From contig CAWEXD010000006.1 of NCBI GenBank assembly GCA_963812945.1, positions 62,001 through 126,000 of the forward strand: a stretch of 64,000 nt of DNA, written 5' to 3'. This document shows, in pieces, positions 1-64,000 of the stretch. The notes below the pieces were generated by a model. It was given only the letters and a program-made list of their open reading frames with translations. It made no database searches and was not told the origin of the DNA. How positions within the stretch are numbered: the stretch's first letter is position 1; every line of letters begins with the position of its first letter. The DNA is from DASRDR01 sp963812945 [NCBI: uncultured Candidatus Rokubacteria bacterium] (GTDB taxonomy: Bacteria > Methylomirabilota > Methylomirabilia > Rokubacteriales). A program made the position numbers and the translations under genes.

Positions 1-10
1 CCCCCGCCCG

Positions 11-3000
11 GTGCCGGACGGCCCGGGGAAGGCCCGCCGGGTGCTCCTCCTCTTCGGCGCGCCGCGATTGACCCCGGCCATCGAGGCTGTCGACACGGCG
101 ATTCGATCGACGATCGAGTCCCGATCGCCGATCCCGGTCACCTTCTACACCGAATATCTGGACTTCACCCTCTTCGGCGGCGACGAACCCCAGCCCGAGC
201 TGCGCGCGTTGCTCGGGCGAAAGTACGCCACCCGCCCCATCGACCTGATCGTGGCGCTCGCCAGCCGTCCGCTCCGCGTCGCCCTGCGCAACCGGAAGGA
301 CCTCTTCTCGAACGCGCCCGTCGTCTTCGTGAGCGTGGACTCGAAGGCCGCCGCCGACCTTCGGCTCGATGCCGACGTCACGGGCACATGGCTCCACATT
401 GGCTGGACGGAGACGCTCGACCTGGCGCGCCGCCTCCAGCCCGATATCCGACGAGCGGTCGTGATCGGGGGTGTGACGCCCGCCGATCGGGTCTGGCTGG
501 ATCAGGCGCGCCAGCAGCTCGGCATGCGGTCTGGATCGGTCGAGGTCGAGTATCTCGCCGGTCTCGGCCTGGAGGACGTCCTGAAGGCGGTCGCCGCCCT
601 CCCGACGCGGACGGTTGTCCTGGTCGGTCCCTTCCTGCGCGACGTGACCGGGCGCGATTTTGTCATGCCGGAGGCGATCGGACGGATCGCCGCGTCGTCC
701 AGCGTGCCCACCTACGGCGTCATGGACAGTGCTGTGGGAGCCGGCGCCGTCGGAGGGCATGTGGTGAGCTTCGAGGCTCATGGTCGCACCGCGGCGGACC
801 TGGCGCTCCGGGTCCTGGCGGGCGAGCGGCCGCCACCGACGGAGGCGAGCACCACCGTCTCCATGGTCGACGCACGCCAGCTCACGCGCTGGCACCTCGA
901 TGCACGACGGCTGCCCGCCGGCACTGTCGTCCGGTTCCGAGAGCCCTCCCTGTGGGAGCAACACCGTTGGGCGATCATCTTGGCCCTGAGTGTCCTCGCT
1001 GGCCAGACGCTCGTCGTCGCGGCGCTGCTCTTCGAGCGGCGCCGTCGGCAGCGTGCGCAGGCGGCGCTTGAGGACCGCCTGCGCTTCGAGACGCTGCTGA
1101 CCGAGATCGCCGCCGGCTTCGCCGACCCGCCGGGCGGCGTGCTGCGGGAGCCTGACCGAACAGCCCGTCCAGCGGACAGCGTCGACGACTTGATCCGCGA
1201 AGGTCTCCGTCGTATCGCCCAGGGGCTCGGCGCGGAGGGCGCGAGCCTGTGGCGCTTCTCGACCTCAGGGGCGTCGTTGACCGTCTCCTGGTCGCAACCG
1301 GGGCTCAGCGCCCCGCCCGCGGAGGTCTCGCTCGATGACTTTCCTTTCCTGCGGACGAGGGTGATGCAGGGCGAGACCCTGCGGCTCCTGAGCCTGGACG
1401 AGCTGCCATCCGAGGCCAGCGTCGATCGGCAGAGTTTTACGCGATACGAGGTCCGGTCGTTGGTCGCGGTCCCACTGGAGGCCGCCGACCCGGATCGCCG
1501 GACGATCTCCTGCCTGACCCTGCGGAACGGGAGAACGTGGCCGGACGACGTCGTTCAGCGTCTCCGGACGGTCGGAGAGGTGTTCGCGGGCGCGCTCGCG
1601 CGGGCCCAGGCGGAAGCCGCGCTGAGCGAGAGCGAGGCGCGGTTTCGCTCCATGGCCAACAACGCGCCTGTCCTCATCTGGATGTCCGGTCTCGACAAGG
1701 GCTGCACGTTCTTCAACAAGGGCTGGCTGGACTTCACGGGACGCCCCATGGCGAAGGAGCTGGGCAGTGGATGGGTCGACGGCGTGCACCCCGATGATGT
1801 CGACCGCTGTCTCGAAACCTACGTGAGCGCCTTCGACCTTCGACACCCGTTCTCGATGGAATACCGCCTGCGCCGGCACGATGGGCAGTACCGCACCATC
1901 GTGGATAGAGGCGTGCCGCGGTTCGCGCCGGACGGGACGCTTGTCGGGTACATCGGGTGCGCCGACGACATCACCGAGCGCAAGCGAGGCGAGGAGCTGC
2001 CGCGGCAGGTGCTCGACGCGGCGCCGAACGCGATGATCATGGTCAATCAGGATGGCCGGATCACCCTGGTGAACGCCGCCGTGGAGACGGTGTTCGGCTA
2101 CGCCCGCGAGGAGCTCATCGGGTCCGCCATCGAGATCCTGGTCCCCGAGCGTGTGCGGTCTCACCACCCGGGCGATCGCACCCACTACTTCGCCGATCCC
2201 AGTGTGCGGATGATGGGCGCGGGGCGCGAGCTCTACGGTCGTCGCAAGGATGGGAGCGCGGTGCCGGTCGAGATCGGGCTCACCCCCATCCAGACGCCGG
2301 AAGGGCTGTTCGTGCTGGCATCCGTCATTGACATCACCGCGCGAAAGGCCGCCGAGCTGGAGGCGGAGCGGCATCGCGCGGAGCTCGCCCATGTCGCGCG
2401 CATCTCCACCATGGGCCAGCTCGCGACGTCGCTGGCCCACGAGCTGAACCAGCCGCTCACGGCGATCCTGGCAAACGCGCAGACCGCCCAGGAGTGGCTT
2501 TCGCGCGCCTCCCCCGACCTCGCGGAGATCCGGGAGACGGTGGACGACATCATCACGGAGGACATCCGGGCGAGCGAGGTGATCCGGCGGATGCGCGGGC
2601 TGCTCCGGAAGGGTGAGCTGCGATCGGATGCCGTCGACCTCAATGAGCTTGCCCGCGATGTCACCCGGCTGATCGCCAATGATGCCCTGCTCCGGGGTGC
2701 CTCGATCGAGTGCGACCTGTGGCCGGCCCTGCCGACGGTCCGGGGCGATGCGGTCCAGTTCCAGCAGGTCCTGCTGAACCTGCTCGTCAACGGCCTCCAC
2801 GCGGTGACCGAGCAACCCTCACCCCGGCGCCGGGTGATCGTGCGCACGGCGAGCCGGGATGGCGGCGTCGAGGTGTCCGTGCAGGACACGGGCAAGGGCA
2901 TCGCCGAGAGCGACCTGCAGCAGGTCTTCGCGCCGTTCTACAGCACGAAGGGCGAGGGGCTTGGGGTGGGGCTGTCCATCAGCCGGTCGATCGTCGAGAC

Positions 3001-3109
3001 GTACGGCGGCCGGATCTGGGCCGAGAACAACCCCGATGGCGGCGCGATCTTCCGGATTCGCCTGCCGGCCAGCTCCACCGCCGCGGAAACCACCGGACCA
3101 CCCCGCTGA
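11..3109 (+). CDS. Hybrid-input sensor histidine kinase with ABC-type periplasmic sensor, GAF and two PAS domains
   Basis: Membrane sensor kinase that would phosphorylate the response regulator encoded immediately downstream. Order seen: a periplasmic region of about 310 residues resembling ABC-transporter substrate-binding sensor domains, one membrane segment (about 318-340), a GAF-like region (about 360-530), PAS (about 545-655), second PAS (about 665-780), HisKA with the motif AHELNQPLTA (phospho-acceptor His about 810), then an HATPase_c domain with the N box (NLLVNGLHAV) and G1 box (DTGKGI). The first possible start is GTG at 11, but no signal peptide precedes the sensor and the frame is open to the window edge, so the true start probably lies upstream. 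It overlaps the regulator by 4 nt. Family assignment is firm; ligand unknown. Confidence 0.9.
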   Translation: MPDGPGKARRVLLLFGAPRLTPAIEAVDTAIRSTIESRSPIPVTFYTEYLDFTLFGGDEPQPELRALLGRKYATRPIDLIVALASRPLRVALRNRKDLFSNAPVVFVSVDSKAAADLRLDADVTGTWLHIGWTETLDLARRLQPDIRRAVVIGGVTPADRVWLDQARQQLGMRSGSVEVEYLAGLGLEDVLKAVAALPTRTVVLVGPFLRDVTGRDFVMPEAIGRIAASSSVPTYGVMDSAVGAGAVGGHVVSFEAHGRTAADLALRVLAGERPPPTEASTTVSMVDARQLTRWHLDARRLPAGTVVRFREPSLWEQHRWAIILALSVLAGQTLVVAALLFERRRRQRAQAALEDRLRFETLLTEIAAGFADPPGGVLREPDRTARPADSVDDLIREGLRRIAQGLGAEGASLWRFSTSGASLTVSWSQPGLSAPPAEVSLDDFPFLRTRVMQGETLRLLSLDELPSEASVDRQSFTRYEVRSLVAVPLEAADPDRRTISCLTLRNGRTWPDDVVQRLRTVGEVFAGALARAQAEAALSESEARFRSMANNAPVLIWMSGLDKGCTFFNKGWLDFTGRPMAKELGSGWVDGVHPDDVDRCLETYVSAFDLRHPFSMEYRLRRHDGQYRTIVDRGVPRFAPDGTLVGYIGCADDITERKRGEELPRQVLDAAPNAMIMVNQDGRITLVNAAVETVFGYAREELIGSAIEILVPERVRSHHPGDRTHYFADPSVRMMGAGRELYGRRKDGSAVPVEIGLTPIQTPEGLFVLASVIDITARKAAELEAERHRAELAHVARISTMGQLATSLAHELNQPLTAILANAQTAQEWLSRASPDLAEIRETVDDIITEDIRASEVIRRMRGLLRKGELRSDAVDLNELARDVTRLIANDALLRGASIECDLWPALPTVRGDAVQFQQVLLNLLVNGLHAVTEQPSPRRRVIVRTASRDGGVEVSVQDTGKGIAESDLQQVFAPFYSTKGEGLGVGLSISRSIVETYGGRIWAENNPDGGAIFRIRLPASSTAAETTGPPR

Positions 3110-3723
3110 TCTTCCTGGTTGACGACGACGCGGGCGTCCGCAAGGCGCTCGTGCGGATGCTCCGTGCGGCCGGGCACGCGGTCGAGGCGTTCGCCTCGGC
3201 CCGCGAGTTCCTGGCCCGGGAGCGGGACGAGGGGCCGGGCTGTCTCGTGCTCGACCTTCGCATGCCGGGTATGACCGGGCTCGAGCTGCAGGACGCCCTG
3301 GAGCGCGCTGGCTATGCCATTCCGGTCGTCTTCGTCAGCGGCCACGGGGATATCCCGGCGAGCGTGAAGGCCATGAAGGCCGGGGCGATCGATTTCCTCA
3401 CGAAGCCGGTACAGAACCGCGACCTGCTCCAGGCCATCGAGCGGGCCCTGGCTCGCGACCGCGCGGCGCGGGCCACCCGGGTCGAGCGAGACGCGGCCCG
3501 GGCCGAGCAGCACGCGGCCCGGGCGCGCGTGGCACGCCTGACTCCGCGGGAGCGCCAGGTGTGCGCGCTCGTCGCCACTGGCATGCTGAACAAGCAGATC
3601 GCCGCCGAGCTGGGCACCGGCGAGAAGAACATCAAGCTTCACCGCGCCCACGTCATGGAGAAGCTCGGGGTGGGCTCGGTCGCCGAGCTCGTCCGCCTCG
3701 TCGACCGGGCCGGCCTCGCCTGA
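3106..3723 (+). CDS. FixJ/NarL-type response regulator (receiver plus LuxR HTH)
   Basis: DNA-binding response regulator, the likely partner of the kinase directly upstream. The receiver has the acidic pair after LIFLV, phospho-acceptor Asp about residue 50 (LDLRMPG), the conserved SGHGD region and Lys in FLTKP. A Glu/Arg/Ala-rich linker joins a LuxR-type helix-turn-helix beginning LTPRERQV. No ATG, GTG or TTG lies near the start of the receiver in this frame. The only plausible initiation codon is CTG at 3106, overlapping the kinase stop as CTGA. That may be a true near-cognate start with translational coupling, or a base error. Function is clear; the start is uncertain. Confidence 0.8.
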   Translation: MIFLVDDDAGVRKALVRMLRAAGHAVEAFASAREFLARERDEGPGCLVLDLRMPGMTGLELQDALERAGYAIPVVFVSGHGDIPASVKAMKAGAIDFLTKPVQNRDLLQAIERALARDRAARATRVERDAARAEQHAARARVARLTPRERQVCALVATGMLNKQIAAELGTGEKNIKLHRAHVMEKLGVGSVAELVRLVDRAGLA

Positions 3724-3829
3724 CCTCGCCCGCTCCGAGCCACGCTCGGCGAGTCGGGCAACGGAGCTAGGGCAGCTACACGAGCATCGGCTTGGCGCGT
3801 GCCGCGATCGCTCTCGAGTCTGCCGGAGG

Positions 3830-4207
3830 CTAGCCGTTCACCGAGCGTCGGATCGCGTGTCCGACGGCCTCGATCAACGCGGACCGGTCGATTGGCTTGC
3901 GGAGCCAGGTGGCGACGCCGGCGCCCGCCAATGCCTCCCGGGTCCGTGCGTCGTCCGCCGCCGTGATGAACACGGTCGCGATCGCCGCGCCGCGCTCGAC
4001 CAGCATCCGGCTCAGCTCCACCCCGCTCATCCCCGTCAAATTGAGGTCGAGAACGAGGCAGTCCGGCGTCTCCCCAGGTGAGCGGGCAAGGAACTCCTCA
4101 GCGCACTCGAACGTCATCACCCTGAACCCTGCGGAGCGCAGAGCGCGGGCGAGCGCCTTCCGGACTGGCGCGTCATCCTCGATGAGCGCGACCGTGTGCA
4201 GGGTCAC
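3830..4207 (-). CDS. Single-domain response regulator (receiver only)
   Basis: A 125-residue receiver with no output domain, resembling CheY or FixJ receivers. Visible residues are the acidic cluster EDD at 10-12, phospho-acceptor Asp54 in LVLDLNLTG, Thr in ITAAD and Lys in LRKPID. The GTG at 4207 is chosen because GGAGGGG sits about 9 nt upstream and the receiver fold starts at once; an open frame continues further upstream but is not receiver-like. It converges on the FixJ-type regulator gene and may act as a phosphate sink or connector for the same kinase, which is inference. Confidence 0.8.
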   Translation of the reverse strand: MTLHTVALIEDDAPVRKALARALRSAGFRVMTFECAEEFLARSPGETPDCLVLDLNLTGMSGVELSRMLVERGAAIATVFITAADDARTREALAGAGVATWLRKPIDRSALIEAVGHAIRRSVNG

Positions 4208-4556
4208 GCCGGCGGTCCCCTCCGGTTCGCTCCGCGCCCGCGATGGCCGCATGCCTCGAACGCGCCGGTTGGCCGGCGGCGACCGGCGGCCTGGCTCGGC
4301 GCGCGGTCGACGCCAAGCGCGGCGCCCGAGCTGCTGAGGCGTCGGGCCTCTTCGGTCACCCGGGTCGTTCCCCACACGCCAATCACGCGGAGAGCCTCCG
4401 CCCGGGACAGGCCTCTGAGGTTGCTGATGTCCCGGAAGCCTTCAGCGTCCCCCAACACGTGCACCGCACCTCGATCTATCGTCGGTGGCGACCGGTGATC
4501 CAGGCGGCGATGGCACGTTCTGGACGCGATGGTGGGGCACGCCCGGGAATGTCCGC

Positions 4557-4597
4557 TACTGGACCAAGGTCCAGCCCGGTACTGGACCAAGGTCCAG
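4557..4597. promoter_or_regulatory. Tandem palindromic operator-like element
   Basis: Two identical 18-bp direct repeats (TACTGGACCAAGGTCCAG) lie at 4557-4574 and 4580-4597. Each holds a palindrome with 7-bp arms, CTGGACC-AA-GGTCCAG. Their centres are 23 bp apart, close to two helical turns. They sit in the 537-nt gap between the divergent receiver gene (ends at 4207) and the glycine-zipper gene (starts at 4745). The arrangement fits cooperative binding of a dimeric regulator. Which regulator binds is unknown; the FixJ-type protein nearby is one candidate. I see nothing else clear in this gap. Confidence 0.55.
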
Positions 4598-4744
4598 TTG
4601 ATCGGTCTCATCCGCGATGCGAGAAACGATGTCGGCAGCTGCGCGACCTGGACGCCTCGGTGTCCGGAGCGTGCGAGACCCGTGACGGTGTGCGTCGCGC
4701 AGAGTGGCTGGTCGCCGATCAACGCGCGATGGGGGAAACGTCTC

Positions 4745-5527
4745 ATGGGACCCAAGCAGGCCTGTGCGGGCGCGCGGAGGAACACGCCAACGCTGGTGTT
4801 CATCGCGGGCATCGTGATCCTCATGCTGGCCGGGATGTTCCTGCCGCGAGTGGGATGGACCCAGGTGGGCCGTCGTGGACCTCCGGTCAGTCCCGGAGCG
4901 TACGGCGCCCCCTCCGGCGGCTATGGCGCGCCGGGAGGCGGGTACGGCTATCAGGGCGGTTCGGCGCCGGCGCCCCCGGCCTACCCCCGGGCCGGCTACG
5001 GCGCACCAGCACCGCAATACGCGCCTGGCGGATATGGACCTCCCGGCTCCCTGCCACAAGGGTACGCCCCGCCGGCCTATCAGCAGCCCTACGCCTATCC
5101 CCCTCCGGGGCAGAACCTACAGCAAGCGGCGGCGACCCAGACGCAGTGCCAGTCATGGGCGAGCGCGCAATCGGGGTACAACCCGAACGCGCCAGGCAGC
5201 CCGGGCACGACGGTAGCGACAGGCCAGGTCGCGATGGCGGGTGGACGGTCGGTCGTCCGGGGTGGCGCGCGGGGGGCCGCCGCAGGCGCAGCGGGGGGCG
5301 CGGCCGGCGCGGCCGTCCAGGGTGAGGATACCGGGAAGACCGCCGCGACGGGCGCGGCGGCGGGAGCTGCCGTCGGGGGGGTGATGGGCGGGGTCAAGCG
5401 GCGAGACCAGCGGTCCGCCGAAATGCAGCAACAGAACCAGGCGCTGCAGCAGCAGAGCCAGCAAAGCGTCGCCTATAGCCGCGCCCTGGAGGCATGTCTG
5501 GCGGGGCAAGGCTACACCGTGCGCTAG
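4745..5527 (+). CDS. Pro/Gly/Tyr-rich exported protein with glycine-zipper domain
   Basis: A 260-residue envelope protein of unknown function. ATG 4745 follows a GGGGGAA ribosome-binding site. Residues about 16-34 form a hydrophobic signal or anchor segment. Next comes a low-complexity region rich in Gly-Tyr-Gly and Pro-Ala-Tyr, then a conserved block (QCQSWASAQSGYNPNAPG), and an Ala/Gly repeat about 165-215 typical of glycine-zipper membrane segments (GAAAGAAVGGVMGG). A Gln-rich stretch precedes the tail ALEACLAGQGYTVR. The gene at 6097 is a paralogue that shares the YNPNAPG-like block and the YTVR tail but lacks the glycine zipper. Two conserved cysteines in both paralogues may form a disulfide. 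Confidence 0.7.
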   Translation: MGPKQACAGARRNTPTLVFIAGIVILMLAGMFLPRVGWTQVGRRGPPVSPGAYGAPSGGYGAPGGGYGYQGGSAPAPPAYPRAGYGAPAPQYAPGGYGPPGSLPQGYAPPAYQQPYAYPPPGQNLQQAAATQTQCQSWASAQSGYNPNAPGSPGTTVATGQVAMAGGRSVVRGGARGAAAGAAGGAAGAAVQGEDTGKTAATGAAAGAAVGGVMGGVKRRDQRSAEMQQQNQALQQQSQQSVAYSRALEACLAGQGYTVR

Positions 5528-5539
5528 AGGAGAAAACGC

Positions 5540-5965
5540 ATGAGTCAGTGGATCCGGTGGGCAGGACGTGGCTGGCTAGTGATCGGCCTGTGCGCGACGG
5601 CGCCAGGCATGGCAGGGGCGGCGGAGTTGGACGGCTCGGCCCCGATCCTCTGTGTCGTCATGGGCCTCACCGAGTGCGATCGCTGGGGGGCGTGCGAGCG
5701 GGTCGGACGGGAGGTTCTGGAGCTTCCGCCGTTCGTGCGGGTAAACGTGGCCGCGAAGGCCCTCGAGGCGATGGATGGGTCGGGCCGCACGACGGCGATC
5801 CACTCGTCAGCGCTGGTGAAGGAGCAGGCGCGGCTGATCCTCCAGGGCGGCGAGAACGGGCGGGCCTGGAGTCTTGTGATCGACCAGAAAACGGGCGAGA
5901 TGACGGCCGCGGTCGCCGACCACGATGGCGGCTTCCTCATCGCTGGCGTCTGCACGCTGCCATAG
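5540..5965 (+). CDS. Small secreted protein, function unknown
   Basis: A 141-residue protein starting 12 nt after the glycine-zipper gene, with GAGGAG ahead of ATG 5540. A signal peptide is visible: a positive N-terminus, a hydrophobic core about 9-24, and a cleavage-like AGA-AE at about 25-29. The mature part has four cysteines and no motif I recognise. It lies in the same envelope gene cluster as the two Pro/Tyr-rich paralogues, so joint expression is likely. Confidence 0.65.
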   Translation: MSQWIRWAGRGWLVIGLCATAPGMAGAAELDGSAPILCVVMGLTECDRWGACERVGREVLELPPFVRVNVAAKALEAMDGSGRTTAIHSSALVKEQARLILQGGENGRAWSLVIDQKTGEMTAAVADHDGGFLIAGVCTLP

Positions 5966-6096
5966 CCGAGACCAGGGGAGTCAGCAGCAGTGCTGCCTCT
6001 ACGAGCAGCGCCAGGCCCACCTGTGGGCGGGGCGATGAGCGGACCGTGTCTCTGCCCGAACTCGCCCGCGAGGCGACCAGAGAAACGAGGAGAGCG

Positions 6097-6690
6097 ATGA
6101 AGATTCGAGCAGTGGTGACGGCGATCGTGGTCCTGGTGGTGGCCGGCGCGCTCTGGCCGCGAGTGGGGACGGCTCAGCCGGTCCGTCCGGCGGGGCCGCC
6201 TGCCTGGCAGCAGCAAGGAGGCGCGCCGCTCCCGCCGGGCGGTTACCCGGCTCCGGGCGCGTACGCCCCACCGCCCGGTGGCTACCCGGCACCCGCCGGT
6301 CCGGCACCGGGTTGTCCACCAGCGGCAAGCTACGCGCCATCCGGGGATCTCGCCCTGAACGTCCCGCCTCCAGCCTATCAACCGCCCTATGCCTATCCCC
6401 AGCAGGGGCAGAACCCGCAGCAGGCCACGACCGACCAGAGCGAGTGTGGGGCGTGGGCGTCTCGGCAAACGGGATTCGACCCGAACGCGCCGGGCGGCCC
6501 CTCCTCCGGGGTGGGCGCTGCCGGCGCGTCGTCCCCTCCTGGGGTGTTCGGCGGGATCCAGCGGCGGGAGGAGCGGCGGGACGTGCGGCGGCAGCAGCTG
6601 GTCGGGCAGAACGCGGCCGGTTCCCAGCAGGACGGGTACATACGGGCACTGAACGCCTGCCTGACCGCCCGGGGCTACACGGTGCGCTAG
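6097..6690 (+). CDS. Pro/Gly/Tyr-rich exported protein, paralogue lacking the glycine zipper
   Basis: A 197-residue protein with ATG 6097 after GAGGAGAG and a clear signal peptide ending near GTAQP. The mature N-terminus has repeated PPGGYPAPG units, followed by PPYAYPQQGQNPQQA and the block ECGAWASRQTGFDPNAPG also seen in the protein at 4745. The C-terminus (ALNACLTARGYTVR) again matches its paralogue. The Ala/Gly-rich glycine-zipper segment is missing, replaced by a short Arg/Glu-rich stretch. This looks like a local tandem duplication followed by loss of one domain. Function unknown. Confidence 0.65.
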   Translation: MKIRAVVTAIVVLVVAGALWPRVGTAQPVRPAGPPAWQQQGGAPLPPGGYPAPGAYAPPPGGYPAPAGPAPGCPPAASYAPSGDLALNVPPPAYQPPYAYPQQGQNPQQATTDQSECGAWASRQTGFDPNAPGGPSSGVGAAGASSPPGVFGGIQRREERRDVRRQQLVGQNAAGSQQDGYIRALNACLTARGYTVR

Positions 6691-6798
6691 CCCGATCCCG
6701 GTCGTGAGGCCAGGGGACTGCAGAGAGACCAGGCGATCCACACGGCGCGGGTCGGCGCGTGTGAGTCGTCGGAAAAGCGAAGGGCGAGGAGGAGAGTG

Positions 6799-7743
6799 AT
6801 GGATCGATCCCACTATGCGAAGGACTCCGGGAGCGGCACGTGGCACTGGGCCGGCCTGGGACTGGTAACCATTGTCCTGGCGTTGGTCCCCTGGCCGGGC
6901 CGCGCGGATGAACCGTGGACGGGCAGTGAGCGACTCCGGCTGCTGGAGTCGCCCGCCGGCAGTGCCGCCGGGCCGCCGGCCAGCCAGAATGTCGTCGCAG
7001 CGCTCACGCCGGGGTCCGTGCTCCTCGCCCAGGCCGGCGCCGGCGCCGCGCCGGCCGCCGCCCCCGGCGGCTGGCAGTTCACGATCGCCCCGTATCTCTG
7101 GACACCGCGCACCGAGATCGATCTCACGGTGGGGCCTGTCACTCGGTCCACCACGATCGACTTCTTCGAGGACGTGGCCGACCACTTGAACTTCGGCTTC
7201 ACCGGCCATTTCGAGGCCACCTGGCGGGAGTGGACCCTCCTGGCGGATCTCCTGTACCTCAAGGTCGGCAAAGACGAGACGACGGGGGCCGGCGTTCAAA
7301 CGGATCTGGACTACGAGCAGCTGCTCTTCGAGGTCGGCGGGACCTATCGCCTCGTCACCCTGCCCGTCGGACGTACCGGCCGGCTCACGCTCGAGGCGCT
7401 GGCCGGCCTCCGGCTGATGCACATCGACGCCGAGCTCACCGTTGGCGCCCAGTCGCGCTCGCGAACCGGGACGGTGGTCGACCCGATGTTCGGAGGCCGC
7501 ATCGCATACCACATCACCGACACCGTCGCGCTTTGGTTTCGGGGGGACGTGGCCGGCTTCGGAATCTCCGACAGCCAGAGCGAGCTCACGTACAACCTGA
7601 TCGCGGGGGTGAACTGGCGCTTCTCGCAAGTCTCGTCCGTTTTTGCCGGATGGCGCTACATGCACGTCGAGATCGAGAAAAGCACGTGGAATGCGGACGT
7701 CTCGTTCAACGGACCGTTCCTCGGCTTCAATTTCTATTTCTGA
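6799..7743 (+). CDS. Outer-membrane beta-barrel protein
   Basis: A 314-residue protein. A positive N-terminus and hydrophobic segment (about 17-32) form the signal peptide, followed by a short Ala/Pro-rich linker. From about residue 88 the sequence alternates polar and hydrophobic residues in strands (WQFTIAPYLWTPRTEIDL) and ends GFNFYF with a terminal Phe, the usual outer-membrane insertion signature. ATG 6799 follows AGGAGGAG; a GTG one codon earlier is less well placed. Similar barrels are annotated only as porin-like or hypothetical proteins, so the substrate cannot be named. Confidence 0.75.
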   Translation: MDRSHYAKDSGSGTWHWAGLGLVTIVLALVPWPGRADEPWTGSERLRLLESPAGSAAGPPASQNVVAALTPGSVLLAQAGAGAAPAAAPGGWQFTIAPYLWTPRTEIDLTVGPVTRSTTIDFFEDVADHLNFGFTGHFEATWREWTLLADLLYLKVGKDETTGAGVQTDLDYEQLLFEVGGTYRLVTLPVGRTGRLTLEALAGLRLMHIDAELTVGAQSRSRTGTVVDPMFGGRIAYHITDTVALWFRGDVAGFGISDSQSELTYNLIAGVNWRFSQVSSVFAGWRYMHVEIEKSTWNADVSFNGPFLGFNFYF

Positions 7744-8057
7744 GCCGTGGGCCGCGGGGGCAGGCGAGCCGGCCGAGGGGGGCGCCGGGGCGATGGCCTT
7801 GCTCGCGCGTCTGCCGGCCGGGCGCGATCGAAGAGTCCCGTGACCTTGCGTCCGGCCGACCCCCTTGGGCCGAAGGCGGGCGACCCCCGTCATTCCGAAG
7901 CTCATGAATTGCGAGTGTGAAGACGGCCGACCGATGCCATTGAGGCCAACAACCACATGCAGCGGACGGCTCCCGCACTCGAGCTGTTAGCCGTGTGTCG
8001 CGCAGGGCAAGAGCGAGACGAGTTGGGGCCGCGGGACCTCGACGAAAGGGAGGGGCC
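7744..8057. other. Intergenic gap, no gene recognised
   Basis: This 314-nt stretch separates the outer-membrane protein from the DUF3604 gene. No open frame here has signal-peptide or family features, and no terminator with a T-run follows the upstream stop. GGGAGGGG at 8049-8055 is the ribosome-binding site for the next gene. Confidence 0.4.
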
Positions 8058-10406
8058 ATGAGCAGGGTGAGCTCTCGGGTTTACAGGGCAGCGGGGATCC
8101 TCGCCACAGCGCTTGCGGTCGGGCTTGCCGTATCCCCGGCGACTCTGCGGGGGCAGACCTCCGTACCGACCAAGCCGGCGCCGGCAGCTCCCGCCAAACC
8201 CGCGGCTTCCGCCCCGGCCCAGTCTCCGGCCGCCGCGCCGGCCAAGCCGAACCCGCTGCGGGACGTGTTCTTCGGCGAAACACACCTCCATACGAGCTGG
8301 TCGTTCGATGCGTATGTCTTCGGAAACACGCTGGCCGGGCCCGAAGACGCGTACCAATTCGCCTTGGGCAAGCCGATCCGGCATCCCGCGGGCTACATGG
8401 TGCAGATGAAGCGTCCGCTCGATTTCGCGGCCGTCACGGATCACGCGGAATACATGGGCACGATCCCCCTCGCCAACGATCCACGGTCGGACTTGAGCAA
8501 GCTGCCGATCGCGCGACAGCTGACCGTCAAGAGCAAGGACGATATCCAGAGGATCTATCTCTTCCTCGCCACTACGATCCTCAAGAACGAGCCGATCAAG
8601 GAGCTCACAAGCCCCGAGGTCGCCGGCTCCGTCTGGAGACGGGTCGCCGACATTGCCGACAAGTTCTACAAACCGGGCAAGTTCACCACCTTCGCCGCGT
8701 ACGAATGGAGCTCGACGCCCGACAATCGCAATTTGCACCGCAATCTGATCTTCAGAGATACGAAGAAGATTCCGATAGTGCCGTTTAGCGCGATCGATTC
8801 CACCCATCCGGAGGAGCTGTGGACCTGGATGGATGGCCAGCGCAAGGCCGGGAACGAGCTGCTCGCCATTTCGCATAACGCGAACCTCTCCGATGGCGTG
8901 ATGTTTCCGCTGGAGGTCGACAGCAAGGGCCGGCCGATCGATGCCGCGTGGACGCAATCCCGGGTGAACAACGAGCCGCTGTCCGAGATACAGCAGCTCA
9001 AGGGCGCATCGGAAACGCATCCGGCGCTATCGCCCAGCGACGAGTTCGCCCAGCACGAGATCATGGAGTATCTGCTGGGCGGCGTCGACCGGGGCCCCAG
9101 GCTGCACGGCAGCTACATCCGCGAGGCGTACCAGAACGGGCTCGCGCTACAGGACACGCGCGGCTACAACCCGTACAGGTTCGGCCTCGTGGGCGCGAGC
9201 GACACGCATGGCACCGCGATGGCGCATACGCAATCGAACTATTTCGGCGGGCACGCCCTGCTCGATGCTACGCCGCAAGGCCGACTCAGCGGCGAGAAGC
9301 ATTCCGGGATGACGTCGGACCGGTTTGCGACGTCCGGATTGGGCGGCGTCTGGGCCGAGGAAAATACCCGCGAGGCGATCTTTGCCGCCATGCAGCGCAA
9401 GGAAACATTCGCGACCAGTGGCGTGCGCATCAGAGTACGCTTCTTCGGCGGCTGGGGCTTCGCGCCCGGCGTCCTGCAAGGCAAGGATTGGGTCAGGACC
9501 GGGTACGCGAACGGCGTTCCGATGGGCGGCGATCTGCCGGCGGCGACATCCAAGGCGCCGACGTTCATCGTGTGGGCCGTCAAGGATCCCGACGACGCCA
9601 GTCTCGATCGGATCCAGATCGTCAAGGGATGGACGCGCAACGGCCAGATCTTCGAGAAGATCTACAACGTCGCCTGGTCCGGGGACCGCGCGGTCAAGGG
9701 CGGCGCCCGAATGTCCGATGCCCTCGTTCGGCGCGGCGAGGCCGAGTTGCCGCCGGTGCGCAACACCGTGGATGTCAAGAACGCGACGTATTCCAACACG
9801 AGCGGCGCGGTGGAGTTGAAAACGGTCTGGACCGACCCGGACTTCGATCCGAGCCAGTTTGCTTTCTACTATGCCCGGGTGCTGCAGATTCCGACGCCGC
9901 GCTGGACGACGTACGACGCGAAGAAGCTCGGTGTCCCGCCGCCGGCCAACGTGCCGACGACGGTTCAGGATCGTGCGTGGACGTCTCCGATCTGGTATTC
10001 GCCGAGCGACGAAGCGCGCAAAGCGGCGAAGCCTGGGACGACCGTTGCCGAATTGAAGCAGAAGGGCGCCATCGCGCTCGGTGACGCGCAGCTGACGCAA
10101 TTGATCGTCGGAAAGACGCTCAAGATCCGCAACACGGTGACAGGGCAGCGCTTCGAGATCCTCTACGGACCCGAGGGGCGGCGCCTGATCCTCAGCGTCG
10201 ACGGCAAGCAGCCGCCCGCCGGTCAGGTGGGCGACGTAATGCATAGCGGCGAGCTCGGGTCGCCGGCGCACTACGAGATCCGCGAGAACAGGATCATGAC
10301 GACGATCGCGGGTGCACCATTCGAGGTGAGTGTCTACAAGATCGGCGACAAGTACGTCGCGGCCCGCAGTAACGAGTTCGGGTACGCCAACTACGAGGTG
10401 GAATAG
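8058..10406 (+). CDS. DUF3604 domain-containing exported protein (PHP-like metal hydrolase fold)
   Basis: A 782-residue secreted protein of the DUF3604 family, which resembles PHP-type metal-dependent hydrolases. ATG 8058 has a strong GGGAGGGG site 3-9 nt upstream. A signal peptide (about 8-32) is followed by an Ala/Pro/Lys-rich linker. The catalytic-like region begins FFGETHLHTSWSFDA, whose His pair is typical of metal-binding PHP proteins; further candidates are FAAVTDHAEYMG, AISHNANLSDG and GASDTHG. The enzymatic reaction of the family is not established. Its stop codon abuts the ATG of the PpiC-like gene, so the two are cotranscribed. Confidence 0.85.
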   Translation: MSRVSSRVYRAAGILATALAVGLAVSPATLRGQTSVPTKPAPAAPAKPAASAPAQSPAAAPAKPNPLRDVFFGETHLHTSWSFDAYVFGNTLAGPEDAYQFALGKPIRHPAGYMVQMKRPLDFAAVTDHAEYMGTIPLANDPRSDLSKLPIARQLTVKSKDDIQRIYLFLATTILKNEPIKELTSPEVAGSVWRRVADIADKFYKPGKFTTFAAYEWSSTPDNRNLHRNLIFRDTKKIPIVPFSAIDSTHPEELWTWMDGQRKAGNELLAISHNANLSDGVMFPLEVDSKGRPIDAAWTQSRVNNEPLSEIQQLKGASETHPALSPSDEFAQHEIMEYLLGGVDRGPRLHGSYIREAYQNGLALQDTRGYNPYRFGLVGASDTHGTAMAHTQSNYFGGHALLDATPQGRLSGEKHSGMTSDRFATSGLGGVWAEENTREAIFAAMQRKETFATSGVRIRVRFFGGWGFAPGVLQGKDWVRTGYANGVPMGGDLPAATSKAPTFIVWAVKDPDDASLDRIQIVKGWTRNGQIFEKIYNVAWSGDRAVKGGARMSDALVRRGEAELPPVRNTVDVKNATYSNTSGAVELKTVWTDPDFDPSQFAFYYARVLQIPTPRWTTYDAKKLGVPPPANVPTTVQDRAWTSPIWYSPSDEARKAAKPGTTVAELKQKGAIALGDAQLTQLIVGKTLKIRNTVTGQRFEILYGPEGRRLILSVDGKQPPAGQVGDVMHSGELGSPAHYEIRENRIMTTIAGAPFEVSVYKIGDKYVAARSNEFGYANYEVE

Positions 10407-11304
10407 ATGCGCGCGATATCCGGGCTAAGGCGTGCGCTGGGCGAGCCGCTGTTGCAGTTCATCGTGATGGGCGTGTTGCTGTTCGCGGGCTACCGGCTCG
10501 TTCATCCCGAGCGGCTGGCCAAGGGCGAGGACCAGCGCATCGAGCTGACCGCCGCCGACGTGCGGCAACTCGAGATCGTGTGGACGGCGCAATGGCATCG
10601 GGCACCGACGCCGGATGAGCTGCAGGGACTCGTGGCGAGCCGAGTCCGCGAGGAGATCCTCTACCGCGAGGCGCTCGCGCTCGGCCTCGAGCGCGGCGAC
10701 ACGATCATCAAGCGCCGGTTGGCGCAGAAAATGGAGTTCCTGGCCGACGACCTTTCGGCCGTGCGCACTCCGTCGGTCGAAGAGGTCCGCGCCTGGTATT
10801 CGCGCACTTCCGCGCAGTTCGCGGATCCTGATCGCCGTTCCTTCCGACACCTATACTTTTCCGCGGACCGCCGTGGCGATCGTGCGCAGCAGGACGCCGT
10901 GCGTGCGCTCGTCGAGCTCGGCCGTACGCCCTCCGATGCGACTCGCACTCTCGGCCATCGGCGACGCGTTCATGTTCCAGGAGCACTACGCCGATCGCAC
11001 GCCGGAGCGGGTGGCCGCCATCTTCGGCAGTTACTTCGCCGCGGCCGTCCGTCAGCTGCCGGTCGGCACGTGGCAGGGGCCGATCGAGTCGGGCCTCGGG
11101 TGGCATCTGGTGTTCGTCGACGTCCGTGACGCCGGCCGCGTTCCGGTCTTCGACGAGATCGTCGGCCGAGATCCAGGCGGCGTGGGTGGAGGAGCAAAGG
11201 TCGGAGGCGCGGCGTCGCGCCTTCGACGTGATGAAGGCACGCTACGCGGTGCGATTGCCGGCGCTGTCCCGCGCGCACGACGGGACCTCCGCGCCGGCTC
11301 CTGA
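10407..11304 (+). pseudogene. Frameshifted peptidyl-prolyl cis-trans isomerase (PpiC/parvulin type)
   Basis: Membrane-anchored periplasmic isomerase by similarity. ATG 10407 directly follows the DUF3604 stop. An N-terminal anchor (about 15-30) precedes a SurA/PpiC-like helical region (ELQGLVASRVREEILYREA). The parvulin domain continues only if the frame changes near 10940 (resuming at LALSAIGDAFMFQEHYADR) and again near 11165 (AEIQAAWVEEQRSEARRRA). The end at 11304 is approximate. Similarity resumes after each shift, so either single-base sequence errors or recent decay. DUF3604, PpiC and HupE form one conserved-looking cluster. Confidence 0.65.
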
Positions 11305-11314
11305 CGGCGACGCC

Positions 11315-12355
11315 ATGAACGCTCGATCGCGTCGCGTTCGCGCTGTCGAAGCCATGCTGTCGCTGGTGGTGCTGGGACTCTTGGTGGTGCTCGCTGGCGC
11401 CCGTCAGCGGACGCTCACGAAGCGCGACCGGCGTATCTCGCGCTGACCGGGACGGCGCCGATCGCTTCGAGTCGTGTGGCGAACGCCGGTGGTCTCCGGC
11501 ATGCGGCTGCCCGTCGTGCTGCAGCTACCTGAGGGCGCCACCAACGTCACCAAGCCGAGCGTGCACGAGCTGACCGATTCGGTCGTCGAAGCGCCGGGGG
11601 ATCGCGCGTGCCCGGCGGCCTGGGCGGCAAGCGCATGGAGTTTGTCGGCTTCAAGGCACCATCACGGACGTGCTCGTGCGCGTCGAGATACGCGATGGCC
11701 GGATTCCACGACGCTCGTCCATCCGTCGCAGCCGTGGGTCGCGATTCCGACCGCGCGCGGAACCATCGCCGTGGCGGGCGCGTATGTCAGGCACGGCGTT
11801 GAGCACATCCTGCTCGGCTATGACCATCTGCTGTTCGTGTTCGCGCTCATCCTGATCGTGCGGAACGTGTGGAAGCTGGTGACGACGGTGACCGCATTCA
11901 CGCTCGCGCACTCGATCACGCTGGGCTTGGCGGCGCTGGGTGTCGTATACGTCCCAGGCCCGCCGGTGGAGGCGAGCATCGCGCTGAGCATCCTTTTGCT
12001 CGCGCGCGAGACGACGCGGCAGCGGAGGGGCGAGCGTAGCCTCACCGCGCAGTGGCCCTGGCTCGTGGCGTTCGCGTTCGGGCTGCTCCACGGCTTCGGC
12101 TTTGCGAGCGCGCTCGCCGATATCGGCTTGCCCCAGGGCGATGTTCCGCCCGCGCTCTTCGCCTTCAACGTGGGCATCGAGGCCGGGCAGCTTGGGTTCA
12201 TCGCGGCCGTGTTGACGCTCCGTGGGTTGGTGCGGCGTCTCCCGATTCCCGCTCACTGGAGCGCGCTGATGCGTCCGGCTGCGACCTTCGTCATCGGAAC
12301 GATGGCCGCCTTCTGGTTCGTCGAGCGACTGTTCTCGTTCTGGCCTGGAGTCTAG
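11315..12355 (+). pseudogene. Frameshifted HupE/UreJ family membrane protein
   Basis: HupE/UreJ proteins are multi-pass membrane proteins associated with metal uptake. ATG 11315 starts a signal peptide; the mature protein should begin at the His of HEARPAYLALTG, read in another frame. Four or five frame changes lie between about 11410 and 11715. The blocks WRTPVVSGMRLPVVLQLPEG, GGLGGKRMEFVGFK, VLVRVEIRDG and TTLVHPSQPW are each intact but in different frames. From 11715 the frame is clean, with about six membrane helices and the conserved HGVEHILLGYDHLLF and LLHGFGFASAL motifs. The membrane half is complete. Confidence 0.7.
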
Positions 12356-12559
12356 GAGGAATGGCAGAAGTGATATGCGTTCGTCGTGACGGACAGCGCC
12401 GAGGAGTGGCGCGGTCGGGTCGCACGGTCGGCCGGTCGCCGGCGGCCGCAGTGCAGCAACGGACTACGTTCCCCGCCATCTCTCCGGAGGATGGGGGGCG
12501 CTTTGGCGCCAGCCCGAGCAGGTGTCTGAGGCAGTAGTAGACGCAAGAGGAGAAGGCCG
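12356..12559. other. Intergenic region before the lipoprotein gene
   Basis: About 200 nt between the HupE-like gene and the DUF3313 lipoprotein gene. No gene is recognised. AAGAGGAGAAGG at its 3' end is the ribosome-binding site of the next gene. No convincing promoter or terminator is visible. Confidence 0.3.
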
Positions 12560-13252
12560 ATGAACGCCATTCTCGCACTGGCAGTGGTAATGATTGTATT
12601 GCTTGGGGCGGGCTGCACCACCACGGTGCAGCGAACGGCGGAGCAATCGCCGATCATTTGTGGATTCCTGGCGGCGGATCTGTGTGCCGAGCTCAAGCCG
12701 GGCGCGAAGGAGGAAGCGGGCCTGCGCTACGTGAACCCGAAGGGCATGTTCACCCAGTACGACAAGGTGATGATCGTCGTAGTGGGCTTCTTCGGGGGCG
12801 ATCCGGCCAAGGTGTCGCCCAAGGACGAGCAGCGACTCACCGACCTCTTCTACAAGAACCTCAACGAGGCGCTGGCCACGCGTTACCAGGTGGTGGATGA
12901 GGTCGGTCCCGGGGTGATGAAGGTCGAGGTCGCGCTCCTCGATGTCGAGGCGGCGACTCCGGGGCTCCGGGCGGTCACGATGGTGGTCCCCCAGTTTAGG
13001 GTCCTCAGCGTTGGCTACGCCCTCGCGTCGGGAAGATACCCATTCTCGGGGGGAGGCCAGGCCGCCGCCCGGATCTCGGACTCCATGACGGAGCAAGTCC
13101 TCGGACTCGCCGTGGATCGCCGCGCCGGGGGCGGGGCAATTCAGACGGCTGCTCAGTGGCAGTGGGGAGACGCCGAGAACGCGATCAAGGCCTGGTCCTC
13201 GCTGCTCGCCGACGGAATGTATCTTTACACCTCCGGCGCAAGGAAACCATGA
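12560..13252 (+). CDS. DUF3313-like lipoprotein
   Basis: A 230-residue lipoprotein. ATG 12560 lies after AGAGGAGAAGG. The signal peptide ends in a lipobox LLGAGC with the lipidated Cys at about 20. The mature part has the layout of DUF3313 proteins: a YVNPKGMFTQYDKVMIVVV region, a basic and acidic helix (SPKDEQRLTDLFYKNLNEAL) and a strand KVEVALLDVE, ending with a Trp-rich helix. Family members are outer-membrane or periplasmic lipoproteins of unknown role. The downstream carbonic anhydrase is on the same strand. Confidence 0.75.
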   Translation: MNAILALAVVMIVLLGAGCTTTVQRTAEQSPIICGFLAADLCAELKPGAKEEAGLRYVNPKGMFTQYDKVMIVVVGFFGGDPAKVSPKDEQRLTDLFYKNLNEALATRYQVVDEVGPGVMKVEVALLDVEAATPGLRAVTMVVPQFRVLSVGYALASGRYPFSGGGQAAARISDSMTEQVLGLAVDRRAGGGAIQTAAQWQWGDAENAIKAWSSLLADGMYLYTSGARKP

Positions 13253-13365
13253 ACGACGATGTCGGCCCGGCCTTTGTCGGCGCACCGGCCTGGCCGTTGA
13301 TGGCCAACACACCGACCTCGGACCGGCAAACCGGCCCGATGCTTCTTCAGGGGAGGACTGTCACC

Positions 13366-14109
13366 ATGCGCAAGAACGCGCCGACGCCCCTAGACAATCG
13401 GGTGAACCGCCGCGCCTTCCTCACGACCACCAGCATCGCGTCTGCCACCGCGATTCTGGGCATCGTCCCTGCCGGCCGCCTCGCGTACGCGGCGACGCTG
13501 ACCAAGGAGCAGCGCGACAAGCTGACGCCGGACGACATCATCGCGTTGATGAAGAAGGGCAATGAGCGCTTTCGCATTGGGCAGGAATCCCCGCACGACT
13601 ATCTCGTCCAGCAGAAGGCCAGCGCCAAGGGTCAGTATCCCGCCGCGGTGATCCTGAGCTGCATCGACTCCCGGGCGCCCGCCGAGACGATCATGGACCT
13701 GGGCATCGGCAACGTCTTCAATGCGCGCGTGGCCGGCAACATCGCCAACGACGACATCCTCGGGAGCATGGAGTTCGCCTGCAAGGTCGCCGGGGCGAAG
13801 GTTGTCCTGGTGATGGGGCACACCGCCTGCGGCGCGATCAAGGGCGCGATCGACAAGGTGCAGCTTGGCAAGCTCACCGGGCTGCTCGCCAAGATTCGCC
13901 CGGCCGTGGAGGCGACCCGGTATCAGGGCGAGCGCTCGGCGACGAACTACGACTTTGTGGACGCGGTGGCGCGGAAGAATGTCGAGCTGACGATGGCGGA
14001 CGTCCGCAAGCGCAGTGCAGTCCTGGCCGACCTCGGAGCCTCGGGCGCGATCAAGATTGTCGGTGCGATGTACAACCTCGACTCAGGACTGGTCGAGTTC
14101 TTCGGTTGA
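13366..14109 (+). CDS. Tat-exported beta-class carbonic anhydrase
   Basis: Reversibly hydrates CO2 to bicarbonate. ATG 13366 has GGGAGGACT upstream. Residues about 15-40 are a twin-arginine signal (NRRAFLTTT, a hydrophobic stretch, then a YAA-like cleavage site), so the enzyme should act in the periplasm. Zinc ligands of the beta class are visible: Cys and Asp in LSCIDSR, then His and Cys in MGHTACGA. At 247 residues it has normal length for the class plus the signal. Most bacterial beta enzymes are cytoplasmic, which makes the export signal notable. It lies between two lipoprotein genes. Confidence 0.9.
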   Translation: MRKNAPTPLDNRVNRRAFLTTTSIASATAILGIVPAGRLAYAATLTKEQRDKLTPDDIIALMKKGNERFRIGQESPHDYLVQQKASAKGQYPAAVILSCIDSRAPAETIMDLGIGNVFNARVAGNIANDDILGSMEFACKVAGAKVVLVMGHTACGAIKGAIDKVQLGKLTGLLAKIRPAVEATRYQGERSATNYDFVDAVARKNVELTMADVRKRSAVLADLGASGAIKIVGAMYNLDSGLVEFFG

Positions 14110-14213
14110 GGCGGCACAACGGGCGCCGTTACGGCAGACGATCGCCAAGAGGAGTCGTCGCGCGGGTCGTCCTCGCCACGTCGTCCGAACTCACTCAAGG
14201 AGGGGGTTCCTTG

Positions 14214-14915
14214 ATGTCACTTCAGCGTGTCGCATCGTGCTTGTCCGTTCTCGTGATTGCAGCCGGATGCGCCTCCACGACCGTCACCGAGCAGCGTTAT
14301 TACGCGGGGACAGCCGAGCTGGCTCGGCCCGATCGCATCTACGTGTATCCCTTTGCGGAGACCCCCGGCGACATTCCGACCTGGTCCGCTGCGGCCGGCC
14401 GGCATGCTCAACCCCGCACAGCGGAGGAGCTCGAGGCAGGTCGCAAGCTGGGCGCTCTCGTGGCGAATGAGCTGGTCTCGGAGATTCGGGGAATGGGCCT
14501 ACCGGGGGCGGTGGCGGGGCTCCAAACGCCTCTGCAGGTCAACGATCTGCTCTTCGTGGGCTATTTCGAATCGGTCGAGAAGGGCAGCGCGGGCGACCGC
14601 GTCACGTTCGGTTTCGGATCCGGCGCGGCCGAGTTGAGGACGGCGGTCGAAGCCTACCAGATGACGAAAGACGGCCCGCGCCAACTCGGATCGGGCAAGG
14701 GTACGGCGAGCGGCGGCAAAACGCCGGGGCTGATTGTGCCGGCTGTGGTGATGGTCGCGACGGCGAATCCGATCGGCCTCTTGGCGGGGGGCGCGGCGAA
14801 GGCGCAAGGGGAGATAGCTGGGAAGGATACGATTGAGGGCCTGGCCAAGAACACCGCCAAAACCATCGCCGAGCGACTACGGGTGAGATTCAAGGAGCAG
14901 GGCTGGATCCGCTAG
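14214..14915 (+). CDS. DUF4410-like lipoprotein
   Basis: A 233-residue lipoprotein. ATG 14214 follows AAGGAGGGGG. The lipobox VIAAGC places the lipidated Cys at about 18. The mature region opens with PDRIYVYPFAETPGD, as in DUF4410 proteins, then a helix (LEAGRKLGALVANELVSEI) and a GTASGGKTPGL segment, with a Gly/Ala-rich region near the C-terminus. DUF4410 members are predicted envelope proteins with no assigned activity. Ending at a TAG, the gene closes a same-strand run of envelope genes that starts at 12560. Confidence 0.75.
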   Translation: MSLQRVASCLSVLVIAAGCASTTVTEQRYYAGTAELARPDRIYVYPFAETPGDIPTWSAAAGRHAQPRTAEELEAGRKLGALVANELVSEIRGMGLPGAVAGLQTPLQVNDLLFVGYFESVEKGSAGDRVTFGFGSGAAELRTAVEAYQMTKDGPRQLGSGKGTASGGKTPGLIVPAVVMVATANPIGLLAGGAAKAQGEIAGKDTIEGLAKNTAKTIAERLRVRFKEQGWIR

Positions 14916-14977
14916 TTGCTGCCCTGAGGTGGCCCCGAAGAGAGAGACACGTGAGTTAAATCAAGAGTCACCCACCT

Positions 14978-15240
14978 GTGGCCGAACTCCTGGGCTGCGA
15001 CCGTCGCCGCTGGCTCATTGGCCTGGGCCTCGGGGTGTGGCTGCTGGCCGTCGGAGGCGGGCAGCCAGGCTGGGCCGACGAGGCCATGGTCGAGGATCGA
15101 CCGATCCGAGGAAGGAGTGGCTCGAGGGACTCTGGTTTCGCTTTCGCGGCGCCATCGTCCAGGACCGCGGCCGCACGACCGAGAAGGAGCTCCGGCTGAT
15201 CCTGAACTACGAGTTCGCACTGCTTGAGGGACCGCAGCGC
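14978..15240 (+). pseudogene. Broken small secreted-protein gene
   Basis: A GTG at 14978 opens a frame with a good signal peptide (Arg-rich start, hydrophobic 13-28, cleavage near GWADE). The frame loses protein-like character near 15110. A second frame then gives KEWLEGLWFRFRGAI followed by a Thr/Glu-rich helix up to about 15240. The two pieces look like one short exported protein split by a single-base change and cut short where the convergent gene ends. I do not recognise the family. Confidence 0.4.
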
Positions 15241-15264
15241 TCGGCCCGTGAGGCGCCGGGGGCG

Positions 15265-15933
15265 CTATCGTCGGGCCGCGCCCCCCGGAGCCGGCCGGGC
15301 ACTCGGATGCACGCGTGGCGCGTACCCTGCGGCGATCGCCGCGACCGTAGAGCGGGGCGTCAGGACCGTGACCGGTCGGCCCCGCCGCCGTGGCCGGGGC
15401 GCGCTGTACCCCGCCGGCGACCACGGGACCAGGTGCCCCCGCCAGACGAGGAGGGCGTCGCCGGCGCTCGTTCCCGCGACGAACACGCCGTCGGGGAGCG
15501 ACTCGAGCGCCGCCGGGTAGGTGAGGGATCGGCCGCCGGCGCCGAGCCGGTCGCGATGGAGCTCTCGGTCGATCGCACTGGCGAGGGCATCCGCGTCGAG
15601 CTCCCGGTCGGGGTTCCCGGCGAGCCACGCGGCCCGGAAGCGCCGGAAGTCGGCGCGGCGGCATTCGCCGCACGGCCGGTGGCCGGCGGCCAGGGCCGTC
15701 GCCTCGTCCAGGAAGAACAGCTCCGTGTAGTGGCCGGGCGTCATCACGGTGCGATGGCGGCCGCGGAACGAGAGCTGGCACGCGACCCAGGCGCGGTAGC
15801 CGCTCGCGACGCGGCGCACGATCCGCCGAGTCGGGTCGTGGAGGCGGCCCCGGTTCCCCATGAGCGTGCCGCGCGCCGTCGTCCGGATCAGGTCGCCGAA
15901 CGGGGTCACGCGGTTCTGAAGCGGACGCGTCAC
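15265..15933 (-). CDS. Conserved hypothetical protein with Ada-like Cys motif
   Basis: A 222-residue protein of a conserved family without known activity. GTG 15933 is chosen because it overlaps the upstream hydrolase stop as GTGA and yields the conserved N-terminus NRVTPFGDLI...TLMGNRGRLHD. The centre carries YTELFFLDEATALAAGHRPC, continuing as GECRRADF, which resembles the GyrPCxxC segment of Ada-type zinc sites. The tail is Arg/Pro-rich. A zinc-binding or nucleic-acid role is possible but is inference. Confidence 0.6.
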   Translation of the reverse strand: MTRPLQNRVTPFGDLIRTTARGTLMGNRGRLHDPTRRIVRRVASGYRAWVACQLSFRGRHRTVMTPGHYTELFFLDEATALAAGHRPCGECRRADFRRFRAAWLAGNPDRELDADALASAIDRELHRDRLGAGGRSLTYPAALESLPDGVFVAGTSAGDALLVWRGHLVPWSPAGYSAPRPRRRGRPVTVLTPRSTVAAIAAGYAPRVHPSARPAPGGAARR

Positions 15934-16700
15934 ACGAGGCTCCCGACGAGCGCCCCGAGGAGCCCGAGCTCGTGGGGTTCCGACAGGCGGTGCCCTCCGT
16001 CCTTCGCGAGCGTCAGCGCGACATCCCGTCCGGTTAGCGCCTCGGCCAGGCGCCGGGACGTTTCCCACGGCACGTCCTCGTCCGCCGTTCCGTGGAGGAG
16101 GCGCACGGGACAGGAAAGCGGGATGGGCGCGCGGAGCACGAGGTGCCGTCGGCCGTCCTCGACCAGGCGCCACGTGAAGGGGAGCGGCTCGCCGTAGCCC
16201 GAGGGCAGACGGATCACGCCGTCCCGCCGGAGGCGGACGCGCTGCTCCTCGGCGAGCCGCGCCCAGAGGAGGTCCTCGGTGAAGTCCGGCGCGGAGGCGA
16301 TACCCACGAGGGCGTGGATACGCTCGGGCATCGCGAGCGCGACCAGGAGCATGATCCACGCGCCCATGCTGGAGCCCACGAGGAGGAGCGGGCCCGGCGC
16401 GCACTCCCGGATGACGGCGAGCGCGTCGTCCCGCCAGAGACCGATCGTTCCCTCTCCGAGTTGTCCCGACGAGCGGCCGTGGCCCTGGTAGTCGAACCGG
16501 ACGAACGCCCGGCCTCGCGCCCGGCACCAGCCCTCGAGGTGCGACGCCTTGGTCCCGGTCATGTCCGATGCGTAGCCCCCCAGGAAGACCACAGTCGGGC
16601 CCGCTCCGGGGCAGCTCACGTAGGCGAGCCGCGCGCTGCCGTCTCTCCCGACGAAGCGAACGTCGAGGGGCGGGGGCGCGGACGGTGACGGGGCGGTCAC
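15930..16700 (-). CDS. Alpha/beta hydrolase
   Basis: A 256-residue alpha/beta-hydrolase fold enzyme. It has the oxyanion segment FLGGYASD, the nucleophile elbow GSSMG (Ser about 111), a likely catalytic Asp in HGTADEDVP and His in DGGHRLS. Start is GTG 16700. Proteins with this layout are annotated as esterases or carboxymethyl-type hydrolases; the substrate cannot be told. It is coupled by a 4-nt overlap to the next minus-strand gene, and is preceded by the DUF1989 gene with a 43-nt gap, suggesting one operon. Confidence 0.85.
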   Translation of the reverse strand: MTAPSPSAPPPLDVRFVGRDGSARLAYVSCPGAGPTVVFLGGYASDMTGTKASHLEGWCRARGRAFVRFDYQGHGRSSGQLGEGTIGLWRDDALAVIRECAPGPLLLVGSSMGAWIMLLVALAMPERIHALVGIASAPDFTEDLLWARLAEEQRVRLRRDGVIRLPSGYGEPLPFTWRLVEDGRRHLVLRAPIPLSCPVRLLHGTADEDVPWETSRRLAEALTGRDVALTLAKDGGHRLSEPHELGLLGALVGSLV

Positions 16701-16743
16701 GCGGCGGCCCGGGGGCTCACGCGGCGAGCCGTCCTCGCGGGCG

Positions 16744-17370
16744 TCAGGCCTGCGCCGACCCGAACACGATCACCCGCAGCCGGGTCGGGTTGTACGCGTT
16801 GCAGGGGTTCCGCTCCTGCGGGCAGTTCGAGATCGCCACCAGGAGGTCCGTCTCCGCGCGGAGGTCGATGTAGTCGCCGGCCTTGGAGAGGGGCTCCGCG
16901 ATGCCCATCTTCCCGTCCCCGATCGGCACGTTCATGAAGATGTTGAAGCTGTACGGGACCTCCTTGAGGGGAATCCCGAACGGCCGGAGCGCCGCCTCGA
17001 AGTTGGCTCGGCAGTTCGGCGTGTCGGCCACGCCGTAGCGCCAGCGGTTCGTGCCCTCGCTGCAGGAGCCCGCCAGGAGGTCGTGCAGGCCGCACGTGTC
17101 GGCGGTGATCGTCATGAGGGTCCCGCACCGGTCGGACAGGAGCAGGTGCCCGGTGCTGATGTGGATCGTCCCCTGGATCAAGGCCGTGTTGTGAACCGAC
17201 AGCTTCTCGCTCGTGTCGGGGCGCCGGAAGCAGACGAAGTCCGCCACCTGCTGGCCATCCACGTCGACGACGCGGACGGTCTGGCCGCGGTCGACCGGGA
17301 AGCCGGTTCGACCCCGGGCCTCGAGCATCTCGTCGCGGAGGATCGGGCCGGGCAGGCTCGTCGTCGACAT
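16744..17370 (-). CDS. DUF1989 / urea carboxylase-associated family protein
   Basis: A 208-residue DUF1989 protein. Members accompany urea carboxylase/allophanate hydrolase in urea or guanidine catabolism, but also occur alone, as here, where no such genes are adjacent. Conserved features visible are DVDGQQVADFVCF near the N-terminus, LLSDRCGTLMTI, DTCGLHDLLAGSCS, FNIFMNVP, and the C-terminal NCPQERNPCNAYNPT with its Cys pair. ATG 17370 follows GGGAGA. The family is well matched; its biochemical role is still open. Confidence 0.85.
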   Translation of the reverse strand: MSTTSLPGPILRDEMLEARGRTGFPVDRGQTVRVVDVDGQQVADFVCFRRPDTSEKLSVHNTALIQGTIHISTGHLLLSDRCGTLMTITADTCGLHDLLAGSCSEGTNRWRYGVADTPNCRANFEAALRPFGIPLKEVPYSFNIFMNVPIGDGKMGIAEPLSKAGDYIDLRAETDLLVAISNCPQERNPCNAYNPTRLRVIVFGSAQA

Positions 17371-17498
17371 GCTGTCTCCCTGCGGTGTGGCGCGGCTCAG
17401 AGTCCGTCGGAGGCCAGGGTAGTCCACCGAACCCGAGGCGGCAACGCACCCCGGCTTCGGCGACGCGATCCCCGCCAAGAAGGATCGTCGCCTCGCGT

Positions 17499-18806
17499 TC
17501 ATTGAGCACGTGGAGCTGACGTAGCGCGACGGCGTCGGGACCTGGCCGAAGGACGGTTCGCTGAGCGGCGGCGCGACCGTCTGGCCACGGGCTTCCGGGG
17601 ACCTGAACGCGCTCGCCGGAGAGCCTTCGGAGCCTGCGCTCGCCGCAACTCTCCTCGATGACCCGTCACGTGCTCGAGCAGGGCTTCGGCAAGACCGTCG
17701 GCCACCCGCTGCCGGTTCGCCGCCGTCGCCTGCGCGGCCGCGGCGTTCGGCGGCTCCAGTCGAAACAGGCGCTCGACGGCCGCCACGTCCATGAACTCGA
17801 TCTCCACCAGGCACGCCCGGCAGGCCTGGGCGCTCCCGGTGTTCCCGAGGGCGACGTCGGCGAGAACGCCGAGGGATTGCTCCTTCACCCCGCGGTCGTA
17901 CCTGGGCAAGGTCTTGGTCGTCGGGTCGATCTCGTGCAGCGCCTTCAGTACGGAGCGCTGGATCGCCTGGGCAAAGACGCGGTCATCGTCCTTGTTCACG
18001 TTGACGACGTGGATGAGCGTCTCGATGCCGCGAACCCTCCCGTCGAACCCGTTGAAGTGGATGCTGAGAAAAAGCTGTGCGCGGTGAAACCTGGCGACGT
18101 TGGCCCGGGCGGCCAGACCCTTGTTCGCGTCGGTATCGCGCGTCAGCACGACGTCGACGCTCGCGCCGGCCGTCGCCGCCTTGGCCAGGACGGCCGCGCG
18201 GGTCCGCCGGGCGACGTCGAGCGTCCAGTTCTTCTCGAGGTCTCCCGATGGTGAGGTGGCGTTGTTCGGACTGCTTCCCTCGATCTTGACGATGCCGCCG
18301 TGGCCCGGATCGATGACGATGACGGCCGCGGTCCCGGCGACGACCGGCACCGGTGGCGCCACGGGCGCGTCCGGCGCCTGATCGAGCCGCTGCGTGGCCT
18401 CCGCCAGGAGCGCGAGAACTTGCTCGGAGTACACCCTCCCCGCGGGGTTGTAGATCGGGCCGATGAACCGGATGAACGCCTCCGGGCTCTTCTTCGCGTG
18501 CTTCTCCCAGCCCTTGTACGGCGAGCGAGCGAGGAACTTCCAGTAGCCGACGACGAAGGCGTCGACACTGGCGAATCGGCAGTAGAAATCCAGCCCGTCG
18601 TGGGCCTGATGCTCGACGGGAATGGCGAAGCCCACCATCTCGGCGCGCCACTTCAGCCCGGCGAAGTTGAGGTGCTGGGTCGCCAGATCGGACGTGCCAC
18701 GCCGGGACTCGAGAAGCCACTGTGCGAGGGTGACTGCCTTGAGCGATGGAAACGCAAGGCTCGTGGCCTTGTAACGGGCGACCAGGTCGTCGAACAGCTC
18801 GGGCAT
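17499..18806 (-). CDS. N-acetylmuramoyl-L-alanine amidase with N-terminal glucosaminidase-like domain
   Basis: Peptidoglycan hydrolase of 435 residues. ATG 18806 follows GGAAAGGAG and starts directly with PELFDDLVARYKAT; an upstream Pro-rich open stretch is not protein-like. Residues about 10-150 resemble a FlgJ/glucosaminidase-type domain (TLAQWLLESRRGTSDLA, LNFAGLKW). Residues about 190-390 are an Amidase_3 domain with zinc ligands in VIDPGHGG, LEKNW (Glu) and SIHFNGF (His), and the catalytic Glu in LVEIEF. A basic Ser/Arg-rich tail follows. No signal peptide is visible, so export or cell-lysis use is uncertain. Confidence 0.85.
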   Translation of the reverse strand: MPELFDDLVARYKATSLAFPSLKAVTLAQWLLESRRGTSDLATQHLNFAGLKWRAEMVGFAIPVEHQAHDGLDFYCRFASVDAFVVGYWKFLARSPYKGWEKHAKKSPEAFIRFIGPIYNPAGRVYSEQVLALLAEATQRLDQAPDAPVAPPVPVVAGTAAVIVIDPGHGGIVKIEGSSPNNATSPSGDLEKNWTLDVARRTRAAVLAKAATAGASVDVVLTRDTDANKGLAARANVARFHRAQLFLSIHFNGFDGRVRGIETLIHVVNVNKDDDRVFAQAIQRSVLKALHEIDPTTKTLPRYDRGVKEQSLGVLADVALGNTGSAQACRACLVEIEFMDVAAVERLFRLEPPNAAAAQATAANRQRVADGLAEALLEHVTGHRGELRRAQAPKALRRARSGPRKPVARRSRRRSANRPSARSRRRRATSAPRAQ

Positions 18807-18984
18807 GGGAGGCTCCTTTCCGGTGACGGTCACGCGGTCCCCGGGGCCGTCGCCCTCGCTCCCCGGCCGCGGGGTGCCGGCTGGGAGCATGGACCGGGCT
18901 CGGCGGATGCGAGGGTAGCGCGTCCGTAGAGGGGCCGGCAACGGTGCCGGTAACGGCGCCGGCAGGGGGTAGAGTAGAAGCACG

Positions 18985-20436
18985 ATGCGCGCGCCCGGGG
19001 CGATCCTCCTGGTCTCGTGCTACGAGCTGGGCCACCAGCCGCTTGCCGTCGCCTGGCCCGCGGCGTTCCTCCAGGCGCGAGGCTACGCCCCGGCGGTCAT
19101 GGACGTGTCCGTCGAGCCCTTCGACGCCGACAAGGTGAGGCGCGCCCGGGTCGTCGCCGTGTCGGTGCCGATGCACACGGCTCTCCGGGTCGGCGTCGCC
19201 GTGATCGGGCGCGTGCGCGCGGTGAACCCCGCCTGTCACGTCGTCGCGTACGGACTCTACGCGCAGCTGAACCGCGAGTACCTCCTCGCCCACGGCGTGG
19301 ACTCGGTGATCGGCGGCGAGGCGGAGGCGCCGCTGTCGGCGCTCGTCGAGGCGCTCGAGACCGGCACCGGCCAACCGGCGGTCGGCGTGGGGACGGCGGC
19401 CCGCCCCGCGGCACCTCATCTCGCCCGGCTTCCGTTTCCGGTCCCGAGCCGGGCGGGGCTGCCGTCGCTCAAGGAGTACGCGCGGCTCGAGCGCGACGGG
19501 CGGCACGAGCTGGTCGCGTACGTCGAGGCGAGCCGCGGCTGCAAGCACCTCTGCCGGCACTGCCCGATCCCGCCCGTGTACGGGGGCCGCTTCTTCGTCG
19601 TGCCGCCGGACGTCGTGCTGGCGGACGTCCGCCAGCAGGTCCTGGCCGGGGCGACCCACGTCACGTTCGGCGATCCCGACTTCCTCAACGGGCCGCGGCA
19701 CGCGCTCGCCGTGGCCCGGGGCCTCCATGCGGCGTTCCCGGACGTGACCTTCGACTTCACGGCGAAGGTCGAGCACCTGCTGCGGCACCGGGCGCTCCTG
19801 CCGGAGCTCCGGGCGCTCGGCTGCGCGTTCGTGGTGTCGGCCGTGGAGTCGCTGAGCGACGCGGTGCTCCAGCACCTCGACAAGGGTCACACGCGGGCCG
19901 ACGTCCAGACGCTGGTCTACCTCATGCGCGAGGCGGGCATCGCGCTCCGGCCCACCTGGGTGGCGTTCACCCCGTGGACGACGCTCGGCGACTACCGGGC
20001 GATGCTCGACTTCGTCCTCGACGAGGGCCTTCTGGATCACGTGGACCCCGTGCAGTACTCGCTCCGGCTGCTGGTGCCGCCGGGCTCGCTCCTGGCCGGA
20101 CATCCCGCCATGGCCCCGCATCTCGGCCCGCTGGTCGAGGACGCCTTCTCCCACGCGTGGACGCACCCGGACCCGCCCATGGATGCCCTCCAGGCCGAGG
20201 TCGCCCAGGTCGTCCTGGCGGCGGCCGAGGCGCATGCGGACGAGGCCGTGACGTTCGACCGGGTGCGGGCTCTCGCCGACGCCGTGGACGGAAGCCCCGC
20301 CCGCCCGCTCCCGGCCCGGCTGTCGCAGCCCGATCGGGCTCGCCCGCCGCGCCTGACCGAGCCCTGGTTCTGCTGAGCGGAGCCTACCGAGGGCCAGTTG
20401 GCCCTCCGCGGACGGCCGGTCGGGAGCGCGCTCTGA
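18985..20436 (+). CDS. Radical SAM selenoprotein with B12-binding-like domain and CUAEP tail
   Basis: 483 residues if UGA at 20374-20376 is read as selenocysteine (Sec464). Residues about 1-125 look like a cobalamin-binding Rossmann domain; 170-420 form a radical SAM barrel with the 4Fe-4S motif CKHLCRHC (Cys186, 190, 193) and GDPDFLN. The tail reads EPWFC-Sec-AEPTEGQLALRGRP and ends at TGA 20434-20436. A CUAEP/CCAEP tail defines a radical SAM family as I recall it. A 7-bp perfect hairpin with its loop 19 nt past the UGA supports recoding. Conventional calling would stop at 20376 and lose 20 residues. A NifU-like gene follows at 20533. Substrate unknown. Confidence 0.85.
20389..20406 (+). promoter_or_regulatory. 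Putative bacterial SECIS hairpin
   Basis: GAGGGCC (20389-20395) pairs perfectly with GGCCCTC (20400-20406) around the loop AGTT. The loop starts 19 nt after UGA 20374-20376, within the usual 16-37 nt window for SelB-dependent bSECIS elements, and has G in its second position, as is typical. It lies inside the extended reading frame and would code for EGQLAL. Confidence 0.75.
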
Positions 20437-20532
20437 GCGGGGCATCCCGTCCCGCCTTTGAGGTAGAATGGCCACGAGCCCAGTCGACGTCACCACGGGA
20501 AGTCGACGCCGCGCTCGCGAGGGAGGTCGGTG

Positions 20533-20820
20533 ATGGCGGAAGAGACCACGCTCAAGGACAAGGTGCAGGAGCTGCTGGAAACGGCCATCAACCCGGCGGT
20601 GGCGGGTCATGGTGGCTACATCGAGCTGATCGACGTCAAGGACACGACGGCCTACATCCGGATGTCGGGTGGCTGCCAGGGGTGCGGCGCCGCGGACGTC
20701 ACGCTCAAGGCCGGCATCGAGCGGATGATCTTCGAGGAGATCCCGGAGATCACCGAGGTCCTGGACACGACCGACCACGCCTCGGGCTCGAACCCCTACT
20801 ACGCCCCGTCCAAGGCCTGA
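20533..20820 (+). CDS. NifU-family Fe-S scaffold protein
   Basis: A 95-residue protein made only of the NifU C-terminal domain, which carries or delivers Fe-S clusters. It has the conserved GGYIEL segment and cluster-binding CxxC in GGCQGCGAAD. ATG 20533 is preferred over the overlapping GTG 20530; GGGAGGT precedes both. It starts 96 nt after the selenoprotein radical SAM gene, and a role in maturing that 4Fe-4S enzyme is plausible but is inference. The first inverted-repeat element begins 3 nt after its stop. Confidence 0.9.
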   Translation: MAEETTLKDKVQELLETAINPAVAGHGGYIELIDVKDTTAYIRMSGGCQGCGAADVTLKAGIERMIFEEIPEITEVLDTTDHASGSNPYYAPSKA

Positions 20821-20822
20821 CC

Positions 20823-20895
20823 GGGGTCAGGCTTTGACTTCTTAACAATTTGGGGGACCGCCTCGCAAACTGTTTAGAAGTCAAAGTCTGACCCC
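20823..20895. repeat. GGGGTCAG inverted-repeat element, copy 1
   Basis: Starts GGGGTCAGGCTTTGACTTC and ends with the near reverse complement GAAGTCAAAGTCTGACCCC. Arms are about 28 bp with a few mismatches (TTAACAATTT/AACTGTTTA inner portions). Copies 2 and 3 are at 34485 and 38016. Size, symmetry and intergenic placement match REPIN-type elements mobilised by RAYT transposases; no RAYT gene is in the window. The GTG of the ATP-grasp gene begins at its last base pair. Confidence 0.85.
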
Positions 20896-22185
20896 GTGCT
20901 GCGCCTGCTGCTCCTGATCCCCACGACCACCTACCGGACCGAGGCCTTCGTCCAGGCGGCGGCGAAGCTCGACGTCGAGATGGTCGTGGCCTCGGAGCGC
21001 CCGAGCGTCCTCGAGGCGGCGCTCCCGGACAACCTCCTGACGCTCGACTTCGGGGACCCCGGGAAGAGCGCGCGGGCGGTCGCGGAGTTCGCCCGCCGGC
21101 ACCGGGTGGACGCGGTGGTTCCCGTCGACGACCGCACCACGGTGGTCGCGGCGGCTATCGCGGAGCGGCTCGGCCTTCGCACGAGCCCGCTCGCCGCCGT
21201 CCAGGCGACCCGGAACAAGCACCGGATGCGGGAGGCGTTCGCCCGGGCCGGTGTCCGGTCCCCGGGCTACACCCTCCTCCACGTCACCGACGATCCGGAG
21301 GCGGCCGCCGAACCTGTCACGTATCCGTGTGTCCTGAAGCCGACGATCCTCGCCGGCAGCCGGGGCGTGATCCGGGCCGACGACCCGCGCGAGTTCGTCG
21401 CCGCCTTCCGGCGGATCGCGGCGATCCTGGCGGAGCCGGACCTGACGGCGCTCGAGGGGGTCCACGAGGTGCTGGTCGAGGACTTCATCCCCGGGCGCGA
21501 GGTGGCGCTCGAGGGTCTTCTCGTCGGCGACGAGCTCCACGTCCTTGCCCTCTTCGACAAGCCGGATCCCCTCGACGGCCCCTACTTCGAGGAGACGATC
21601 TACGTCACGCCGTCCCGGCTGCCCGCCGACACGCAGACCCTGATCGCGGCCGAGGCGCGCTGGGCGGCGCGGGCGCTCGGGCTCACCGAGGGCCCGGTGC
21701 ACGCGGAGCTCCGCGTGAACGAGCGGGGGCCGTGGGTCGTCGAGATCGCCGCGCGGACGATCGGCGGGCTCTGCTCGCGGACGCTCCGGTTCGGCGCGGG
21801 GATCACGCTCGAGGAGCTGGTCGTGCGCCACGCCCTCGGGATCGAGCAGGACTCGCTCGAGCGCGAGGGCCCGTCGGCGGGCGTCATGATGATCCCCATC
21901 CCCGGCGGCGGGGTGTTCCGGGCGGCCCGGGGCCGCGAGGCGGCCCGGGCGGTGCCCGGGATCGAGGACGTGGTCATCAGCGCGCACCCCGGCCAGGAGC
22001 TGGTCCCGCTTCCGGAAGGCTCACGCTACGTCGGCTTCATCTTCGCCCGCGCGGCGTCGCCCGAGGCCGTGGAGAAGGCGCTCCGCGGGGCGCACCGCTG
22101 CCTCGAGTTCGACGTCGACCCGTCGCCGACGGCGCCGGCCACGCCGAGCCCCGACCACTCGTCCATGGAGGAGCCCCGCGCGTGA
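20896..22185 (+). CDS. ATP-grasp domain protein (carboxylate-amine/thiol ligase type)
   Basis: A 429-residue ATP-grasp enzyme, resembling carbamoyl-phosphate-synthase-like or BtrJ-type ligases that activate a carboxylate by phosphorylation. N-terminal Rossmann-like region to about 100 (VDAVVPVDDR), ATP-grasp from about 105: NKHRMREAFARAG, YPCVLKPTILAGSRGV (ATP-binding Lys), VLVEDFIPGREVALEG and the metal-binding HAELRVNERGPWVVEIAAR. A C-terminal domain of about 100 residues follows. GTG 20896 sits on the edge of the repeat, so the start is not certain. Its end overlaps the dehydrogenase start by 4 nt. Substrate unknown. Confidence 0.85.
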   Translation: MLRLLLLIPTTTYRTEAFVQAAAKLDVEMVVASERPSVLEAALPDNLLTLDFGDPGKSARAVAEFARRHRVDAVVPVDDRTTVVAAAIAERLGLRTSPLAAVQATRNKHRMREAFARAGVRSPGYTLLHVTDDPEAAAEPVTYPCVLKPTILAGSRGVIRADDPREFVAAFRRIAAILAEPDLTALEGVHEVLVEDFIPGREVALEGLLVGDELHVLALFDKPDPLDGPYFEETIYVTPSRLPADTQTLIAAEARWAARALGLTEGPVHAELRVNERGPWVVEIAARTIGGLCSRTLRFGAGITLEELVVRHALGIEQDSLEREGPSAGVMMIPIPGGGVFRAARGREAARAVPGIEDVVISAHPGQELVPLPEGSRYVGFIFARAASPEAVEKALRGAHRCLEFDVDPSPTAPATPSPDHSSMEEPRA

Positions 22186-23183
22186 AGCTCGTCATCCATC
22201 CGCCCGTCGAGCCGGAGCGCCTCGCGAAGATCGTCGAGACCGCCCGGCCCATGACCGTCGTCAACGCCCGGGACGAGACCGAGGCGCGGGTCGCGATCGC
22301 CGACGCCGACGCCTTCTTCGGGAAGCTCACGCCGCCGCTCCTGGCCGCCGCCCGCCGGCTCCGCTGGGTCCAGGCGCCGACGGCCAGCCTCGAGCACTTC
22401 GTGTTCCCGGAGCTGGTCGACCATCCCGCCGTCCTCACGAACATGCGTGGGCTCTTCTCGGACGTGATCGCCGACCACGTGTTCGGCTTCGTGCTCTGCT
22501 TCGCGCGGAACTTCCACCACTACGTGCGGAACCAGCTCGAGGCCCGCTGGGCGCCCGCCGGCGGCCAGGAGCCGCCGTCCGGCTTCGTCACCGGGCCCGC
22601 GCGGGTCGGCGCCGCGGATCGCGCTCACCTCCACCTGGCGGACGCCACCCTCGGCGTCGTCGGCCTGGGCCAGATCGGGTCCGAGGTCGCGCGGCGAGGC
22701 GTCGCGTTCGGGATGCGGGTGATCGCGGTCGATCCGGTCCAGCCGGAGGCGCCGGCCGGGGTGGCGGCGCTCTGGCGCCTCGACCGGCTGCCCGAGCTCC
22801 TCGGGGCGAGCGACTTCGTGGTGATCGCCGCCCCCCACACGCCGGAGACCGAGAAGCTCTTCCGGCGCGCGCAGTTCCGCCAGATGAAGCCGACCGGCTA
22901 CCTGATCAACATCGGGCGGGGCGCGATCGTCGACCTCGCCGACCTCACCGACGCACTCCGCGCGGGCGAGCTCGCCGGGGCGGGGCTCGACGTGTTCGAG
23001 ACCGAGCCCCTGCCGAAGGACCACCCGCTCTGGGCCATGTCGAACGTGATCGTCACGCCGCACGTGGCCGGCAACTCGCCGCGGATCGCCGAGCGGCACC
23101 TGGCCGTGCTCCTCACGAACGTCGCACGGTTCGCGCGAGGCGAGCCGCTCACGAACGTCACCGACAAGCGCCGCTGGTTCTGA
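22182..23183 (+). CDS. D-2-hydroxyacid dehydrogenase (NAD-dependent)
   Basis: A 333-residue member of the D-isomer 2-hydroxyacid dehydrogenase family, reducing 2-oxoacids or oxidising D-hydroxyacids with NAD(P). Visible are the NAD motif GVVGLGQIGSEVA, catalytic Arg in NIGRGAIVD, Glu in DVFETEPLP and His in TPHVAGNSP. The start GTG 22182 overlaps the ATP-grasp stop as GTGA, so the two are translationally coupled and may act in one pathway. It has about 333 residues, as usual for the family. Confidence 0.9.
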   Translation: MKLVIHPPVEPERLAKIVETARPMTVVNARDETEARVAIADADAFFGKLTPPLLAAARRLRWVQAPTASLEHFVFPELVDHPAVLTNMRGLFSDVIADHVFGFVLCFARNFHHYVRNQLEARWAPAGGQEPPSGFVTGPARVGAADRAHLHLADATLGVVGLGQIGSEVARRGVAFGMRVIAVDPVQPEAPAGVAALWRLDRLPELLGASDFVVIAAPHTPETEKLFRRAQFRQMKPTGYLINIGRGAIVDLADLTDALRAGELAGAGLDVFETEPLPKDHPLWAMSNVIVTPHVAGNSPRIAERHLAVLLTNVARFARGEPLTNVTDKRRWF

Positions 23184-23196
23184 CCGGAGCGCGCCC

Positions 23197-23865
23197 TCAG
23201 TCGCGATTCATCACGGTGGCGATGTCGGCCTCGTTGCCCGCCGGGTCGGCCAGGGTCCACCACGAGGGCGCGAACTCGTCGCGGACCATCCGCCCGCCCG
23301 CCGCGAGCGCGGCCACGATGCGACCCTCCGCCTGTTCGTATGGCACCCAGACCGCGACGTGGATCGCACCGCCGCCGTCCGGGCGCGGCTCCCGCATCTG
23401 CTCGAACCAGAACGACGGCCCCCGGTCGTGCGGATCGACGAGATCCTCGCTGGGGCTGTCCCGCCGCGGTTCATACCCGAGCACGGCCCGCCAGAACGGC
23501 ATGATGTCAGCGGGAACGGTCGCGCCCGGGATCACCAGCACGCTCTGGACCGCCGCCGGATCGGCGGAGAGACCCAGCGCTCGGGCCACTGCCGAGATCT
23601 GACGGGCCAGCTCGATGTCGCGCCGGCTCGTCCCGTAGTAGTCGTCGGTGACCGTGATGAGGCGCACGGTCACGCCGTCGCGCCGCACGTCGACGTCGGG
23701 ACGGTGGTCATCGACGCCCGGCAGCTGGCTGATCGCCTCGACGAGCCGGGCGGCCGCCGCCAACGAGCCCGTTCGGAAGTGCGCGCACGCACCGTCGCCG
23801 ACGACGCGCCAGTCCTCGACACCCTCCGACTCCTGGAACTCCTTCGGGCTGATCTTGTCGGCCAT
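23197..23865 (-). CDS. Pterin dehydratase-like / VOC (glyoxalase-like) fusion protein
   Basis: 222 residues. The N-terminal part (about 1-95) resembles 4a-hydroxytetrahydrobiopterin dehydratase: WRVVGDGACAHFRTGSL, AISQLPGVDDHRPDVDVRRD. The usual HHPD pair is HRPD here, so dehydratase activity may be altered or lost. The C-terminal part (about 105-222) is a VOC/glyoxalase-like module with FWRAVLGYEPR, AIHVAVWVPYEQ and WWTLADPAGNEADIA. ATG 23865 is chosen over an upstream ATG because GAAGGAGG lies at the right distance. Such fusions are known in actinobacteria; function unknown. It is convergent with the dehydrogenase gene. Confidence 0.8.
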   Translation of the reverse strand: MADKISPKEFQESEGVEDWRVVGDGACAHFRTGSLAAAARLVEAISQLPGVDDHRPDVDVRRDGVTVRLITVTDDYYGTSRRDIELARQISAVARALGLSADPAAVQSVLVIPGATVPADIMPFWRAVLGYEPRRDSPSEDLVDPHDRGPSFWFEQMREPRPDGGGAIHVAVWVPYEQAEGRIVAALAAGGRMVRDEFAPSWWTLADPAGNEADIATVMNRD

Positions 23866-24007
23866 GCGAGCCTCCTTCTCGCCAACTAGTCGAGCCGGCC
23901 CGGGAGCAATCGACATCGTGGCGGGCCGGCCGCGGAGTTCTCAACGCAGCGCGTTGAGAACCGGCGCCGCTTCCTGGACAGAAGCTTCGAGGGGTTGCGC
24001 TACTCGA

Positions 24008-25468
24008 TCACCCGTCGGCGCTGACCCCGTCCATGTGGATCGCGAGGGCGGCGCGCAGGCCCGATTCGATCGCGCCCTGGATCCAGGCGTGGGCCAGCGA
24101 GGCGTGCTCGCCCGCGAAGTGGATCCGGCCCTCCGGCGCGACGATGGCCTCGTAGAGGCGCGTCTGCTGGCCCGGATCGAAGAGGGCGAACGCACCCCCG
24201 GCGAACTCGTCGTGGTGCCACATGTACGAGACGCCCACCTCGAACTCCTGCGTCACCTGCGGGTGGATGACGGCGACGTTCTCGAGTGCCTGGGCGATGC
24301 GGTCGGCGGGCGCGAGCGAGCCCCAGCGCTGGGCGTCCTCCGACCAGGTGTAGCTCGCGAGCAGGATCCCGCGGCCGGTCTCGTGCCCGTGATCCGGGTA
24401 GTAAAGGGCGCGGATCGGGAGGTCGGTGACCGTGCCTCCGCCGCGGATCCCGTCGTCGTCCTCCCAGAAGCGCCGGCGGCACTGGAAGAGGATCTTCGCC
24501 GAGGCGTCGTAGTGGAGCTGGCGGATGGCGCGCTGCTTCGCGGGCGAGAAGGGCTTGAGCGTCTCGACGTGCCGCAGGACCGCGAACGGCACCGTGACCA
24601 GGACGTGGTCGCCGGTCGCCTGGAACCGCCCCGCCGGCGTCTGGTAGTGCACGGTGGCCGACCGCTCGTCCTGGTCGAGGGCGATCATCTTCGCGCCGAA
24701 CCGGATGTGAGGCCCGAGCTCCGGGAGGAACGCCCCCGGCAGCCGATCCATGCCGCCCGCGATCTCGGCCAGGTTGCCGTAGCACTCGGTCACCTCCTCG
24801 CGCAGGAGCTCGAGGAAGGACGAGTTCATCAGGGCTTCCTGGAACTGGAGGAGCCCGAAGGCCTCGATGGCGCCCTCGGACCAGCCGCGCTGCTCGAGGA
24901 ACTCGAGCGTCGAGCAGTGGTCCCACTCCCGGGCGATGGCCGTCCATGCCTCGTCGCCCTCCCGGCGGACCCGCTCGGCGAAGCCGGCGATCGTCTCGCC
25001 CCACAGTCGCTCGATGGACCGGCCGCACTCGCCGGGGGCCAGCTGGAACGGGAGGCAGGCGGGATCGGCCTGCACCTCGGCGAGACGCCAGCGGCGGCCA
25101 CGGAGGTGGACGTATGCGCTCGGGTTCGAGCACGTGAAGGGCCGGAGCGGCAGGCCGAAGCGCTCGCAGTAGGCGAGCGTGAGGTCGTGGGTGCGCGGGA
25201 TGCGCATCGCGCCGGCCTCGGCGTAGAGCCCGTCGGTGAAGGGCTCCCGGAGCGTGTGGACGCGGCCGCCGACCCGGCCGCGCGCCTCCAGCACGATCGG
25301 GTCGTGGCCGGCGCGGAGGAGCTCCGACGCCGCCACCAGCCCGGCCATTCCCGCGCCGACGATGACGACCCGCCTTGGCCGCGTCGGGCGCCCCGGCCGC
25401 GCCGGCAGGCCTCCGCGCACGATGTCGAGCACCGCCCGATGCGACTCCGACCTGAGGCCCAGAGACAC
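24008..25468 (-). CDS. Flavin monoamine oxidase family protein
   Basis: FAD-dependent amine oxidase of 486 residues. The dinucleotide-binding motif VVIVGAGMAGLVAASELL (about 34-51) is followed by LEARGRVGGRVHT. The C-terminus has the flavin-site motif GRIHFAGEHAS and AWIQGAIESG, as in L-amino-acid and monoamine oxidases. Start GTG 25468 has GGGGAGGAG upstream. The gene is divergent from the transhydrogenase gene, with 79 nt between them. Substrate cannot be named from sequence. Confidence 0.9.
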   Translation of the reverse strand: MSLGLRSESHRAVLDIVRGGLPARPGRPTRPRRVVIVGAGMAGLVAASELLRAGHDPIVLEARGRVGGRVHTLREPFTDGLYAEAGAMRIPRTHDLTLAYCERFGLPLRPFTCSNPSAYVHLRGRRWRLAEVQADPACLPFQLAPGECGRSIERLWGETIAGFAERVRREGDEAWTAIAREWDHCSTLEFLEQRGWSEGAIEAFGLLQFQEALMNSSFLELLREEVTECYGNLAEIAGGMDRLPGAFLPELGPHIRFGAKMIALDQDERSATVHYQTPAGRFQATGDHVLVTVPFAVLRHVETLKPFSPAKQRAIRQLHYDASAKILFQCRRRFWEDDDGIRGGGTVTDLPIRALYYPDHGHETGRGILLASYTWSEDAQRWGSLAPADRIAQALENVAVIHPQVTQEFEVGVSYMWHHDEFAGGAFALFDPGQQTRLYEAIVAPEGRIHFAGEHASLAHAWIQGAIESGLRAALAIHMDGVSADG

Positions 25469-25505
25469 GTTCGCTCCTCCCCCGCGCCGCTCTCGGCGGC
25501 GGCGC

Positions 25506-25511
25506 TATAAT
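25506..25511 (+). promoter_or_regulatory. Sigma-70 -10 element
   Basis: A perfect TATAAT at 25506-25511 lies 36 nt before the ATG of the transhydrogenase gene, inside the 79-nt divergent gap. No matching -35 is evident at 16-18 bp upstream in the GC-rich sequence. An AT-rich hexamer is rare in this DNA, which supports a real promoter. Confidence 0.5.
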
Positions 25512-25547
25512 CCGCCTGCGGAAGCATACCGCGCCGGAGGGAGCCCC

Positions 25548-26837
25548 ATGAAGGGCGTCACGCTGCCGACCGAGACCGTCTTCGTCATGGAGATGTCGCC
25601 GATCAAGTTTGGCCTGGGCGCGACCGAGGAGATCGGCTTCGACGCGCGGCGCCTCGGGCTCCGGAAGGTCCTGATCGTCACGGACCCCGGGATCGCCGCC
25701 CTCGGGCTGCCGGAGCGCGTCCGCGCCCGGCTCGACGAGCAGGGGATCAAGGCGGAGGTCTTCGACGGCGTGGAGGTCGAGCCGACGGACTGCTCGATGG
25801 AGGAGGCGGCCGACTACGCGCGCACCAAGGAGGTGGACGGCTTCGTCGCGGTCGGTGGCGGCAGCGCCATCGACACCGGGAAGGCTGTGAACCTCCTGAC
25901 GTGCTACCCGGCCCCGCTCCTCGACTACGTGAACAAGCCCGTCGGCCGGGGCACGGCCGTCCCGGGGCCGCTCAAGCCCCTCATCGCGATGCCCACGACG
26001 GCCGGCACGGGCAGCGAGACGACGGCCGTGCTCGTCACTCACGTGGTGGCCCAGCACGTGAAGGCGGGCGTCTCCCACCGGCTCCTGCGGCCGGCGCTCG
26101 GCGTGGTGGACCCCTTGAACACGCTCACGGCGCCGCCCGAGGTCACCGCCGCCGCCGGCGCCGACATCCTGACCCACGCGATCGAGTCGTATACCACGCG
26201 ACCCTACGACGCGCGGCCCAAGCACCACCCGCCGGACCGCCCGGCGTACATCGGCGCCAACCCGGCGAGCGATGTGTGGTGCGAGAAGGCGATCGAGTAC
26301 GTGGGGCGCTACCTCCGGCGCGCCGTGCTGAACGGGATGGACCTCGAGGCCCGGACGCACCTCGCGCTGGCGGCGAACTACGCGGGGATCGGCTTCGGCA
26401 ACGCGGGGGTCCATCTGCCGCACGCGGTGGCGTACCCGGTGGCGGGGCTCGTGCGCGACTTCCATCCCTCCGGCTACCCGGGCGGCCACCCCCTCGTGCC
26501 GCACGGCATGTCGGTGATCCTCACCGCGCCGGCCGCCTTTCGCTTCACCTATCCGACCGCGCCCGAGCGGCACCTCAGAGCCGCGGAGCTCCTCGGCGTG
26601 CCCGTGCGCGAGCTCGACGAGGCGGCGCGTCCCGAGGCCCTCCCCCGGGCGCTCGTCGCCTTGATGCGGGACGTGGGCGTCCCGAACGGGCTCGCGGCGG
26701 TCGGCTACACCGAGGGGGACGCGGCCGCCCTGGTGGAGGGGACGCTCCGGCAGCCCCGTCTCCTCATGAACGCCCCGCGGAGCGTGGGCGCACGCGATCT
26801 CGACGCGATCGTGCGGAGCTCGATGCGAATCTGGTAG
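25548..26837 (+). CDS. Iron-containing alcohol dehydrogenase, hydroxyacid-oxoacid transhydrogenase type
   Basis: A 429-residue group III Fe-alcohol dehydrogenase, closest in layout to ADHFE1-type hydroxyacid-oxoacid transhydrogenase, which transfers hydride between 4-hydroxybutyrate and 2-oxoglutarate. Seen are the NAD-binding GGGSAID, PTTAGTGSETT, and metal ligands in ADILTHAIES (Asp, His), GVHLPHAVAYP and GGHPLVPHG. The long insert around FHPSGYPGGHPLVPHGMSV is characteristic of the transhydrogenase branch. ATG 25548 has GGAGGGAG upstream. Confidence 0.85.
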   Translation: MKGVTLPTETVFVMEMSPIKFGLGATEEIGFDARRLGLRKVLIVTDPGIAALGLPERVRARLDEQGIKAEVFDGVEVEPTDCSMEEAADYARTKEVDGFVAVGGGSAIDTGKAVNLLTCYPAPLLDYVNKPVGRGTAVPGPLKPLIAMPTTAGTGSETTAVLVTHVVAQHVKAGVSHRLLRPALGVVDPLNTLTAPPEVTAAAGADILTHAIESYTTRPYDARPKHHPPDRPAYIGANPASDVWCEKAIEYVGRYLRRAVLNGMDLEARTHLALAANYAGIGFGNAGVHLPHAVAYPVAGLVRDFHPSGYPGGHPLVPHGMSVILTAPAAFRFTYPTAPERHLRAAELLGVPVRELDEAARPEALPRALVALMRDVGVPNGLAAVGYTEGDAAALVEGTLRQPRLLMNAPRSVGARDLDAIVRSSMRIW

Positions 26838-26854
26838 CGGCGTCCCGGCCGGGG

Positions 26855-28567
26855 CTACGCCCCCGGGTGGCAGGACCAGGCCGCGGCCCGCCCGCCCGGC
26901 GGCCGCGGCGGCACGGGAAACGCGTCCGCGGTGACGGCGCCGAGCCGCGCGGGATCCGAGAGATCGTAGAGCTCGGCGCGGGCGAGATCGGGCTCGCGCG
27001 AGCCGGGCTCGCGCCCCGTCGCCTGGTACGAGCCCCGCCGCGTCCCGATCCGGTCGAGGTAGTCGAGGAGGATCGCATCCTCCCCGAGCGCGGGGTGCGC
27101 CATCACGAGCCACACCCTGGGCGCCCCCCGGAACCGGTCCAGCTCGCGGAGGTAGCGGCGCGGATCCTCGCGGGCGCAGCCCCCCAAGTGGTACGAGCCC
27201 GGCTCGAAGCCATAGCGCCGGGCGTAGTAGACGAACGCCTTCTCCGCGCCGTAGTAGACGTAAACGCGGTCGCCGGGCCGCCAGGCCTCTCGCATTCCGA
27301 CGAGCGCCGGTTTCAGCGGCTCGGGCGCGTAGGGCGGGGGATCCCGCACGAGGCCGATGACAGCGAGCGCGGCGCACGCGAGGGCCGCGACCCCGACGGC
27401 GCGCCGTCCCCCCGCGCGGCCCCAGCGGCCCCCACGGCTGAGAGTTCCCACCGCCTCCACCCCGGCCGCCGTCAGGAGCAGGAACGCGGGGACGAGGAAG
27501 AGGACCAGGCGCGGCGCAAACGGGTACACGCGGAGCGCGGCGGCGCCGAAGGTCGCGAGGATCGGCCCGAGGAGAAGCCACGCCACGTCCCGGGCCCGTC
27601 GCCAGAGGGCCCAGGCGCCGAGCGCGGCGAAGACGAGAAACACGCCCGGCGCCGGATACCGGAGCCCGCCGCCCGCGTAGACCGTCGTCAGCCGGCTCAC
27701 CGGCCAGCCGAGGTCCCGGAGGCTCTCTGGCGGCCACGGCATGAGCGAGCGGGCCCAGAATCGCTGCATGTACAGGGCGTCGTCGGGCGTCACGGTCGCG
27801 CGCGCCCAGGCGACGGTCGCCGCGATGCTCGCCGCCCACGCGATCGCCACCGGAAGGAGGCGGCGAAGCCGCTCCCGGTCACGCTCGGCGATCGCCGAGA
27901 GGCCGAGCGCCGCGAGCAGTCCGGTGCCGACGAGGATCGCCGGGTAGGAGAACCACGGCGCGATCGTGCCGGCCACGCCCAGGCCGAGCAGGCGTCCTCC
28001 GCCCGGGCCGTCCCGCCGTACGGCCAAGGCCAGGGCGAGGAGCCCGAGCGCGACCGCGGCGTCGGTGGCGTAGGGCTTCACCTGGGCCGCGAAGAAGATG
28101 AACGGCCCGCCGATCGCGACGAGCCCGAGGGCGAGCGTCCGGCCGATGCCCGGTGGAAGGACCTGACGCGCGAGGTGCCAGCAGAGGGGCAGCGTGGCGA
28201 GGCTCCCGAGGAGGGGGACCAGGCGGAGCGCGTGCTCTCCTTCGCCGAAAAGCGCGACCGCCGCTCGCACGAGGAGGAGCCACACCGGGGGCGCCATCTG
28301 ACGGAAGTCGAGCGGTCCGAGGAGCCGGCTGACCGGGCGGTCGACGATGTTGAGCGCCATGTTGGCCTCGTCGGCCCACAAGGAGGCGCCCACGCCGTAC
28401 TGCCAGAGCCGGAGGGCCGCGCCCAGCAAGCAGAGGGCGGCCGGGACGAGCCACGCCCGTCGGCCAGTCCAGCCCAGCATTTCGCCCAGGGTTGGGCCCA
28501 GGGCGGGGTCAGTCGAGGATCCGAGCGGTCGCGTCACCAGACGAAGGCTACCATCTCGGTCGATCAC
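26855..28567 (-). CDS. Glycosyltransferase family 39-like membrane protein
   Basis: A 570-residue polytopic protein with about 10-11 membrane helices. Its first periplasmic loop carries LWADEANMALNI, matching the Asp-Glu motif of dolichyl/undecaprenyl-phosphate-dependent GT-C enzymes (PMT, ArnT), and it has a soluble C-terminal domain. Likely transfers a sugar from a polyprenyl carrier at the periplasmic face. The start is ambiguous: GTG 28567 overlaps a perfect AGGAGGTGATC sequence, and GTG at about 28537 is the next option. Divergent from the TlpA-like gene. Confidence 0.8.
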   Translation of the reverse strand: MIDRDGSLRLVTRPLGSSTDPALGPTLGEMLGWTGRRAWLVPAALCLLGAALRLWQYGVGASLWADEANMALNIVDRPVSRLLGPLDFRQMAPPVWLLLVRAAVALFGEGEHALRLVPLLGSLATLPLCWHLARQVLPPGIGRTLALGLVAIGGPFIFFAAQVKPYATDAAVALGLLALALAVRRDGPGGGRLLGLGVAGTIAPWFSYPAILVGTGLLAALGLSAIAERDRERLRRLLPVAIAWAASIAATVAWARATVTPDDALYMQRFWARSLMPWPPESLRDLGWPVSRLTTVYAGGGLRYPAPGVFLVFAALGAWALWRRARDVAWLLLGPILATFGAAALRVYPFAPRLVLFLVPAFLLLTAAGVEAVGTLSRGGRWGRAGGRRAVGVAALACAALAVIGLVRDPPPYAPEPLKPALVGMREAWRPGDRVYVYYGAEKAFVYYARRYGFEPGSYHLGGCAREDPRRYLRELDRFRGAPRVWLVMAHPALGEDAILLDYLDRIGTRRGSYQATGREPGSREPDLARAELYDLSDPARLGAVTADAFPVPPRPPGGRAAAWSCHPGA

Positions 28568-28634
28568 CTCCTGTCGTTGTTGGCCGCTACCGGCGGGTCT
28601 ATCATCCGGGCATGCGAACGCGGGCCCGCCCCGG

Positions 28635-29231
28635 ATGACCCGCGCCCAGGTGCTCGAGCTGTCGGCCGGGCTGGTCCTCCTCGGCGGGGCGATCGGCGCG
28701 GCGGCCTACTGGGGCCGCTCCGGCCCCGCTGGCCGTGCCGGCGCCTTCCCGGTGAGCCGCCCGGCCGAGACGATCGTGGCGCCGGAGGTCGAGCTGTCCG
28801 ACCTGTCCGGGCGGCCGGCTCGGCTCAGTGACTTTCGAGGGCGCGTCGTGCTGCTGAACTTCTGGGCGACGTGGTGCGCCCCGTGCCGCGAGGAGATGCC
28901 CGCGCTCCAGCTCCTCGCGCAGGAGCTCGGCCCGCAGGGTCTCACGGTCGTGGGCGTGAATGCGAAGGAGCCTCGGTCGATGGTCGAGGCCTTCGTCCGG
29001 GAGCACGGGCTCCGCTTTCCGGTGCTCCTGGACGCCGATGGCCGGGCGGGCCAGGCCTACCAGGTCTTCGCGCTCCCGACGACCTTCGTCGTGGACCGTC
29101 GCGGCTCCCTGGTCGGGACGGTGCTGGGGATCCGCGACTGGGCGGGTCCCGACGCGCGCGCCTATCTCGGGCAGCTGCTCGCCACGCCGGAGGCCCGAGC
29201 GATCGTGAGCCGAAGGTCTCACGGCGCGTGA
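28635..29231 (+). CDS. TlpA/ResA-like thiol-disulfide oxidoreductase
   Basis: Membrane-anchored periplasmic thioredoxin-fold protein of 198 residues. An N-terminal hydrophobic segment (about 10-26) anchors it; the redoxin domain has the active site WATWCAPCRE (Cys81, Cys84) and cis-Pro in ALPTTFVVD. It overlaps the CtaG gene start by 4 nt, so it probably reduces cysteines of a cytochrome or copper site during oxidase assembly. It is a useful conventional CxxC comparison for the selenocysteine redoxin at 50109. Confidence 0.9.
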   Translation: MTRAQVLELSAGLVLLGGAIGAAAYWGRSGPAGRAGAFPVSRPAETIVAPEVELSDLSGRPARLSDFRGRVVLLNFWATWCAPCREEMPALQLLAQELGPQGLTVVGVNAKEPRSMVEAFVREHGLRFPVLLDADGRAGQAYQVFALPTTFVVDRRGSLVGTVLGIRDWAGPDARAYLGQLLATPEARAIVSRRSHGA

Positions 29232-30127
29232 CGCCGTCTGAGGCCATGGCCAGCGGGCTGGGCGAGCTCCTCCTCCGCGTGGCCTCGGCGTGGGTCTGGC
29301 GCCCCGCGGTCCTCATCCCGCTCGTCACGCTCGGCGCGCTCTACGTTCGAGGGTGGTGGCGGCTTCGCCGCGTGCCGCGGACGCGGGGGGCCGCCCCCGC
29401 CTGGCGGCTCGCGGCCTACCTGGCCGGCCTCGTGAGCGTGGTGCTCGCCCTCTGCTCGCCCCTCGAGCTTCTGTCGGAGCTCTCCTTCACGGCGCACATG
29501 GTCCAGCACCAGTTGTTGCTCATGACGGCGCCCCCGCTGCTCCTCCTGGCGGAGCCGTTCCCGGTGATGCTGTGGGGTCTGCCGCCGCGGCTCCGGCGCC
29601 CTGTGGGTGTGCTGGTGGCCCGGCCCGGCCCCGTCCGGAGCGTCCTGCGGACGCTCACCTGGATGCCCGTGGCCGGAGGGCTCTACACGCTGACCCTCTG
29701 GGGGTGGCACTACCCCGCGGCCTACGAGGCCGCGCTGCGCCATCCGGTGCTGCACGACGTCGAGCACCTGACCTTCTTCGGGACCGCCGTCCTCTTCTGG
29801 TGGCCCATCGTCAACCCCGCGCCCCGCCTCCGCCGCCTCACCACGGGGGTGATGTACGGGGCGCGCATCGGGTACCTCATCCTGGCCACGGCGCAGAACA
29901 CGCTGCTCGGAGCCGTCCTCGGGTTGGCGGAGCGGGCGCTCTATCCCGCCTACGCCGCGGCGCCGCGGCTCCTGGCAGAGTGGGGCCCCGTCGACGACCA
30001 GTCGTTCGGCGGCGGCGTGATGTGGTCCGGGAGCCACATGTTCCTGGTCGCCGTGCTCGTGCTCCTCCACCGCGCGATGGAGGCCGAGGGGCGAAAGGCG
30101 GATGCGCAGACCCGCCCCATCGTGTAG
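29228..30127 (+). CDS. Cytochrome c oxidase assembly factor CtaG (caa3 type)
   Basis: A 299-residue protein with about seven membrane helices, of the Caa3_CtaG family, which helps assemble the copper centre of caa3-type oxidases. Conserved His-containing segments are visible: [45 protein letters not shown], and a late GSHMF. GTG 29228 overlaps the TlpA-like stop as GTGA; ATG 29246 is an alternative start. No oxidase subunit genes are in the window. Confidence 0.9.
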
Positions 30128-30141
30128 GATTCGCCCAATCG

Positions 30142-30633
30142 ATGCTGGACATCGGGTTTCAAGAGCTTGCCGTCATCATGGTCCTGGCCCTCCTCATCTT
30201 CGGGCCGGACAAGCTGCCCGACCTCGGCCGCCGGCTCGGCCGGGCCATGCGCGAGTTCCGGCGGGCCAGCGACGAGTTCCGCTCGACCGTCGAGCAGAAC
30301 CTCCAGATCAACGCGGACATCTCACCCGTCTCGCTCGAGCCCACCCCGACGGCCGCCACCGCTGCGCCCGATGCCGCGGGGGCGAGCAGCCCGGCCAGTG
30401 AGCCTGCTGGCGTCGCGGTCGAGGTGGCCCCGGAGGGGCACGGGGCCGGGGAGCCGCTGGAGCCCTTCTGGGCCAGTCGGGGAGGGCGTCTCCTCCACCG
30501 GCGGGAGTGCGCATGGCGCCGCCGGACCCCCGAGTCGGAGCGGATGCCGCTGAAGACCGCGCTGGACGGATGGGAGCAGGGACTGAAGCCGTGCCCCGCC
30601 TGCGATCCGAAGGAGGCCGAGGTCCCCTCCTGA
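30142..30633 (+). CDS. Twin-arginine translocase TatA/TatB protein with C-terminal Cys-rich extension
   Basis: 163 residues. The N-terminus is a typical Tat subunit: short membrane helix ([15 protein letters not shown]) followed by [20 protein letters not shown] and an amphipathic helix. An Ala/Pro linker leads to an unusual ending, [20 protein letters not shown], then [13 protein letters not shown]. That pattern (HxxxCxW..., then KPCxxC) resembles small Ada-type zinc modules. Such an extension is not part of normal TatA or TatB. At least two encoded proteins here (carbonic anhydrase and the SBP at 56644) carry Tat signals. Confidence 0.85.
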
Positions 30634-30645
30634 CCCTCTTTTTTT

Positions 30646-30676
30646 GTTGACCGCCTCAACGGGTGTTGACTACACT
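30646..30676 (+). promoter_or_regulatory. Putative lexA promoter with inverted-repeat operator
   Basis: TTGACC (30647-30652) and TACACT (30671-30676) form a -35/-10 pair with an 18-bp spacer, 19 nt before the lexA start. A perfect inverted repeat GTTGA-CCGCC-TCAAC (30646-30660) covers the -35, and a second GTTGAC half-site follows at 30664. Self-repression is usual for LexA, so this is a reasonable SOS box, though the motif is not one of the textbook boxes. Confidence 0.45.
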
Positions 30677-30695
30677 CATGGCGGGAGGGTCATCC

Positions 30696-31316
30696 ATGGA
30701 TGAGCGGCTCACGGACCGGCAACAGGAGGTTCTCGGTTTCATCCAGACGTTCAGCGAGGCGAACGGCGTCCCGCCGACGGTGCGCGAGATCGGCGGACGC
30801 TTCCACGTGACGCCGCGGGCAGCCTTCGACCACCTCCGGGCTCTCGAGCGGAAGGGCTATCTCCGCCGGCGCAGCACGCCGGGACGGACGTCGCGGGCCC
30901 TCACGCTCGCGGTGCCGGCCCGGAGTACGCGGGAAGTGCCCATCCTCGGGCGCATCGCCGCGGGGGCGCCCCTCCTGGCCGAGGAGAATCGCGAGGGGAC
31001 ACTGCCGCTCGACCCGGGCTGGGTCGGGGGGCACGGCGATGATGTCTTCGGTCTCCGGGTCCGCGGGGAGAGCATGATCAACGCCCACATCGTGGAGGGC
31101 GACGTCGTCCTCGTGAAGCGCCAAGACCATGCCCAGGTCGGCGACATCGTCGTGGCGCTCGTCGACGGCGAGGCGACCGTGAAACGGTTCGCGCGTGACA
31201 CCCATGCCGTCGTGCTCAAGCCGGAGCACCCCACCATGGCGCCCATCGTCATCCGCGAGGGGGAGAAGGACGTCCGGATCATCGGCAAGGTCGTGGGGCT
31301 CGTCCGTGGCCTCTGA
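30696..31316 (+). CDS. lexA: LexA repressor
   Basis: SOS regulator of 206 residues. An N-terminal winged helix begins LTDRQQEVLGFIQTF with VPPTVREIGGRFHVT as the recognition region. The C-terminal S24 peptidase domain has the autocleavage-type site AAGAPLLAEE (Ala-Gly), catalytic Ser in RVRGESMINAHI and Lys in ATVKRF. ATG 30696 is chosen over ATG 30678 because GGGAGGG lies 7-8 nt upstream and the promoter needs the room. Binding to the upstream inverted repeat is inferred. Confidence 0.92.
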   Translation: MDERLTDRQQEVLGFIQTFSEANGVPPTVREIGGRFHVTPRAAFDHLRALERKGYLRRRSTPGRTSRALTLAVPARSTREVPILGRIAAGAPLLAEENREGTLPLDPGWVGGHGDDVFGLRVRGESMINAHIVEGDVVLVKRQDHAQVGDIVVALVDGEATVKRFARDTHAVVLKPEHPTMAPIVIREGEKDVRIIGKVVGLVRGL

Positions 31317-31789
31317 GAGCGCCCGCCGCCCGGCCGCTCCGCGACCAAGCTCAGGGGGGCGCGACCGGCGCGGCCCGACTCCTGGCCGGCGCCGGATCGC
31401 GACGCCCGGCGCCACGAGCGCAAGCGCGGCGACGTCGCGGGCTCCCGGCCACACCGCTCGATCGCGAGGATGCCCCGGCACTGGCTCGGCCGCGCCTCGC
31501 CGCCGATCGCGATCCTGGGTGGCCCTGCCGGAGATCGGCCGGGCCGGCACGGCTGCGGTTGCCCCGACACGCGGTCACCCCGCGCCACGGTCTTTTTTTT
31601 GGCCCACCGTGGCTCAACACGTGGCAAGGGCCGCGGCGAGGATCCCGCTCCGCGACGTGGAAGCGGCCGCCGCGGGCGCGGGCGCGTTCGCGCTCTGGGC
31701 GCTCGCCCTGTCGCTCCTGGTCGCGTAGCGCCGACCCGTCAGGGCGCGGCGGTTGACGGGCTTCCGGAGGGTCCGTATCCTTCGACCTC
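31317..31789. other. Long intergenic region with T-tract hairpin
   Basis: About 470 nt with no recognised gene. CCACGGT (31585-31591) and ACCGTGG (31606-31612) form an inverted repeat whose loop contains a run of eight T residues, unusual in this GC-rich DNA. A short open stretch near 31610-31728 encodes one hydrophobic segment, but nothing supports it as a gene. Confidence 0.35.
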
Positions 31790-32671
31790 GTGACCGCGCG
31801 CGTATCCACGGGTCTCCATCGCCTGGACGAGATGCTCGGGGGCGGTCTCGTGCCCGGGACGCTGACGGTCGTCTACGGCGCGACCGGGATCGGCAAGACG
31901 CACCTCGGGCTCACGTTCGCCCACCGCGGGCGCGCGGTCGACGGCGCGCCCGGCCTCGTCGTCGACATGAACGCCCGGGGAGACTCCCAGCGGCACGGGC
32001 CGTACGCCGAGCGTCTCTACGACTGGCCGCTCCGGCGCTGGACCCACACGGTCATGCCGATGGCCGATCCGTATCCTCCGCCGGGCGAGCTGGACGCCTA
32101 CTACCTCGACGCCTTCCCCTGGGTGGGCCGCCGGACCGACTACGAGGTCGCCACCCCCGAGGGCCGCGAGTTCGACTGGAGCTGGAAGGCGGCCTACGCG
32201 CGAGCCCTCTACACGGCGCGCCCCTTCTTCTACTTCCACTTCGCGAACGGCTCGCGGCGGGTGGTCGTGGACGGGATCGAGCCGCGGGAGAGCGACGACT
32301 CGATCCAGGCGTACATCGTCGACGATCTGTACCGCAAGATCATCCACCGGGACGCGGAGACGCTCGGGATGGAGATCTGCCTGCCGGTCTGGCAGCACCG
32401 CGCGTTCATCGACGGCCATCCGTACGACCACGGATCGATCACCACCCTCCTCCTGGTCACGACCGAGGAGACTCGCCTGGAGGATCTGATCTCGCGGAAG
32501 GTGTCGGCGGGCGACATCGGGGCCGTGGCGAACACGGTGCTCCTCCTGGGGCGCGAGAAGGTGGGGCCGCGCGTGGGCCGCTTCGTCGCCGTCGCCAAGC
32601 ACCGCGGCAGCGCGATGAGCGACGAGATCGCGGAGTACCGCGTCGGCGAGCAGGGGATCGTCTTCGGCTAG
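31790..32671 (+). CDS. KaiC/RAD55-like RecA-superfamily ATPase
   Basis: A 293-residue protein beginning TGLHRLDEMLGGGLVPGTL, the signature of KaiC/RAD55 ATPases, followed by Walker A GATGIGKTH (about 29-37) and Walker B-like RVVVDGIEP. It has a single ATPase domain and no partner domain. Members often act in regulation or DNA-related processes. GTG 31790 has no strong ribosome-binding site, so the start is provisional. Confidence 0.75.
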   Translation: MTARVSTGLHRLDEMLGGGLVPGTLTVVYGATGIGKTHLGLTFAHRGRAVDGAPGLVVDMNARGDSQRHGPYAERLYDWPLRRWTHTVMPMADPYPPPGELDAYYLDAFPWVGRRTDYEVATPEGREFDWSWKAAYARALYTARPFFYFHFANGSRRVVVDGIEPRESDDSIQAYIVDDLYRKIIHRDAETLGMEICLPVWQHRAFIDGHPYDHGSITTLLLVTTEETRLEDLISRKVSAGDIGAVANTVLLLGREKVGPRVGRFVAVAKHRGSAMSDEIAEYRVGEQGIVFG

Positions 32672-32760
32672 CGCGGACGGCGGACCGAGTCTCGCGTCGG
32701 AGAGCTGACGAATCGTCCTGAAGATCTCCAGGAGTCCGACTGCCGATTCCGCCGCGCGGG

Positions 32761-33651
32761 ATGCTTCAGCGACCGATGGATGGCTCTGTGACCCGTGAGT
32801 CCCTGGAGCGCGCGCGGGACCGGGCATTCCGGCGTGTGTCGGCCCGTCGGGTCCGCGGTGAGCGGGATGCCCTCGCGTTCGTGGAGGAGGTCGGGCTCTG
32901 CTCGACCTTCTATCGGTTCCCCGACGGGCTCGCGTGCCTCTGGGAAGCCGTCGTCGGCCGGCGCGACCCGCGGTGGCCCCGGCGCTCGCACCACGATGCC
33001 GGCGTGGGTCTCACCTGGGAGCTCAAGGACACCCTGCCGGCCCGGCGACAGGTGTACTACGGGAAGCTCCTCAAGGGACGGCCCGTGCTCGTCGCCCTCG
33101 ACCTCTTCCCGGCGTTCTACGCGCTGGTCCGCGGACGTCAGCGCGCCCGCGACTATCGCGCCGAGTACGAGGCCGGGCGCCTGTCCCACGGGGCGAAGCG
33201 GCTCATGGACGTCCTGATCCGCCGGCACCCCCTCTACACGCGGGAGTGGCGCGCCGAGGCCCTCATGCTCGACCCCGGCTCGACGCGAGGCTTCGAGCGC
33301 GCGGTGGCCGAGCTCCAGCAGGCGCTTTTCGCGGTCAAGACGGAGGAGCGCTACGAGCCCTCGTTCTCGTACCGCTGGGACCTGGTGGAGGCCTGGCTGC
33401 CCGACGGCGTCCGCGAGGGACGGCGCCTCGGGCGGCCCAAGGCGGTCCGCCGCCTGATCGGGCGCTACCTCGGGGGCGCCGCCTGGGGCTCGGTCCGGGG
33501 GATGGCGCGCCTCTTCGGGCTGCCGGCGGACGAGGTGCGGGCGGCGGTGGCGGCGCTCGAGCGGGCCGGCGAGGTCGAGACCGGCGGCGCCATCGCCGGG
33601 CTTCCGGCCGACGCGGTCATCCGCCCCGCCGGGCGCGGGCGGCGGGCCTGA
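32761..33651 (+). CDS. AlkZ-related winged-helix protein
   Basis: A 296-residue protein whose layout matches AlkZ-related proteins (relatives of the YcaQ/AlkZ DNA glycosylases). Seen are ALAFVEEVGLCSTFYRFPDG near residue 38, TWELKDTLPARRQVYYGKLL, a helical middle, and a winged-helix-like C-terminus with GMARLFGLPADEVRAAV. The catalytic QxQ motif of true AlkZ is not visible, so glycosylase activity should not be assumed. Alternative starts are ATG 32776 and GTG 32788. It is 3 nt from the amidohydrolase gene. Confidence 0.6.
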   Translation: MLQRPMDGSVTRESLERARDRAFRRVSARRVRGERDALAFVEEVGLCSTFYRFPDGLACLWEAVVGRRDPRWPRRSHHDAGVGLTWELKDTLPARRQVYYGKLLKGRPVLVALDLFPAFYALVRGRQRARDYRAEYEAGRLSHGAKRLMDVLIRRHPLYTREWRAEALMLDPGSTRGFERAVAELQQALFAVKTEERYEPSFSYRWDLVEAWLPDGVREGRRLGRPKAVRRLIGRYLGGAAWGSVRGMARLFGLPADEVRAAVAALERAGEVETGGAIAGLPADAVIRPAGRGRRA

Positions 33652-33653
33652 CG

Positions 33654-34499
33654 ATGGAGCCGCCGGCCGGCTTCCGCTACGTCGACGCCCACACGCACCT
33701 CCACCCGCCGCGCCTCTTCACCGCGATCCGCCGCTGGTTCTACGAGCACACGGACTGGAACGTCCGGGGGCCGAGCGAGCCGGACGACGTGGTGGCCGCC
33801 CTTCGCGCGGCCGGCGTCGAGCGCTTCGCGTTCTTCTCGTACGCGCACCGGCCCGGCATGGCGCGCGAGCTGAACCGATGGATCCGCGACACGGCCGTTC
33901 GGTTCCCGGACGGGATCCCGCTCGGTACCGTCCACGCCGGGGACGAGGATCCGGGCGCGGTCGTCGACGAGGCGTGCGGGACGTGGGGGCTCCGCGGCCT
34001 GAAGATCCACATCCAGGTGCAGCGCTTCCACCCGGACGACCCGCGGATGTGGCCCGTCTACGCGCGGCTGGTCGAGCTCGGGCGCGTCCTCGTGATCCAC
34101 GTGGGGACCGGGCCCCACACCAACGAGCTCACGGGGCTGGCCCGGTTCGCGCGGGTCCTCGAGGCGTTCCCGGGCCTCCGGGCGTCGATCTGCCACATGG
34201 GCGCGTTCGAGACGCGCCTGGCGCTCCTGCTCCTCGACCGCTTCCCGAACCTCCGCCTCGACACGACCATGGCGCTGACGCGGGCGTCGACCCCGTACAC
34301 GGGGATCGACCCCGGCGTCGTGCGGGACGGGGACCTGGTCCGCCACGCCGACCGGATCCTCTTCGGCAGCGACTTCCCGAACCTGCCCTATCCCTACGAG
34401 GAGGAGCGCCGCGACCTCTGGGCGCGCGATCTCCCGCTCGCCGTCTACCAGCGCATCTTCCGCGACAACGCCCTCGCCTTCTTCGGGGTCAGACTTTGA
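33654..34499 (+). CDS. Amidohydrolase family protein (ACMSD-like TIM barrel)
   Basis: A 281-residue metal-dependent hydrolase or decarboxylase of the amidohydrolase_2 group. Metal-site residues visible: HTHLHPP at about 11-15, KIHIQVQ, the barrel His in VIHVGTGPHT, ASICHMG, and the conserved Asp in ILFGSDFP. The last four residues, GVRL plus stop, are encoded by the left arm of inverted-repeat copy 2, so the element has replaced or supplied the gene's end. Substrate unknown. Confidence 0.85.
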   Translation: MEPPAGFRYVDAHTHLHPPRLFTAIRRWFYEHTDWNVRGPSEPDDVVAALRAAGVERFAFFSYAHRPGMARELNRWIRDTAVRFPDGIPLGTVHAGDEDPGAVVDEACGTWGLRGLKIHIQVQRFHPDDPRMWPVYARLVELGRVLVIHVGTGPHTNELTGLARFARVLEAFPGLRASICHMGAFETRLALLLLDRFPNLRLDTTMALTRASTPYTGIDPGVVRDGDLVRHADRILFGSDFPNLPYPYEEERRDLWARDLPLAVYQRIFRDNALAFFGVRL

Positions 34500-34559
34500 C
34501 TTCCGGACATCTCCCGACGCAGCGCGTTGCCAATTGTCCCGGAGTCAAAGTCTGACCCC
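34485..34559. repeat. GGGGTCAG inverted-repeat element, copy 2
   Basis: Arms GGGGTCAGACTTTGACTTCC and its reverse complement enclose a GC-rich centre; the outermost 19-20 bp are perfectly complementary. It lies between convergent genes. Each arm, read inward, encodes Gly-Val-Arg-Leu-stop, so the amidohydrolase (plus) and the ABC permease (minus) both terminate inside it. As a perfect hairpin it could also terminate transcription from both sides. Confidence 0.85.
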
Positions 34560-35423
34560 GGTTCGGGGGTCCAGCGCGTCGCGGATGCCGTCGCCCAGGA
34601 GGTTCAGGCCGAGGATGAGGATGGAGAGGGTCGCCGCAGGGCAGAGGATCATCCAGGGCGCGTCGCGGAGGAACACCCGGGCGTCGGCGAGGATGTTGCC
34701 GAGGCTCGGGGTCGGCGGGACCGCCCCGAGCCCGACGAAGCTCAACGCCGCCTCGCCGAGGATCGCGTAGCCGAAGGTGAACGTGCCCTGGACGATCACC
34801 GGCGCCGCGGCGTTGGGCGTCACGTGGCGCGTCAGGAGCCGGAGCGGCGGATTGCCGAGCGCGCGGGCCGCGTCCACGAACTCGCGGCTCCGCACGGCGA
34901 GGACGCTCGCGCGGGCCAGCCGGGCGACGCGCGGGGCGTAGGCTACGCCGAGCGCCCCCACCACGTTGACCGTCGACGGCCCCGCGATCGCCATCACGGA
35001 CAGGGCGAGCAGGATGGCCGGGAAAGCCATGAGCGCGTCCATGACGCGCATGATGACCGCGTCGGCCCGCGGGACGAACCCCGCCACCAGGCCCGGGACC
35101 ACGCCCAGCACACCCGTCACCGCAAGCACGGAAGAGCCCACGAGGAGCGAAAGCCGGATCCCGTGGACCACCCGGGCGAAGAGATCGCGTCCGAAGTCGT
35201 CGGTCCCGAACCAGTGCTGCCACGAGGGCGCGGAGAGCGTCGCCTGCACGTCGAGCGCGGTGGGGTCCGTCGTGATCACGAGCGGAAGGAGCACGCTGAG
35301 CGTCACGACCACGATGACGATGGTCCCCCCCGTCACGGCGAGTCGGTGGCGGCCCAGTCGCCGCCACACCGCGTGAGCGGTCGACGAGTCACGGCCGGCG
35401 GGGCGCGGGGCCGGCTCAGCCAT
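34545..35423 (-). CDS. Oligopeptide-type ABC transporter permease (DppC-like)
   Basis: Inner-membrane permease of 292 residues with about six helices. Typical N-terminus of the DppC group (WRRLGRHRLAVTGGTIV), the FGTDDFGRDLFARVVHGIR motif, and the cytoplasmic EAA-like loop EFVDAARALGNPPLRLLTRHVTPN. Starts 8 nt inside the DppB-like gene. The C-terminal GVRL and stop come from repeat copy 2. No ATP-binding subunit genes lie in the cluster. Confidence 0.92.
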   Translation of the reverse strand: MAEPAPRPAGRDSSTAHAVWRRLGRHRLAVTGGTIVIVVVTLSVLLPLVITTDPTALDVQATLSAPSWQHWFGTDDFGRDLFARVVHGIRLSLLVGSSVLAVTGVLGVVPGLVAGFVPRADAVIMRVMDALMAFPAILLALSVMAIAGPSTVNVVGALGVAYAPRVARLARASVLAVRSREFVDAARALGNPPLRLLTRHVTPNAAAPVIVQGTFTFGYAILGEAALSFVGLGAVPPTPSLGNILADARVFLRDAPWMILCPAATLSILILGLNLLGDGIRDALDPRTGVRL

Positions 35424-36360
35424 ACCGGATCTGGGGATCGAGCCAGGCGTAGAGCACGTCCACGATCAGGTTGACCACGATGACGACCGTGGAGATGAGA
35501 AGCAGGCACCCCTGGACGAGCGGATAGTCGCGCCGCTTCACGGCCATCACCACGAGGTTCCCCAGGCCCGGCAGGTTGAAGACGGTCTCGACCACGAACG
35601 CCCCCCCGAGCAGGATGACGGCCACGCTTCCGACGACCGTGACCACGTGGATCAGCGTGTTCCGGAACGCGTGCCAGCCGACGACGGCCGGCTCTCCGAG
35701 CCCCTTCGCCCGGGCGGTGCGCACGTAGTCCGCGCCGAGGGCCTCGAGCATGCTGCTCCGCGTGATGCGGGCGATGAGGGCGCCTTGGGGAATCCCGAGG
35801 GCCAGCGCCGGGAGGACCAGGTGCTGGAGGTAGCCGCCCGGGTCTCGCGCGAGCGGCACGTATCCGCTGACGGGGAGCCACTGGAGCACGACGCCGAAGA
35901 GCACGATGAGGCCGAGGCCCAGCGCGAAGTCTGGCACCGAGAGGCCGATTACCGCGGTCGCCATCGCCCCGAGATCGGTGGCGGAGTTGGGGCGGGTGGC
36001 GGCCCGGACGCCGATCGGGACGCCGATCAGGACGGCGCAGGCCAGCGCGGCGGCCGTCAGGCTCAGGGTGACGGGCAGGCGGGCCAGGATCGCGTCCAGC
36101 ACGGGCTGGCCCAGGAAGAACGACCGCCCGAGCTCCCCCTCGAGGACGCGCGAGAGCCACAGGACGAACTGGACGGGCAGCGGCCGGTCCAGCCCCAGCC
36201 GCGCCCGGAGCTCCGCCACCGCCTGCGGGGTGGCCTCCATGCCGAGCAGCACCGCCGCCGGGTCGCCGGGGATGAGGCGGATCAGGGCGAACGCCAGCGC
36301 GCCCATGATCAGCCAGGCGGGGACCAGCAGCATGAGCCGCCGGGCGACGTAGAGCGCCAT
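35416..36360 (-). CDS. Oligopeptide-type ABC transporter permease (DppB-like)
   Basis: A 314-residue permease with the DppB N-terminus (RRLMLLVPAWLIMGALAFAL), the IPGDPAA motif, LGLDRPLPVQF and an EAA loop ADYVRTARAKGLGEPAVVGWHAFRNTLI. ATG 36360 lies 29 nt after the solute-binding protein stop. It pairs with the DppC-like subunit to form the membrane channel for peptides or other solutes such as nickel or opines. Confidence 0.92.
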   Translation of the reverse strand: MALYVARRLMLLVPAWLIMGALAFALIRLIPGDPAAVLLGMEATPQAVAELRARLGLDRPLPVQFVLWLSRVLEGELGRSFFLGQPVLDAILARLPVTLSLTAAALACAVLIGVPIGVRAATRPNSATDLGAMATAVIGLSVPDFALGLGLIVLFGVVLQWLPVSGYVPLARDPGGYLQHLVLPALALGIPQGALIARITRSSMLEALGADYVRTARAKGLGEPAVVGWHAFRNTLIHVVTVVGSVAVILLGGAFVVETVFNLPGLGNLVVMAVKRRDYPLVQGCLLLISTVVIVVNLIVDVLYAWLDPQIRYG

Positions 36361-36389
36361 GGCGGCCCGACGCGCGGCCGCTCAGCCGA

Positions 36390-37940
36390 TCACTTGCTGA
36401 CGTTCCAGAAGCGCCGCAGGAAGAAGACCTTGTAGCCCTTCAGGCCCTTGGTGGCACCGTCCAGCTGGAACATGTCCCCGATCTTGACGAGGGGCACCGT
36501 CTCGTAGAACTGCTTCTGCGCCTGCGCGTAGGCCTGGGCGCGGCGCTCCGTCTCGCGCTCGCGCACGCCGGCCGCCAGCGCCTTGTCCATCTCCGGGTCG
36601 CAGTACCCGTAGGTCTCGTGCGACGCCCCGCAGCGGAAGAGGTAGTCGAAGCCCGTCGGCTCGGGACGGGTGGAGATGCCGTTGGTGGCCATGTCGAAGT
36701 TGCCTTCCTTCTGCTGGGCGATCTGCCCCGGCCAGTCCCGGACGACCAGCTCCACCTTGAACCCGGTCGCCTCGAGCTGGGGCTGGACCGGTACCGCGGC
36801 GCGATACAGCCACTCGATGTCACGGTTGGTGACGAGCACGATCGGCTTCCCGTCATAGCCCGACTCCTTCAGGAGCCGCCGGGCCAGATCGAGGTTCTTC
36901 TGGTTGTAGATCTCCTGCCCCACGGTGCTGTGCCACACGCGCTGCTCGGGGAAGAACAGGCTCGGCTGGAGGCGATAGAACGCCGGCTGGTTCCCGGTCA
37001 CGCCGCGCATGACCGCCTCCATATCGAGCCCCCGGGAGACGGCCTGCCGCGCCTTGACCTGGTTGAACGGCGCCCGGTTCGCGTTGAGCTGGAGGATCAC
37101 CTGGGTGAACGGCTTCAGTACGATCGGCTCGAGGCTCGCCGCGCCGCGGAGCCGCTCGTACGCGGTCGGAGCCAGCGCCATCGCGTAGTCGAAGTCGCCG
37201 CGCTCGAGACCGGCGAACCGCGTCGCGCTCTCGCCCGTGGAGATGATGTGGACCTCGTCCACCATCGCCGAGCGGTCTCCGCCGAGCCCCGACGCGGGCA
37301 TCCGGCGGTCCCGCGTGTAGTCGTCGAAGCGCTTCAGGGTGATCTGCTGGTCCCGCACCCACTCGGCGAGACGGAAGGGCCCGGTGCCCACGAGCTTGGG
37401 CGGCTGGAGCGCATCCTTCGCGTCCTGGACCAGCTCCTTCGGCATGATCGCGAGGAGCGCCACCGGGTTGGCCATGGCGCCGAGGAAGGAGCCCTGTGCC
37501 TCCTTGAGGGAGATGCGGACAGTCGCCGGATCGACCACGGTCACTGCCCGCACCGCGCCGAGATCGCCGCGCCGCGCCCCGAACTGGACGAATCGGTCGA
37601 TGGACGCCTTGACGTCGTCGGCAGTGACGGTCCGCCCGCTGTGGAAGCGTACGCCGGGGCGCAGCTTGAACGTGTAGTCGAGCCCGTCCGGGCTCACGGT
37701 CCAGCTCTCGGCGAGCTGCGGGATCACGCCGTAGTCCTCGCCGATCGTGACGAGGCCCTCGAACACGTGGGACGAGAGCTCACGGAGCGTGAACGCGGTC
37801 CCCATGTGCGGATCGAGCCAGGGCAGGTTCGTGTCGGTGGCGACCTTCAGGACCTTCGGAGCCTGGGCCAGCGTGGACGGGGGACCGAGCGCGACGAGCC
37901 AGGCGAGGGCGAGAACCGCGAAGACGAGCATGCGCCGCAT
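36390..37940 (-). CDS. ABC transporter solute-binding protein, family 5 (peptide/nickel type)
   Basis: A 516-residue periplasmic binding protein with a signal peptide (about 1-25, cleaved near TLAQAP). Family 5 features: ATDTNLPWLDPHMGTAFT, FEGLVTIGEDYGVIPQLAES, and FKLRPGVRFHSGRTVTADDV. ATG 37940 follows AGGAGGT. First gene of the minus-strand transporter cluster. It is recognisably related to the binding protein at 56644 (both have FYRL-P-SL-F-EQ), which has no permeases beside it. Confidence 0.92.
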   Translation of the reverse strand: MRRMLVFAVLALAWLVALGPPSTLAQAPKVLKVATDTNLPWLDPHMGTAFTLRELSSHVFEGLVTIGEDYGVIPQLAESWTVSPDGLDYTFKLRPGVRFHSGRTVTADDVKASIDRFVQFGARRGDLGAVRAVTVVDPATVRISLKEAQGSFLGAMANPVALLAIMPKELVQDAKDALQPPKLVGTGPFRLAEWVRDQQITLKRFDDYTRDRRMPASGLGGDRSAMVDEVHIISTGESATRFAGLERGDFDYAMALAPTAYERLRGAASLEPIVLKPFTQVILQLNANRAPFNQVKARQAVSRGLDMEAVMRGVTGNQPAFYRLQPSLFFPEQRVWHSTVGQEIYNQKNLDLARRLLKESGYDGKPIVLVTNRDIEWLYRAAVPVQPQLEATGFKVELVVRDWPGQIAQQKEGNFDMATNGISTRPEPTGFDYLFRCGASHETYGYCDPEMDKALAAGVRERETERRAQAYAQAQKQFYETVPLVKIGDMFQLDGATKGLKGYKVFFLRRFWNVSK

Positions 37941-38015
37941 GGGACCTCCTATCGGGGTCGGCCGTTGTCTCCGAACGATCGATCCGCGCCGAACCCCGGG
38001 TTGAGCCGTCGTGTT

Positions 38016-38099
38016 GGGGTCAGGCTTTGACTTTTAAACAATTCGGCTCGGGGCTCGAGGTCGGGCGGGGAAATTGTTTAGAAGTCAAAGTCTGACCCC
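38016..38099. repeat. GGGGTCAG inverted-repeat element, copy 3
   Basis: 84-bp element with GGGGTCAGGCTTTGACTTTT at the left and GAAGTCAAAGTCTGACCCC at the right, and an AAACAATT/AATTGTTT inner pair as in copy 1. Copies 1 and 3 share these inner arms, while copy 2 has a different centre. The isochorismatase gene ends inside it with Gly-Val-Arg-Leu-stop. Confidence 0.85.
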
Positions 38100-38795
38100 G
38101 GCCAGATGGCGGATCACTTCGTCGACCGGCATCACGTCGCCGAGATCGAGCTCGATGTCGAGCAGGTTCACCTCGTGAAAGAGCTCGCAGCGCTCCCCGA
38201 CCGCCTCCTTCGGCACGATGACCCGGAAGCTGTCGGTGGCGTCGCGGCACGTCGCGTAGATGCAGTGGCTCGTGCTGAGCCCGGTGACGATCAGCGTGTC
38301 GACGCCCTGCGCGGCGAGCATCTCGTGGAGATTCGTGCCCTTGAAGGCCGATGCGTAGCGCTTCCGGAGGAGGAGCTCCGTCGGCCGGCGCTCGACGCGC
38401 GCGTCGATCTCGAGCAGCTTCTCGTCGCCGGGCCCGAGGTGGAGCGCGTTCTTCGCGTCGTGAGGGGAGGGCGGCGCGGCCGGGTCGTAGGCCCAGGTCG
38501 TGAAGACGACGAAGATCCCCGCGGCCCGCGCCGCCGCCAGCACGCGCGCGGTCGCCTCCACGACGGAGTCGACGGCGCTCCCCATAGCCGGGCGCGACGG
38601 GTCCGTCCAGGCCAGGGCAAGGTCGACGACGACGAGCGCGGGCCGGCGCCCGAAGCCGACCGGACCGCCCCAGCCGCGCCGCTGGTAGCGCTCCCGGAGC
38701 GCCGCGAGGTGGGCGCGGAGCGGGCCTCGAAGGGCGTCGGGCAGGCGCAGGTCGTCGGAGCCGAAGGGAAGCTGCTGGCTGCCGGCCTCTGACAT
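38085..38795 (-). CDS. Cysteine hydrolase, isochorismatase family
   Basis: A 236-residue isochorismatase-like hydrolase. Catalytic residues visible are Asp in ALVVVDLALAW, Lys in LLLRKRYASAF and Cys in TGLSTSHCIYATCRDA. Related enzymes include N-carbamoylsarcosine amidase, with which the layout agrees best. ATG 38795 is chosen because GGAGGT precedes it. Its final GVRL is encoded by repeat copy 3. It lies downstream of the LLM oxidoreductase and ketopantoate reductase genes on the same strand, with a 155-nt gap. Confidence 0.88.
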   Translation of the reverse strand: MSEAGSQQLPFGSDDLRLPDALRGPLRAHLAALRERYQRRGWGGPVGFGRRPALVVVDLALAWTDPSRPAMGSAVDSVVEATARVLAAARAAGIFVVFTTWAYDPAAPPSPHDAKNALHLGPGDEKLLEIDARVERRPTELLLRKRYASAFKGTNLHEMLAAQGVDTLIVTGLSTSHCIYATCRDATDSFRVIVPKEAVGERCELFHEVNLLDIELDLGDVMPVDEVIRHLAGVRL

Positions 38796-38950
38796 GACCA
38801 CACCTCCGCGAAGGCATCTTCGCTCAGACGGTGAATGCCGGAAAGGGGGGCTGCGGGTGCTCGCGCGGGAGGGACGCGGCCCGACCGGGGCGGGGCCCGA
38901 CGGGCCGAGCCCCGCGGCTCGCCGCCGGCGGGCGTGCTGGGGGGGCTGGA

Positions 38951-39727
38951 TCAGCGCGGGCGCGCGGCCCGCAGCACCGCCAGCGTCTCGTCGACGGTGT
39001 CCTGCTCCGTGAGCGCCCGGACCACGACGTCGTCCATCGCGCGGTCCCAGGGGGCGAGCGCCTCGGGCACGGCGGCGTGGGTGGCGACCGCGACTCCCGT
39101 CGCGACGGGCGGCACGCCCATCCGCGCGAAGTGGGCCGCGTAGGCCGGGATCGCGGCGTAGCGGCGCCCTTCCTCCTCGAGCCGCGCGGCACCCGTCGCG
39201 CCGATCGCCACCCGGACGTACCCGAGAAGGCGGGGCGCGGGGCGGCCCGCCGCGGCCGCGCCGTCGCGGATCCAGTCGGCGGACGCGCGAGCGTGCTCCG
39301 GCGTGAGCCAGTTGAAGAGCACGCCGTCCGCCACCTCGCCGGCCAGGCGGCACATGCGCGGCCCGAGCGCCGCGACGACGAGCCGAGCCCGGAGGTGGGC
39401 CCTCAGCGCGGCGATCCCCGCCCGCACGCGCCCGAGGGACCCCGGATTCGGGCTTCCCACTCCGAGCAGGAGGCGATCGACGGGAAGCCCGTGCGCCCGG
39501 GCGTCGGCCACGATGCGGTCCGGACCGTGTGTGTGGAGCGGCACGACGCCGACCCCGAGCGCGATGCGCGTCGTCACCCCGGCGGCCACGGCGAGGGAGG
39601 CCAGCCCGTCGATCGGGCCGGGATGGTTCACCCAGAAGGAGTCGTATCCGGCCGCCTCGGCCTCCCGAGCCGCCGCGCGGATCACCTCGGGCGCGACCCC
39701 GGCGTGCAGCGCGAAGCCGCGGCCCAT
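38951..39727 (-). CDS. LLM-class flavin-dependent oxidoreductase
   Basis: A 258-residue luciferase-like monooxygenase-family protein using reduced flavin or F420. Seen are EAEAAGYDSFWVNHPG, RIALGVGVVPLHTHGP and RLLLGVGSPNPG. It is shorter than typical members (about 300), lacking some central loops. Its ATG overlaps the ketopantoate reductase stop by one base (TGATG), so the two are coupled. Confidence 0.85.
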   Translation of the reverse strand: MGRGFALHAGVAPEVIRAAAREAEAAGYDSFWVNHPGPIDGLASLAVAAGVTTRIALGVGVVPLHTHGPDRIVADARAHGLPVDRLLLGVGSPNPGSLGRVRAGIAALRAHLRARLVVAALGPRMCRLAGEVADGVLFNWLTPEHARASADWIRDGAAAAGRPAPRLLGYVRVAIGATGAARLEEEGRRYAAIPAYAAHFARMGVPPVATGVAVATHAAVPEALAPWDRAMDDVVVRALTEQDTVDETLAVLRAARPR

Positions 39728-40779
39728 CAGAGGCCCGCCCGGCGCAGCGTCAGCTCGAGGTTGCCGGGCGCCGCCGGGCGCGAGCGCGCGTCCACCTCGT
39801 GCATGGTCTCGACGACGGCCCTGGACACGGGGGTCGCCACGCCGCATTCCTCCCCGCGCGCCGCGACGAAGCCGTTCATCTCGTCGATCTCGGTCCGGCG
39901 CCCCTTCGTGACGTCCTGGGCCATCGAGGCGCGCCAGCTTCGCCCGCCGGTGGCCGTCGGTGTCAGCAGGCGATCGAGCGCGTCGCGCGTCTCGGGTCGG
40001 CCGGCGTCCGCCCACCGTTCGGCAGGCGCCCCGGCAAACGCCGGCACGCGGTGGCCGAGGGCCAGGCCCACGCGCGCCGACTCGGCGGCCAGGCTGATCA
40101 GGAGCGTTCGCCCGGCTTCGCTGGAGGCCACCTCGAGAGAGCCGAGCCCGGACATCGCCTGGAGCGGGTTGCTCATGGCGTTCTGCGAGAGCTTGGCCCA
40201 GCGCTCGCCCCAGAGGTTGTCGGTCGGCCGGGCGCCGTCGATCACGGTGAGCATCTCCGCGAGCTCCTGGGTCCGCGGCGAGACGCGCTCGGCGTGCTCG
40301 CCGACCCGGAAGACCTCGTGCCCCCCGCCCCGGCCCTGCTCCACGCCGCGCTCCACCGTGCCGGGCGACCACGTCGCGACGCCGATCTTGGACATGACCA
40401 GGCCCACCGCCCGGCCGGCGCCGGCCGCCTGGGCCACCACCGGATCGGGCCAGCAGTTCTGGGCGGACACGACATACCCGTCCGCGGCGACGTGCCGGAT
40501 CGCGAGCGCCGCGGCCCAGGCGGTGTCGTAGGCCTTCACGGCCACGACGGCGATGTCGAAGTCGCGCGGCAGCCGCGCGGCGTCGTTGAGGTGGACGGCG
40601 GCCGGGCGCGCCTCGAACGGCGCGTGCGGTCCGGTCACCCGGATGCCGCGAGCGCGGATCGCCTCGACCTGCTCGGCCCAGGGGTCGACCAGCGTCACGT
40701 CGTGCCCGGCCCGTGACAGGAAGGCTCCGAGATAGCTGCCGATCGCGCCCGCCCCGACGAACAGGAGCCGCTTCGCCAC
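39727..40779 (-). CDS. 2-dehydropantoate 2-reductase family protein (ketopantoate reductase)
   Basis: A 350-residue NADP-dependent reductase of the ApbA/PanE family, which makes pantoate for coenzyme A. N-terminal GAGAIGSYLGAFLSRAGHDV binds NADP; the C-terminal domain has NAMSNPLQAM and the KGRRTEIDEMNGFV motif with its catalytic Lys. GTG 40779 follows GGAGGAC; an in-frame upstream extension lacks family similarity. Family paralogues often reduce other 2-ketoacids, so a pantothenate role is probable, not certain. Confidence 0.88.
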   Translation of the reverse strand: MAKRLLFVGAGAIGSYLGAFLSRAGHDVTLVDPWAEQVEAIRARGIRVTGPHAPFEARPAAVHLNDAARLPRDFDIAVVAVKAYDTAWAAALAIRHVAADGYVVSAQNCWPDPVVAQAAGAGRAVGLVMSKIGVATWSPGTVERGVEQGRGGGHEVFRVGEHAERVSPRTQELAEMLTVIDGARPTDNLWGERWAKLSQNAMSNPLQAMSGLGSLEVASSEAGRTLLISLAAESARVGLALGHRVPAFAGAPAERWADAGRPETRDALDRLLTPTATGGRSWRASMAQDVTKGRRTEIDEMNGFVAARGEECGVATPVSRAVVETMHEVDARSRPAAPGNLELTLRRAGL

Positions 40780-40997
40780 AGGTCTGTCCTCCGCGGTTGA
40801 GGGTCTGCCAAGGGTCGCCGGTCCGGTGGTGAGGGCGATTATCGAGCGTCGAGCCGGCGCCGGCAAGCCGGCAGCGCGCGCGACCCGGCGGGGCATGGCG
40901 CACCCTGGAGCGCCGACGGTCGGCCGCACGTTGCGCCGAGCCTCGGCCGCCGCTTACACTTGGTGCTCCGTCGCCGCCGCCGGCCTCGGTCGCCGCC

Positions 40998-42515
40998 ATG
41001 ACGTCTCAGGCTTCCCCGTCCACGGTGACGCTCGCCGCCGACGACTCCCTCCGGTTTCTCCTCGGCGCCGCCGTCGAGACCGTCGGCCACCCCGTCTGGC
41101 TGGTCGGCGGCCCGGTGCGGGACCTCCTCCTGGGACGCCCGCTGCGCGACGTGGACCTCGCGCTCCCGGCGGGCAGCGTGTCGGCGGCCCGGCAGCTGGC
41201 CGGGCGCCTAGGGGGCGCGTACGTGCCCCTCGGAGAGCCCCACGGCATGGCCCGCGTGGTCCTTCCGGGGTCGCCCCCGCTCCACATCGACCTCGCCGAT
41301 CTCAGGCGCCCCGACCTCGACGCGGATCTGGCCGCGCGTGACGTCACCATCGACGCCCTTGCCGTCGATCTCGCCGCGCTCCTGCGCGGGGCCGCCCCGG
41401 TCCGGGACCCGACTGGCGGTCTCGTCGACCTGGCCGCGCGCCGGCTCCGGGCGTGCGGCCCCTCCGCGTTCGCGGACGATCCGGTGCGCGTGCTCCGCCT
41501 GCTCCGGCTGGCCCACCAGCTCGAGTTTGCCATCGATCCCCCGACCGAGGCCCTCGCGCGCGCGGCCGCGCCGGCGCTCTCGTCGGTCTCGGCCGAGCGC
41601 GTGCGGGACGAGCTGACGCACGTCCTGCGCCTGGAGCGGGCCGCGCCCGCCGTCCGCCAGGCCGACGCGTGGTCGGCGCTGGAGGTGATCCTCCCGGAGA
41701 TCGTGGCCATGCGCGGGGCGACCCAGTCGCCGCCGCACCGCTTCACGGTCTGGGAGCACTCGCTGCGCGCCCTCGAGGCGGCCGATGCGCTGGCGCAGGA
41801 CCTCGGGCTCCTCGCCCCTCACGACGCGCGAGTGGCCGCCTCGCTGGGGGAGCCGCTGGGAGGCGGCCTCACGCGGCGGGAGGTCTGGAAGCTGGCCGTC
41901 CTGCTCCACGACGTGGCCAAGCCGGAGACGCGCAGCGTCGACCCCGACGGGCGCGCCCGCTTCACGGGCCACGACCGGCTCGGCGCCGAGCGGGCGCACG
42001 CGATCGCCGCGCGGCTCCGCTGGCCGGGCCGCGCGGCCGACGTGCTGGTCCGTCTCGTGCGCCAGCATCTCCGGCCGATGCATCTCGGGATGCTCGACGC
42101 GGTGAGCCGCCGCGCGCGCTACCGGTTCCACCGCGACGTGGGCGAGGAGGTCGCCGCGCTCGTCTGCCTCACCATCGCCGACGCGGCCGGCACCGACGGC
42201 CGCGCCCCGCGCCTCGTCTACCGGGGTCCGACCCGGGCGTTGCTCGAATCGCTTCTCCGGGGCGAGGAGCTCGCGGCGCAAGAGGCGGCCGAGCCGCCGC
42301 TGGTCCGCGGGGAGGACGTCATGGCAGCGCTGGGGCTCTCGCCGGGACCCGCGGTGGGGCGCGCGCTCCGGCGGGCCCGCGAGGCGCAGGCGCTCGGGCT
42401 GGTGCGGACACGGGAGGAGGCCCTCGCATGGCTCGTCGGCGCGCCCGGCCGCGACGGCGACGAGGACCCGGGACGGACCGGCCGGCTCGATCCGATCGAG
42501 CCGACGGCGGGATGA
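40998..42515 (+). CDS. CCA-adding enzyme / poly(A) polymerase family nucleotidyltransferase with HD domain
   Basis: A 505-residue class II tRNA nucleotidyltransferase or poly(A) polymerase. N-terminal catalytic motif GGPVRDLLLGRPLRDVDLAL with the DxD pair, then RDVTIDALAVDL, GGLVDLAARRLRACGP and the RNA-binding neck. An HD-type domain (LLHDVAKPETR, FTGHDRLGAER) lies at about 300-400. Whether it adds CCA or A-tails cannot be decided. The local tRNA-Gly gene already encodes CCA. Divergent from the ketopantoate reductase gene. Confidence 0.88.
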   Translation: MTSQASPSTVTLAADDSLRFLLGAAVETVGHPVWLVGGPVRDLLLGRPLRDVDLALPAGSVSAARQLAGRLGGAYVPLGEPHGMARVVLPGSPPLHIDLADLRRPDLDADLAARDVTIDALAVDLAALLRGAAPVRDPTGGLVDLAARRLRACGPSAFADDPVRVLRLLRLAHQLEFAIDPPTEALARAAAPALSSVSAERVRDELTHVLRLERAAPAVRQADAWSALEVILPEIVAMRGATQSPPHRFTVWEHSLRALEAADALAQDLGLLAPHDARVAASLGEPLGGGLTRREVWKLAVLLHDVAKPETRSVDPDGRARFTGHDRLGAERAHAIAARLRWPGRAADVLVRLVRQHLRPMHLGMLDAVSRRARYRFHRDVGEEVAALVCLTIADAAGTDGRAPRLVYRGPTRALLESLLRGEELAAQEAAEPPLVRGEDVMAALGLSPGPAVGRALRRAREAQALGLVRTREEALAWLVGAPGRDGDEDPGRTGRLDPIEPTAG

Positions 42516-42516
42516 C

Positions 42517-43980
42517 ATGACGCCCGAGGGCCTGTCCGGCCGGGTCATGCGGGCGGGCCTGTGGGTTGTCGGGGCCAGGATGGGCGGGCGGCTCTTCGCC
42601 GCCGCGCGTACGCTGGTGCTCGCCAGGCTCCTCACCCCGCACGACTTCGGCCTGGTCGCCCTCGCCTTGCTCCCGCTGTCCGCGTTCGCCGCGCTCGGCG
42701 CCGGCACCAGCCGGACGGCGTTGATCCATCGCCAGCAACGCTCGCCGGTGATGCTCGATACCGCATGGACCCTGAGCTTGATCCGGCGCGCGGCGGCGGC
42801 TGCCCTGCTCGCGCTCGGTGCCCCGGCGGTCGCCGCGTTCTTCGAGGCGCCCGAGGCGACGAATGTGATCCGGGCCATGGCGCTGCTGCCGCTGCTCCAG
42901 GGTTTCCGGAACATCGGGGTGGTCGAGTTCCAGCAGGAGCTCCAGTTCGGCCAGGAGACCCTGCTCGAGACGATGGGTATCTTCGCGGAGACCGTGGTGG
43001 CGATCGGACTGGCCCTCTGGCTGGGCAACGCATGGGCGCTGGTCGGGGGGGCACTCGTGGGCGAGGCGGTGTCCATGGCCATGAGCTACGTCCGGCACCC
43101 CTACCGTCCGGCGTTCCGTCTGGATCGCGGCGAGATCGGCCGGCTGGCCGGCTACGGCGGCTGGATTCTCGGCACGCGGGTGATCGACTGGGCGCTGATG
43201 GGCGGCGTCCAGGCGGTCATCGGCCGCCGCCTGGGGACGCCCGCGCTTGGCGTGTTTCAGATGGCCGACCGGCTCGCGCAGGTGCCGACCACCCATCTGA
43301 CGCGGATGATCGCCCCGATCACCTTGCCCGCGTTCGCCAAGCTCCAGGCCCACCCGGAGCGCGTCCGAGGCGCGTACCTGCGCGTCCTGGCCCCGGTCGC
43401 GCTGGTGGTCTGTCCGGCGGCGGCGCTGCTCTCCGCCTACGCGGGTCCGATCGTGCGGCTGCTCCTCGGACCGAGCTGGAGCGAAGCGGCGCCGGTCGTC
43501 GGGATCCTGGCCTTCCACGGGATGTTCCGCTGTCTGGGCGGGACCACGGGCTCGCTCTTCCAGGCGCTCGGGCAGCCGGGCTTCCAGACGGCGGCCGCGG
43601 TGGCCGAGCTCCTGGGCGTCGCCGTGGCCCTAGCCCTGCTGCTCCATCACGGCATGGTCGGCGTCTCTGCCGCCATGGTCGTGGGCGGTGCGGTGGCGAT
43701 GGTGGTCGCGCTCTCGCTCGCGATCCGCCTCTTGCGACTCGGTGCACGCGACATGGCGCGCGTCTTCGGCGCGCCCGTACTGGCTGCGCTGGCCGTCCTC
43801 GCCCTGCGGGCGGCGCTGCCGCCCGGGCTTCCCGAGACGGCGATCGGTCTCGTGGCGCTCCTGGCCGGCTCGGCGGCGCTCTGCGTGGCGATCGTGCTCG
43901 GCCTGATCCGGCTCGGGGCCTACTCCCTGGATCCCGAGATCCGGGCGGTCGTCGGGCGCTGGCTGCTCGGACCGGCGTGA
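42517..43980 (+). CDS. Lipopolysaccharide biosynthesis flippase (MOP/Wzx type)
   Basis: A 487-residue polytopic membrane protein with about 12-14 helices, of the oligosaccharide flippase family that moves lipid-linked glycans across the inner membrane. Typical opening: RAGLWVVGARMGGRLFAAA followed by ARLLTPHDFGLVALA. The start ATG 42517 is one base past the preceding stop, so it is coupled to the nucleotidyltransferase gene. No glycosyltransferases are adjacent, so its glycan is unknown. Confidence 0.88.
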   Translation: MTPEGLSGRVMRAGLWVVGARMGGRLFAAARTLVLARLLTPHDFGLVALALLPLSAFAALGAGTSRTALIHRQQRSPVMLDTAWTLSLIRRAAAAALLALGAPAVAAFFEAPEATNVIRAMALLPLLQGFRNIGVVEFQQELQFGQETLLETMGIFAETVVAIGLALWLGNAWALVGGALVGEAVSMAMSYVRHPYRPAFRLDRGEIGRLAGYGGWILGTRVIDWALMGGVQAVIGRRLGTPALGVFQMADRLAQVPTTHLTRMIAPITLPAFAKLQAHPERVRGAYLRVLAPVALVVCPAAALLSAYAGPIVRLLLGPSWSEAAPVVGILAFHGMFRCLGGTTGSLFQALGQPGFQTAAAVAELLGVAVALALLLHHGMVGVSAAMVVGGAVAMVVALSLAIRLLRLGARDMARVFGAPVLAALAVLALRAALPPGLPETAIGLVALLAGSAALCVAIVLGLIRLGAYSLDPEIRAVVGRWLLGPA

Positions 43981-44102
43981 ACTCCCAGCCGTGCCCCTCG
44001 TGGGAGACCTCGCCAAGACCGACGAGACGCCTGGGCTTGTGACCGGACGGCGCGCACGACCATTGACACGGCCCCGGGGGGCTGACTAGACTCCAGTCAG
44101 AC

Positions 44103-44177
44103 GCGGGCGTAATTCAGCGGCAGAATGCCAGCTTCCCAAGCTGGACGTCGCCGGTTCGATTCCGGTCGCCCGCTCCA
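44103..44177 (+). tRNA. tRNA-Gly (anticodon CCC)
   Basis: Full cloverleaf of 75 nt with encoded CCA. Acceptor GCGGGCG (44103-44109) pairs with CGCCCGC (44167-44173); discriminator T, then CCA 44175-44177. The anticodon arm CCAGC-TTCCCAA-GCTGG gives anticodon CCC. The T arm contains GGTTCGATTCC. Reads GGG glycine codons. Confidence 0.95.
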
Positions 44178-44183
44178 TCGACG

Positions 44184-44216
44184 ACGCGGGGTTGCAGGGC
44201 ACCTGCAGCCCCGCGT
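44184..44216 (+). terminator. Strong hairpin after tRNA-Gly
   Basis: ACGCGGGGTTGCAGG (44184-44198) pairs with CCTGCAGCCCCGCGT (44202-44216) around a 3-nt loop, a 15-bp stem with one G-T pair. It starts 6 nt after the tRNA CCA end. There is no T-run, so it may be a processing or stability hairpin rather than a canonical intrinsic terminator. Confidence 0.55.
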
Positions 44217-44319
44217 TCGCGTCGATGCTGCCCCTGTGTGCGCGTTCACACCGAGTTTCGTCCATGCCTCCCAAGGGATCCAGTGCAGACGGAACTCGTT
44301 GGGCAGTTTCCTTGACCCG

Positions 44320-44349
44320 GTGACGTCCAGCCTCGAGGCTGGACGTCAC
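44320..44349. repeat. Perfect 30-bp palindrome
   Basis: GTGACGTCCAGCCTC followed directly by GAGGCTGGACGTCAC, with no spacer. Each half contains GCTGGACGTC, which also occurs in the tRNA-Gly anticodon/variable region around 44140-44149. It lies in the 335-nt stretch between the tRNA and the hicA-like remnant, where I see no other gene. Possible uses are a recombination site derived from the tRNA or an operator. Confidence 0.6.
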
Positions 44350-44512
44350 CGACGGACATGGAGTGCGGCCCCAAGGCCCGCGACTCGTACGTCTCGCCTG
44401 CGGGACCGGTGGCCTCGGGGGTCACGTCGGGTGCCCTCGACTTTGGAGGCATCTCGTGAGGACACCGGATCCTCCGTCGCTACCCCAGCAGGGGCGGCGT
44501 GACGGCTGAGAG

Positions 44513-44735
44513 CTACTCCGGCGACTCGAACGCCGCACGAGGCGCGCCGCTCTGGCGGATGATTGACGCCAGAGTTCCGATGGCGAGTTCGGCGTGGTTC
44601 GGGAGCGGAACCGTAGTCCTCGGAGGTTCGGCGCTGCATGACAATGTGGCTTCCTCGGCGCCGAACCTCGGTGAATCCGTGTTGCTCCAGGATGCGGCAG
44701 GCTTCGCGGCCGGAGAGGACCCGCAGTCTACCCAT
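44513..44735 (-). pseudogene. HicA-family toxin, frameshifted
   Basis: HicA toxins are small dsRNA-binding-fold mRNA nucleases. From ATG 44735 the protein reads RVLSGREACRILEQHGFTEV followed by RRRGSHIVMQRR, with the active-site His in GSHIVMQ. The expected second half, TTVPLPNHAELAIGTLASII then RQSG, is intact but in another frame; the shift falls at about 44612-44640. The gene is one base too long. It overlaps the hicB-like antitoxin by 8 nt. Either the toxin is inactive or the base is a sequence error. Confidence 0.75.
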
Positions 44736-44952
44736 CGACGACGTCAAACGTCGTCACGAATACGCCAGACCGCAACCGGTGGGTGATCTCTCGGGAGTCG
44801 GCCGTCTCCAGGAACAAGGCTACTGCTTCCCGGAGGTTCGCGGTGGCCTCCTCGAGAGTCGCCCCTTGGCTGGCGATATCTAGTTCGGGGCACAGCGCGA
44901 CATAGACGTCGCCTTCCCGCTCGAGGATGGCGGTGAATACGCTCTTGGTCAT
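44728..44952 (-). CDS. HicB-family antitoxin
   Basis: A 74-residue HicB-like protein consisting of the partial RNase H fold: FTAILEREGDVYVALCPELD, then IASQGATLEEATANLREAVA. It would neutralise the HicA-type toxin encoded next to it. ATG 44952 is preferred, preceded by AGGTGAG. No C-terminal DNA-binding domain is present. In this pair the antitoxin precedes the toxin, an order found in part of the family. Confidence 0.85.
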   Translation of the reverse strand: MTKSVFTAILEREGDVYVALCPELDIASQGATLEEATANLREAVALFLETADSREITHRLRSGVFVTTFDVVDG

Positions 44953-45070
44953 GATCAACTCACCTGGCTCATCTTACGTGCTCCCGCAGTCTATCAGGGA
45001 GGACTCTACGGGGTCGGTGGCCTCGCGCGGAGAGCCAGAGGAGGCCGGTTCCTGAACTGACGTGGCGCAA

Positions 45071-45178
45071 TCAATCGGCGGCCGAGAGGGCGTACTCGAC
45101 AGCTTGTTCCGTGGTCATCGCCTTCCCCTGTGCCCAAGTCGCCGCGAAGCGCTCCGTCCGAGCTGGCTCCTCAGGCAT
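45071..45178 (-). pseudogene. Orphan C-terminal fragment of a large regulator
   Basis: From ATG 45178 a 35-codon piece reads ERFAATWAQGKAMTTEQAVEYAL and stops at TGA. This resembles the C-terminal tail found on LuxR-type or adenylate-cyclase/TPR regulators. Nothing upstream continues the protein, so it appears to be a leftover of a deleted gene. The rest of the 44953-45207 gap holds nothing I recognise. Confidence 0.35.
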
Positions 45179-45207
45179 CCTCGCGCTCCCGCAGCGGCCT
45201 CCCGACG

Positions 45208-45459
45208 CTAGGCTGATCGCCGCCCGGAGGGCGTGGTGCCCGTCCGCCGGGGCGGGTGCGCATCATCGTGTCGATTTGGGTAGCCGCGCGCCTCCGGCGC
45301 CTGGTCCGGCTGCGCCGGGGAAGGCGGCGGCCCGGGTGTGCGCGGCACCGCGAATATCAGAAGGAGGACCGCGGCGAGAAGGCCGAGGAGCGTCCAGCGA
45401 GCGATGCGGATCTGGCGCGGGGTGACCGTGGTCGATGGCGCGAAGGCGCGCCGTTTCAC
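45208..45459 (-). CDS. Small single-pass membrane protein
   Basis: An 83-residue protein of unknown function. GTG 45459 overlaps the MFS transporter stop as GTGA, suggesting coupled expression. One hydrophobic helix (about 22-40, WTLLGLLAAVLLLIFAVP) is followed by a Pro-rich polar tail of about 40 residues. No family recognised. Confidence 0.45.
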   Translation of the reverse strand: MKRRAFAPSTTVTPRQIRIARWTLLGLLAAVLLLIFAVPRTPGPPPSPAQPDQAPEARGYPNRHDDAHPPRRTGTTPSGRRSA

Positions 45460-46733
45460 TGCTCGAGCACCTGGTCTGCCCGGCCGCGGTGACGCTCGTA
45501 CCAGCGGGACATCATCTCCATCGCCGCCCACGCCGCGGAGGCGCTCGCGACCAAGGCCAGCTCCGCCGCGCGCCAGCCCCACCGATCCACCATCCACGCG
45601 AAGATCGTGGGTGACGCGGCGTTGACGAGCAGGATGGGGGTCGCAATCAGACCGAGCACCGCCCCGTAGCCGGTCGCGCCGAAGAGGGCCAGCGGCACGG
45701 CGCCGCGGACGATCGTGATCACGCCCTGCGACGCCCCCATGAGGAGCGTGAAGACGACGAGGGCGCTCAGGCTGCCGGCGGCGAAGACCAGCAGGACGAG
45801 GGACGCCGGCAGCACGCTGACGGCGATGCGGGCCACCGTCATCGCCCTGAGCTTCCGGCCGAAGGCGATCTCCACGACCCGGCCGCCGAACTGGGCCACA
45901 CCCTTGAGCGACGCCACCCAGACCGCCGTGGCGGTGGCCAGGCCCGCCGCCTGGAGGAGCGGCACCAGCTGGACCGAGACCACGCCGAACACGAACCCGT
46001 TGAGCGACATGATGAGGGCGAAGAGCGCGATGCCCACCGACCGGGCGCGTCCGTGGAGCGCCGGCCCTTCGGGGGCCTCCGCGGCGGCCCGCGCGGTGCC
46101 CTGGGCCGCGTCCACGGTCTCCCGGCGGGCGAGACCCAGCCAGTGAAGGGGCAGGCAGACCACGAGGTTGATCAGGGCGAAGAGGCCGAGCGTCTGCCGC
46201 CAGCCGACGGCCTCGTTGACGAGATGACCGAGCACCCAGAACACCGAGGAGGCGAAGGCCCCGAACAGCGTCAGGTAGGAGATCGCGAGGCGTCCCCGCG
46301 ACGGCGCCACCTGGACGAGGGCCGCGAACGCGGCGTCGTACAGGGTGAGCCGCATCCCGGCTCCGAGGTAGGCCCACGCCGCGAGATACGCGACCTGGCT
46401 GCGCACGTGGGCCAGCGCGAACAGCCCCGAGGACAGAAGGAGGGTGCCGAGCGTCATCACGGCACGTCCGCCGTACCGGTCGATCGCGCGGCCGACCGTC
46501 GTCGACACGAGCCCCATGGTGAGGAGGGCGACCGTGAAGCCGAGGAAGACGAACCCGCGGCTCCAGCCGGTGTCCGCGCTGATCGGGCCGGCCAGGACGC
46601 CCAGGCAGTAGAAGCTGGTCCCCCAGGCGGTGATCTGCGTGACGCCGAGCGCGCAGACGGCGGCCACCATCGGGTCGGTGAACCACGCGCGCGATCGGCC
46701 GGGGAGTTCGGCGGGACGGAGGACAGGGGTCAC
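45456..46733 (-). CDS. MFS transporter
   Basis: A 425-residue major facilitator protein with 12 predicted helices. The loop between helices 2 and 3 carries GRAIDRYGGRAVM, the typical MFS motif, and the second half repeats it as GRVVEIAFGRKLRAM. Resembles the oxalate/formate-antiporter-like or monocarboxylate-type group; the substrate cannot be told. The second MFS gene at 48609 belongs to a similar group. Confidence 0.88.
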   Translation of the reverse strand: MTPVLRPAELPGRSRAWFTDPMVAAVCALGVTQITAWGTSFYCLGVLAGPISADTGWSRGFVFLGFTVALLTMGLVSTTVGRAIDRYGGRAVMTLGTLLLSSGLFALAHVRSQVAYLAAWAYLGAGMRLTLYDAAFAALVQVAPSRGRLAISYLTLFGAFASSVFWVLGHLVNEAVGWRQTLGLFALINLVVCLPLHWLGLARRETVDAAQGTARAAAEAPEGPALHGRARSVGIALFALIMSLNGFVFGVVSVQLVPLLQAAGLATATAVWVASLKGVAQFGGRVVEIAFGRKLRAMTVARIAVSVLPASLVLLVFAAGSLSALVVFTLLMGASQGVITIVRGAVPLALFGATGYGAVLGLIATPILLVNAASPTIFAWMVDRWGWRAAELALVASASAAWAAMEMMSRWYERHRGRADQVLEQ

Positions 46734-46775
46734 CGCGAGACGGGCCTCACCCGAGCAGGGCGAGCCCCGAGTCGG

Positions 46776-47189
46776 TTACGCGTACATCGGCCGGCGGTCG
46801 TTCAGCGCGAGCCAGCCGCGCCCCACTCGGTAGACGAACCAGAGCCCCACCACGGCGAGGGGCAGCCAGGCGATGATGATCCCGATTCCGAACGTGACCA
46901 CGATGAAGAGCAGACAGAGGGCCACCCACAAGAGCCCGAACCAGAACGTCCGGATCTGCCACCGGAAGTGCGACTCGAGGAGCGTGCCGTGCGCCTCGCC
47001 GCGCTTCACGTAGTTCAGGATGACCGCCACGATGGACGGCCACCCGGTGAGGAACGCGCCCACCACGGTGGCGGCGCCGACGATGCCGGTGACCAGACTG
47101 AAGGCGTGGAGCGCATAGATGATGTGCGTCACGCGGACCAGCGATGGCCGCGGCTCGGCATTGTCGTGAGCCGGCGACGAGGCGTTCAC
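46776..47189 (-). CDS. DUF4870-like small membrane protein
   Basis: About 137 residues with three hydrophobic segments: VTHIIYALHAFSLVTGIVG, FGLLWVALCLLFIVVTFGIG and IIAWLPLAVVGLWFVYRVGR. The loop HGTLLESHFRWQIRTFW is typical of DUF4870-type proteins. The start is uncertain: GTG 47189 gives the right length, but GGAG lies only 2 nt upstream. A -10-like TATACT sits about 9 nt before it, so a leaderless start is possible; an open frame continues to 47249. Confidence 0.65.
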   Translation of the reverse strand: MNASSPAHDNAEPRPSLVRVTHIIYALHAFSLVTGIVGAATVVGAFLTGWPSIVAVILNYVKRGEAHGTLLESHFRWQIRTFWFGLLWVALCLLFIVVTFGIGIIIAWLPLAVVGLWFVYRVGRGWLALNDRRPMYA

Positions 47190-47275
47190 CGCTCCAGTAT
47201 ACGGATACCTGATGCGCGCCGTCTCGGTGCGGCCTACCGCCTGTGCCACTGCCGGCGGCCCGGAGCGAGCGCCGA

Positions 47276-48415
47276 TCAGAGCGGCCGGATGCCAGGCAGG
47301 TTGCGGAAGCGGTCGGCGACCGAGCCGGCCCGGGCGCTGGCCGAGCCTGTCGACCCCGCGCGACCGGAGTAGCCCGAGCCCCCGGCGACGCCGGATGGGC
47401 CCCGCGGACCCGAGCGCGCGCCCTCGCGCCCGGTGCCGCCCGCGCCGCCGCTGCCACCGCTCCCGCCCGAGCCCGCCGCGCCGGCAGGTCCCCCGGACAC
47501 GTCAGGTCGGATCAGCCGGTCGAGCTCGGGGAATCGCGAGTCGTAGATGAGCTCGATGGACCCCCCGTCTCCGCCTCTGCCGCCGTTTCCTCCCGGTCCA
47601 CCTGACCCCCCGGTCCCCCCGGGGCCCCCCGGGCTTCCCGTGCCCCCTTGCCCCCCGCTCCCGCCGGCGCCACCGTCCCCGCCGGCCCCGCCCGGGCCCC
47701 CCCGCGCCAGGAGCGTGACCGACGCATCCGGCGGTGCCAGGAGGAAGTCGCTCTCGCTGCCCTCGATCCGGATGGCCAGCAGTCGGTTGTAGAACCGGGT
47801 CCGGACCAGCGTCGCGTAGGCGCGGAGGCGGGGCCCGTGACCCCCGTCGCCTCCTTCTTCACCCGGGCCGCCAGGCTCGCCGGGCTGCCCGACATAGCCG
47901 CGGAGGAATCCCGGGTGTCCGCCGCGCCCGTGCCGCCCGCGGGCTCCCGGCGCCCCGATCCCCCCTCCCTCGCGGACACAAGCATACTCGGGCTCGAACC
48001 GGAGCGTCTCGCTGAATCGATCCGGCCGGTAGCGGAACGACGTCTGGATCTCGTAACCGCGCTCGACCGTGGCCAGCATGTCGCGCCGCGGGTGGTACCA
48101 CCCCTGCTCGTCGACCGTCCCCTGGCTGCTGACGAAGACGAAGTTCCCGAAGTCCAGGAACCCGTTCCGCCGAGCCTGCCGGTCGCCGACCCAGGTCTCG
48201 AAGCGCGCGGGGCTGTTCTGATCCTCGAGCTTGGCCTCGACCCTGACCCACATCTGGACCGGCTCGCGCGGGCAGATCTTCTTCACGGGCCGCCGGATGT
48301 CCGCCTGCATGCTCACGACGTCGGCGCCTTGCAGGCTGACCGTGTTTTCCCCGACCAAGGACTTGTAGGCGGTGCACGCGCCGAGCGCGAGAACCAGGAG
48401 CCCGACCGTCGGCAT
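47276..48415 (-). CDS. Lipoprotein with collagen-like Gly-X-Y regions
   Basis: A 379-residue lipoprotein; signal peptide from ATG 48415 ends in lipobox LALGAC. A globular beta-rich domain of about 120 residues follows (PVQMWVRVEAKLED, FGNFVFVSSQGTV). Three Gly-rich collagen-like blocks then come: about 150-185 (GQPGEPGGPGEEGGDGG), about 230-285 (Gly-X-Gly/Pro repeats) and about 305-365 (GTGREGARSGPRGPSG). They are separated by short globular segments. Surface or outer-membrane filament-like protein is the natural guess. Role unknown. Confidence 0.75.
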   Translation of the reverse strand: MPTVGLLVLALGACTAYKSLVGENTVSLQGADVVSMQADIRRPVKKICPREPVQMWVRVEAKLEDQNSPARFETWVGDRQARRNGFLDFGNFVFVSSQGTVDEQGWYHPRRDMLATVERGYEIQTSFRYRPDRFSETLRFEPEYACVREGGGIGAPGARGRHGRGGHPGFLRGYVGQPGEPGGPGEEGGDGGHGPRLRAYATLVRTRFYNRLLAIRIEGSESDFLLAPPDASVTLLARGGPGGAGGDGGAGGSGGQGGTGSPGGPGGTGGSGGPGGNGGRGGDGGSIELIYDSRFPELDRLIRPDVSGGPAGAAGSGGSGGSGGAGGTGREGARSGPRGPSGVAGGSGYSGRAGSTGSASARAGSVADRFRNLPGIRPL

Positions 48416-48608
48416 GGCACAGGACCGGCGGCGGCGCTCGGACCCGCAGATGAGACGGCTCGGCTCGTGACCCAGGGTGAAGCGTCGTCGCAAGGGCAGC
48501 TCCCCCGGAGCCCGCCGTCACCCAGGGGGGCCCGTTGCCGGCGTCGTCGCGCGGCGTCGCCGGAGCCTAGCGCGAGCCGTGGGTGGCCGACAAGGCCGCC
48601 CGCCGCCG

Positions 48609-49856
48609 CTACGCGTGCGCCACGCGCCAGCTGAGGCGCCGCAAGAGCCACAGCGCGATGCCCATGTTGAGGAGGTTCCAGGCAAACCCGTTGACGAACG
48701 CCGCCCGGTACGACTCCGTGAGATCGAAGATCGCGCCGGACATCCAGCCGCCGAGCGCCATGCCGGCGACGGTGGCCGAGAGGACCAGGGTGATCCGCGT
48801 TCCCGCCTCGGCCGGCGGGAAGTGCTCGCGCACGATCAGCGCGTAGCTGGGCACGATGCCGCCCTGTGACAGGCCGAACAGCGCCGACACGACGAAGAGC
48901 GAGAGGAGCCCGTCGAACGGGAGGTAGAGCAAGAGAGACAGAGCCTGCCCGCCGGATCCGAGGATCAAGGTCAGGAGCGGACCAATGCGGTCCGCCAGCC
49001 ACCCGGACGCCAGGCGGCTGACGACGCCGAAGCCGAGCATGACCGAGAGCATCTCGGCGCCGTGCGAGGTGCCGTGCCCCAGGTCGCCGCTGTACGCGAC
49101 GATGTGGACCTGGGGCATCGACATCGCGACGCAGCACGCGATTCCCGCGACCATCAGGAGCACCTGCAGCATGTTCGGCGACAGGGAGCGCGGCAGGCGT
49201 GTCGATGCGCGCGCGGCGGAGGCGGTCGTGCCATGCGTCACGGGCGACCGGCGGCGGAGCACGAGGGCGAGCGGGAGCATGGTCACCGCGCAGAACACGC
49301 CGATGCCCAGATGCGTCGCGCGCCATCCGGCGGTCTGCGTGAAGTGCTGCACGATCGGCGGCCAGATCGTCCCCGCCAGATAGCTGCCGCACGAGCAGAT
49401 GGCCACCGCGAGCCCCCGGCGGCGCGAGAACCAGTGGGACGTGTCGGCGATCATCGGGCCGAACAGGGCCGAGCTGCCGAGGAAGCCGATCAAGAGCCCG
49501 TAGGCCGCCGTGAACTGCCACAGGCTGGTGGCGGCGCTCGCGCCGGCGTAGCCGAGCGCCAGCGCGGTCGCTCCGGCCACGACGGGCACGAAGACGCCGA
49601 AGCGGTCGGCGAGCCGTCCCATCAGGATCTGCCCGACCACGAACGAAACCATCGACATCGTGTAGGGCAGGGACGCATCGGCACGCGTCGCGGCGAACTC
49701 CGCCTGGATCGCGGGCAGCACGACCACGGCGCTCCACATTCCCACGCTGCCGATCGTCATGATGAGGAGCGAGATTGCCAGCCGCAGCCACGCGTAGGGG
49801 GTTTCCAGCTCGGTGGGGGCGCTGGCGGAGGCGGGTGAATCCCGCTGGGCCGTCAC
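48609..49856 (-). CDS. MFS transporter
   Basis: A 415-residue major facilitator protein, 12 helices, with GRLADRFGVFVPV in the helix 2-3 loop and GWLADRIGPLLTL in the second half. Similar to monocarboxylate/oxalate-type MFS proteins. GTG 49856 gives about 23 residues before helix 1; ATG 49910 in the same frame is the alternative. Divergent from the selenocysteine redoxin gene. Confidence 0.85.
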   Translation of the reverse strand: MTAQRDSPASASAPTELETPYAWLRLAISLLIMTIGSVGMWSAVVVLPAIQAEFAATRADASLPYTMSMVSFVVGQILMGRLADRFGVFVPVVAGATALALGYAGASAATSLWQFTAAYGLLIGFLGSSALFGPMIADTSHWFSRRRGLAVAICSCGSYLAGTIWPPIVQHFTQTAGWRATHLGIGVFCAVTMLPLALVLRRRSPVTHGTTASAARASTRLPRSLSPNMLQVLLMVAGIACCVAMSMPQVHIVAYSGDLGHGTSHGAEMLSVMLGFGVVSRLASGWLADRIGPLLTLILGSGGQALSLLLYLPFDGLLSLFVVSALFGLSQGGIVPSYALIVREHFPPAEAGTRITLVLSATVAGMALGGWMSGAIFDLTESYRAAFVNGFAWNLLNMGIALWLLRRLSWRVAHA

Positions 49857-50108
49857 GGGACGGTTGACATCGCGGCGGCAGGCGACCCAGCCATGGCCAC
49901 ATAGTCGCATCGACGATCCGTCAAGGAAAGGCCGTCCGGACCTTGCCGTCAGGATTTCGCAGGACGGCCCGGCAGCGTGGAGTTCTCCGACGGTCTCGGG
50001 CGCGAGCCCGTGCGTTCCGGACGGTGATAGGCTGAAGTGGCGGGGGGCGTACCAGCGGACCTTCGGCGCGAGGCACCGAAATCGGGATTCGAACATCAGG
50101 AGACACCC

Positions 50109-51212
50109 ATGGTGACGCTGTTGACGTCGGTGGGAGAGGTCGAGGCCCCGGAGGCGCGGGTCGAGGGCGAGCGGCTCTGGCTTCCGGAAGCGGAGCTCGA
50201 AGCGGCGACCGGGTGGTCGATGAAGCCCGAGGGCCTCTGCCGCGGCAGCACGTGCGTGCCGATCCCGCCCGGCCGTCGATCGGAGTGGAGCCGCGCGGGC
50301 CGCGTCGACGCCGCCGCGCTCTGGCGGCACCAGGGCAAGCCGGTCCTCCGCAGCGCGGCCGGTGACGTGTGGGCGCTCGGGGAGAGCGCGGGGGACCGCG
50401 GGACGGCGCTCGAAGCCTTGGAGGCGCCGGACTTCACGCTCCCGGACTCGGCTGGGCGGCTGCACTCCTTGTCCGACTACCGCGGGAAGAAGGTGCTGCT
50501 CGTGTCGTGGGCGTCCTGGTGAGGGTGCCGCCGCGACCTGCCCGTGTGGCAGGAGCTCTACGAGGAGCTGAAGGGCCGGGGCTTCATGGTGATCGCGGTC
50601 GCGCTGGACAGCCGCGCCGGTGATCCCGAGAAGTGGATCGAGGCCGCTCGGCCGAGCTACGTGTCCCTGATCGACCGCGATCATCGGCTCGCCGAGCTCT
50701 ACCACATGGTGAACGTGCCGCAGGCGGTGTGGATCGACGAGCGAGGCCGGATCGTGCGGCCGACCGAGTCGGCGGGCGCCTACGAAGGCTTCCGCAAGAT
50801 GGACCGCGCGACGCGGCAGATGCCGGAGGACGTCGCGAGGGTCACGGCCGACGCCAAGGCCACCTACGTCAGCGCGATCCGCGACTGGGTGCTGAACGGT
50901 CCCGCGAGCAAGCACGTCTTCGATCCCGAGGGCGCCCGGGCCCGCGTCACCGTCCCCACGGAGCGCGTCGCCCGGGCCCACACGGCGTTCCGGCTCGGGC
51001 AGTACCTGATCCGCAAGGGACATGCGGAAGAGGGCGACCGATGGCTGGCGGAGGCGAGCGAGCTCCACCCGGAGTCCTGGGCGATCTGGCGCCAGCGGGC
51101 CGCCGTCAACGAGGTGGGGCTGGCCTCGCCGCCGGCCTTCTGGGAGCGGGTCGACGCGCTCGGCGAGCGGCGGTACTACGCGCCCGTGGACATGGAGGGC
51201 ATGCCGGGGTAG
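50109..51212 (+). CDS. Thioredoxin-fold selenoprotein (redoxin, TlpA-like) with Sec-Gly-Cys active site
   Basis: 367 residues if UGA 50520-50522 is selenocysteine (Sec138). ATG 50109 follows CAGGAGA. The N-terminal domain of about 100 residues has CRGSTCVPI; the redoxin domain starts LEAPDFTLPDSAGR. The active site reads WASW-Sec-GCRRDLPVW, where homologues carry Cys. The same frame then runs on for 230 codons of convincing redoxin and C-terminal sequence: VIAVALDSR, VPQAVWIDE (cis-Pro), and a helical tail ending YYAPVDMEGMPG. A 6-bp hairpin with its loop 20 nt past the UGA is a likely SECIS. Conventional calling would give two separate truncated genes. No signal peptide, so probably cytoplasmic. 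Confidence 0.87.
50537..50553 (+). promoter_or_regulatory. Putative bacterial SECIS hairpin
   Basis: CCTGCC (50537-50542) pairs with GGCAGG (50548-50553) around loop CGTGT. The loop starts 20 nt after the UGA at 50520-50522 and has G in its second position. Spacing is almost identical to the hairpin at 20389. The element codes for the LPVWQE part of the protein. Confidence 0.65.
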
Positions 51213-51225
51213 CCGCGGACACCTC

Positions 51226-51927
51226 TCAGCGGCCCGCGGTGTGCGCGCTCCAGTAGTGATGCGTCTTGGCGACCACCGTGATGACGCTCTTCACCTGGTC
51301 CTCCAGCGCGAAGCTCGAATCCGCGGGCACCAGGAGTCGCTCCTCGTCGCAGCGCGCCTCGACGTTCTCGAGGATGATCGTGGCGCAGAGCCACGCCGCC
51401 ATCCTGGGCGATTCGCAGGTGACCGCCAGCCAGCCGGGCGCCGCCGGCTCGGAATAGAGCCCGGTCGTCTCCCAGATGCCCCGGCGGATCTCCTCCACCG
51501 CGCCGGATGGGTCGGGCGCGGCGTCGCCGAGGGCCCCGCCCGAGAGCGCGCTCTCCGGTCCCCGGTGGGGCGGCCCGCCGAAGAGGGCCAGCTCGCAGAA
51601 GCTAGACCACATGGCCCCCCAGTCGGGCCGTCCGTCGGACCGCCAGACGAAGGACGCCGCGGACATGGGCGCCCCGGGTGGGACCGACTCCGGCTCGAAG
51701 ACCTCGCGTCGACCCGCTGGGACCGCGCGGAGCGTCGCCGCCAGCCTCGCGTCCGCCTCCGGCGCCCCGTCGAGGCGCAGGAGCTCGACCGGAATTCCCA
51801 GGACATCCGCGAGCTGGCGGCATTGCGCGCGCCAGTCGTCCAGGATCGTGTACGGAATGTCGACGGGGGACACGACGACCACGTGCGTGGACAAGGCGCT
51901 CTCCTGGTTGGAGTACGATGGGAGCAT
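51226..51927 (-). CDS. Conserved protein of unknown function
   Basis: A 233-residue cytoplasmic-looking protein without signal or membrane segment. Distinctive blocks are SPVDIPYTILDDWRAQCRQL, RSDGRPDWGAMWSSFCELAL, and MAAWLCATIILENVEARCDE near the C-terminus, ending VKSVITVVAKTHHYW. It appears to be a conserved family, but I cannot give it a name. It is convergent with, and 13 nt from, the selenocysteine redoxin gene, so a functional link is worth testing. Confidence 0.6.
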   Translation of the reverse strand: MLPSYSNQESALSTHVVVVSPVDIPYTILDDWRAQCRQLADVLGIPVELLRLDGAPEADARLAATLRAVPAGRREVFEPESVPPGAPMSAASFVWRSDGRPDWGAMWSSFCELALFGGPPHRGPESALSGGALGDAAPDPSGAVEEIRRGIWETTGLYSEPAAPGWLAVTCESPRMAAWLCATIILENVEARCDEERLLVPADSSFALEDQVKSVITVVAKTHHYWSAHTAGR

Positions 51928-51963
51928 CAGCGTCGGCCGCGTCGGCTTCGGGGAGCGAGCATC

Positions 51964-52209
51964 ATGGCACTGTACGATTTTCGGTGCACCGCGTGCGGGC
52001 TCGAGTTCGAGGTCTCACGGCCGATGGCGCAGGCCGCTGACCCCGCGTTCTGTCCGGTCGACGGTGCGGAAAGCCGGCGCTTCTTCACGATGCCCATGAC
52101 GTTCTCCAAGCCGAGCCCCGGGGGACGTCCTGCGCCGCCGACTCCGGCCCGAGGCTTCCGCCACCACGGGCACAGTCATGGGCCGGGCGCGGGGTCCCAC
52201 ACCCACTGA
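51964..52209 (+). CDS. FmdB-family zinc-ribbon-like protein with His-rich tail
   Basis: An 81-residue FmdB-like protein (MALYDFRCTACGLEFEV). The first zinc knuckle CTAC is intact; the second, normally CPxCG, reads CPVDGAES and has only one Cys. The C-terminus is His/Gly/Pro-rich (FRHHGHSHGPGAGSHTH), which might bind metal. FmdB proteins are small putative regulators. Divergent from the conserved unknown gene at 51927. Confidence 0.8.
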   Translation: MALYDFRCTACGLEFEVSRPMAQAADPAFCPVDGAESRRFFTMPMTFSKPSPGGRPAPPTPARGFRHHGHSHGPGAGSHTH

Positions 52210-52221
52210 GAGCCGCCGCCC

Positions 52222-53730
52222 TCAGGCGAGGCGCGTTTCGGATCCGCGTGTCCGACGCCGGCGGAGCGCGCCCACGACCGGCAGGACGAGCGACAGGAGG
52301 ACCAGGGCGAGCAGGATGGCGGCCAGCGGGCGCTGGACGAAGATGGCCGGGCTGCCGAACGACAGGAGCAGCGACTGGCGCAGAGATGTCTCGAGCAGGG
52401 GCGCCAGCACCACCGCCAGCACCATCGGCGCCCGGGGGAAGTCGAGCTTCATCATCAACCAGCCGACGGCGCCGAACGCGAGGCAGATCACGACGGTCGT
52501 GAAGTCGAGCGTGCTCGCGTAGGCGCCCACCAGCGAGATGACGAGGATGCCGGGCGCGAGGTAGGCGTAGGGAACCCGGAGGATCGACGCGAAGAGCGGC
52601 GCGAGCGGCAGGTTGATGACGAGCAGGATGACGTTGCCGATGAACATGCTGGCGATCAGGCCCCAGACGAGCTGGGGCTGCTCCGTCATCAGCATGGGGC
52701 CGGGCCGCATGCCTTGCAGGATGAGGGCGGCGAGCAGCACGGCGGTGCTCGCGGAGCCCGGGATCCCGAGGGCGAGCATGGGGATGCAGGCACCATGGGC
52801 GGCCGAGTTGTTGGCCGACTCCGCGGCGGCGACGGCATCGAGCGCGCCCTTGCCGAAGCGCTCCGGGTGGCGGCTGAAGCGACGCTCGGTGACGTAGGCG
52901 AGCATCGAGGCGATGGTCGGGCCGGCGCCCGGCATGATGCCCACGAGGAAGCCGACCAGGCCGCCCCGCACGATCGCGCCCCGGCTCTCGGCCCACTCCT
53001 CCGCGGTCAGCCACATGCTGCGGAGGCTCGCGCGAATCGGCTTCAGCTCCTCGAAGCGCTCGAGCGAGCTCAGCACCTCGGCGATGCCGAAGATGCCGAT
53101 CGCCACGGGGAGGAAATCGATGCCCTCGACGAGCTCGACCTGCCCGAAGGTCAGCCGCGGGATCCCGGTGATGGGATCGACGCCGACCATGGCGACCATC
53201 AGGCCGAGGAGAGCGGCCATGAGCGCCCGGACCGTCGACGAGCCGCCCAGACTCGCGCTGGCGGTGATCCCGAGGGCCGCCAGCAGGAAGTACTCCGGGG
53301 CGTTGAACTTGAGGGCGAACTCGCTGAGCACGGGCGTGAGCAGGGCGACGGCGGCGACCGCCGCCATTCCGGCGGCGAACGACCCGATGGCGGCGATGCT
53401 GAGCGCGGCGCCGGCCCGCCCGCGGCGCGCGATCTGGTAGCCGTCCACCGCGGTCATCACGCTGGCCGCCTCGCCCGGCACGTTGACCAGCACCGAGGTG
53501 AGCGTGCCGCCGTACATGCCGCCGTACATGATGCCGGCCAGCATCACGATCGCGGTGACCGGCGGCAGCCCGAAGGTGAGGGGGAGCAGAAGGGCCATGC
53601 CGGCCGAGGGCCCGATCCCGGGCAAGGCGCCGATGATCTGCCCGAGCACCACGCCCACCACGACGAACGACAGGTTGAGCGGGGTCAGCGCCGTCGCGAA
53701 GCCGCCCGCCAGGAGCCCAAGGGAGTCGAT
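52222..53730 (-). CDS. tctA: Tripartite tricarboxylate transporter, large permease TctA
   Basis: A 502-residue membrane protein with about 11-12 helices. TctA hallmarks: GALPGIGPSAGMALLLPLTF, MYGGMYGGTLTSVLVNVPGE and the later SANNSAAHGACIPMLALGIP motif. The expected N-terminus is MDSLGLLAGG, but the codon in place is ATC (53728-53730), 6 nt after a perfect GGAGGG. So either a rare ATC start or one wrong base. An open frame runs in from the TctB frame upstream. With TctB and the binding protein it would import citrate-like carboxylates. Confidence 0.9.
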   Translation of the reverse strand: MDSLGLLAGGFATALTPLNLSFVVVGVVLGQIIGALPGIGPSAGMALLLPLTFGLPPVTAIVMLAGIMYGGMYGGTLTSVLVNVPGEAASVMTAVDGYQIARRGRAGAALSIAAIGSFAAGMAAVAAVALLTPVLSEFALKFNAPEYFLLAALGITASASLGGSSTVRALMAALLGLMVAMVGVDPITGIPRLTFGQVELVEGIDFLPVAIGIFGIAEVLSSLERFEELKPIRASLRSMWLTAEEWAESRGAIVRGGLVGFLVGIMPGAGPTIASMLAYVTERRFSRHPERFGKGALDAVAAAESANNSAAHGACIPMLALGIPGSASTAVLLAALILQGMRPGPMLMTEQPQLVWGLIASMFIGNVILLVINLPLAPLFASILRVPYAYLAPGILVISLVGAYASTLDFTTVVICLAFGAVGWLMMKLDFPRAPMVLAVVLAPLLETSLRQSLLLSFGSPAIFVQRPLAAILLALVLLSLVLPVVGALRRRRTRGSETRLA

Positions 53731-53756
53731 CGGACACCCTCCGTGCGGGCGCGCCG

Positions 53757-54210
53757 TCAGAATCCGGTGAGGCCGGTGGGCAGGCGCACGCCGAGCCACC
53801 GGACGAAGACGACGTAGATCAGTCCGGTCGTGATGGCCGTCGTCGCGAGGCTCGGCGCGATCCCGCGCCGCTGCGACGACGATCAGCAGGAAGACCATGA
53901 ACAGCGCCGCGCTGGACATCATGCCGAGCACGGGCGACAGCACGGCGAACGCGACGAGGGCGGCGAAGGCCATGGCGACGCGCCGAAAGCCCTCCCGGTC
54001 CGGCCACTCAACCCCGGCGGCACCCCCGCGGCCGCGCGTCTCGACGAGCAGAAGCGCGGACAGCAGCACGCCGGCCCCCGCCGCCCAGATGGGGAGGAAA
54101 GCCGGCCCCGGGGTGAAGTCGCTCCAGTAGCCGAGGTGCCAGGTCCCGAGCGCGGCGGTGGCCGACAGCGCGAGGAGCGCGATCGCCGGAAGGACGTCGC
54201 TCATCCTCAT
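53757..54210 (-). pseudogene. tctB: Tripartite tricarboxylate transporter, small permease TctB, frameshifted
   Basis: Four-helix TctB protein. ATG 54210 (or 54204) starts VLPAIALLALSATAALGTW. Helices 1-3 are clean to about 53870, where a single extra or missing base shifts the frame. The restored frame gives GIAPSLATTAITTGLIYVVF followed by VRWLGVRLPTGLTGF and TGA at 53757-53759. Unrestored, the frame reads directly into tctA as a 662-residue false fusion. Confidence 0.8.
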
Positions 54211-54232
54211 CGCTGTCGGCCGGCCGGCTCGG

Positions 54233-55239
54233 CTACTTCTTGGCGAGACCCAGCTCCGCCATCAGCGTCCGGTAGGTCTCCTGCTGCTTGGCGAGGTACT
54301 CCTTGACCCGATCGAGGCCGTAGAACTCGCTCCGCTGGAACTTCTGCCTTGAGACCGTCCTGCCAGGCCTTGGTGTTCGACGACCTTGCGGAACTTGTCC
54401 TCCCACCACACGGCGAGCTCGGGCTCGATGCCCGGCGGCAGCGCGACGCTCCAGTTCTGACCGAACACGACGTCGTAGCCCTGCTCCTTCGCGGTCGGCA
54501 CGTCCTTGTAGGAGTCCTCGGGGCGGCGCTTCTCGGACAGGATCGCGAGCGGGCGCGCCTTTTGGGCCTTGATCTGCTCGAGGCCCTCCTCGAGCGTGCC
54601 GAAGGTGGCCTCGACGTTGCCACCGAGGAACGCGGCCAAGCGCGGCCCCGCCGCCGTCGAACGGCACGTAGGTGAACTTGACGCCGCCGGCCTTCTCGAG
54701 CAGGGCCGTGGACAGGTGATCGGTGCCGCCGGTCTGGGCGCCGGCGATCCGGACCCGGCGCGGCTCCTTCTTCGCGGCCTCCATGAAGTCCTTCAGGGTC
54801 CGGTACGGCGAGTTGGGCGCGACGAGGAGGACGAGCTCCGACTGGATGAAGCCGGCGACCGGCACGATCTGGTCGATCACCGACGGGGTGCCTTGCATGA
54901 TCGGCGTGGTGTACACCGGCTGGGCGATGCAGAGCAGCGTGTTCTCGTCACCCTTCTTGCCGAGCGCGTGGTTGTAGGCATTGGCCCACGAGCCGCCCGG
55001 TGCGGTTCTGCACCACGACCGGGTTGGGGACGATCTTCTCTTCCGCTCATGATCTTGACGACGTTGCGCATGATGACGTCGGGCGTCCCGCCGGGGCTCG
55101 AGCCGACGGTGATCTCGATCGGCCCCGTCGGCGCCTTGCCCTGCGCCGTGACCGGAGTGGGAGCGAGCGCCGCGATCACTCCGAGGGCCAGCAGGGCGGC
55201 GAGCGTTCGAGCGCGGCCGGGGATCCCGTTCGTGGGCAT
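54233..55239 (-). pseudogene. tctC: Tripartite tricarboxylate transporter binding protein TctC (Bug family), frameshifted
   Basis: Periplasmic solute-binding protein. ATG 55239 with GGAGGA upstream opens a signal peptide cleaved near VTAQG. The next conserved block EITVGSSPGGTPDVIMRNVV is intact. At least four single-base shifts follow, at about 55045, 55010, 54640 and 54355. Intact blocks in other frames include VYTTPIMQGTPSVIDQIVPV, RVRIAGAQTGGTDHLSTALL and FGQNWSVALPPGIEPEL, ending LMAELGLAKK. All parts of a full-length Bug protein are present. Confidence 0.8.
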
Positions 55240-55372
55240 CGGGTTTCCTCCCTGTGTTGGTGCGATGGGGGGCGCGTTACAGAGCCGAGCGTAGAATGGC
55301 CCTCGCGCTCTCGTCAATAGCGTCGGTGGCTCCGGGTGCCCGACGTCGAGGGGCCGGTGCTATCCTCGGGGC

Positions 55373-56638
55373 GTGAACACGAGCTGTGACACGCTGGTGG
55401 CTCTCGCGTCGGAGACGCGCGGTGGCCGCACGCTCTTCGCCAAGAACAGCGATCGGCCGGCGACGGAGTGCCAGCCGCTCGAGGCCGTGCCGGCTCGGCG
55501 CAATCCGCCCGGCAGCACGGTCCGGTGCACCTACATCGAGATCCCCGAAGCTCCCGAGACGGTGGCGACTCTCGGCAGCCGTCCCTGGTGGATCTGGGGG
55601 TTCGAGCATGGCGTCAACGCGCGCGGGGTGGCGATCGGGAACGAGGCGCTCCACACACGCGAGACGCCGGCCGAGACCGGGCTCCTCGGCATGGATCTCC
55701 TGCGCCTCGGCCTCGAGCGCGGGGGGACGGCGGACGAGGCCAAGCGCGTCATCACGGGCCTCCTCGAGCGTCACGGTCAGGGCGGCAGCGCCCAGCACGG
55801 CGGCCGCCGCTTCTACCACAACAGCTTCATCATCGCGGATCCCGGGGCCGCGTGGGTGCTCGAGACCTCGGGCCGCCACTGGGTGGCGCGACGTGTCCGA
55901 GGGCGCGCGGCGATCTCGAATCTCGCGACCATCGGCGACGACTGGGACGAGGCGTCGTCCGGCATCGAGGCCTACGCGGCAGAGCGCGGCTGGTGGACGC
56001 CCTCGCCGGGCCGCCGCCTCGACTTCCGCGTGGCGTTCGAGAATCCGGAGCCGCGCTACCGGGCGGAGGCCCGTCACGACGCCAGCTGCCGATTTCTCGC
56101 CGCGACCGGCCGGCCCGGCGTGTCCGAGATGATGCGGCACCTCCGGGACCACTACGACGGCGGCACCGTCCACCGTCCCGGCCGGAAGGACGGCGATCCC
56201 CGCGGCTGGTCCGTCTGCATGCACCCGGAGCCGGCCACCGGCGCGACGGCCGCCAGCATGGTGGCCGAGCTGGGGAAGGACGAACCCGTGGTGGCCTGGT
56301 GCGCGCAGACGACGCCGTGCACGAGCGCGTTCCTGCCCCTGGCCGTCGGCGCCGAGCTGCCGGAGCTGCTCACTCGCGGCTCGGGCGAGCCGGACCTGCG
56401 GTCCGCGTGGTGGCGCATGAAAGCACTCGGGGATGTGGTGATGGACGACCCCGCCGAGCGGACGCCGGTCGTGCAGGCCGTGTGGCACGCCTGGGAGCGG
56501 GAGCTCCTGGAGGCGGTCGCGGCGGACCGCTCGGCCGCCCGTCGGAACATCGGACAGCGGGTCGAGCGAATGCTTCACCGCTGCGGGACGCTGCTCGCGC
56601 GAATGGCGGCGGAGCGGCCCGTCGCTCACGGAGGATAA
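55373..56638 (+). CDS. C69-family peptidase (dipeptidase/secernin-like)
   Basis: A 421-residue N-terminal-nucleophile hydrolase. GTG 55373 gives VNTSCDTLVALAS; Cys5 matches the catalytic Cys exposed after propeptide removal in C69 enzymes. Further conserved features: FAKNSDRPATECQPL, WGFEHGVNARGVAIGNEAL, and FIIADPGAAWVLET. Secernin-like members have a similar short propeptide. It precedes a peptide-binding protein by 5 nt, which suggests the pair handles a peptide-like substrate. Confidence 0.85.
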   Translation: MNTSCDTLVALASETRGGRTLFAKNSDRPATECQPLEAVPARRNPPGSTVRCTYIEIPEAPETVATLGSRPWWIWGFEHGVNARGVAIGNEALHTRETPAETGLLGMDLLRLGLERGGTADEAKRVITGLLERHGQGGSAQHGGRRFYHNSFIIADPGAAWVLETSGRHWVARRVRGRAAISNLATIGDDWDEASSGIEAYAAERGWWTPSPGRRLDFRVAFENPEPRYRAEARHDASCRFLAATGRPGVSEMMRHLRDHYDGGTVHRPGRKDGDPRGWSVCMHPEPATGATAASMVAELGKDEPVVAWCAQTTPCTSAFLPLAVGAELPELLTRGSGEPDLRSAWWRMKALGDVVMDDPAERTPVVQAVWHAWERELLEAVAADRSAARRNIGQRVERMLHRCGTLLARMAAERPVAHGG

Positions 56639-56643
56639 AGGCG

Positions 56644-58233
56644 ATGCGAGAGTCGAGAGCCACGAGGATGCCCTCCCGCCGGACCCTGATCGCGGGCGCC
56701 GCGGCCTTCGGCGCCACGGGCGCGGTCGGCCCCGCGATCCTGCGTCGCACCGCGCAGGCCCAGGAGCCGAGGCCGGGCGGCGTGCTGAAAGTCGCCATCA
56801 TTGGCGAACCCCCATCGCTCGACGCGCACTGGACGACCGCGAGCCTGACCTACGACGTGACCTCGCACCTCTACGAGCCCCTCTTCACGCTGGACGAGCG
56901 GTACGGCGTCATCCCCATGCTGGCCGAAGGCCACACGGTCTCGGATGGGGGCAAGACCTGGACGATCCGCCTCCGGCGCGGCGTTCCGTTCCACAACGGG
57001 AAGGAATGCTCGGCCGAGGACGTGGTGGCGTCGATCACGCGGTGGGGCCGGATCGCGAGCGTGGGTAAGGGCCTGTTCAAGAACGTCCAGTCGATGCAGG
57101 CCAAGGACCGGTATACCGTCGAGCTCCGGTTCGGCGGCTGCGCGGGGCCGGTGCTGGCCGCGCTCGCGCACGCCAGCCAGTTCCCCGCGATCTATCCGAA
57201 GGAGGTCGTGGAGGCGGCCGGGGACGGCCAGATCAAGGACTTCGTCGGCACGGGGCCGCTCCGCTTCGTCGAGCGGGTCCCCGACCGCCACATCCGCATG
57301 GCCCGGTTCGACCGGTACGCCGCGCGCTCCGAGGCCCCCAACGGGTATGGCGGCCGGCGCACGGCCTACGCGGACGAGCTTCACTTCGTTCCGGTGCCGG
57401 ACGTGTCCGTGCGGGCGGCGGGCGTCGAGTCGGGCGAGTACCACTTCAGCGACTGGATCGCTCCGGACAACTACGAGCGCCTCGCCAAGAACGCCCGCCT
57501 CGACGTGATGATCGTGAAGCCGAACGAGTGGGTCAGCGCCATCTTCAACAAGAAGCAGGGGCCGTTCGCCAACCGGCTGCTCCGGCAGGCGGTGGTCGCC
57601 GCCCTGGACATGGAGCCGATCATGAAGGCGGCGGTCGGGGGAGCCGACTTCTACCGGCTCGACCCGAGCCTGCTCTTCCGGGAGCAGGTCTGGTGGACGG
57701 ACGTCGGCAAGGACGTCTACAACCGGCCGGACCGGGACAAGGCCAAGCGCCTCATGCGGGAGGCCGGGTACAAGGGGGAGCCCATTCGCTGGATGGCGAC
57801 CCAGTTCTACGACTGGATGTACAAGTCCGCGCTCGCCGCCAAGCAGCAGCTCGAGGATGTCGGGTTCAACATCGACCTCCAGGTGCTCGAGTGGGCGACG
57901 GTCGTTCAGCGCCGCAACGACCCAAAGCTCTACGAGATATTCACGACCGGGATCGGGTTCCAGACCGACCCGTCCCAGATGTCGATCCTCTCTTGCGACT
58001 GGCCCGGGTGGACGTGCGACCAGAAGCTCGAGGCGCTCCAGGCGCGGCTCGCGTGCGAAACAGATTTCGCCCGACGGAAGGCGGTCTGGGAAGAGATCCA
58101 GCGCTGGTTCTGGGACGAGGTGCCGGTCGTCAAGCTCGGCGACTTTTTCACGCTCCGGGTCAAGCAGAAGAGCGTGGCCGGGTATGCCAATCGCTACCGG
58201 CCCTTCTTCTGGAACGTGGGGCTGACGCGCTAG
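56644..58233 (+). CDS. ABC transporter solute-binding protein, family 5, Tat-exported
   Basis: A 529-residue periplasmic peptide/opine/nickel-type binding protein. The N-terminus SRRTLIAGAAAFGATG is a twin-arginine signal. Family features: IIGEPPSLDAHWTTASLTYD, LYEPLFTLDERYGVIPMLAE, IRLRRGVPFHNGKE. Paralogue of the protein at 36390 but with no permease genes beside it, so it probably shares a transporter encoded elsewhere. 5 nt after the C69 peptidase gene. Confidence 0.9.
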   Translation: MRESRATRMPSRRTLIAGAAAFGATGAVGPAILRRTAQAQEPRPGGVLKVAIIGEPPSLDAHWTTASLTYDVTSHLYEPLFTLDERYGVIPMLAEGHTVSDGGKTWTIRLRRGVPFHNGKECSAEDVVASITRWGRIASVGKGLFKNVQSMQAKDRYTVELRFGGCAGPVLAALAHASQFPAIYPKEVVEAAGDGQIKDFVGTGPLRFVERVPDRHIRMARFDRYAARSEAPNGYGGRRTAYADELHFVPVPDVSVRAAGVESGEYHFSDWIAPDNYERLAKNARLDVMIVKPNEWVSAIFNKKQGPFANRLLRQAVVAALDMEPIMKAAVGGADFYRLDPSLLFREQVWWTDVGKDVYNRPDRDKAKRLMREAGYKGEPIRWMATQFYDWMYKSALAAKQQLEDVGFNIDLQVLEWATVVQRRNDPKLYEIFTTGIGFQTDPSQMSILSCDWPGWTCDQKLEALQARLACETDFARRKAVWEEIQRWFWDEVPVVKLGDFFTLRVKQKSVAGYANRYRPFFWNVGLTR

Positions 58234-58289
58234 GAAACCATTCCGGCCGAGGGCGACCTCGGTCGGGTGAGTGTGCGCGGCCCGGTCGG

Positions 58290-58955
58290 CTAGGCGGAGA
58301 GCCCGAAGAGCGACGTCATGCGCGTCGACGCGAGCATCGTGCCCATCTCCTGGTCCGCCGGCCGGCGGGCGAATCGGCTCGCCGCGTCGAGCACGCGGGG
58401 CAAGAGCGCGAGGTCTCCCGCGGTGTTCAGGAAGACGTCCGGCACGTCGAGCGCCCAGTGCACCGCACGGTCGATGTCCGCCTGCTCCTCGAGAGGCTGG
58501 TACCAGGTGGTGTGGGTCCGCTCCGTCGTGGCCCACGGCCCCCGGGCGATCGACTTGATCACCTGGACGGCCACGTTGCGCGCCCGGCAGAGTCCCCAGG
58601 AGCTCCTCGAAGCTCTGGCGATAGCGCTCGTCCTGGGCCATGAACATCGAGGTGCCGCCGCCGCCGCCGATGCCGACGATGGCGGCGAGATCGTCGCGCG
58701 TCGCGATGAAACGGGCGAAGGCCTCGGCCATGGCGGCGACGGCGGTGCCGCGGTCGTCGAGGCCGAGGACTGCCGCCGGCCCGTCCGGGTGGTGGGCCGC
58801 GACCGCGGCGGCGGTGATGTCGGTGGCGACGGTCGCCGTGCGCGTGCCGAGGTCGACGGTGCGCGGATCGCCCCCGGCGCGGCGAACCGATCGGCGAGCC
58901 ACGCCAGTTCGGCGCCCTTGGTGTCCGCTGTACCGGCGACGTAGACAAAGGTCAT
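58290..58955 (-). pseudogene. Chimeric remnant: Tm-1-like N-terminus joined to aldo/keto reductase C-terminus
   Basis: From ATG 58955 the protein begins like the Tm-1/UPF0261 family: [20 protein letters not shown], then, after a frame change near 58880, [20 protein letters not shown] and GIGGGGG. From about 58650 it reads like the C-terminal third of an aldo/keto reductase: [17 protein letters not shown], after another shift near 58595, [17 protein letters not shown], and a tail TSLFGL. The end of Tm-1 and the first two-thirds of the reductase are missing. A deletion between neighbouring genes, or a misassembly, would explain it. Confidence 0.6.
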
Positions 58956-59088
58956 AGTTCTGATACGCCCGCCGCGCGCACAATGCTGGTGCGCGCGACG
59001 TCGTCTTCCTCCCCGTGTGCCGAGTCGGGCCCGGCGTTTCTTGTCTTTTCGGCCGTTTACCCGACCGTTGAACACGATTGCTTTCGCG

Positions 59089-59125
59089 TTGAGACGCCCG
59101 TATCGTATTGACATGGATGTCTCAA
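59089..59125 (+). promoter_or_regulatory. Inverted repeat across the TetR start
   Basis: TTGAGAC at 59089-59095 and GTCTCAA at 59119-59125 are perfect inverted copies flanking the ATG at 59113. The gap between the divergent chimeric gene (58955) and the TetR gene is a natural place for autoregulation. Centre-to-centre distance is 30 bp, rather long for a single TetR operator, so the call is tentative. Confidence 0.3.
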
Positions 59126-59751
59126 GTCAAGCCGAGCAGAGCGAGGCGAAGGAGAGCGGGCCGCGGATGCGGACCCGGCGGCTCCTGCTCGACACGACGA
59201 TGGCGCTGATGCAGGCCGGACGCATACCGTCGGTGACCGACGTCGCCGAGGCGGCGGAGGTGTCGCGGGCCACGGCCTACCGCTATTTCCCGACCCAGGC
59301 GGCGCTGGTGCAGGCGGCGGTGGACGAGGCGCTCGGGCCGATCCTCGCCTGGCGCTCGAGCTCGGCGGATGCGGAGGAGCGGGTCGAGGAGCTCCTCGCC
59401 TGCGCCTATCCGCGCCTTGACGAGTACGAGGCGACGCTGCGGGCGGCGCTGCTCCAGGCGATGGAGCAGTGGAGCCGGCGCCGGGCGGGCTTGCTCGGCG
59501 ACGAGGCGCCGATCGTGCGCGGCAACCGCCGCGACCTGCTCGGCAGCGCGCTGGCGCCGCTGCGGGGCCGGGTGGGGACGGCGGAGTTCGACCGGCTCCG
59601 GCAGGCGCTGTCGCTGCTCTTCGGAACCGAGGCCTTCGTCGTGCTCAAGGACATCTGGGGCCTCGACGGCGACCGGGCACGCGCCGTTGCGCTGTGGTCC
59701 GCCCACGCCCTGGTGCGGGCGACGGTGGCGGAGGCCGAAGCCCCGGCCTAG
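59113..59751 (+). CDS. TetR-family transcriptional regulator
   Basis: A 212-residue regulator. N-terminal [42 protein letters not shown]. The remaining helical part is the ligand/dimer domain. It is followed 118 nt later by the sugar ABC operon on the same strand and is divergent from the chimeric gene; it probably controls one or both. Its own reading frame has no shifts, unlike those beside it. Confidence 0.88.
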
Positions 59752-59869
59752 ACCGGAGGAGGGTGGACGAACGACACGAGACTGATCGAGGATACAAGGC
59801 GAGACGCCGATCCAACGGCGTGCCGCGCAAGGCGGCTCCGAACGAACCGTTCCCAGGGAGGACATCGGA

Positions 59870-61184
59870 ATGGCAAGCAAGCGACTGACTGGACTGCTCG
59901 CCGGCGCGGGAGCGCTGGCTCTGACGCTCGGGGCCGTGCCGGCCTCGGCGCAGGAACTGACGATCTTCTGGGCGGAATGGGATCCGGCCAACTACCTGCA
60001 GGAACTTGTCAACGACTACACGGCGGAGACCGGCGTGAAAGTCACGGTGCAGACGACGCCGTGGCCGGACTTCCAGACCAAGGCCTTCACGGAGTTCAAC
60101 GCCCACGGCGATGCCTACGACATGGTCGTCGGCGACTCGCAGTGGCTCGGCGCCGGCTCGACCCGGGCCACTACGTCGACCTCACCGATTTCTTCAACGA
60201 GCACAAGCTGAATGACGTGATGGCGCCGGCGACGATCAAGTACTATGCCGAGTACCCCAGCGGCAGCCACAAGTACTGGGCGATCCCGCTCGAGGGCGAC
60301 GCCATCGGCTGGGCCTATCGCAAGGACTGGTTCGAGGACCCGAAGGAGAAGGAGGCCTTCAAGGCCAAGTACGGCTACGACCTCGCCGTGCCGACGACCT
60401 ATGCGCAGCTGCGCGATATCGCCGAGTTCTTCTATCGGCCCGACCAGAAGCGCTACGGCATCGCCATCTATACCGACAATTCCTATGACGCGATGGCGAT
60501 GGGCGTCGAGAGCGCCATCTTCAGCTACGGCGCCGAGCTCGGCGACTACGCCACCTACAAGGTCGACGGCATCATCAACTCGAAGCAGGCGGTCGACGGC
60601 GCTCGACATGTACAAGGAGCTCTACAAGTTCACGCCGCCGGACTGGGGCAAGACCTTCTTCGTCGAGGACAACCAGGCGATCACCGAGCGGCCTGGCGGC
60701 GATGAGCATGAACTTCTTCGCCTTCTTCCCGCCGCTCGTCAACAAGGCGACCAACCCCAACGCCGCCGGCACCGGCTTCTTCGCCAACCCGGCCGGCCCG
60801 AACGGAAAGCGTTTCGCGGCGCTCGGCGGCCAGGGCATCTCGATCGTGTCCTACTCGAAGAAGCAGGACGAGTCGATGAAGTTCCTGGAGTGGTTCATCA
60901 AGGACGAGACCCAGAAGAAGTGGGCGGCGCTTGGCGGCTACACCTGCAGCCAGGCGGTGCTGAAGTCGGCGGAGTTCCAGAACGCCACGCCCTACAACAA
61001 GGCGTTCTACGAGACGATGTTCATGGTCAAGGACTTCTGGGCGACACCTGAGTATGCGGAGGTGCTCGACCAGTTCAACAACATCTATCCGTTCGTGGTG
61101 GGCGGCAAGGGCACCGCAAAGGAAGCCCTCGACGGCGTCGCCAAGGACTGGACGGCGACCTTCACGAAATACGGCCGCAGCTGA
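59870..61184 (+). pseudogene. Sugar ABC transporter solute-binding protein (family 1), frameshifted
   Basis: Periplasmic sugar-binding protein. ATG 59870 after GGGAGGA starts a signal peptide cleaved after ASAQ. Mature N-terminus ELTIFWAEWDPANYLQELV. Three single-base shifts lie at about 60165, 60600 and 60690; intact blocks in successive frames are GHYVDLTDFFNEHKLNDVM, LDMYKELYKFTPPDWGKTFF and MNFFAFFPPLVNKATNPN. The C-terminal 160 residues are clean. First gene of a three-gene transporter. Confidence 0.8.
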
Positions 61185-61272
61185 CGCCGGCACCGCGCGA
61201 CCGGGCCGGGCGGCGGCGCCCGGCCTCACGACCAGAATAGACGTCCGAAGGGGCAGGGAGGCGCTTCGCGCG

Positions 61273-62161
61273 CTGACCAGACTCGACCCAGGCTCGCGAG
61301 CCGCCGCGCGGGGCTGGAGCGACCTCGCGATCCGCAACCTGTTCATCATTCCGACGATCCTCTTCCTGATCGTCTTCAACATCTTTCCGTTGATCTATTC
61401 ACTCGGATACTCGTTCACCGACTTGCCGCCATCGGAAGCGAGCCGCGGAGCTTCGTCGGCCTGAAGAACTATCGCGACCTGCTGAGCGACGCCAACATCT
61501 GGTCGAACTTCGTCATCACCGCCAAGTACGTGATCGTCTCCGTTGCGGGCCAGATGCTGGTCGGCTTCGGCCTCGCGCTTCTTCTCAACCGCAGCTTTCC
61601 CCTCAAGGGCTCGTCACCACGCTGCTGCTTCTGCCGATGATGATGTCGCCGGCGGTGGTCGGGCTGTTCTGGCAGTTGCTCTACGACCCGTCCTGGGGGC
61701 CGATCAACTACGTGTTCGGCCTCGGCGATTTCGCGTGGCTGTCGGACCCCGATGGCGCTCTACGCGGTGGCGATCACCGACATCTGGATGTGGTCGCCTT
61801 TCGTGATGCTGCTGTCGCTCGCCGGCCTGTCGGCCGTCCCCAAGCACCTCTACGAGGCGGCGGCCATCGATCGCGCCGGCGCCTGGTACACCTTCACGCC
61901 GCATCACGTTGCCGCTGGTAGCGCCGCTCCTTCTCATCGCGCATGATCTTCCGCACGATGGAGGCGTTCAAGACCTTCGACATCGCCTACACCATGACGA
62001 CGCAGCCGACGACGGAGCTGATCTCGATCCGGCTCTACAAGCTGGCGTTCCAGCAGTGGGATACCGGGCAGTCCTGCGCTCTCGCCTACATCGTCCTGAT
62101 CATGGTGCTCGCCATCACCAACATCTACGTCAAATATCTCAACCGCGTGAAGGAACGCTGA
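61273..62161 (+). pseudogene. Sugar ABC transporter permease (MalF/UgpA-like), frameshifted
   Basis: Permease with six expected helices. The expected start would read M-TRLDPGSRAAARGWSDLAI, but the codon is CTG (61273-61275), after GGGAGG. About five or six single-base shifts (around 61430, 61605, 61755, 61900, 61940) break it up. Blocks such as NLFIIPTILFLIVFNIFPL, MMSPAVVGLFWQLLYDPSWG, the EAA loop HLYEAAAIDRAGAWYTF and IFRTMEAFKTFDIAYTM are intact. Confidence 0.75.
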
Positions 62162-62162
62162 G

Positions 62163-63120
62163 ATGGCGACCGTCCGATCGCCGCGAAAGGCGTCTTGAAC
62201 CGCCTCGCGATCGCCGCGGTGCTTCGTTGCGACGCTGATCTTCCTCGCGCCCGATCTACTGGATCGCCTCGACCGCCTTCAAGCCGACGCGACTTGCCGA
62301 CCCGTGCCGCCGACGGTGGTCTTCGAGCCCGAGATGCACGGCTTTCGTGAAGCTCTTCACCAAGCGCGTGCAGCTGCGCGAGACGGTCGATCCCGCGGCC
62401 TATGCCGCGGCGCCGTGGTGGGAGAAGCGCATCTATGACGGTGGCGAGCGGGTGCTGAGGGTCAAGGGCGAGGTGCAGCTCTCGCAATATCCCAACCGAT
62501 TCCTGAACAGCCTGATCGTGGCGATCATCAGCACGGCGCTCGCCGTCGATGGGGACGATCACCGCCTACGGCTTCTCGCGGTTCCGCATGGCCGGGGAGA
62601 ACGGACTTGCTGTTCTTCATCCTGTCGACACGCATGTTGCCGCCGGTCGTCGTCGCCATCCCGATGTTCCTCATGTACCGCGCTGTCGGCCTGACCGACA
62701 CCCATATCGGCCTCATCATCCTCTACATCGCCTTCAACCTGTCCTTCTCGGTCTGGCTGATGAAGGGCTTCATGGACGAGATCCCAAAGGAGTACGAGGA
62801 GGCGGCATTGGTCGACGGCTACACGCGCATGCAGTCCTTCTGCAAGATCGTCCTGCCCGAGGCGGTCGACCGGCATCGCAGCGACCGCCGTCTTCTGCTT
62901 CATCATCGCCTGGAACGAATATGCCTTCGCGCTGATCATGACCAACCGCCGGGCGCAGACCGCACCGCCCTTCATCCCGTCGCAGATCGGCTCGGGCCTG
63001 CCCGACTGGACGACGATCGCGGCCGGCACCTTTCTCTTCCTGCTGCCGGTCGCGATCTTCACCTTCGCGCTCCGCGACCACCTGCTGCGCGGCGTCACCT
63101 TCGGCGCGATCCGCAAATGA
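62163..63120 (+). pseudogene. Sugar ABC transporter permease (MalG/UgpE-like), frameshifted
   Basis: Second permease, starting ATG 62163 one base after the first permease's stop. The first 180 nt contain several shifts; later blocks are clear: LFTKRVQLRETVDPAAYAA, LNSLIVAIISTALAV, TITAYGFSRFRMAGEN, LFFILSTRMLPPVVVAIP, the EAA loop EYEEAALVDGYTRMQSFCKI, and a final GLPDWTTIAAGTFLFLLP. Around eight indels in under 1 kb. No ATP-binding subunit follows. Confidence 0.75.
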
Positions 63121-63311
63121 GGGGGCTCGTCGAGCGGATCGGGCCGCGGCGGCTCGAGACCTTCTTCCAAGGGGTGATGATCTTCGGGATCGTCGCGCTG
63201 CTGCAGCCGTGGAGCCTGTTCCTGCACCGCTACGGGGTGACGATCATCCTGATCGGGCTCGTCGGCTTCTCGGTCTTCATCCACGTCAAGTCGAAGCCGG
63301 GCGGGGCCGAG
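63117..63311 (+). CDS. Small two-helix membrane protein, 3' end replaced
   Basis: ATG 63117 overlaps the permease stop as ATGA. About 65 residues look genuine: RLETFFQGVMIFGIVALLQP, SLFLHRYGVTIILIGLVGFS, VFIHVKSKPGG. The frame stays open to 63809, but beyond about 63311 it only runs antisense to a TauD-like gene, so the natural end is missing. Probably an accessory membrane protein of the sugar transporter; family not recognised. Confidence 0.45.
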
Positions 63312-63678
63312 GCATGGCCCTTGCCGTTCTGCGAGCGCGCGCTGCCGAGATGCGCGCCCAGCCCGAAGAATGCCGTCGCCGCTTCGCGCATCGACCAGCG
63401 CTCGACCGGCAGGCCGCGCAGCAGCAGGAAGCCACGGCCGTTCAGCACCTCGTCGCGCGACGCGCGCCTTGAGCCTGGCGCCGAGCGTCGGCAGCGGAAA
63501 GTCCGCCGGTGTGATGGCGGCGATGTCGGCTTGGCGCCGCGCCAGCGCCGTCGCGGCGCTCTCGACCTCGGCGATCTCCGCGGCGCTGAGCGGCATCAGC
63601 CAGTCGTCGCGCTTGGCCATCGCGGGACCGTACCAGGCCGCCGCGCCGGTTCTGCTCAGGAGGAAGCTCGAACGACAT
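63310..63678 (-). pseudogene. TauD/TfdA-like dioxygenase, N-terminal fragment
   Basis: From ATG 63678, with GGAGGA upstream, the sequence reads SFELPPEQNRRGG, shifts frame near 63632 to WYGPAMAKRDDWLMPLSAAE, and shifts again near 63455 to LNGRGFLLLRGLPVERWSMR then GLGAHLGSARSQNGKGH, typical of the start of TauD/TfdA-family Fe(II)/2-oxoglutarate oxygenases. It stops matching at about 63310, before the metal-binding HxD motif, so about two-thirds of the gene is missing. Confidence 0.6.
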
Positions 63679-63693
63679 GCGTCAGGTTTCCTC

Positions 63694-63747
63694 CCTCATG
63701 TTTTCCCAAGGCCTCATGTTTTTCCCAAGGCCTCATGTTTCCCAAGG
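63694..63747. repeat. Three tandem ~18-bp repeats
   Basis: Units CCTCATG-T(n)-CCCAAGG at 63694-63711, 63712-63730 and 63731-63747, with T-runs of 4, 5 and 3. They sit between the TauD-like fragment and the prolyl aminopeptidase on the minus strand. On that strand each unit contains an ATGAGG, and the peptidase stop TGA lies in the third unit. Possible slippage-prone spacer. Confidence 0.7.
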
Positions 63748-64000
63748 GAAGCGCGGCGCGAACAGGTCGAAGTCGCTGCTCGCCAGCCGTGCGCTTTCCG
63801 TGGCGTTGACCAGCGCCGCGCGGATGCCCGGCTCCAGTGCGCCGTGGCCGGCGTCCGGCACGATGACGTGGCGCGCTTCCGGCCAGGCGCGCGCCAGCGC
63901 GTCGGCGGTCACCGGCGGGCAGACGATGTCGTAGCGGCCCTGCACGATCGTGCAGGGCAGATGGCGGATGCGGTCGAGATCCGACCACGGCCAGCCCTCG
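63733..64000 (-). CDS. Prolyl aminopeptidase-like alpha/beta hydrolase, C-terminal part
   Basis: Partial gene running off the window edge; 88 C-terminal residues plus the stop are visible. They read HLPCTIVQGRYDIVCPPVTA (catalytic Asp in GRYDIVCPP), then RHVIVPDAGHGALEPGIRAA (catalytic His in AGHGA), and end FDLFAPRFPWET. This is the usual end of proline iminopeptidases, which remove N-terminal proline from peptides. Confidence 0.8.
   Translation of the reverse strand, partial: EGWPWSDLDRIRHLPCTIVQGRYDIVCPPVTADALARAWPEARHVIVPDAGHGALEPGIRAALVNATESARLASSDFDLFAPRFPWET

What the first reader, a model, noticed from the sequence alone, without database searches (positions are those of the whole stretch)
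20371..20436. In-frame UGA gives a radical SAM protein a CUAEP tail: probable selenoprotein
Reading through TGA at 20374-20376 gives Cys-Sec-Ala-Glu-Pro followed by 17 more codons to TGA at 20434. The frame is otherwise unbroken. A perfect 7-bp hairpin, GAGGGCC-AGTT-GGCCCTC, has its loop 19 nt past the UGA, as bacterial SECIS elements do. I recall a radical SAM family defined by a CUAEP or CCAEP tail; this sequence fits it exactly. The conserved Cys-Sec pair could bind a metal or take part in catalysis. The reaction is unknown.
Basis: partly seen in the sequence, partly recalled or inferred. Interest (0 to 1): 0.92.

Follow-up and report, generated by a model that had tools for sequence, protein, structure and literature searches.

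The report
Radical SAM selenoprotein, known NCBI family
A bacterial gene seems to end early at a UGA stop, but its relatives, a conserved RNA hairpin and selenium-insertion genes in related genomes show that the UGA very probably encodes selenocysteine near the end of a radical SAM enzyme; NCBI already names this family, but what the enzyme makes is unknown.

Summary
ORF 18985-20376 encodes a B12-like/radical SAM protein whose last codon before an in-frame UGA is Cys (20371-20373). After the UGA, 19 open codons starting Ala-Glu-Pro run to a second UGA (20434-20436). The upstream piece scores 674 bits against NCBIfam NF040546, 'CUAEP/CCAEP-tail radical SAM (seleno)protein' (cut-off 500), so this is a new member of a family already named as a selenoprotein. 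I tested that name. In 80 relatives (the best of 487) the codon here is TGA in 62 and Cys in 18, nothing else. A hairpin at a fixed place after the UGA is present in 62 of 63 TGA copies (window included), 5 of 18 Cys copies and about 8% of other TGAs, with compensatory changes. SelA is over cut-off in 58 of 61 TGA-copy genomes and 7 of 18 Cys-copy genomes. The host looks like a Rokubacteria relative; its own genome is not held. Function is open: nearest named kin is the arsinothricin enzyme ArsL; common neighbours are an ATP-grasp ligase and Fe-S/iron genes. A 2026 table of 119 selenoprotein families does not list it.

The parts
18985..20373 (+). Upstream piece of the radical SAM gene, 463 codons, cut before the in-frame TGA
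   Evidence: NF040546 673.9 bits, cut-off 500; Pfam B12-binding and Radical_SAM
19009..19344 (+). B12-binding-like domain (residues 9-120); no DxHxxG motif
   Evidence: PF02310 34.3 bits; DxHxxG in 0 of 79 family rows
19525..19944 (+). Radical SAM domain (residues 181-320)
   Evidence: PF04055 40.3 bits
19540..19563 (+). CxxxCxxC motif, Cys186, Cys190, Cys193
   Evidence: Cys in 79 of 79 family rows at each of the three places
20371..20373 (+). Codon of Cys463, directly before the UGA
   Evidence: Cys in 79 of 79 rows; all 80 loci end in Cys here
20374..20376 (+). In-frame TGA, probable selenocysteine codon
   Evidence: TGA 62, TGC 13, TGT 5 of 80 relatives
20377..20433 (+). Piece after the TGA, 19 codons beginning Ala-Glu-Pro
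   Evidence: coding-like variation
20389..20406 (+). SECIS-like hairpin: 7 pairs, loop AGUU at 20396-20399, 19 nt after the UGA
   Evidence: -13.7 kcal/mol for this stretch alone; place and pairing kept across the family
20434..20436 (+). Second in-frame TGA, probable end of translation
   Evidence: the second stop is TGA in 36, TAA in 18, TAG in 9 of 63 TGA copies
20533..20820 (+). NfuA-type (NifU-like domain) Fe-S protein gene
   Evidence: PF01106 85.8 bits; a relative lies in 27 of 81 loci
20896..22185 (+). ATP-grasp protein with L-amino acid ligase C-terminal domain
   Evidence: PF13535 108.6 bits, PF18603 54.1 bits; a relative lies in 48 of 81 loci

Best explanation
The gene is a member of NCBIfam NF040546 and encodes a radical SAM selenoprotein. 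The UGA at 20374-20376 is decoded as selenocysteine by SelB and tRNA-Sec, guided by the hairpin at 20389-20406; translation then ends at the second UGA. Shown here in the family: the TGA/Cys codon census, the hairpin and its compensatory changes, and the co-occurrence with Sec machinery. Inferred: that the window's own host has the machinery, and that selenium is really there. The confidence given is for this decoding. Enzyme mechanism, inferred, at about 0.3: the CxxxCxxC Fe-S cluster cleaves SAM; the invariant Cys plus selenocysteine of the short C-terminal tail hold a thiophilic acceptor atom, to which a SAM-derived group is added as in the related ArsL; the amino-acid-like product is then coupled by the ATP-grasp ligase encoded next door, while the NfuA-type protein serves the Fe-S cluster.
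For: NF040546 at 673.9 bits against cut-off 500. TGA 62 and TGC/TGT 18 of 80 at this codon. Coding-like variation after the UGA that ends at the second stop. Hairpin at the fixed place in 58 of 59 distinct TGA rows and 5 of 18 Cys rows, slid centres at most 13 of 59; other TGAs 93 of 1242 and 155 of 2000. Covariation score 0.713 against shuffled mean 0.221 (A2) and 0.290 against 0.148 (A1), 0 of 500 shuffles reaching either. SelA over cut-off in 58 of 61 TGA-copy and 7 of 18 Cys-copy genomes, SelB 16 of 17 and 4 of 14, tRNA-Sec of 55 bits or more 52 of 61 and 7 of 18; Fisher p values. In L007's genome selA, selB and a tRNA-Sec lie within 5 kb. TGA and Cys states change at least 10 times on the tree. 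For the mechanism: ArsL is by far the next best model, 305 bits against 49 for the third; only Cys186, 190, 193 and 463 are Cys in 79 of 79 rows; ATP-grasp and NfuA-type neighbours.
Against: The window's genome is not held; the 64 kb holds no SelA or SelB match at E 1e-3 and no tRNA-Sec. Taken alone, the window's hairpin does not beat synonymous redraws (p 0.155, and 0.565 by fold energy) or dinucleotide shuffles (z -1.22 and -0.93). Over the family, the single-copy stem test reaches p 0.05 in only 23 of 63 TGA copies (3 of 18 Cys copies), and by fold energy in 9 of 63 against 6 of 18. Two of the five pair measures do not exceed the shuffles in A1, and one in A2. The kinship-controlled test of TGA against SelA has five supported pairs and is not significant (median p 0.25). 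Rfam shows no SECIS in the window. For the mechanism: ArsL's own cut-off is not reached (305 of 450 bits), and no arsenic family turned up among the ten neighbour clusters scanned.
Confidence: 0.93

Rival explanations
1. The UGA is an ordinary stop: the protein ends in ...WFC, and the conserved hairpin is a terminator or another RNA element.
For: The window's hairpin alone is not unusual for its composition; UGA is a normal stop in these genes (36 of 63 second stops).
Against: 18 of 80 relatives have a Cys codon in place of the TGA and run on into the same Ala-Glu-Pro tail; variation after the UGA is coding-like up to the second stop and not beyond; the hairpin is mostly missing in the Cys copies (5 of 18).
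Confidence: 0.03
2. The family is a selenoprotein, but this copy is a relic in a host that has lost the Sec machinery.
For: The host genome is not held, and the window itself carries no Sec genes.
Against: The copy is open up to the TGA, with tail and hairpin present. Its nearest rows on the tree are Rokubacteria, and SelA is over cut-off in 23 of 24 genomes whose loci are titled Rokubacteria or Rokuibacteriota.
Confidence: 0.02
3. On mechanism only: it is a selenoprotein, but the Cys-Sec tail is a redox arm that returns electrons or a hydrogen atom to the radical site, in an Fe-S or iron-related role, with no alkyl transfer to a thiophilic atom.
For: Neighbours of iron and Fe-S type: NfuA-type 27 of 81 loci, Fe(2+)-trafficking 17, CDGSH 14, SUF-type in 4 to 6 loci each.
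Against: The single commonest neighbour is the ATP-grasp ligase, 48 of 81 loci, which suggests a small-molecule product; ArsL is the next best model.
Confidence: 0.3

Closest known systems
NCBIfam NF040546, CUAEP/CCAEP-tail radical SAM (seleno)protein
   Same: 673.9 bits against cut-off 500, matched from residue 7 to the last residue before the UGA; Cys-TGA-Ala-Glu-Pro tail present in the DNA
   Different: Nothing seen; the last 11 profile positions lie beyond the cut and were not tested
ArsL, arsinothricin radical SAM enzyme (NF040542)
   Same: Second best model, 305.2 bits over nearly its whole length (1-406 of 423); CxxxCxxC motif
   Different: Below its cut-off of 450 bits; no arsenic family among ten neighbour clusters scanned. 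The chemistry of ArsL is from passages of PMC8552651
AprD4, OxsB, TsrM, MgmA (B12-type-fold radical SAM enzymes)
   Same: Fold of the Cys relative L026: Z 27.0, 25.9, 25.3 and 25.3
   Different: 17-18% identity; no Cys-Sec tail is named for them in that listing
Other radical SAM selenoproteins: TIGR04167 and TrsS (NF045646)
   Same: Radical SAM plus predicted selenocysteine, listed in the 2026 table
   Different: Neither model is among the 17 NCBIfam matches of this protein at E up to 0.01

Membership tests
NF040546 CUAEP/CCAEP-tail radical SAM (seleno)protein | Score over the curated cut-off of 500 bits | tested here: met
   673.9 bits with the piece cut before the TGA
NF040546 CUAEP/CCAEP-tail radical SAM (seleno)protein | Tail of Cys, then Sec or Cys, then Ala-Glu-Pro | tested here: met
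   Cys codon, TGA, then AEP in the DNA; same layout in relatives
Bacterial selenoprotein gene | In-frame UGA that matches Cys in relatives | tested here: met
   TGA 62, Cys 18 of 80
Bacterial selenoprotein gene | Bacterial SECIS limits as read in PMC13188914: loop 3-9 nt, stem 4-16 bp, G in the first two loop places, 16-37 nt from the UGA, -7.5 kcal/mol or lower | tested here: met
   Window: loop AGUU, 7 pairs, 19 nt, -13.7 kcal/mol. The limits are loose: met by 53 of 63 TGA copies, 4 of 18 Cys copies, and 249 of 1242 and 301 of 2000 other TGAs. Limits from passages
Bacterial selenoprotein gene | SelA, SelB and tRNA-Sec in the host | tested here: inconclusive
   Host genome not held; present in most relatives with a TGA copy
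Bacterial selenoprotein gene | Selenium in the native protein | not testable with these tools
   Needs labelling or mass spectrometry
ArsL (NF040542) | Score over the curated cut-off of 450 bits | tested here: not met
   305.2 bits
Radical SAM superfamily | Radical SAM domain with CxxxCxxC | tested here: met
   PF04055 40.3 bits, cut-off 29.5; motif in 79 of 79 rows
Cobalamin-dependent radical SAM enzymes | Bound cobalamin | tested here: inconclusive
   B12-binding Pfam match 34.3 bits, cut-off 32.1, but DxHxxG in 0 of 79 rows (that this motif marks many cobalamin domains is recalled)

The most novel reading that the evidence does not exclude
The family is a widespread, uncharacterised selenoenzyme that uses its Cys-selenocysteine tail as a substrate-holding arm, joins a SAM-derived amino-acid group to an unusual element, and passes the product to the adjacent ATP-grasp ligase, which builds a peptide-like metabolite not yet known.
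Probability: 0.15. Interest if true: 0.75.

Novelty: new member of a known kind. Interest (0 to 1): 0.4.

Why it matters
NCBIfam names the family as a (seleno)protein, but the table of 119 prokaryotic selenoprotein families of 2026 does not list it, and no paper in the held library contains CUAEP, CCAEP, NF040546 or rSAM_CUAEP. The comparison here gives independent support for Sec decoding in records from many phyla, and points to an ATP-grasp ligase and Fe-S/iron genes as the place to look for the function. Annotation that stops at the UGA loses the residue that is probably the working end of the enzyme.

Tried and rejected
Filing it as ArsL: nearest named kin, but below cut-off. A search for ArsL in 193 genomes of the phylum of G012 gave none over cut-off, so the two tails could not be compared. 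Of the 22 neighbour clusters listed I scanned ten; none was an arsenic family; the other twelve were not scanned.

A change of genetic code: rejected, because 36 of the 63 TGA copies use TGA as their second stop.

Rfam shows no SECIS in the window at gathering scores, only a tRNA-Gly. [quoted passage not shown]

Distance from tail to Fe-S cluster: the model of the Cys relative L026 is good (mean pLDDT 89.8; 73 for residues 461-470), but its coordinates are not in the script box, so this was not measured.

Literature: the two Haft papers on selenoprotein families are not held, so I cannot say whether they print this family. Seen: PMC13188914 (passages, and parts 1 and 2 of 3 of section 7, which hold the whole of Table 1); PMC8552651 (passages); PMC9312934 (passages); PMC12013277 (five terms sought in the text, no hit). 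All others in search listings only.

Limits of the counts: one search found 487 relatives and kept the best 80, so the census leans to copies close to the window. L051 (partial) and L058 (broken frame) were left out of the tree. Rows went into A1 or A2 by the loop register seen, which favours pairing; one search gives the ungrouped count with slid controls. L048 and L050 lie in one genome and count once in the genome tallies. Only 31 of the 79 genomes were given to the SelB search. SelA, SelB and tRNA-Sec tallies by TGA or Cys were counted by hand from the tables; the 55-bit line for tRNA-Sec is my choice, to set aside tRNA-Ser-like matches.

Full report
What is there. The + strand ORF 18985-20376 starts with ATG and ends ...RLTEPWFC before TGA at 20374-20376. 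The piece after it, read on its own, is 19 codons beginning Ala-Glu-Pro and ends at TGA 20434-20436. The upstream piece carries a B12-binding-like domain (residues 9-120) and a radical SAM domain (181-320). It matches NCBIfam NF040546, 'CUAEP/CCAEP-tail radical SAM (seleno)protein', with 673.9 bits against a cut-off of 500; the match reaches profile position 457 of 468 at residue 463, where the piece is cut.

Relatives. A scan of genome contigs found 487 relatives and kept the best 80. In all 80 the matched piece ends in Cys. The next codon is TGA in 62, TGC in 13 and TGT in 5. The next three residues are AEP in 75 of 81 copies, window included. On a tree of 79 rows (two rows dropped: L051 partial, L058 broken frame) the fewest TGA/Cys changes is 10; 60 label shuffles gave a mean of 15.6 and a minimum of 12. 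Repeated exchange between UGA and Cys codons, and no other codon, is what is expected of a selenocysteine site. The window falls in a starred set of 21 rows whose other 20 rows are all titled Rokubacteria or Rokuibacteriota.

Coding constraint. Among the 63 TGA copies, codons 1-10 after the UGA differ at rates of 0.169, 0.292 and 0.450 at the three codon positions; the ten codons before it differ at 0.187, 0.161 and 0.469. After the second stop the rates are 0.72 at all three. The second stop is TGA in 36, TAA in 18 and TAG in 9 of 63, so TGA keeps its stop meaning in these same genes.

The hairpin. In the window, 20389-20406 forms seven pairs around the loop AGUU, 19 nt after the UGA, -13.7 kcal/mol when folded alone; in longer stretches the pairs next to the loop stay and the outer pairs vary with the length given. 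A stem of at least 5 of 6 pairs at this fixed place (loop of 4 or 5) is present in 58 of 59 distinct TGA rows and 5 of 18 Cys rows; sliding the centre by up to 9 nt gives at most 13 of 59. Among other TGAs the same test is met by 93 of 1242 in the window and 155 of 2000 sampled from the loci. The stems differ in sequence (28 different six-base 5' arms in 59 rows). The covariation score is 0.713 against a shuffled mean of 0.221 in the loop-5 group (A2) and 0.290 against 0.148 in the loop-4 group, which holds the window (A1), with 0 of 500 shuffles reaching either. In the Cys copies it is 0.238 against 0.153, reached by 7 of 500, with 48% of cells paired (A3). Measures that did not stand out: pairs with a change on both sides (145 of 500 shuffles reach it in A2, 51 of 500 in A1) and further pair types in A1 (61 of 500). 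The published limits for bacterial SECIS elements, as I read them in passages of PMC13188914, are met by the window's element; in a scan they are met by 53 of 63 TGA copies, 4 of 18 Cys copies, and 249 of 1242 and 301 of 2000 other TGAs.

Against the hairpin: taken singly, the window's copy does not beat synonymous redraws (p 0.155; by fold energy 0.565) or dinucleotide shuffles (z -1.22 and -0.93). Over the family the single-copy stem test reaches p 0.05 in 23 of 63 TGA copies and 3 of 18 Cys copies, and fold energy in 9 of 63 and 6 of 18. The case rests on the family, not on the one sequence.

Sec machinery. No genome is held for the window. The 64 kb carries no SelA or SelB match at E 1e-3, queried with the two proteins of L095, and no tRNA-Sec. 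In relatives' genomes, SelB is over cut-off in 16 of 17 TGA-copy and 4 of 14 Cys-copy genomes (31 of the 79 genomes were given to that call). SelA is over cut-off in 58 of 61 and 7 of 18 (all 79 genomes). tRNA-Sec at 55 bits or more is found in 52 of 61 and 7 of 18, the same seven Cys-copy genomes as for SelA. Fisher p values are 9.5e-7 for SelA, 3.5e-4 for SelB and 2.3e-4 for tRNA-Sec, without regard to kinship. The kinship-controlled test of TGA against SelA has five supported pairs (about three go the same way) and is not significant. The three TGA-copy genomes without SelA over cut-off each show another part: a SelA fragment at the start of a contig (G033), SelB and tRNA-Sec (G006), tRNA-Sec (G079). 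In L007's genome selA, selB and a tRNA-Sec with anticodon TCA lie within 5 kb.

What the protein may do. Only four columns are Cys in every one of 79 rows: 186, 190 and 193 of CxxxCxxC, and 463 just before the UGA. The tail is thus as constrained as the SAM cluster site. DxHxxG, recalled as a mark of many cobalamin domains, occurs in 0 of 79 rows. A model of the Cys relative L026, built from 17 natural Cys copies (mean pLDDT 89.8), is closest in fold to AprD4 (Z 27.0), OxsB (25.9), TsrM and MgmA (25.3 each). By profile the second best family is ArsL, 305 bits against its cut-off of 450, and the third has 49 bits. ArsL is proposed to move a 3-amino-3-carboxypropyl group from SAM to As(III) (PMC8552651, passages).

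Neighbours. An ATP-grasp protein of L-amino-acid-ligase type lies in 48 of 81 loci and an NfuA-type protein in 27 of 81; in the window both follow the gene on the same strand. An Fe(2+)-trafficking protein occurs in 17 loci, a CDGSH protein in 14, DUF169 in 7, and SUF-type genes in 4 to 6 each. Contig ends cut many flanks, so these are lower bounds, and I made no control for chance neighbours. Putting ArsL kinship and the amino-acid ligase together, I take alkyl transfer to a thiophilic atom held by the tail as the likeliest chemistry, at about 0.3; a purely redox tail is about as likely. Both are inference.

Novelty. The gene is a new member of a named family. Table 1 of the 2026 review (119 families, read) lists no NF040546 and no CUAEP radical SAM protein, and four name variants gave no paper in the library. 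The two papers most likely to describe it are not held, so I do not claim that it is unpublished.

Noticed in passing
window 20823-20895, 34485-34559, 38016-38099: A dispersed palindromic repeat (GGGGTCAGRCTTTGACTTCT in inverted arms) occurs three times in the window; 6 arm matches with up to 3 mismatches, 0 expected. One copy lies between the NfuA-type and ATP-grasp genes.
   Followed up: partly
L048 and L050: Thermomicrobium sp. CFH 73360 has two copies of the TGA gene on two contigs of one genome, with identical protein pieces.
   Followed up: no
L056 7372-7407, L060 4640-4675: Two Cys copies with tail CCAAP carry an 11-pair stem right after the codon although their genomes have no SelA match over cut-off; a remnant of a SECIS, or a terminator.
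   Followed up: no
L058 6001-7388: A Cys copy whose reading frame is broken (stops in all three frames) in a genome that has SelA and SelB over cut-off; decay or assembly error.
   Followed up: partly
window 45459-46733 (-): MFS transporter similar to the arsenite exporter ArsK, 262 bits, below its cut-off of 400; about 25 kb from the gene.
   Followed up: no
L018, L025, L032: Records titled Gemmatimonadetes carry TGA copies; L018 groups with the Rokubacteria-titled rows L010, L012 and L017, by transfer or by mixed bins.
   Followed up: no
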